Source: a virus
DNA length: 24,087 bases
IMG/VR virus record: IMGVR_UViG_3300033153_006977
Span: 1-24,087 of that record
Direction: 5' to 3' (one strand)
Within the stretch, counting starts at the first letter, position 1; the number at the start of each line of letters is the position of its first letter. The notes under the pieces were generated by a model. That model ran no database searches. It was given only the letters and a program-made list of their open reading frames with translations, and had not been told where the DNA came from. Below, one piece after another: positions 1 through 24,087 of the stretch. The position numbers were made by a program, and so were the translations under genes.

Positions 1-1257
1 CTCTTTACTATAGAGTTGCTTCATTACATAGTTAATAACTGGGTCTGGTGCTCCACCTTCTTTTAATTCATCAATAATTGATTGATTAGTTACAGCCATA
101 TTGTGTTGAGGTGCCTTAGATGCCTTCTTAATACTGTTATCATAAGCAGCCTTCATAGGCTCTTTTAATGTTTTAGCTTTATGTGAAACTGCTTCATACA
201 ATGCTTCTGCTGATACTTCAGTAGGTTGAGATTTAGACAGTATATTGTCTGCCTGCTTAACTGAATTTCTTTCAACTTGGGAAACTATCCCTGTCTCACC
301 CCTAGCTCTTCTAGCTTCAAGAATATTAGTTGTGGTACTGCTTTTACCTCCAAAAGGTAAATCACCCGCACCTATATCATCAGATATTTGTAACTCCTGT
401 AAAATACGCTCTAACTCTTTATCATCTCCAGACTTAATAGCTAGCTTTACATTGTCAGGTAAACCCCTTAGGCGCCACATATCTAGTACTGCACTACCTG
501 CATTACCTAATATCCTCATAGTTGGTTCAATTAGTTTACCCACAACAGTCCCTGCTCCCATGCCTAAGGCAACTGCATTAGTGTCTTGCATGTCTACACC
601 CTGTCCAGCTTTCTCTCCTACTGCTTTTTCTCCAGCAATATCAACACCCACAACTCCTGACATAGTTGCTATACTGTTTAATAGCATAGCATTTAGAGGA
701 TTACCAAACTCTTTAGCAACTAACATCTTCCAACCCTCTTTATCCCCATAAGCAGGTTCTAATTCTGTAATAGCTTGGTCAGATATACCCTTCCAAAAGG
801 CTTGGTTTTCTCTATATAGTTTGCTATCAACCCCCATAGCTTCATTTAAGTTTGCTGCTCCAGCATTAACTAACCCACCAAACCTCCCTATATTAGTTTT
901 CAATATATTAACTGTATTAGTACCAATCTTTTCATGCAAAGGCATAACTTGGTAGGTCTTCTCTTGCTCAGTTAGATCTGGTATTGTAGTTGTCTCTCCA
1001 CCCGTAGGTGAGGGTATACCCATATCTGTAACCTCTGCTCCTTCAGGAGCTGGCACTACAGATTCTCCTATTAAGGTACCTAACTCAGCCTCAAAGTCCA
1101 CTTCATCAAGCTGGTTTAATTGACTTAATTCTTGTTCAAAGTCTGCTTCTGGTAATTTCTGTTCCTTAATGACAGTATCAGCTTTTATCTCAGCTAGTTG
1201 GGTTTCTGTTTCTAAATCACCTGGTACTTGTTCATCAAGATTTAAAAAATCAAACAT
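1..1257 (-). CDS. Large virion (probable internal/ejection) protein, partial
   Basis: An open frame runs from an ATG at 1257 to the window edge without a stop, giving the first 419 residues; the C-terminus lies outside. The start follows the portal stop (1267) by 9 bp and has an AAGGAA ribosome binding site 7 nt upstream, so it is the last visible gene of the structural operon. The first 100 residues are acidic and rich in E, L and Q; a Gly/Ala-rich, weakly hydrophobic stretch lies around residues 175-240; the rest is polar and probably helical. No catalytic motif is recognised. Position next to the portal and the other internal virion proteins, plus its size, suggests an ejected core protein like T7 gp15/gp16, but that is inference from context and composition. 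Confidence 0.7.
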   Translation of the reverse strand, partial: MFDFLNLDEQVPGDLETETQLAEIKADTVIKEQKLPEADFEQELSQLNQLDEVDFEAELGTLIGESVVPAPEGAEVTDMGIPSPTGGETTTIPDLTEQEKTYQVMPLHEKIGTNTVNILKTNIGRFGGLVNAGAANLNEAMGVDSKLYRENQAFWKGISDQAITELEPAYGDKEGWKMLVAKEFGNPLNAMLLNSIATMSGVVGVDIAGEKAVGEKAGQGVDMQDTNAVALGMGAGTVVGKLIEPTMRILGNAGSAVLDMWRLRGLPDNVKLAIKSGDDKELERILQELQISDDIGAGDLPFGGKSSTTTNILEARRARGETGIVSQVERNSVKQADNILSKSQPTEVSAEALYEAVSHKAKTLKEPMKAAYDNSIKKASKAPQHNMAVTNQSIIDELKEGGAPDPVINYVMKQLYSKE

Positions 1258-1266
1258 TATGTTTCC

Positions 1267-3066
1267 TTATTGGTTCATTGTATTCGTATCTACACCCATT
1301 GCTGAGGCTGTTGCACCTGGGCCTGTTTCCTGGTTAGGTTGCTGCCCACCCGGAGGACCCTGGTTTAATACTCTTGGATCTAATGTAGGTGCTGTACCTA
1401 AAGCCATAGCTGCTTGCCTAAAGATGGCCCCTATTTCAGCTGAGTGCATTGTCTTAGTTTGCTTAGCTAATAAACTAGCAATCATAAAGTAATAGCCTGG
1501 CTGTGCTTGGCCTAACATTTGTCCTGCAGGACTTTGTAAGGTTTGTTGTATCATTAACTTATCAGCATCAGAGGCATCTTCATAAGCTACACTCTCAATT
1601 TTAATATCCATACGACTAAATATTAAACTATAATCAGGGTCATTAATTATTTCTCTTACAGGGCCTTTGTTGCCCATAATTACTGTAGAAGCAGGCATTT
1701 CTGTTCCATTTGGTTGAGGCAACATAACTGGTGTATTTAGCCTAGTCCAATTAACTTTTTGAGTCATATCATCTGTACTATCAACTTCAAATTGGGCTGT
1801 CATATACTGCCTCATTAAATGGATGAGGTCTAATGCTACTGAGCGGTATAAAACATCAAGTTTAGTTGTTAAATATCTTAATGCCATCATAGAAGAATTC
1901 CTCTGTAAGGCTACTTTTTTACCACTATCACTAGCAAAGGTTTGACCTAGGAAACTATCATTAATATGGAGTACTTGTTTAATTCTGTCCAAGCCTCTAT
2001 CAATAATCATATATTGATTAGCAATATCTCTTGTTACATCAATCTCCTTAATACCTATCAGTTTATTAACACCTATAACTGCATTAACCCTTGCCCAAGA
2101 AGCATTAAATTTATCTACATCATCAACAGCACCATTTTCAACTAATACCTTAGTTCCATTAGCTAGTTGTTGAATTTGCAGTATAGCTTGGTTAATAGCT
2201 TTTTGACTTTCAACAACATCCCTAAAAATACCATGAAAGTCAGCTTTCTTACCACTATGCAATTTTACAATTCTGTAAGGAAACCTTAAGGAATCAAAAT
2301 CTAACTTCTGCCTTTTTAATTCTACATCACCTGACCACCATATTTCCCAACTAACATCTTTATTATCCACCACACCAGTATGCACAATAAGATACTCTTC
2401 AAACATATTCCACCTATCAGTAAAACCCTCCCCATAAGTGTAGTCTATTTCTGCTGTATCTATATCTGCTGTATTAACTCTACTTTGTAGTTTTTTCCAA
2501 GTCCTAGGAAATAATTTTTGTGCTTCTTCTTGACTGACCCACCTAAATCTATGTACAAATCTAGCGTCTGAATAGTCAGGTTTATATGATTTAGGATCTA
2601 GAATAAATTCATAATAAGGCACAGACTCAAATTCAACTTCATTTTTTTGTCTTCCAAATTGATCTTGACCTGTAGGTTTTATTTTATAATGCACACCCAT
2701 TAAACCAGGGAGGAAGGCTTGTTGTTGTAAATCACCCTTAGTAACATCCCATAAGTTCATTCTTAAGGTATATTCTAAAGCTAAATTAATAGCATTAGCT
2801 GTTTGTACATCACCTTCTTCTAGAGCTCTTGCTTGCATAGTATTGACTACTGTACTAAAATAACCTTGTAAAGCTCTAGAAAACATTTGAATAATATTAA
2901 AATATTCAGCTGGTTGTCCCCGGTCTAAAAGGATTGAGAGTTGGGTTCTATTATACATAGCTCCCTCACTCATCTTAATTACTTCATCTGCTTCAGCATA
3001 ACTATCCTCATAGGCAGCATAGCCCATTTTAAAGCTTTCCCTAAGTGTATCTAAGTCTGTTTTCAT
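1267..3066 (-). CDS. Portal protein (head-tail connector)
   Basis: 599 residues, the usual size for a podovirus portal. Portals form the dodecameric ring at the packaging vertex through which terminase threads DNA. The sequence has the helical N-terminus with many aromatic residues, a central segment of the type seen in P22-like portals (SVPYYEFILDPKSYKPDYSD, near residue 150), a long helical region around residues 285-420, and a C-terminal tail rich in Pro, Gly and Gln. The start overlaps the stop of the 735-residue gene upstream as TAATG, so translation is probably coupled. Oddly, the gene is about 15 kb from scaffold and capsid, which normally sit beside it. Assignment rests on overall pattern and context rather than on a diagnostic motif. 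Confidence 0.8.
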   Translation of the reverse strand: MKTDLDTLRESFKMGYAAYEDSYAEADEVIKMSEGAMYNRTQLSILLDRGQPAEYFNIIQMFSRALQGYFSTVVNTMQARALEEGDVQTANAINLALEYTLRMNLWDVTKGDLQQQAFLPGLMGVHYKIKPTGQDQFGRQKNEVEFESVPYYEFILDPKSYKPDYSDARFVHRFRWVSQEEAQKLFPRTWKKLQSRVNTADIDTAEIDYTYGEGFTDRWNMFEEYLIVHTGVVDNKDVSWEIWWSGDVELKRQKLDFDSLRFPYRIVKLHSGKKADFHGIFRDVVESQKAINQAILQIQQLANGTKVLVENGAVDDVDKFNASWARVNAVIGVNKLIGIKEIDVTRDIANQYMIIDRGLDRIKQVLHINDSFLGQTFASDSGKKVALQRNSSMMALRYLTTKLDVLYRSVALDLIHLMRQYMTAQFEVDSTDDMTQKVNWTRLNTPVMLPQPNGTEMPASTVIMGNKGPVREIINDPDYSLIFSRMDIKIESVAYEDASDADKLMIQQTLQSPAGQMLGQAQPGYYFMIASLLAKQTKTMHSAEIGAIFRQAAMALGTAPTLDPRVLNQGPPGGQQPNQETGPGATASAMGVDTNTMNQ

Positions 3067-5273
3067 TATTTAAATCCTTCTGCCTTAGCTTGTTCATTCA
3101 TAGTCCTGCCTGCTTGCTCTGCCCTAGTTTTTAATGCTTGTAAAGCTTTTTTTCTAGTATTTTGTTCTGTGTTTTCTTGAGGTTTAGTTTCCTCAAGTAA
3201 AGGAGCCACTGCCTTAGTTACTTCATTAAAGCTTTCACTAGCTACAAAGCCACTAATTTTCTTGTGAAGTCTAGCCGCATCCCTTGCTACTTTATATCCT
3301 CCATTACTGACGGAAGAACTAACATGACCTTCTAGTTCTCTTTGACTAACCTTTAGGCCTTGTTGAATAGTAGATAAGGTTGTTAACTTTGACACACCTT
3401 CTGCTCCAAAGGAGTAAAGTAATGTTCTAGCATATTCTTGGTCTGAGGCTGCTGTACCTGACATTGTTTTAAGTAGTATAGCTGTTGCTCTACCTTTGGC
3501 AGATTTAGCCATAACTGTTAAAAGTTCCGAAGCTCTTTTTCTAGGATCTTCATCTGTTTTATATTCCCCTATTTTCTGTTTAACAAACTCCCAAGCATCT
3601 GCATACTCAGTAGTAACATCTGCTTTACTATATAATGTAGCAATATCCATCATAGCAGGAGCTGATTGGTCAATACCTCTAATTGCTTTACCTGTTTCTT
3701 TCACAACATCTGGGTTATAAACTCCAGCATCTTTAGCATCCTTAGTTAGCCTATTTAGATCTTGTGTAGATGTTCCAGTTAACTTATCAGTTTTGTCCAT
3801 AAAGCTAATATTGGTATCATTTATATAGTCCTCATAAGATGATACTCTTTGTATAGCATTATCTGCTTTTTGGTCTTTAACAAACTCTTTGTTTTTTTCT
3901 TTCATAACATCTTTGTACTGAGCAAATTGTTCTACTGTAGCAATACCATGCTCTTGTGCCCATTCAGAATCTGCAGTAAGTAAAACCCCAAACTCTTTTT
4001 GTTCTGAGGTAGCTGCTTTTTTCTCAATTGCTGAGTTTATTACAGCTAAGGTTTTATTTGCTTGAGTCTCAAATTCTGTTCTATCCATAGGTGAGTCAGT
4101 CCACATACTAGGACTTTCAGGTGCTTGGGTACTAACACTTGCTTGTGTTGGGTGTATAACTGGAGTTTGTTGTGGCTTAGCTACTACAGTAGTTTGACCT
4201 TCTGGTAATTCAGCATCACTATTAATAGCTTCAGAGGCCCAACTTGGCATTTTACCTCCACCTGTTGTTGTCCCACCTATATAAGACCAGGAAGCAGGTT
4301 TACCTCTTCTATCAATGTGTAGAGAGTTATTGCCCACACCAAAACCAGTAAAGCCTTGTTGCTTAAAGTCTTTAATTATCTCTGCTTTTTCTGCTACTGA
4401 TTTACCCTTCCAGTGAACATCCATAGCATGACCTTCCATATGTTTACTCTGTTTTGCCCCCCCTACTGATTTATTATGTTCCTCACTCCTAAATCCAGAA
4501 GTAACTCTAAGACCATATTTTTTTAGGACAGGACTTGCAGCATCAGAAGATTCTGGGTCTAAGTCTTGGTATATTTTAGGTTGGGTTTGCTTTAAGTGGT
4601 TAGCTTTTCTTTTGCTTGTACCTAAACTAACTCCTGGATCTAGAGAGGAAGTAACCGACCCATCACCTCTAAGTAACATTACTGTTGGGTCAAACATTTG
4701 TCCAGACTCTCTAATTTTATATTTCTGCCCACCCTCTGTTGTAATGACTTCAATTTCTCCTGTTTCAATCATATCCTCCCATTTGTCATTAAGGCCTTGC
4801 CATTGTTCTGTTTGAGTTGAATTTAATTCACTTTTAGTTGTAGGCTTATATTTATTAGGCCCCATTTGAAAGTAACCTTCAGCATCTGCCTTAGGTGAAC
4901 CTCCAGCACTTTCTGCCATTTTAGGTAAGTGTTGTTTATTTCCATCCAGGGAATATAAGTCAGAATTTTCATCAAAAGTTGTTGAACTCATTTTAGCAGC
5001 CTGAGCATTCCTATACATATTTTGAGACTGAATAGTTTGAATATTCAATTCCTTAATATACTTTGCTTGCTTAGCTAGAGTATTTGCTCTTTCTACTCGC
5101 CCACCATAAATATCATCCCCAGCTTTTAGTACATCAGTTTCTAAACTGGCCTGCTCTGATTTAAGCTCTCTAAGGGGTCTTTCTTGTTCAAAAACCTCTT
5201 TTTCTCTTGCTTTACCTGCAAAGGTACCACCTGTCTTAACTGCATTTTGTATTCCTGAACTATAAGATCCCAT
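3066..5273 (-). CDS. Virion protein with embedded M15 (VanY/DacA-like) peptidase domain
   Basis: 735 residues. An Ala/Glu/Lys-rich, probably coiled-coil N-terminus (residues 20-95) is followed by a zinc peptidase domain at about residues 235-335. The M15 signature is visible as SKHMEGHAMDV (ligands H278 and D285) and SLHID (H319). This family cleaves peptide cross-links of peptidoglycan. The rest is Gln/Thr/Ser-rich and then helical to the C-terminus, as in internal virion proteins. Placed between the gp14-like protein and the portal, it is best read as an ejection protein that opens a hole in the cell wall during DNA entry, comparable in role to the murein hydrolase of T7 gp16 but with a different enzyme fold. 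AAGGAG site 7 nt before the ATG. Catalytic residues look intact. Confidence 0.75.
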   Translation of the reverse strand: MGSYSSGIQNAVKTGGTFAGKAREKEVFEQERPLRELKSEQASLETDVLKAGDDIYGGRVERANTLAKQAKYIKELNIQTIQSQNMYRNAQAAKMSSTTFDENSDLYSLDGNKQHLPKMAESAGGSPKADAEGYFQMGPNKYKPTTKSELNSTQTEQWQGLNDKWEDMIETGEIEVITTEGGQKYKIRESGQMFDPTVMLLRGDGSVTSSLDPGVSLGTSKRKANHLKQTQPKIYQDLDPESSDAASPVLKKYGLRVTSGFRSEEHNKSVGGAKQSKHMEGHAMDVHWKGKSVAEKAEIIKDFKQQGFTGFGVGNNSLHIDRRGKPASWSYIGGTTTGGGKMPSWASEAINSDAELPEGQTTVVAKPQQTPVIHPTQASVSTQAPESPSMWTDSPMDRTEFETQANKTLAVINSAIEKKAATSEQKEFGVLLTADSEWAQEHGIATVEQFAQYKDVMKEKNKEFVKDQKADNAIQRVSSYEDYINDTNISFMDKTDKLTGTSTQDLNRLTKDAKDAGVYNPDVVKETGKAIRGIDQSAPAMMDIATLYSKADVTTEYADAWEFVKQKIGEYKTDEDPRKRASELLTVMAKSAKGRATAILLKTMSGTAASDQEYARTLLYSFGAEGVSKLTTLSTIQQGLKVSQRELEGHVSSSVSNGGYKVARDAARLHKKISGFVASESFNEVTKAVAPLLEETKPQENTEQNTRKKALQALKTRAEQAGRTMNEQAKAEGFK

Positions 5274-5284
5274 GTCTATTCTCC

Positions 5285-6088
5285 TTATCCAAATAACCCG
5301 CCAAGGGCTCCACCAATAGCACCTAAGACACCACCACCTGACATTTCACTTTGTTGTTGTACATCAGCTTTATATGGATCCCAAGTTTCAGGCGTCATTC
5401 CACTTATATCCATTTGACTTTTAGGTGCTAATTGATTTAACTCACCTGCATTTAAAATACCTTCACTAAAGTCAATAGGTCTAGCACTATATAAAGGATT
5501 TTGTGCTGCAGAAGACATGAAACCACTTTGTGCTTGAGCAATCTCAGTTTCTACATTTCTATTTGCTTGTATTTTACCTGTTTCAGTTTGCATACCTGTC
5601 ATAGATCTTAAAGCTAGGGCCATACCTGAACCAGGGTTAATACCCCTCTCAGTTAACTGTTGGGACAAACCTTGCATTTCATTAGCATAAGCTAAATTAA
5701 ACTTCTCATTATTTTGTGCTTTCATTGAACTAGGTGATAAAGATTTAAAGTGGTGAGCTACATTATCTGCCATATCGCCAAACTCATTTTGTAAGGAGTC
5801 ATAATTTGCTTGATTTTGAGCTATTCCATACTTAGTGCCAAACATACCTTGAGCAGTTTGACCTTGGAACCTAGCTTGTGCTCCCTCTTGTTGGAACTGC
5901 ATTTGTTGCCAAAGATTTTGGGTGCCCGCAAAATCTGATCTTTGTTGGTTCATAGCAGAAGCATAAGCATTATTAGCTGTATTCTGCATTTGTACATTTG
6001 AACCCTCAATACCAGCATTAGCTTCATTCTCTCCTGCTATACCACTTACTGCACCAACTGCGGCGCCACCTACTGCTACCCAAGACAT
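5285..6088 (-). CDS. Internal virion protein, T7 gp14-like type
   Basis: 267 residues. The protein begins with a Gly/Ala/Val stretch (residues 3-20) and ends with a second small-residue hydrophobic stretch (GGGVLGAIGGALGGLFG), flanking a very Gln/Asn/Ala-rich helical middle. This composition is typical of T7 gp14-like proteins, which are ejected from the head and form a pore in the outer membrane. The gene heads a run with the M15-carrying virion protein and portal, which supports an ejection-apparatus role. Its start overlaps the end of the upstream gene by 13 bp and has an AAGGAG site. The call is by composition and context; no sequence motif proves it. Confidence 0.6.
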   Translation of the reverse strand: MSWVAVGGAAVGAVSGIAGENEANAGIEGSNVQMQNTANNAYASAMNQQRSDFAGTQNLWQQMQFQQEGAQARFQGQTAQGMFGTKYGIAQNQANYDSLQNEFGDMADNVAHHFKSLSPSSMKAQNNEKFNLAYANEMQGLSQQLTERGINPGSGMALALRSMTGMQTETGKIQANRNVETEIAQAQSGFMSSAAQNPLYSARPIDFSEGILNAGELNQLAPKSQMDISGMTPETWDPYKADVQQQSEMSGGGVLGAIGGALGGLFG

Positions 6089-6528
6089 TTTTGCTCCTTA
6101 TTTGCAATATGCTTATTTAATTTTTCACATGGAATAATTAATTCCTCTTCTACTGACTCTAATGTCTTAGCTTTCACATTACTAAATATATTTATAAAAA
6201 TAGTGTCCTTTAAAGTGAGCCCAATTTTTTGTACTCCTGCTTGTGTAACAAAAGTAATTGTTTCATTCTCAGGAACTGTTAAAGTTCTGCCTTCATCAGT
6301 TAAAGTTTCTTTTAATACTAAACTGCCCTTAGCAATTATATTAACACAAGGTCCTCTGTGTTTCTTGCCTATGAGTATCATACCTTTAGGAATAAATATT
6401 TCCCGAGTATAAATACCTAACTTTGTGTCTAAATGTTCCTTCATAGGAAAAACTATAATTTCTTCTAGACTATCATAAAGTTTTATGGCCATATCTTCTG
6501 TGTCTTCTATAACAATATTATTAGGCAT
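6076..6528 (-). CDS. Small protein with possible cupin-like fold, function unknown
   Basis: 150 residues, predicted mostly beta. The segment IFIPKGMILIGKKHRGPCVN followed by IIAKGSLVL resembles the beta-roll of cupin-like proteins, which recur as uncharacterised proteins in phage structural operons. The last 30 residues are helical and charged. It is the first gene behind the strong promoter at 6549-6577 and has a TAAGGAG site. A structural or assembly role is possible; I cannot assign a ligand or reaction. Confidence 0.55.
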   Translation of the reverse strand: MPNNIVIEDTEDMAIKLYDSLEEIIVFPMKEHLDTKLGIYTREIFIPKGMILIGKKHRGPCVNIIAKGSLVLKETLTDEGRTLTVPENETITFVTQAGVQKIGLTLKDTIFINIFSNVKAKTLESVEEELIIPCEKLNKHIANKEQKCLG

Positions 6529-6548
6529 TTAATCTCCTTATTACTTAC

Positions 6549-6577
6549 ATTATAACACATATATGATTAATAATCAA
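6549..6577 (-). promoter_or_regulatory. Internal sigma70-like promoter of the distal structural sub-operon
   Basis: Read on the minus strand: TTGATT (6577-6572), exactly 17 bp, then TATAAT (6554-6549) preceded by TG one base upstream (extended -10). Predicted start of transcription near 6542, leaving a short leader before the ATG at 6528. The 14-mer ATATGTGTTATAAT at this -10 is identical to that of the plus-strand promoter at 20528-20541, which supports a shared phage promoter motif. It would drive the cupin-like protein, both internal virion proteins and the portal. Confidence 0.65.
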
Positions 6578-6603
6578 TTAATAATGTTATTATCAATTAT
6601 TAA
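6567..6603. repeat. AT-only nested inverted repeat between nozzle gene and promoter
   Basis: TTAATAAT (6567-6574) pairs with ATTATTAA (6596-6603), and a smaller inverted repeat (AATAA/TTATT) lies inside. It starts right after the nozzle stop codon and covers the -35 box of the downstream promoter. It could act as an operator or as a weak mRNA-end structure. A U-tract as in a classical terminator is not evident. Confidence 0.35.
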
Positions 6604-8496
6604 TTATGTAACCGGTGTTACTTCACCATCAACCCTATAACTGTATATTCTGCCTAAAAAATTCATTTTGACTTGTAGCCAACTACCTTTTGACACACTA
6701 GAGGGGATTATAAGTCTAGCTGTTTCCTTTCCACTAGTAGATATAAACTCCTTTTTTACTACTTCTGCATCATCTATGGAAATACATACAATTAATTCCC
6801 CCTCAAATAATACTTCAACAAGAGAAAATTTAGTTAAAGCAGTTTGAGCATTAAAAGTTAACTTAGGTCCTTTATATATACTACGGTAAAATAGGGGTAC
6901 TATAGATATTTGACCACTTGTATAATTACCTACCATAGCTCCATCATTTTCACAAGGGGTTGGAATTATTGGATTATACCCAGAAAAACCTCCTATATAA
7001 ACACAAGTTGTAGTATCTGTTCCACAAGTAGGTGGAGTTGTATAACACCCCATAGCCCAACCTTCATTTGGTGGGTATTTATTTTCAAAAGTCAAGTCTC
7101 CATAAATATTCTCAGTTAAAGCCCAAAAACTACCATCATTTTTATAGGCACCTAATCTACGCTCATGGTTAAGCAAAAATTCTCTCAATAAACTAGCTTC
7201 ATGAGGTACTTCACAAGTAGTTTCTAATTGGTAATCAATAAAAGGCTTATACTTACAATTTAGGGGTATTGCAACAAACCCACATTCAGTTGCAATTATA
7301 TACTGATTTTCATAGGATAAACCTGTAGCTTCTTTATCATAGCCTTCTACTAAGAAAAACTGATAGTCATAGGTATTAGGTTCTAGTTCAGTTACACTAG
7401 AGCCATTAAACATAAAAAAGTTTCTTTTATAGATCCAAGCTAGGGCATGTTGGCCTATCTCACCTATTGAGGCATTAGAAGTACAACCAACATCTGTTGA
7501 GACTAGGTCAATTCTAAGTGTTGATAAAGAAGACCCTGAAACTAGGTACAGGTAAGTACTCTCAGTGAAAACTAAAAAACCCCTATAAACTGAAGCTAGG
7601 GCTGTAATAGGAGAACCAAAATTAAGCATATTTAGAGCACTCCAAGCATCTGGCTTATTCATTGATAAGTAAACTTGTGACCCATTGGCAGCAGCTAGAC
7701 CAAACTTAGTAGCTGTAAGGTACTTTAAGTATGGAGGATGTATTCCTCCCCAAGTTTCTCCAAAAGAGCCTAATTTATCATCCAATAAACTAAAGGTAAA
7801 AGTACCTGAGGAAGACCCTATAGGTCCTCTATTTAATGAAACTACAAAATTTTCATCAAACTGAAATACTAGGGAAGGAAAACTTATATTGCCCCCCATT
7901 CTGTATACTCTACCATAATCACCACTTGTTGGAGGAACTACAATTTGTATAGTTTGTTCAGACGCTGTTTCTTCTGTATAATTAGTATTAAAAGTTCTAT
8001 GTGCATTAACTCTATTAATTTCTTCTAAGGGACTCTCAAAACCCGCTGAATTTCTATAAGATACAAAATAAGTATACTGCTCAACTGTAGTATAGTCTAG
8101 ATCAGGTGTGGATAGAGTTATATTCTGTGGAGCTGTGGCAATTAAGGGACTTACAACTAGTACAGAAGAAGTTATATTATCTTTCAGTCTTGTAGGTATT
8201 CCATTAATAAGTATATAGTCTTCACCCTGATAAAACCTTACCTTCTCATAATAACTTTCTAAGGAAGTAGTCATGTCATAAATAAATTCTGAATTTGGTG
8301 AAATTTGTAATGGGTCCTCAAACAATATTTTAGGTGGTATAATTTGTAGATCTAAAATATAATTCTTAGTTACCATACTTGTTGCCTCAAGGCATACATT
8401 TGCTAATTCTTCAGCCTCAGTTGGATATATACTAAAAGGATCAACTACAAAATTTCTACCCCCAGTAAAGTCCTTTATTTCTATTGATTGTGTCAT
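6604..8496 (-). CDS. Tail nozzle / stabilisation protein (P22 gp10-like, tail tubular protein B role)
   Basis: 630 residues, mostly beta. The N-terminus (DFTGGRNFVVDPFSIYPTEA) has the usual opening of podovirus nozzle proteins. It is followed by beta-propeller-like strands, including FGLAAANGSQVYLSMNKPDA (around residue 270) and a stretch with FLVFTESTYLYLVSG near residue 305. Such proteins form the tube closing the tail beneath the adaptor ring. The C-terminal half contains several Cys residues in a surface-like segment. The start overlaps the preceding 55-residue gene as ATGA. Neighbouring adaptor, fibre and internal proteins fit the assignment. Confidence 0.75.
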   Translation of the reverse strand: MTQSIEIKDFTGGRNFVVDPFSIYPTEAEELANVCLEATSMVTKNYILDLQIIPPKILFEDPLQISPNSEFIYDMTTSLESYYEKVRFYQGEDYILINGIPTRLKDNITSSVLVVSPLIATAPQNITLSTPDLDYTTVEQYTYFVSYRNSAGFESPLEEINRVNAHRTFNTNYTEETASEQTIQIVVPPTSGDYGRVYRMGGNISFPSLVFQFDENFVVSLNRGPIGSSSGTFTFSLLDDKLGSFGETWGGIHPPYLKYLTATKFGLAAANGSQVYLSMNKPDAWSALNMLNFGSPITALASVYRGFLVFTESTYLYLVSGSSLSTLRIDLVSTDVGCTSNASIGEIGQHALAWIYKRNFFMFNGSSVTELEPNTYDYQFFLVEGYDKEATGLSYENQYIIATECGFVAIPLNCKYKPFIDYQLETTCEVPHEASLLREFLLNHERRLGAYKNDGSFWALTENIYGDLTFENKYPPNEGWAMGCYTTPPTCGTDTTTCVYIGGFSGYNPIIPTPCENDGAMVGNYTSGQISIVPLFYRSIYKGPKLTFNAQTALTKFSLVEVLFEGELIVCISIDDAEVVKKEFISTSGKETARLIIPSSVSKGSWLQVKMNFLGRIYSYRVDGEVTPVT

Positions 8497-8660
8497 GTTT
8501 CTAACCTTTCATTTATAGGTGGTCTAGCTGGCAAATCCTTCTTAGTTGGGTTTTTTAAGTGGAAGATTTCTTCCTCTAAAGCTGTAAGCCTATTTTCCAG
8601 TTCATCTAATAATCTAGGTAGTACTTCAGGATCAGTTAGTAAAGTTTCTGCATCTACCAT
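8493..8660 (-). CDS. Small coiled-coil protein, unknown function
   Basis: 55 residues starting MVDAETLLTDPEVLPRL and ending at a TGA that overlaps the nozzle start (ATGA). A heptad-like stretch LLDELENRLTALEEEIFHLK (residues 17-36) predicts a short coiled coil, followed by a Pro/Lys-rich tail. An AGGAT site precedes the ATG, and the spacing on both sides (8 bp after the upstream gene, ATGA downstream) is that of a real operon gene. Possibly a trimerising structural accessory or chaperone for its neighbours; this is inference. Confidence 0.7.
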   Translation of the reverse strand: MVDAETLLTDPEVLPRLLDELENRLTALEEEIFHLKNPTKKDLPARPPINERLET

Positions 8661-8668
8661 TACTTATC

Positions 8669-9367
8669 CTATAGGACTTGTAAATCATAAGCTACAACAC
8701 TTAAAGTATAAACCCCAAATTTATCTTTAAGAATTAAAACTCTGTCAGTTCCAGCCACAGTATAAGTGGGAGAAACTCCTCTATCAAATAACATAGTACT
8801 AGGATGTATAATAGTACAATTACCCCCATTTACTATATCTATGATAAATCCTGCTACTTTCTCTAAAGGAAAACCTGTAAAAGCTAAAGTTAAACTATCA
8901 GTCCCAGATCCAGGGGCTACTATATGTTGCATATCACCAAGAGCATAATCAAAAGTGTGGGTAGTATTAGCTAATGGGGAGGCACTATCTAGTTGAGTGT
9001 ACTCTGCAGCTAAAATTGTTTGCTTTAAAGCTATTTCCCCAATAGGAACTTCACTATCTTGTACTTCACCTGTAGCATCAAAAGTAACAATATTATCTTC
9101 TGTAGGCACTGGGTCAGGTATAGTTAAAGCAATGCCTAGTTTATCTTTATAGGTATCTGTAAAATCATTTGCTGATAAACCTTTACCTGTTACTACATCA
9201 ACCTTAGCAGCCATTTCTTCATCTGTTGGCCCTATCTGAAAGATTGTACTATCAGTAGCTTTTGAATAAGCTTTTTTACCTGTTACATCTATGCCAATGC
9301 CCCCCTCTATTAAATCACTAGGAGAGGGAGCTCCATAACCTTTTTTATATATCTCTGAAAATAACAT
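8669..9367 (-). CDS. Fibre-like tail protein with C-terminal domain duplicated elsewhere
   Basis: 232 residues. The N-terminus has segments typical of phage tail appendages (GIGIDVTGKKAYSKATDS; KVDVVTGKGLSANDFTDTYK). The C-terminal 100 residues form a beta-rich module with FDYALGDM, VAGFIIDIVNGGNCTIIHPS and TYTVAGTDRVLILKD. This module is clearly related to the C-terminus of the 15812-16462 protein, even at DNA level. It sits between the adaptor and the nozzle, so it may be a fibre attached at the tail hub. AGGAG site, ATG start. Function as receptor-binding or connector is inferred. Confidence 0.65.
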   Translation of the reverse strand: MLFSEIYKKGYGAPSPSDLIEGGIGIDVTGKKAYSKATDSTIFQIGPTDEEMAAKVDVVTGKGLSANDFTDTYKDKLGIALTIPDPVPTEDNIVTFDATGEVQDSEVPIGEIALKQTILAAEYTQLDSASPLANTTHTFDYALGDMQHIVAPGSGTDSLTLAFTGFPLEKVAGFIIDIVNGGNCTIIHPSTMLFDRGVSPTYTVAGTDRVLILKDKFGVYTLSVVAYDLQVL

Positions 9368-9375
9368 TTAGTCTC

Positions 9376-10188
9376 CTAATTTTTAAATGGGGTTCTATAC
9401 CCAGAATTACGGGTAGTATTCTTAACCCCACCAGTAACTTTTTTCTTTCTAATAGATGCAACTTCACTCTCATCTAAGCCATATATCTTCATAAAATTGG
9501 ACCCTTTAACCATATCCTCAGTTCTACCTGAAATAAATAATAAATTTCCCGCTGTTCCATAAATAAGGGCATTAATATTTATTTCATCAATATAGATCCT
9601 AGTAGAGTCTAAGTCATCTGCAGTTACTTTAGGTGGTAAATGAGTACCATATATAGTTACTACTTCAATCATAGCACTAGGTAAACTGTTAGTAGCAGGA
9701 GCTAAATATTTAGCACCTGTATTATTGTTTACAAATAAATATCTATTAATAGGGTCATGACTTTCAACAAGTTCACCTATATAAGATATAATATCTGCCT
9801 CAGCTGTAACTGTTACATTTATTAGCCTAGGATACACTTTTACCTTTCTATCAGATAAATTATTGTATACTATGCAAGTAAGAGCTGACTCTGTAGTATG
9901 ACCTTCCCAAGTGGGTATATCTATATCCATTTCTTCTTGGGATTTAAAATCAGTCTTCCTACCTCTGAACACACCCCTAGTAGCCTCATGGATAGCATCT
10001 GGTAAAGTATAATTAACCCTATTATCAACTAATTGTAAGTAATCAAAAGTTTCAAATATATCAGTTTTATTAGCTAGGTCCCTGTAAGTATTATTTAACT
10101 CAGTTATAACTTGAGCTAAGGTAAACTTTTCAAAAGCAGAATTTTCTACTTTATGGTTAATGTCTGCTATAATGTCATTAAATGTCAT
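9376..10188 (-). CDS. Tail adaptor (gatekeeper-type head-tail connector) candidate
   Basis: 270 residues. The N-terminal helices (FNDIIADINHKVENSAFEKF, LAQVITELNNTYRDLANKTD) followed by a beta middle (YTLPDAIHEATRGVF) match the pattern of adaptor proteins that dock under the portal, in the role of T7 gp11 or P22 gp4. The C-terminus contains IYGTAGNLLFISGRTEDM and a basic tail. AAGGAG site before ATG. It is followed by fibre-like and nozzle genes, consistent with a tail module. A specific family was not confirmed. Confidence 0.6.
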   Translation of the reverse strand: MTFNDIIADINHKVENSAFEKFTLAQVITELNNTYRDLANKTDIFETFDYLQLVDNRVNYTLPDAIHEATRGVFRGRKTDFKSQEEMDIDIPTWEGHTTESALTCIVYNNLSDRKVKVYPRLINVTVTAEADIISYIGELVESHDPINRYLFVNNNTGAKYLAPATNSLPSAMIEVVTIYGTHLPPKVTADDLDSTRIYIDEININALIYGTAGNLLFISGRTEDMVKGSNFMKIYGLDESEVASIRKKKVTGGVKNTTRNSGYRTPFKN

Positions 10189-10197
10189 TTGTACTCC

Positions 10198-10641
10198 TTA
10201 TAAATTGTATTTTCTTATATCATAAACTTCTCTAGCATCTCTACCTTCAAGTTTACTAATTTGCCAATGTGGTAAGTCTTTACCCCATAAATCATATCCA
10301 TGGTCAATAGGTAATTTATACTCAGCAATTACTTCCTTCATCGCTTTAATTATAGCCTTATAATATTTAATATCCCAACTATAAGTGCCATTTACCCAAG
10401 CTACTAGATCTACAGCTAATCCATATTGATGAAAACTATCCAATGTCCAAGTAACTTTACGCCCTTCTCTAGTCCTACCTTGAGCATACATCCAAGCTTG
10501 TTCTGGGTCAGTCCTACGGCCACCTTTATCACAAATAGCAAAATCTTGTTTTGTTCTTTGAATTGCCATGTATACAGCAAAAGCAAGAATAGGGTGTACG
10601 CCAACTAATTCTGTTAAAGTCTTATTTCCCAGAGAGAACAT
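10198..10641 (-). CDS. Endolysin, M15C-type L-alanyl-D-glutamate peptidase
   Basis: 147 residues, close to the T5 endolysin (137 residues). Zinc-ligand motif FHQYGLAVDLVAW gives H71 and D78, and DLPHW gives catalytic D122 and ligand H125, with the same three-residue Asp-to-His spacing as in T5 Lys. The enzyme cuts the L-Ala/D-Glu bond in the peptidoglycan stem peptide to release progeny. No signal peptide is seen, so a holin is needed. The start overlaps the end of the preceding gene by 20 bp and has a strong AGGAGG site 7 nt upstream. All key residues are present. Confidence 0.88.
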   Translation of the reverse strand: MFSLGNKTLTELVGVHPILAFAVYMAIQRTKQDFAICDKGGRRTDPEQAWMYAQGRTREGRKVTWTLDSFHQYGLAVDLVAWVNGTYSWDIKYYKAIIKAMKEVIAEYKLPIDHGYDLWGKDLPHWQISKLEGRDAREVYDIRKYNL

Positions 10642-11053
10642 CAGCTTCCTCCTGCAGAAATCTAGCTAGTTTTACTGGGTCTAATTGACAGTCCGGCAAG
10701 CCTAATACACATGAAGCTATCTCTGAGCAATAAAATCTGTCTTTTCCATGCAAAGGCAAATGGAAGAACTCCCAAAAAAGAATACCTAATTGGTCATAAG
10801 GTTTACCTAATGCTTCTGCGACTATAACAGTATCAATATTTCTGTGGGTTTCAATTATATCCCATTTACCATTATCAAAATTAATTTCTTTGATACGAAC
10901 CTCATTATCCCAAGAGGAAGCAGAGAAACCCTTATTATTAGACATAACTATTTCCACATGAGAATACTTACCCCAAGTCCAAAGTGCTATTAGTCCTGAT
11001 ATAGGTGTAAACCAACCATTCCGATACCATTTTTTAAATGCTACTTTTGTCAT
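10622..11053 (-). CDS. Permuted papain-like (NlpC/P60, YiiX-type) cysteine hydrolase
   Basis: 143 residues. GKYSHVEIV (H32, E34) near the N-terminus and DRFYCSEIASCVLG (C109) near the C-terminus give the His-before-Cys order of circularly permuted NlpC/P60 enzymes such as YiiX. Family members are thiol hydrolases acting on peptidoglycan peptides or lipid amides; the substrate here is unknown. It is coupled to the gene upstream by an ATGA overlap and to the endolysin downstream by a 20-bp overlap. It is therefore translated with the lysis genes and may be a second lysis enzyme. Confidence 0.7.
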   Translation of the reverse strand: MTKVAFKKWYRNGWFTPISGLIALWTWGKYSHVEIVMSNNKGFSASSWDNEVRIKEINFDNGKWDIIETHRNIDTVIVAEALGKPYDQLGILFWEFFHLPLHGKDRFYCSEIASCVLGLPDCQLDPVKLARFLQEEADVLSGK

Positions 11054-11367
11054 TTCCTATCCCTTCTACAAGCTTCAATTTGCTTTGTATTTTCATCACA
11101 ATTATTTTCCACCATATTAACTCTGCCATTAATTTTCTCCACAGACAGCATTATACTTATTTGTGCTTGTGTATTCCTCTTTAGTTCTTTTTGTGTTTCC
11201 AAACTTACAAGTTCTATACTTTCAAGTTTAGTAACAATTCTAGGTACTTGAAAAGCATAACTACTAACTAAAGACCCAACTCCCGTTGCTATAGTAACTA
11301 AAAACCCCATTAGTATAGCATTAGATCCCCATTTTTTTACTCTAGGTGACATAGTTTCCCTTTCCAT
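11050..11367 (-). CDS. Small membrane protein, holin- or spanin-like candidate
   Basis: 105 residues (100 if the internal ATG at 11352, with AAGGG 6 nt upstream, is used; the first ATG has GGGAG about 9 nt upstream). A basic N-terminus (RVKKWG) is followed by one predicted membrane helix (AILMGFLVTIATGVGSLVSS), then a charged, helical region with coiled-coil character to the end. One membrane span plus a coiled coil fits either a single-span holin or an Rz-like spanin. Its place before two cell-wall enzymes, coupled by ATGA, supports a lysis role. Confidence 0.6.
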   Translation of the reverse strand: MERETMSPRVKKWGSNAILMGFLVTIATGVGSLVSSYAFQVPRIVTKLESIELVSLETQKELKRNTQAQISIMLSVEKINGRVNMVENNCDENTKQIEACRRDRK

Positions 11368-11368
11368 T

Positions 11369-13048
11369 TTAAAACGCTCCCATATTTAAAGTTACTAAAT
11401 TATCTCTTGAAAGACCCTTAACCTCAAATATAGGTTTGGGTACTCTAAGATTTAAATGTCCTTGCTTATTATCATTAAGTGACCCTAAGGAAAAAATATA
11501 AGGTGTAGGAATGTCTAGGTCTATACTAGCATTCCAAATTGCAGTTGCTGTAGTATTTATAGTTGGAGAAGTAACACTTACTTCTAGCAAACCTCTTCTA
11601 ATTCTAAAGGCTTCTACACCTATAGTTGGTAAACTTATACCTATGCCAACTTCCCCCCCTCTACTTCTAAGACCTTCTATGTTTAGACCAGGTTGATTTA
11701 CATCTATGTTTGCTGCCCCTGACCAAATTGCAGCTCCTAAGGTTTCTACTACTGGGTTAGGTATTTCCAGATTAAAGTGAGCTTGTTGGTCATCATTAAG
11801 AGAAGGTAAGGCAAAGATATAAGGTTGTAACACATCTACATCTATTTTAGCATTCCAAAACATTGTAGCAATAGTATTTACTATTGGTATAGGCACCTCT
11901 AACGAAGTACATATACTTCTATCCATACTAGCAGCTACTGAAGCCATAGCACTTGGTATATCTAGGCTTATACTTGCATTTTTAAGTACAAAAGCACCTA
12001 TTGTTAGAGTTGGTTTAAATATATCTATTTCTGCTTGTGCATATATACTAATGTCACCCAAGGCTTCTATAGTTGGTGTAAGTATGTTAATAGCTATACT
12101 AGCTTCATGTATTACTAAGGCCTCTATACTTACCGTAGGTGTATATACTCCAATATTTATGTTTGCATATATACCTATATTACCAGCAACTTCTATAGTT
12201 GGTGTATCTATGTCAATATCAATAACACCTTGCCGAATTACAGAGGCAGCAGCAGTTATAGTTGGCTGACCTACATCTATATCACTAGTACCTTCTCTAA
12301 CTCTAAATGCATCTGTAACTATAGTTGGCTGGTCTATATCTATACCACTAGAGGAATTTAAGTCTCTAAATGCATCTATAGTTACAGTTGGTGGAGCTAC
12401 ATCTATATCAATAGTACCCCATTGTGCACCACTTATAGACCCGGTTATACTTAAAGTTGGTGCTTCCACAGCTATATCAATAACACCCTGCCAAATTAAG
12501 GTAGTATTTGTAACTATAGTTGGCTGGTCTACATCTATATCAATAGAAGATTTTACCTCTTTAAATGCATCTGTAACTATAGTTGGCTGGTCTATATCTA
12601 TATTAATAGAAGAATTCAAGTCCTTAAATGCATCTGTAGTTATAGTTGGCTGGTCCACAGCTATATCAATAATACCTTCTCTAACTCTAAATGCATCTGT
12701 AGTTATAGTTGGCTGGTCTATATTTATATCAAGGGAAGAATTCAAGTCTCTAAATGCATCTGTAACTATAGTTGGCTGGTCCACATCTATATCAAGGGAA
12801 GAATTCAAGTCTCTAAATGCATCTGTAACTATAGTTGGCTGGTCTATAGCTATATCAATGGAAGAATTCAAGTCCTTAAATGCATCTATAGTTACAGTTG
12901 GCTGGTCTACAGCTATATCAATAATACCTTCTCTAACTCTAAATGCATCTGTAGTTATAGTTGGCTGGTCCACATCTATATCAAGGGAAGAATTCAAGTC
13001 TCTAAATGCATCCGTGCCTACTGTTGGCTGATCTATATCTATATCTAT
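11369..13048 (-). repeat. 63-bp tandem coding repeats of the fibre gene
   Basis: About 26.5 units of 63 bp (21 codons). Units between about 12482 and 13048 are nearly identical at DNA level; segments such as TGCATCTGTAACTATAGTTG recur. Units 2-5 resemble units 6-9 in order (RVREGI, then KDLNSS, and so on), indicating a 252-bp higher-order duplication. Unit similarity fades toward the 3' end of the gene, so the 5' copies look like the recent expansion. Confidence 0.9.
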
Positions 13049-13726
13049 AAGCCCCCACTCAATAACCCCGGGTGTAGTTGTATCTCCTGCAATAACAAAC
13101 TGTGTAGCAACATTACCATCAGATGCAGATGACGCTATTATAGAAGTTCCCGTACTTGTTGAAGCTGTTGATATTTCTTTTGTTGAGTAACAACCTGCTG
13201 CTCCATTACCATTAGTTCCAATTTCAAGTTCATCTTGTTTTGTCCAGCCGGTACCACTTTCAGTAAAGGGTAAACCGTCATCACCATCAAAGGCAAAAGC
13301 AGAAAAAGCTAATGAATATGTATTTGTATCTGTTGTTATTGCTGCAATGGTTGTAGAAGAACTACTTTCTGTCTGTGCAGAGCCTAGAACCCTAACTGGG
13401 TTGGTAGCATTTTGCCCTGTAATACGGAGATACCACCCAAAATGGTCATCACTATCTGTAGAATTTATAGTTACAGAGTCTTCATTTGAGCCATCTGCTA
13501 TTTTAGAATATAGTCCGATATAACTATCTGAAGTTGCATCACCGTAGCTATATTCTTGAGTCCATCCAGTGGTGTTGTCAATAAACCCCTCACCAGCAGC
13601 CCCATTATCATTACCTACAAGTATTAATAATAAGTCACCATTTTCCACTCCAGAAGGAATAGTAAAAGTTATGGCATCCGATGTGACTACAGCTGTGGTA
13701 CTGTTCGCTATTACTGGTAATGCCAT
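11369..13726 (-). CDS. Giant repeat fibre / adhesin-like protein with 26 tandem 21-residue repeats
   Basis: 785 residues. Residues 1-220 form a beta-sandwich-like head (IPSGVENGDLLLILVGND ... GWTQEY), of a type shared with two neighbouring genes. From residue 227 to the end I count 26 full repeats plus a 9-residue remnant, with consensus [I/L]-DIDVDQPTIVTDAFRDLNSS. Repeats 10 and 21 carry two extra residues. Repeats 1-9 and 11-12 are close to consensus; later ones keep only the alternating hydrophobic/Asp strand and the Pro-Thr turn. The regular strand-turn pattern predicts an elongated beta-solenoid or stacked beta-hairpin stalk. AAAGGAT site before ATG. Location between appendage genes and lysis genes suggests a tail fibre. 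Receptor or ligand unknown; acidic side chains could bind cations. Confidence 0.7.
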   Translation of the reverse strand: MALPVIANSTTAVVTSDAITFTIPSGVENGDLLLILVGNDNGAAGEGFIDNTTGWTQEYSYGDATSDSYIGLYSKIADGSNEDSVTINSTDSDDHFGWYLRITGQNATNPVRVLGSAQTESSSSTTIAAITTDTNTYSLAFSAFAFDGDDGLPFTESGTGWTKQDELEIGTNGNGAAGCYSTKEISTASTSTGTSIIASSASDGNVATQFVIAGDTTTPGVIEWGLIDIDIDQPTVGTDAFRDLNSSLDIDVDQPTITTDAFRVREGIIDIAVDQPTVTIDAFKDLNSSIDIAIDQPTIVTDAFRDLNSSLDIDVDQPTIVTDAFRDLNSSLDINIDQPTITTDAFRVREGIIDIAVDQPTITTDAFKDLNSSINIDIDQPTIVTDAFKEVKSSIDIDVDQPTIVTNTTLIWQGVIDIAVEAPTLSITGSISGAQWGTIDIDVAPPTVTIDAFRDLNSSSGIDIDQPTIVTDAFRVREGTSDIDVGQPTITAAASVIRQGVIDIDIDTPTIEVAGNIGIYANINIGVYTPTVSIEALVIHEASIAINILTPTIEALGDISIYAQAEIDIFKPTLTIGAFVLKNASISLDIPSAMASVAASMDRSICTSLEVPIPIVNTIATMFWNAKIDVDVLQPYIFALPSLNDDQQAHFNLEIPNPVVETLGAAIWSGAANIDVNQPGLNIEGLRSRGGEVGIGISLPTIGVEAFRIRRGLLEVSVTSPTINTTATAIWNASIDLDIPTPYIFSLGSLNDNKQGHLNLRVPKPIFEVKGLSRDNLVTLNMGAF

Positions 13727-13740
13727 TTACTATCCTTTAT

Positions 13741-14346
13741 TTAGTTTATTGTCCAAGTAACAGCACTCAACTCAGTAGCTGTATTACAATCATTTATCTC
13801 TTTTTCTTTATTCCACTGATATACTATAGCACTATCTCTATGCATATTAATTGCCTTGTAGCACCTTCTTACATCAAGATGACCTAAAAACTGCATGGTA
13901 TTTGAGGTATCTCTTAAATAAATTGAGGGTATAGAGTTTTCAACCATAAGGTCATATCTTTCCCTTATGTCATACAAGTCATTTCTACCTCCAAACATTT
14001 CTATAGTGGAGGTATCTACAAGAGGCACACTTACTAAAAACCTTTCGTTGTCTTTTATATCTCTATCAAGTTCCAGCAATTTTTTTGCTTTATAGGTAGT
14101 AAGAGCAGTATCAATTTCAAGTTGAGTCATAGGTACAATTTCCCAGGTTTGAGTATAATCAACAGGGGCAAGTTCTACAGCCTTTTCAGTATAAATATCT
14201 AGGGAAGGTACTGCTGTAGGTATAATAAGTTTCCACTCAGAACCAAGCATAGCGCTTCCGATTGGAGGGTAGCTTATATGGGGACTTGCTTGTTTTATCT
14301 TAGTATATAGTTTAATTTCTTTTGTTGTTATGTGTTGATATTCCAC
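13741..14346 (-). CDS. Tail accessory protein, DUF4376-like
   Basis: 201 residues. Start is GTG: in-frame stop codons lie directly upstream and AAGGA is 6 nt before it. The N-terminal half is beta-rich; the middle (QTWEIVPMTQLEIDTALTTY) and a basic helix lead to a C-terminal domain containing YLRDTSNTMQFLGHLDVRR and YQWNKEKEINDCNTATELS. The latter resembles the DUF4376 domain found in fibre-associated and fibre-assembly proteins. It sits immediately before the repeat fibre, so a chaperone or attachment role for that fibre is plausible. Family match is from memory of the pattern only. Confidence 0.5.
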   Translation of the reverse strand: MEYQHITTKEIKLYTKIKQASPHISYPPIGSAMLGSEWKLIIPTAVPSLDIYTEKAVELAPVDYTQTWEIVPMTQLEIDTALTTYKAKKLLELDRDIKDNERFLVSVPLVDTSTIEMFGGRNDLYDIRERYDLMVENSIPSIYLRDTSNTMQFLGHLDVRRCYKAINMHRDSAIVYQWNKEKEINDCNTATELSAVTWTIN

Positions 14347-14355
14347 TTATTATCC

Positions 14356-15099
14356 TTATCTTGGTCTCAATACCATTGTTATTGAAGCACTACTATTGTT
14401 CAAATCAGGACCACCTACCCCATGTTCAAACGTATTTGGGTTATAATAACCAGCAACATCTTCTTTTACTGCACTTCCAACTGTGATAGCTTGTTTCTGC
14501 CCTGAAGGGGCACAATAGAAATGAGCACTTGCCATATCATCAAGATTGCTACAGGTAAAAAGTCTTTCATTGGCATCAGCTATAGCATAGGATGAAACTG
14601 CAGTTGCTATTAAAAGTGCTTCTTCTGTCACTGCTGTTATTGAGGGTGGATTAGGCTCAGCATAATCTCCCCTACTAGCAGTTGTAGGTGTAGCATCCAT
14701 GGGTGTTACAGAGTTAACATTTCTATATACCCTAATCATCACACCTGCAGTAGTAGCACCATCATCTGGAAAGACTACTGTTGTATCAAGAGGAGCTGCC
14801 ATAAATTTATAGGCTGCATTTATTCCAGAGGAATAAAAATCTGATTGACTCCTATTTGCTATTCTTGTATAGCCCCCGGTTGGGTCATTAACTGTGCAAC
14901 CCCCTATGCCCCTTTTTGCTAACCCCCTTAATACTATAACAATATCTCCTACGCCTGGTGAGGAGGATATTCCCCCAGTGAGAGAAGTTAAAGCTACAGA
15001 TAAAAGGTCATCTTCATAACCAGCTATTAGGGTCCCTCCAACATAAGTTATGCCTATATCTTTAACTGAACTCAGTAATAATTTTTTGACTAATTCCAT
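14356..15099 (-). CDS. Appendage protein with beta-sandwich domain
   Basis: 247 residues from the ATG at 15099, chosen because AAGGGG lies 7 nt upstream; a GTG at 15126 would extend it by 9 residues into the previous gene. The opening (MELVKKLLLSSVKD) resembles that of the upstream 233-residue protein (TLFKKMLSAPVSD). The body, with PGVGDIVIVLRGLA, GGYTRI and ALLIATAVSSYA, follows the same order of motifs as the head domain of the repeat fibre. These proteins probably arose by duplication and decorate the tail or head. Mostly beta, no transmembrane segment, no enzyme motif. Confidence 0.55.
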   Translation of the reverse strand: MELVKKLLLSSVKDIGITYVGGTLIAGYEDDLLSVALTSLTGGISSSPGVGDIVIVLRGLAKRGIGGCTVNDPTGGYTRIANRSQSDFYSSGINAAYKFMAAPLDTTVVFPDDGATTAGVMIRVYRNVNSVTPMDATPTTASRGDYAEPNPPSITAVTEEALLIATAVSSYAIADANERLFTCSNLDDMASAHFYCAPSGQKQAITVGSAVKEDVAGYYNPNTFEHGVGGPDLNNSSASITMVLRPR

Positions 15100-15110
15100 T
15101 CTTTTACCCC

Positions 15111-15812
15111 TTATGTCTTTTTCCACATACCTAATGCTATCGCCATTTGCGTTGTAGCAGTTGTGTTTTTATCAAATGTAATTGTTTTACTTACACTCCC
15201 TGCTATAAAAGCTGTACCAAATATGAATTGTCTATTATCTATGGTTACATTATACTCTGTGTTTACATCTCCCAGTGTAGCTCCACTACTATTTTCCCAC
15301 AAGGCAGACGCTATTAATATTGAGTCAGTAGTTGAAGTAACAGCCTCACCCCATACCTCTGTGTTGCTATCTCTTTTAATACTTCTTCCATCATCCCAGG
15401 CCCAGCCTCCATATAATGCCACAACAGCTATTGCCCAAGGGTCACAGGTTTCACCATCTACGCCACTCCCAGTTTCTAAATATATGTCGGCAATACTTCC
15501 AGTAGGAACAATAGCTTCAAACACTTTAACAGCTATGGAGATATCACCATAGTGACTCTGTGTTATATCCGAAACTGGTATATTTACACCATCAACTTTA
15601 CATATTGCCATAGACCTACCATTAGTAGATATATCATACCTAGCTGCATGTCCAATAATTATAAGTCTTCTGTCCACTGCTGGGTCTCCTATGGGTACAT
15701 CTGTCCAAGTACGATTACCTACACTAGAGGAACCATCTATTCCGTTGACATACTTAGTTCCATTAGTTCTATCTGAGACTGGGGCACTTAGCATCTTTTT
15801 AAATAAAGTCAT
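15111..15812 (-). CDS. Appendage protein with beta-sandwich domain, paralogue of its neighbour
   Basis: 233 residues. Beta-rich, with the pattern DPAVDRRLIIIGHAARYD, then IVPTGSIADIYLETGSG and an ILIASALWENSSG segment, of a kind common in uncharacterised phage fibre genes. Its first 13 residues match the start of the next gene's product in pattern. The ATG overlaps the preceding stop as TAATG and no good ribosome binding site is visible, so translation is probably coupled to the upstream gene. A virion appendage role is inferred from position within the fibre block. Confidence 0.55.
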   Translation of the reverse strand: MTLFKKMLSAPVSDRTNGTKYVNGIDGSSSVGNRTWTDVPIGDPAVDRRLIIIGHAARYDISTNGRSMAICKVDGVNIPVSDITQSHYGDISIAVKVFEAIVPTGSIADIYLETGSGVDGETCDPWAIAVVALYGGWAWDDGRSIKRDSNTEVWGEAVTSTTDSILIASALWENSSGATLGDVNTEYNVTIDNRQFIFGTAFIAGSVSKTITFDKNTTATTQMAIALGMWKKT

Positions 15813-16462
15813 TATGCTACTACTTTAATATCTTGTGCGATTATTGTAAGGGTTAAAATTGCATCTTTATCACTTGTTACTAAAATCCTATCTGTCCCAT
15901 CTGTTGTATATGTTGGTGCTGTACCAGCTGCAAATAACATTGTACCTGGGTGGGTAATAGTATAATTACCCCAGTCTACAGCATCAATTATATAACCAGC
16001 AACATCACCACTTGGAAAGTTGCTAAAGGTCAAAGTCGTGAGGTTCCCAGTAGCAGTATATTGTATCATATCTTCAGTAGCATAATCAAAAGTAACTGTG
16101 CCACTACCAGAATCATCTGCAACTTGTCTAACTGCTGACTTATTCATAGTTTTACCATTGAAGTCTAAGTCTCCCCCTAACTGTGGAGAGGTATCATCAA
16201 CTACGTCTTTATCACCTGAGTTTGTCCCAGAAGTATTGCCTATAACAGTAGACTCAGCATCAGTAACGTATCTTTTGTCAGTACTGTCTGCAATATCAGC
16301 TGTTGTAGCTGCTTCTCCAGCAGTAACAAGACCTTTTGCATCATATGTAACCTTAGTTTTAGTGCCAGGTGTTATATCTGCATTTTCTTCTACTCTTGCA
16401 TTTACTGCCTCAACTATTTCTGTAGGTGTTATTTTTCCTAGCGTACACTCTAAATCAGCCAT
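15812..16462 (-). CDS. Fibre-like protein with duplicated C-terminal domain
   Basis: 216 residues. The longest frame starts at 16516, but that would overlap the previous gene by 44 bp; the ATG at 16462 has AAGGGGG about 6 nt upstream and leaves a 10-bp gap, so it is preferred. The middle has the phage-fibre motif DDTSPQLGGDLDFNGKTM (residues 89-106). The C-terminal 100 residues (FDYATEDM, VAGYIIDAVDWGNYTITHPG, GTDRILVTSDKD) match the C-terminus of the 8669-9367 protein. Likely a short tail fibre or a segment of one. Confidence 0.65.
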   Translation of the reverse strand: MADLECTLGKITPTEIVEAVNARVEENADITPGTKTKVTYDAKGLVTAGEAATTADIADSTDKRYVTDAESTVIGNTSGTNSGDKDVVDDTSPQLGGDLDFNGKTMNKSAVRQVADDSGSGTVTFDYATEDMIQYTATGNLTTLTFSNFPSGDVAGYIIDAVDWGNYTITHPGTMLFAAGTAPTYTTDGTDRILVTSDKDAILTLTIIAQDIKVVA

Positions 16463-16472
16463 CTTATCCCCC

Positions 16473-16964
16473 TTAGTTGCATATCCAGGCCATACTACAA
16501 TCGTAGGAGTCTGCACAAATTAATATTTTATGTATTGGCGAAATTAAATCAGTTTTTAATTTCCAAGACACTACTGGTGGTGTAAAGTCTGTACCTGTAT
16601 TATCTAAAGTTAATGCTGTTGTTTCATCACCACGATATACATCTGCAGTATCGTTGCCTTTATAATGAACAGCAGTAATTTTAAATAACGCATACTCTGC
16701 TAGTGCTATTGTTCTGACATCTGCCAAGGTAGTAGCTAAGTTAATTACCTTGTCTGTGTATTTATGGTACCCAAGGTCACCATAAACATCTTCAACATCA
16801 TATACTTCAATTAGTACCCATTCAGCTGCGGCAGGAAGAATGAAAGTTGTATCACCCTCCCCATCACTGCCAAGAGTAAGGCTTTTATTGGCTTCATCTG
16901 TTGTATAGGTACCCGTGAGTTCTGCTATATGAGTATCACGTGTATCTGCAACATATTCAGCCAT
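16473..16964 (-). CDS. Unrecognised protein of the fibre block
   Basis: 163 residues, acidic and beta-rich. The N-terminal part (TYTTDEANKSLTLGSDGEGD, TTFILPAAAEWVLIEVYDV) looks like a fibre-type beta domain. The C-terminus carries three Cys residues (ILICADSYDCSMAWIC), unusual in this block. AAGGAT site before ATG. I do not recognise a family. Position between fibre genes suggests a virion component. Confidence 0.5.
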   Translation of the reverse strand: MAEYVADTRDTHIAELTGTYTTDEANKSLTLGSDGEGDTTFILPAAAEWVLIEVYDVEDVYGDLGYHKYTDKVINLATTLADVRTIALAEYALFKITAVHYKGNDTADVYRGDETTALTLDNTGTDFTPPVVSWKLKTDLISPIHKILICADSYDCSMAWICN

Positions 16965-16973
16965 TATTTATCC

Positions 16974-17378
16974 TTATGGTACGTCTAGAGTAACGATTAA
17001 GTCACCAGCAGCAATCTTGAAAGTATCATTTGTATCAATAGTCTTAGAAGATGTTAATGCTCCATGATAAAGCAAGTTACCTGAAGTAGAAGCATCCCAA
17101 AGACCAATGTGAGTAATTGTACCCCAAGTAGCATCAGAAGCTTGTGCAAAAGCAATCTCAGCTGTATTTTCTGTTTGACCATCTGTAATACCAGTCATAG
17201 ATGTAAATGCACCTGTATCAATTCTAACATAGTTAGTTCCTACACATTCAGCTCCTGAACCATCATCTAAGGGTGAAGTTGTATGTAGTGCTACATAAGT
17301 AGTTGAAACTGTTGGGAAAGCAGCATTGTTAAGTACTGTCTCTAATAATTTTTGTTCTAAAAAGTCCGAAGTAGGCAT
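16974..17378 (-). CDS. Virion protein of a widespread phage fibre/appendage family
   Basis: 134 residues. The pattern LLETVLNNAAFPTVSTTYVA, then LHTTSP, NYVRID, TWGTITHIGLWDASTSGNLL and KTIDTNDTFKIAAGDLIVTL is a common compact beta domain encoded near tail genes in many tailed phages. It usually has no known function. Full length for this type. AAAGGAA site 6-7 nt before ATG. Family recognised by pattern; role as structural protein inferred. Confidence 0.65.
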   Translation of the reverse strand: MPTSDFLEQKLLETVLNNAAFPTVSTTYVALHTTSPLDDGSGAECVGTNYVRIDTGAFTSMTGITDGQTENTAEIAFAQASDATWGTITHIGLWDASTSGNLLYHGALTSSKTIDTNDTFKIAAGDLIVTLDVP

Positions 17379-17388
17379 TTTTGTTCCT

Positions 17389-17940
17389 TTATTGTAAGTT
17401 GTACATCATACCAAATACATATTCTGCACCTGTATAATGTATCATTAGTAAGTCATGGCCTGTATTAGGCGTCAGCGTGTTAGTTTTAATATCACCGCCC
17501 ATCCAAAGACCAGTGGGAAGTGTTAATACACCACCTACTGCTCCTTGGTAGATATGGAGATAAATAGTACAAGGACCATCAGGAGCCTGTATAGACATTG
17601 CACAAGCAGAGTTTATAATAACTTTTTGATACTGAGCATTTAAAGGGTCTAATATAAAATTAGTTGTTTTAGTCCCATTATCATAAAGACCAGCAGCATT
17701 AAAAACAACTACTTTTGCATTGTCTATTTTTTCATTTTGTGCATCTAATGTACCTCCTAGTTCAGGTGTTAAATCTTCTACTACATTACTTATTGCAGTG
17801 CTTACAGTCTCTTTCTCACTGTCTGTAAAACCATTAGTATCAGGATTATTTTCATACTTAGACTTAATTTGCTCATCTGTATAATTAGCTGCCAAAGGTA
17901 AATCATTAAAATCCTCTGCATTGTCTTTAAGTTGAGCCAT
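17389..17940 (-). CDS. Fibre-like protein
   Basis: 183 residues. It carries two motifs typical of phage fibre N-termini and linkers: NYTDEQIKSKYENNPDTNGF (residues 19-38), and DLTPELGGTLDAQNEKIDNA near residue 56, the latter similar to the 15812-16462 product. The rest is beta-rich (CTIYLHIYQGAVGG, MMYNLQ end). The ATG overlaps the stop of the 43-residue gene as TAATG. Probably a short fibre or tip protein. Confidence 0.6.
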   Translation of the reverse strand: MAQLKDNAEDFNDLPLAANYTDEQIKSKYENNPDTNGFTDSEKETVSTAISNVVEDLTPELGGTLDAQNEKIDNAKVVVFNAAGLYDNGTKTTNFILDPLNAQYQKVIINSACAMSIQAPDGPCTIYLHIYQGAVGGVLTLPTGLWMGGDIKTNTLTPNTGHDLLMIHYTGAEYVFGMMYNLQ

Positions 17941-18071
17941 TAATCTGCCTTAATAATTGTTGCCGTAGCCTTAATTTTACCCTTAAGTTTAGGCTTTTCA
18001 ACCACTAGCTTTTCAACCACTGGTTTTTCTTTTTTGCTACCAATAGAACTATTCTTTAATGCTCCACCCAT
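17940..18071 (-). CDS. 43-residue basic peptide with internal duplication
   Basis: Product begins MGGALKNSSIGSKKEKPVVE and ends KATATIIKAD. It is very Lys-rich and contains a short duplication (VVEK twice), visible in DNA as a 14-bp repeat GCTTTTCAACCACT at 17993-18006 and 18008-18021. An excellent AAAGGAG site lies 6-7 nt before the ATG, and the stop overlaps the next gene (TAATG), so it is a real gene despite its size. No family recognised. A nucleic-acid- or head-associated peptide is possible given the charge and the neighbouring capsid genes. Confidence 0.7.
   Translation of the reverse strand: MGGALKNSSIGSKKEKPVVEKLVVEKPKLKGKIKATATIIKAD
17993..18021. repeat. Two-copy 14-bp direct repeat inside the small basic gene
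   Basis: GCTTTTCAACCACT occurs at 17993-18006 and again at 18008-18021, a 15-bp (five-codon) period, encoding the repeated VVEK unit. Confidence 0.85.
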
Positions 18072-18093
18072 ATAAACTCCTTTATAAGTTCTA

Positions 18094-18117
18094 TAAGATA
18101 GCCCGAAGGCTATCTTA
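18094..18117 (-). terminator. Ten-base-pair hairpin with C(UUCG)G tetraloop
   Basis: On the minus strand the RNA reads TAAGATAGCC, UUCG, GGCTATCTTA: a perfect 10-bp stem closed by the very stable cUUCGg loop. It lies in the gap between the head-decoration-like gene and the 43-residue gene. No U-tract follows (next bases TAGAACTTATAAAGGAG, which include the next ribosome binding site), so it is more likely an attenuator, RNA-processing or mRNA-stability element than a full terminator. It would protect the 3' end of the capsid mRNA and lower downstream expression. Confidence 0.6.
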
Positions 18118-18145
18118 ACAACTCAGATAGGTTATCACCTTCTTT

Positions 18146-18568
18146 CTAAACTGTAAAGATTTCTCTTCTAGCGGCCGTATCAATGTATTTAACATACAAT
18201 GTTGCCGAACCTACAGTCGAGGTACCACCAGCTAGTGTGAAGATAATATCTTCAGCTACTGCTTGTTTGATATCAAGACCTAGTGTACCTTTTGTAACCG
18301 CGATAGTTGCAATAGCCGTAGCTGCTACAAAATATTCATCAGTATCAGAAGTAACACCAACTGTACAAGTTGGGGTAGTACCATCAAATGCTTCTGTAAC
18401 ATCAAGGTATACTTCTTGAATGATAGCTCCCACAGGAATTTTTGCTATCGTATATGCGCCATCAGCTCTCACTGTGGCTGTTCTATCTAAAAGATTGAAC
18501 GTTCCTTGCACAGCTACAACGTCTACTGTTGAGCTGTTCCAACTTTCACGTGTTAGATCTGTTGCCAT
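18146..18568 (-). CDS. Head-associated (decoration-like) protein next to major capsid
   Basis: 140 residues, beta-rich. The motif order PVGAIIQEVYLDVTEAFDG, then TCTVGVTSDTDEYF, then DIIFTLAGGTSTVGSATLYV belongs to a small protein commonly encoded right after phage major capsid genes. It has the strongest ribosome binding site in the window (AAGGAGGT, 7 nt before ATG), consistent with high copy number, and a stable hairpin follows the gene. Probably decorates the head or completes a vertex. Decoration function is inferred from position and translation signals. Confidence 0.6.
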   Translation of the reverse strand: MATDLTRESWNSSTVDVVAVQGTFNLLDRTATVRADGAYTIAKIPVGAIIQEVYLDVTEAFDGTTPTCTVGVTSDTDEYFVAATAIATIAVTKGTLGLDIKQAVAEDIIFTLAGGTSTVGSATLYVKYIDTAARREIFTV

Positions 18569-18579
18569 ATCTTACCTCC

Positions 18580-19749
18580 TTACGCTGCTGCTGTAGTACT
18601 GTGATATGTATCAACGGCAATTACACCATAATCCATATTACCAATTCTAGCTTCATCATAGTCTACCGTTTCTGGTAGAAGCTGTGTTTTCTGCACATTA
18701 AACCATACTTCAAGTAGTGACTCAGAAGTGATTTTGTGATCTGGTGAAAACTCAAGGTTATAATTAGGTTCCATACCCATACCATATTGTAAGGCACCTG
18801 CACCAAGAAGAACTGAACGGCAAGCAATAATTTTTTCACCTACAGCACCAAATCCAACTTCACCAGAATAAAGTCCATCTTCATCAAGCTTTCTAAATCC
18901 AGCAATTTCTGGCTTAGTTTTACCTGCTCTACGATCTGTTGAAACACCAAAGAAAATAGGTGCAACTGTTACCATGAGATTACCAATACGAATTGGTTGA
19001 CCTTTAAACAAGAAGTTATTTAGACCTCTAATGTCACCCTGAGCTACTAGATCTTGCCATCTGTCATCTTTACGAAGATCAAACCATGCTTTATTATCAA
19101 GCATTAAGTTCCAGATATCTTCACCATCTTTTGTTTGAAAAGGTTTAAGTGGCATTCTTTTACTACCAACTGCAAAACCATCTCCCTCAAGCATTTTTTC
19201 ACTTAACTCAAGAATATAGTCATAAGACATAATGTCTGTTGTAAGTAAAGCACTTATTGTTGCTCTATCGTTTGGACGGAAAACATGAGAATTAGTAAGA
19301 CTATCAAGTCTACCTTGAACTGAGTCAAAATGAGCTTGATCTTTATGTCGTGTCCATAGGTCTGCTAGTTTACGTCTAGAATCACCATGTTCAGTAATTG
19401 ATAAGTCACCAATCTCTTTACCATTGAACTTATCTCCATTATTAACTGGAATACGTCCTCTACGGATTTTAAGTGAACCAGAGAATTTTCTTTTACCTTC
19501 ACCTTTACCCCAAGCTTGCTCTCTGTCAAGCGCCATTTCACCTGTCAAATAACCATCATAGTCAAAGATAATGTTATTACCCTCAGTTACGCTAGTCATA
19601 TTCTTTTGGTATACTACAGACCCACCAGTGCTACCTGTGTAAGCTGCCCAAAAAGATTTAGCGGCATTCTGAACTAGGCCTTCTTTTACCCACCCTTTAC
19701 GGATGAGGTCAGAATCATAATCCAAGAATGCTGTTTCATTTGCTGACAT
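18580..19749 (-). CDS. Major capsid protein, DUF4043 / N4 gp56-type
   Basis: 389 residues, the expected size for an HK97-fold shell protein. The pattern fits the N4 gp56-like (PF13252) capsid family: an early DYDGYLTGEMALDREQAWGK segment, then LSITEHGDSRRKLADLWTRH, a central helix with DIMSYDYILELSEKMLEG, and a C-terminal LGAGALQYGMGMEPNYNLE block. It follows the scaffold by 11 bp and has AAAGGAG 7 nt before ATG. It forms the icosahedral shell together with the upstream scaffold and the downstream head protein. Confidence 0.85.
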   Translation of the reverse strand: MSANETAFLDYDSDLIRKGWVKEGLVQNAAKSFWAAYTGSTGGSVVYQKNMTSVTEGNNIIFDYDGYLTGEMALDREQAWGKGEGKRKFSGSLKIRRGRIPVNNGDKFNGKEIGDLSITEHGDSRRKLADLWTRHKDQAHFDSVQGRLDSLTNSHVFRPNDRATISALLTTDIMSYDYILELSEKMLEGDGFAVGSKRMPLKPFQTKDGEDIWNLMLDNKAWFDLRKDDRWQDLVAQGDIRGLNNFLFKGQPIRIGNLMVTVAPIFFGVSTDRRAGKTKPEIAGFRKLDEDGLYSGEVGFGAVGEKIIACRSVLLGAGALQYGMGMEPNYNLEFSPDHKITSESLLEVWFNVQKTQLLPETVDYDEARIGNMDYGVIAVDTYHSTTAAA

Positions 19750-19760
19750 CTATATCTCCT

Positions 19761-20417
19761 TTAAACTAGGGCTGTTGCCCAATCAGTATTTTTTTGTTTA
19801 TCAATTGCTTCTTTAGATGGTGAGGCTGAACCAGCCACAGCACCTAAGTCAGGTGAAGAAGGTGCACTTACTGATGCTACTGGAGCATTTCGTACTATTG
19901 CTGCACCTTTATCAAGAAACTCTGTTACAGTTATCTCATTATTCTTCATTGCATTTTGAAGACTCACAGGGATTACATTGTTAAAAGATTCCATGTCTAC
20001 ATCTTTATTATCATCGAAAAATTTAAGTACTTCTTTTTGACGGAGTGCTTTCTCTTCCTTTGTAATTGTTTCAGCGACTTTTGCATCTACTTTAACTTTG
20101 TAATCAGCCTGTGCTTGTTGTGTAGCAGTTTTTTCAAGAGTATTGAGTTCATTACGCCAAGCATCTGGATCACTAAGCTTTAAATCATCAAGTCTTATTT
20201 GTTCTGCTGGTTCAAGACTAATTTTAGGGTGTCCTCCAGATTGAGCTTGCAATACCTCATTTTCTGCTTGGAGCCTAATATTTTCTTGTTGCAAGGGAGT
20301 TAGCATTGACTGTGTATCTCTTCTCCGTTGCTCTGCCGTTTCTGCTTTCTTCTGCCAGTCCGCATCCGAAACAGGTGTAACAGTTTCTGAATGGGAAGTC
20401 TTTTCAGAGTGTTCCAT
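19761..20417 (-). CDS. Capsid scaffolding protein
   Basis: 218 residues from the ATG at 20417. An ATG two codons earlier (20423) abuts the AAAAGG site, leaving no spacing, so the later start is preferred. The protein is polar and strongly helical, with a coiled-coil region (QQENIRLQAENEVLQAQSGG, then TATQQAQADYKVKVDAKVAE) and an Ala/Ser/Pro-rich linker before the last helix. This architecture and its place immediately before the major capsid gene are typical of scaffolds, which guide procapsid assembly and then leave. First gene of the leftward late operon. No protease domain is seen. Confidence 0.8.
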   Translation of the reverse strand: MEHSEKTSHSETVTPVSDADWQKKAETAEQRRRDTQSMLTPLQQENIRLQAENEVLQAQSGGHPKISLEPAEQIRLDDLKLSDPDAWRNELNTLEKTATQQAQADYKVKVDAKVAETITKEEKALRQKEVLKFFDDNKDVDMESFNNVIPVSLQNAMKNNEITVTEFLDKGAAIVRNAPVASVSAPSSPDLGAVAGSASPSKEAIDKQKNTDWATALV

Positions 20418-20468
20418 ATTCATCCTTTTATTTTGTTTATAGGCCTATATTGTACTACCTAATATCAA

Positions 20469-20497
20469 ATTATAACATAATTAATGTATATATCATA
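20469..20497 (-). promoter_or_regulatory. Leftward promoter of the structural operon
   Basis: Minus-strand TATAAT at 20474-20469 with TG one base upstream (TGTTATAAT, extended -10). The -35 position (20497-20492, TATGAT) matches consensus poorly, which extended -10 promoters tolerate. Predicted start near 20462, about 45 nt before the scaffold ATG. The -10 is shared with the other late-type promoters in the window. Confidence 0.55.
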
Positions 20498-20510
20498 TTA
20501 AATATGTTAT
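20472..20510. repeat. Inverted repeat ATAACATA / TATGTTAT in the divergent promoter region
   Basis: ATAACATA (20472-20479) and TATGTTAT (20503-20510) form an 8-bp inverted repeat. The first arm overlaps the leftward -10. A second pattern, ATGTGTTAT, is directly repeated at 20512-20520 and 20530-20538, the latter overlapping the rightward -10. Both could be operator half-sites for a regulator such as the adjacent small DNA-binding-like protein. Confidence 0.4.
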
Positions 20511-20532
20511 TATGTGTTATTAATTGAATATG

Positions 20533-20541
20533 TGTTATAAT
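20533..20541 (+). promoter_or_regulatory. Rightward extended -10 promoter for regulator and terminase genes
   Basis: TGTTATAAT, an extended -10, with TATAAT at 20536-20541; no good -35 at 17 bp (TGTGTT). Predicted start near 20548, giving a leader of about 30 nt. The 14-mer ATATGTGTTATAAT (20528-20541) is identical to that at the internal leftward promoter near 6549. Confidence 0.6.
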
Positions 20542-20579
20542 ACATTACATTATATATAAGCAATACTAAAGGAGTAATG

Positions 20580-20840
20580 ATGGGTGCAAAAGTAGTTAGT
20601 TTTTCTGTAGAAGAAAGTCAATTAGAGTGGTGGGGTGAGTTTGAAGAAACAATACCTACTAATAAAAGAAGTGAGTTTTTACTCAGAATCATTAAAAACT
20701 TCTACCAAAACCCTGATATAAGTGAGATTGAAAAAAAGTTTAATACTTATTGTACCAAAAATAACCTTTCAAAAGATGGGCAATTAAACTTGTTAATGGG
20801 CCCTTATAGAGTTTGGGGAGGAGACCCAGATGAGGACTAA
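20580..20840 (+). CDS. Possible ribbon-helix-helix DNA-binding protein
   Basis: 86 residues from the second of two adjacent ATGs; AAAGGAG (20568-20574) is 5 nt from it but only 2 nt from the first. A short strand (KVVSFSV) is followed by two helices (residues 11-25 and about 30-45, KRSEFLLRIIKNFYQ), the layout of Arc/MetJ-type ribbon-helix-helix proteins, which bind DNA as dimers through the strand. The C-terminal half is helical and ends acidic. Being the first gene rightward of a divergent promoter with repeated sites, it may regulate both operons, or it may be a terminase accessory. Fold assignment is from pattern only. Confidence 0.55.
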   Translation: MGAKVVSFSVEESQLEWWGEFEETIPTNKRSEFLLRIIKNFYQNPDISEIEKKFNTYCTKNNLSKDGQLNLLMGPYRVWGGDPDED

Positions 20841-21222
20841 TACTATTGCTAAGCTTTTAGAGGAGGGTATGTCTATAATAGATATATCAAAAGAACTAAG
20901 CATACCAGTCCAAGAAGTACTCATAGCTTCAAAACCTCAACCCTTATTTGATGAAATTATTATACCTGAAGTACTTGAACCAGTGGATATAGAAAAAAAG
21001 GATATCACAGAAACCCTTAAAGATAAGGTTAATACTGTTGCTATAGAAGCTATTGACCAAATATCAAAAGTATTAAAAGATAATCAAGATGCTACTGACT
21101 TATCAAAACTTAGTGATTCTATAACTAAGATGCATACAACCTTCTTTAAAACTGACCCTGGCACAACTATAAATCTACATACTGCTGCCCTTAATCAATT
21201 CCGTGGTTTACTGAGGGAATAG
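20830..21222 (+). CDS. Small terminase subunit candidate
   Basis: 130 residues, directly upstream of the large terminase (1-bp gap). The N-terminus (TIAKLLEEGMSIIDISKELS, then IPVQEV) looks like a helix-turn-helix, and the rest is largely helical, matching small terminases, which recognise the packaging site and form a ring. It overlaps the previous gene by 11 bp and has a GGAGGAG site. No sequence family recognised with certainty; call rests on the helix-turn-helix and gene order. Confidence 0.6.
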   Translation: MRTNTIAKLLEEGMSIIDISKELSIPVQEVLIASKPQPLFDEIIIPEVLEPVDIEKKDITETLKDKVNTVAIEAIDQISKVLKDNQDATDLSKLSDSITKMHTTFFKTDPGTTINLHTAALNQFRGLLRE

Positions 21223-21223
21223 G

Positions 21224-22840
21224 ATGGAAAGAGAACAAATTGAATGGAGTTTAAATTTATCTAAGGTAGAGTTTATTAAGTTCTTTCCTAGTATGCCTAC
21301 TTATCTCTTTGAAACTAAGCCTTCTAGTGATAAAGATTTAATTGATAACTTTCTTATTTATAAACTGTGGAGATTAAACAATTTATATACTATTGTAGAT
21401 AAGTGGTCCAAAAGAATACCTTTTAAACCTAATCATGCACAGATATTAGTATACTATTACTACCTCCAACACCCAAGATTAATTATATTAAAGTCTAGGC
21501 AGCAAGGTATCTCAACTTTATGGTTAGTTATGTATTTTGATAAGTGTATAACAGAGGCAGATGTTACTGCTGGGCTTATGGCACAAGGTAAACGCGAGGC
21601 TTCTATACTTCTGACTAGAACTAAATTACTTTGGGATACTTTAGATATAAATATTAAATCCTTCCTTATGTTAACTACTGTTAAAGATAATACAGAGGCA
21701 GTAAAGTTCACTAATGGCTCTCAAATACTTATTGGTGTTTCCTTTAGATCCCAAACACTACAAGCTCTACATATCTCAGAGTTTGGTAAGATAGCTAATG
21801 AAAATCCAAAGCGTGCTGAGGAAACTAAAACTGGTACACTACAAGCAATTGCACCAGGAAATGCTGCTATTATAGAGTCAACTGCTGAGGGTGACAATGA
21901 CTTTAAAGAGATGTGGGATGATGCTGAGGGAGTTATACCTGAGGAAAGAGGGCCTAAGGACTTTTTACCTGTGTTTTTATCCTGGGCAGATGACCCAGAC
22001 TGTTTGCTTGATGTACCTCAAAAAGATACTAAAGAGTCTATTAAATACTTTAGTGAACATGAGAATAATGGTTGGACCTTTACTGACCAACAAAAATGGT
22101 GGTGGATTGCTCAATATAGAGAGCTAAAAACTAAAATTTATCAAGAATACCCACTAACACCAGAAGAAGCTTTTAGAGCTAGTCGCCAAGGTGCTTATTG
22201 GCATAATGCTTGGAAAGACTTTGGTATTATTGGCGTGCATGGCACAGAGATACTAGAACCTCACCTGTATAACCCACAACTTCCATTACATGGAGTTATG
22301 GATTTAGGTGTTAATGATACTAATGCTGTAAGCCTTTTCCAATACTACAATAAGCGTAGGACTATTATATGGGAATATGGCAACAACAACCATGGTGTCA
22401 AGCACTATGCTAATAAAATAAAAAAATTCTGTGCTTTAATAAGAGCTACCCCACCTACCTTATTCCTCCCACATGATGCCACTAAAAGAGCCCCCACAAA
22501 TCTAGATACTGTTGAAAAAGCCTACCGTGATGAAGGCTTCTCAGTGATAATGTTAGAGCGCCCACCCAACAAACTAGAAGCTATCAACCATGTCCGTGGA
22601 GAGATTGAAGCCGGCCATATTGAAGTTGACTTTGACTGTCCATATTCCCGAGCTGTCTTCACTAACTATAGCCGTGAGTGGGATGACAAACTAAATCAAT
22701 GGAAGAAAGAACCTAAACATGATGAATGGTCCCACTGGGCCGATATGATTATCTATATGACTATGGCTAGTATCTCAGATCCTTATACTAAAAGGTATGT
22801 TCAAAGTAGGACGCGGCGTCCTGTAGGGCATGCAGTTTAA
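21224..22840 (+). CDS. terL: Terminase large subunit
   Basis: 538 residues, full length. ATPase: deviant Walker A LKSRQQGIST (residues 89-98), Walker B-like LQALHISEFGK (179-189) and coupling motif IESTAEG (217-223). Nuclease: MDLGVNDTNA (D360), LPHDAT (D418) and WADMIIYM (D507) supply the acidic metal-binding residues of the RNase H-like fold. The protein pumps DNA into the prohead through the portal and cuts the concatemer. GAGGG lies upstream of the ATG. Its 3' end contains an unusual GC-rich palindrome (22808-22822). Confidence 0.93.
   Translation: MEREQIEWSLNLSKVEFIKFFPSMPTYLFETKPSSDKDLIDNFLIYKLWRLNNLYTIVDKWSKRIPFKPNHAQILVYYYYLQHPRLIILKSRQQGISTLWLVMYFDKCITEADVTAGLMAQGKREASILLTRTKLLWDTLDINIKSFLMLTTVKDNTEAVKFTNGSQILIGVSFRSQTLQALHISEFGKIANENPKRAEETKTGTLQAIAPGNAAIIESTAEGDNDFKEMWDDAEGVIPEERGPKDFLPVFLSWADDPDCLLDVPQKDTKESIKYFSEHENNGWTFTDQQKWWWIAQYRELKTKIYQEYPLTPEEAFRASRQGAYWHNAWKDFGIIGVHGTEILEPHLYNPQLPLHGVMDLGVNDTNAVSLFQYYNKRRTIIWEYGNNNHGVKHYANKIKKFCALIRATPPTLFLPHDATKRAPTNLDTVEKAYRDEGFSVIMLERPPNKLEAINHVRGEIEAGHIEVDFDCPYSRAVFTNYSREWDDKLNQWKKEPKHDEWSHWADMIIYMTMASISDPYTKRYVQSRTRRPVGHAV
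22808..22822. repeat. GC-rich palindrome in the last codons of terL
   Basis: AGGACG-CGG-CGTCCT, a 6-bp perfect stem with a 3-nt loop, encoding part of the Arg-rich tail of the terminase. It is not followed by a T-run, so it is not a standard terminator. Confidence 0.6.
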
Positions 22841-22961
22841 TAGTTGAATGCTTGGGGTGGTTTGGGTAGAGGAATAGGCAGATGGATGGATAGTCCTATA
22901 GTAGAAAAGGGAAATAGTTGAATAACAGAATAGGCCAAATTGAAAATTTTAGCTCACTTAT

Positions 22962-22997
22962 TAAAACCGGTTTTACTTAGCCCCCCGGGGCCCGGCC
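22962..22997. repeat. Palindrome and GC island at the composition switch
   Basis: TAAAACCGGTTTTA (22962-22975) is a perfect 14-bp palindrome. Five bases later comes a 17-bp block of only C and G (22981-22997) containing CCCCGGGG and GGGCCC palindromes, unique in this AT-rich window. Confidence 0.7.
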
Positions 22998-23309
22998 AAG
23001 ACACCCCCACCCACCTTGAGAAAGGCATATATATTTATATACACCAAGCACAAACAGTCATAATTATGTATTATACTATTCTATATCAACACATAATACC
23101 CTAACATTACATATATCAACCTTGACATATGACCCACATAAATACCCAACCATGACATATCATTATACAACAACATCAACTTTACTAATATAATATCATT
23201 ACATTATCCTTATATATATTATAACATGACATATAATATCATACAATTCAACACAATACCATCACAATGACACACTTTGACCCCTTAAAGCAATTATATA
23301 TGTTTATGT

Positions 23310-23333
23310 GATACATTGTATGCACTATGTATC
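23310..23333. repeat. Inverted repeat GATACAT / ATGTATC
   Basis: Seven-base arms at 23310-23316 and 23327-23333 flank TGTATGCACT. The core TATGCACTAT recurs at 23947 and 23959, upstream of the next early promoter, so it may be a protein-binding site. Confidence 0.5.
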
Positions 23334-23353
23334 GTTTGACTGTTTATGACGAT

Positions 23354-23373
23354 TTGTAACATATTGTAACATA
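23354..23373. repeat. Tandem 10-bp direct repeat
   Basis: TTGTAACATA occurs twice without spacing, at 23354-23363 and 23364-23373, 36 bp upstream of the first early promoter. Iteron-like. Confidence 0.7.
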
Positions 23374-23409
23374 ATTATAATACAATTATAACAAATGATT
23401 ACAAAATGG

Positions 23410-23438
23410 TTGACATAATGTGTTAATTGTGATATTTA
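23410..23438 (+). promoter_or_regulatory. Early promoter 1 (upstream tandem promoter)
   Basis: TTGACA at 23410-23415, 17 bp, then TATTTA at 23433-23438 with TG upstream (TGATATTTA). The spacer resembles those of the two stronger promoters downstream (the TAATTGTGA end matches early promoter 2). No gene starts before the next promoter, so it reads into the same 70-residue gene or makes a short leader RNA. Confidence 0.55.
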
Positions 23439-23500
23439 TATACATTATGCATGATACATTTTGTAATTATGTAATTATGTATTTATTTGTTATAATAGGG

Positions 23501-23529
23501 TTGACATAAGGCTATAATTGTGATATAAT
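23501..23529 (+). promoter_or_regulatory. Early promoter 2, consensus sigma70 with extended -10
   Basis: TTGACA (23501-23506), 17 bp, TATAAT (23524-23529) with TGA before it. Both hexamers are perfect. Predicted start near 23536, followed by AACACAAAGGAAA (23547-23559), which holds the ribosome binding site of the 70-residue gene. Upstream sequence is AT-rich, like an UP element. Confidence 0.85.
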
Positions 23530-23563
23530 TCATTATAACAATTTAAAACACAAAGGAAACAAC

Positions 23564-23776
23564 ATGACACTTCCAGAAGCAAAAGCCCACATTACATTTA
23601 CTAACACTATTAATCATCACTTACGGATTGAGGGGCTAACCCGAACTATTAAGATTTGTGAGGCTAAGGGTATTGAGCATGAGCAAGGTACGGATAATTG
23701 GCAGTATTTTTCTAATGATAAGGAATCTTATGGGCTTCAAATTGAACCTATTGGAAGGAGTGAAAGGTTGTTCTAA
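23564..23776 (+). CDS. Small early protein, unknown function
   Basis: 70 residues, start ATG with AAAGG 7-8 nt upstream, directly behind a consensus promoter. The N-terminal half looks helical (LPEAKAHITFTNTINHHLRI) and the C-terminal half mixed and polar (DNWQYFSNDKESYGLQIEPI). No family recognised. Its own strong promoter and position at the start of the rightward early region suggest a host-takeover or regulatory protein made soon after infection. Its start (ATGACAC) and leader resemble those of the next gene at 24053. Confidence 0.65.
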   Translation: MTLPEAKAHITFTNTINHHLRIEGLTRTIKICEAKGIEHEQGTDNWQYFSNDKESYGLQIEPIGRSERLF

Positions 23777-23946
23777 AACATAATCTAGGGATTAGTTAAA
23801 CTATAATGTATTATAATAAATGATTACATAAATACATAAATACAAAAATATGTAAAATGTTATGATACTCATGCAAAATATTAGCAAGGTAAGCGATTAC
23901 GTAATTATGTATTTTTGTAATTAAATTTCATAATGCATTATAACAA

Positions 23947-23969
23947 TATGCACTATTCTATGCACTATT
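23947..23969. repeat. Tandem 11-bp repeat TATGCACTATT
   Basis: Two exact copies separated by one base (23947-23957 and 23959-23969), 30 bp upstream of early promoter 3. The 10-mer TATGCACTAT also lies at 23319-23328, within an inverted repeat upstream of early promoter 1. Confidence 0.7.
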
Positions 23970-23998
23970 TAACACAATTTGAACCAATTTTGCATTGG

Positions 23999-24027
23999 TT
24001 GACATTGTATTATAATTATGATATAAT
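23999..24027 (+). promoter_or_regulatory. Early promoter 3, consensus sigma70 with extended -10
   Basis: TTGACA (23999-24004), 17 bp, TATAAT (24022-24027) with TGA before it. Predicted start near 24034, at the beginning of AACACAAAGGAAA (24035-24047), the same 13-base leader as at early promoter 2. Confidence 0.85.
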
Positions 24028-24052
24028 ATATAATAACACAAAGGAAAATAAA

Positions 24053-24087
24053 ATGACACCAATATATTCTATACCAACTAAACAATT
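24053..24087 (+). CDS. Start of a second early gene, cut by the window edge
   Basis: ATG with AAAGG about 8 nt upstream, behind a consensus promoter; only MTPIYSIPTKQ is visible, with no stop. The leader is shared with the 70-residue gene, but the protein sequence differs after the first two residues. Too short to identify. Confidence 0.6.
   Translation, partial: MTPIYSIPTKQ

Follow-up and report, generated by a model that had tools for sequence, protein, structure and literature searches.

Trimeric beta shafts are the commonest architecture of phage fibres, and the helices of known tailspikes are, to our knowledge, not built of near-identical tandem repeats. In phage EfV12-phi1, in-frame tandem duplications occur in a putative tail-fibre gene and their number changes in coevolution, with the mechanism behind the altered infectivity reported as unknown (PMC6365445). 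The BACON domains of crAssphage are tail-associated beta-domain repeats that have grown by sequential duplication (PMC6949934), and the tail-fibre gene is reported as a major difference among the Alteromonas R9Y phages (PMC9430817). Here we analyse a repeat protein encoded in a podovirus-like fragment, a virus record of 24,087 bp that is referred to as the window (the whole stretch of DNA that was analysed), and compare it with these systems.

A tandem array of 26 units

The repeat protein has 785 residues and consists of a 226-residue N-terminal domain followed by 26 units starting at residue 227 (Table 1). An HMM of a single unit, made from the same units, found 26 domains in it, and identity at a lag of 21 residues reached 0.348, whereas none of 1,000 shufflings of these residues exceeded 0.115. 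A reading made from the sequence only had proposed 26 full 21-residue copies filling residues 227-785. The number of units was right, but their lengths and end were not: the proline register (P at 234, then 21-residue spacing with 23-residue steps from 423 to 446, 635 to 658 and 742 to 765) gives 21 residues in 23 of the 26 units and 23 residues in the other three (units 10, 20 and 25), and unit 26 stops near residue 778. The longer units exceed the others by exactly two residues, so that strand alternation is kept. No separate domain is found at the C-terminal end, the units extending almost to the terminus.

Unit positions 3 (I/L/V) and 5 (V/I) are hydrophobic in 26/26 units and position 10 (I/V/L) in 24/26. 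The 21-residue units thereby combine the inward-hydrophobic alternation and the regular repeat of about 18-25 residues by which beta-solenoids are recognised. As had been noted from the sequence, the array is acidic, with a net charge of -27 over units 1-9.

Table 1. Coordinates of the repeat protein and its parts, of neighbouring genes in the window and of loci used for comparison
Feature	Coordinates	Strand	Remarks
Repeat-protein ORF	13726-11369	minus	single open frame, 785 aa, without frame break
N-terminal domain, aa 1-226	13049..13726	minus	tblastn, phmmer, predicted beta strands
Units 1-9, aa 227-415	12482..13048	minus	21 aa / 63 bp each; most homogenised part
Two four-unit copies, 252 bp each	12758-13009 and 12506-12757 (span 12506..13009)	minus	93% identical
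Unit 10, aa 416-438	12413..12481	minus	23 aa (two-residue extension); proline register 423 to 446
Units 11-19, aa 439-627	11846..12412	minus	divergence increasing progressively
Unit 20, aa 628-650	11777..11845	minus	23 aa; proline register 635 to 658
Units 21-24, aa 651-734	11525..11776	minus	21 aa each; unit 24 opens second five-unit copy
Unit 25, aa 735-757	11456..11524	minus	23 aa; proline register 742 to 765
Unit 26 (aa 758-778), C-terminal tail (aa 779-785) and stop	11369..11455	minus	
Adhesin/lysis cassette containing the repeat gene	10198..17940	minus	Pfam and PHROG matches
M15-type endolysin	10198-10641		phrog_465 endolysin match in cassette
CHAP-like protein	10622-11053		
gp80-like fibre, PF23140 'Podophage GP4 fiber I'	16974-17378		E 1.9e-40
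SU10-type adaptor	9376-10188		
Major capsid protein (MCP)	18580-19749		
LTEYP-type 22-24-aa repeat proteins	L020:3-3719; L102:9488-10261; L105:1-3597; L108:1-2685		
43-aa repeat proteins of window relatives	L030 (1361-4139); L031 (2-1597)		near capsid gene
32-aa repeat protein of a window relative	L058:742-3288		near capsid gene
R9Y loci	L004:3293-4924 (R9Y3); L005:3371-4864 (R9Y2); L109:7224-9353 (R9Y1)		

Predicted fold of the units

Without homologues, AF2 predicted the whole protein to be all-beta at a mean pLDDT of 49. When an in-family alignment was supplied for units 1-9 (189 aa), the pLDDT was 56 and about two strands were predicted per unit, recurring every 21 residues. Foldseek returned no match for this model at E<0.001, and for the full-length model it returned mixed non-significant folds, including weak FnIII/Ig matches. 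Re-examination of Foldseek's own candidates by VIA-align overlaid the units 1-9 model on right-handed beta-helices with Z of 12-13.7 and rmsd mostly 2.5-3.5 Å, middling Z values being common for repeats according to the notes of the aligner. AF2 is also biased to beta-solenoids for near-perfect repeats, even random perfect ones (PMC11795689). Because of this bias, the low pLDDT and the lack of a significant Foldseek match, the solenoid is treated here as a working model. Thus, the units likely form beta structure, and this part of the beta-solenoid stalk put forward by the sequence-only reading agrees with the all-beta prediction, while its solenoid part is a weakly supported model (pLDDT 56 and no Foldseek match at E<0.001).

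Solenoid geometry corresponds to about 0.48 nm per coil. If each unit forms one coil, the rod of 26 units would measure about 12 nm and would lengthen or shorten by about 0.5 nm with each unit gained or lost. Reach should therefore not be greatly affected, and the variable reach proposed earlier is doubtful. In such a solenoid the three outward Asp residues of each coil (positions 2, 4 and 6) would line up in rows and, as a point against this fold, repel one another unless cations bind.

The rod might instead be an intertwined trimeric beta structure of a virion fibre. The prevalence of trimeric shafts among phage fibres argues for this arrangement, and the predictions made here are of a monomer and of low confidence. 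However, the monomer model is already solenoid-packed and superposes on beta-helices along its entire length, and we regard the trimeric rod as rather unlikely.

Genomic setting and the N-terminal domain

The large terminase of the window shares about 43% identity with its counterparts in podoviruses KF-1, VPMS1 and PH1. A portal, a major capsid protein, an SU10-type adaptor and ejection-type proteins can also be recognised. In the window, capsid and adaptor are separated by about 8 kb occupied by fibre-like genes and lysis genes, an interval that is much shorter in related podoviruses; in VPMS1 and PH1 the capsid gene is close to the following structural/collar genes. The cassette in this interval includes PHROG tail-fibre matches (phrog_7389 and phrog_24456) and further small fibre-like proteins; PF23140 (gp80) is matched by one neighbour and not by the repeat protein. 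A structural and adhesin cassette with fibre-like neighbours agrees with the phage fibre that had been read from the sequence.

Two further proteins of the window (8669-9367 and 15812-16516) apparently have a common C-terminal domain and both match L047 at about 4206-4730, a likeness that suggests a fibre-like domain duplicated on either side of the cassette. Beside the portal gene, a 735-aa protein (3066-5273) carries a Peptidase_M15 domain (PF08291, E 1.5e-16) and may, judging from this domain, be a virion protein digesting peptidoglycan.

Relatives were found for the N-terminal domain of the repeat protein. Residues 24-115 are 39% identical over 92 aa to a Ruegeria phage protein (tblastn, E 3e-6), and phmmer gave E 3e-22 against L002. 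AF2 placed beta strands at residues 10-118, making the first half beta-rich, and gave residues 119-228 a pLDDT <50. In Ruegeria phages the relative is a stand-alone hypothetical protein gene, sitting between the tail-gene neighbourhood and a chitinase-domain (GH19) gene. The neighbouring genes at 14356-15126 and 15111-15812 were considered as paralogues of the domain and rejected, BLASTP and hhalign giving no support.

The repeat gene adjoins the lysis genes, lying directly upstream of them in transcription, and the Ruegeria relative likewise adjoins a chitinase gene. Both adjacencies would suit a protein off the tail, either a head decoration or a surface- or exopolysaccharide-binding protein released by lysis. 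This assignment is very unlikely in our view, given that the same cassette holds a GP4-type fibre gene together with the PHROG tail-fibre matches and that both the Ruegeria and the Gordonia relatives of the N-terminal domain have tail genes nearby.

Repeat proteins near the capsid gene of related phages

IMG/VR contig 3300010392_001069 (L020), whose TerL and MCP are 46% and 40% identical to those of the window, encodes in the cluster after its capsid gene a protein in which N-terminal domains precede an array of 22-aa units. At least 30 of these units are present, a lower bound because the contig edge cuts the 3' end of the gene. Two of the 30 counted units are 24 aa long, with the same two-residue extension as in the window. 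The two proteins thus share the podovirus group, a position near the MCP, N-terminal domains and extended units, but the L020 unit (consensus DPLILTEYACTV) is unlike the 21-aa unit of the window: hhalign gave a probability of 0.1% between LTEYP-type units and window units, and about half of the permuted controls scored as high. Unit homology had been considered by eye (PTIVTDAF vs PLILTEYA) and was dropped after this profile comparison. The LTEYP-type 22-aa repeat is also present in the IMG/VR contigs L102, L105 and L108, records with no match to the TerL of the window, and the L020 protein had no tblastn match in a phage collection of 50,697 records. The very long open frames of L020, L105 and L108 (895 to 1,239 aa) all run into the end of a contig or stretch, and L105 and L108 have a common conserved C-terminus, PVGRVINIE.ENR.LSI.KEVI.

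Other relatives of the window carry different repeats near the capsid gene, namely 43-aa repeat proteins in L030 and L031 and, in L058, a fibre-like protein containing tandem 32-aa units (HAQIDTHIADSTLHFTVGSIDH). By eye, the 43-aa repeat (DDGETW...GNGVFVAVA) has the look of a beta-propeller blade. The fibre locus of these podoviruses is apparently exchangeable, the repeat proteins that it carries differing in build from one member to another.

Searches for the repeat family

Protein and pattern scans of IMG/VR revealed no homologue of the repeat part, nor did searches of about 85,000 genomes, of plasmids and of PDB sequences, and no family of Pfam, PHROGs or NCBIfam matched it. The locus scans used short exact or degenerate patterns, which a diverged homologue could escape; degenerate unit DNA patterns gave only single non-tandem matches in viral and genome contigs. 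The whole records of 48 relatives and analogues likewise gave no homologue of the repeat protein (a search without positive control), and the phage collection gave only weak matches, the best of them to Alteromonas phages. Within the sensitivity of these scans, the earlier statement that the repeat family is not a recognised one is upheld. By these comparisons the sequence of the unit has no precedent in the databases that were searched, repeat-built stalks being already known phage parts.

A listed match to TPR_30 (E 3.8e-5) scored 24.5 bits, below the Pfam cut-off of 29.7, with no stretch passing alone, and the TPR reading was rejected because a period of 21 residues and predicted beta structure are at odds with a 34-aa helical hairpin. 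Matches to SHNi-TPR and, for the Alteromonas analogues, to HCV_NS5a lay around or below the cut-off with no stretch passing alone and, like that to TPR_30, are probably composition-driven, as is a DUF945 match to the same analogues at a similar level. No trimerisation domain was recognised in the repeat protein, and no autoproteolytic C-terminal chaperone domain was matched in it by Pfam, PHROG or NCBIfam.

Duplication and homogenisation of the repeat DNA

TRF reported arrays of 63, 126 and 189 nt at 12254-13049. Pairwise DNA identity is 63-95% among units 1-8 and 57-71% for unit 9, and the first nine units had therefore been overstated as nearly identical in DNA. By contrast, the parallel drawn between units 2-5 and units 6-9 is borne out by the 93% identity of the two 252-nt blocks (12506-12757 and 12758-13009). 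The four-repeat higher-order period claimed on this basis holds for units 1-9 but is absent from units 10-26, which resemble one another most at offsets of 5 and 11 units. This divergent half contains a five-unit duplication, with units 19-21 resembling units 24-26 (unit-unit BLOSUM scores of 70 for 20/25, 49 for 19/24 and 28 for 21/26), and unit 12 remains close to units 2 and 6. The four-unit period thus looks like a local recent duplication rather than an architectural or structural period. Sandwiches of Ig-like or fibronectin-like type, arrayed with four units to a domain, would explain this period. A domain of this kind has roughly 84 aa, and the low-confidence full-length model had drawn the weak FnIII/Ig matches, but the reading is highly improbable since units 10-26 lack the period and the better units 1-9 model shows strands every 21 residues and matches beta-helices.

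The array is homogenised at its N-proximal side. Exact runs of 57-62 nt occur in the repeat DNA, separated by 63, 189 and 252 nt, and together with the gradient from young to old units they fit repeated N-proximal in-frame duplication or conversion. Recombination between repeat copies is plausible from these exact runs. A surplus of nonsynonymous differences among young units had been considered as a sign of diversifying selection; this was dropped, the data being few and the synonymous changes in variable codons not clearly below the 22-24% expectation.

A difference of a single unit can be seen between the sister Alteromonas siphophages R9Y2 and R9Y3, whose 24-aa-repeat protein gp16 has 11 and 12 units: one exact 72-bp gap, equal to one unit, separates the two repeat genes, with the 809 nt downstream of the gap identical and the N-terminal domains strongly diverged. 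The corresponding cluster of R9Y1 has a single 709-aa tail fibre, which at both of its ends matches R9Y3's short tail fibre. By analogy with R9Y2/R9Y3 and EfV12-phi1, repeat number can in principle change in the phage of the window. Between window and R9Y units, hhalign gave E 0.002-0.003 and beat 60/60 permuted controls at a probability of 10-13%, the hhalign probabilities spanning only 7-32%, a weak likeness by which homology is not established.

Discussion

With slightly more belief than doubt, we read the protein as a virion tail-fibre-like adhesin of a podovirus-type phage, composed of an N-terminal domain and a 26-unit rod that is most likely a beta-solenoid and whose unit number could change by recombination. 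We infer that it is present in the virion, folds as a solenoid, binds the host surface and may change its copy number in nature. The folded N-terminal domain would join a rod of 26 short beta units, stacked as a solenoid to which each 21-aa unit contributes about two strands (IDIDV, a DQP turn, TIVTDAFR and a loop). Near-identical N-proximal units would have spread as blocks of 63 to 252 bp were duplicated in frame or copied by gene conversion, leaving young homogenised units beside the N-terminal domain and older ones, now diverged, nearer the C-terminus, and unequal recombination could in principle change the unit number with the frame intact. A more specific version, in which an acidic solenoid shaft of an unrecognised family is stabilised by divalent cations along its Asp rows, tuned in length or presentation by 63-/252-bp recombination and one among unrelated shafts exchanged at this locus, seems to us quite unlikely. 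The favoured reading, of a tail-fibre-like adhesin, would add an unrecognised short-repeat family to the adhesive proteins of phages and, if copy number is variable, would offer a simple recombination route for adjusting host attachment.

Among structures of known phage adhesins, the Acinetobacter phage P1 tailspike (6e1r) overlays the units 1-9 model with Z 13.2 and rmsd 2.9 Å over 189 residues, and the Agrobacterium phage 7-7-1 tail fibre (9rkv) with Z 11.0. Their beta-helices resemble the predicted coil geometry but differ by a sequence identity of only about 9%, in a comparison made with a model of pLDDT 56. EfV12-phi1 differs from the phage of the window in being a myovirus and in having a duplicated segment of 1.8 kb (PMC6365445), and the crAssphage BACON repeats differ in being Ig-like domains instead of 21-aa units, with an eight-domain array that is stable in the prototype (PMC6949934). 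The gp16 protein of vB_AmaS-R9Y2 and R9Y3 belongs to a siphophage and has a 24-aa unit (consensus TGSVSVDGLSVTGAVSSDVDAPAL) and an N-terminal domain that is LamG-like by eye, but like the window protein it consists of an N-terminal domain followed by short tandem beta-type units with a conserved proline, and its gene is likewise placed in a tail-fibre/lysis cluster.
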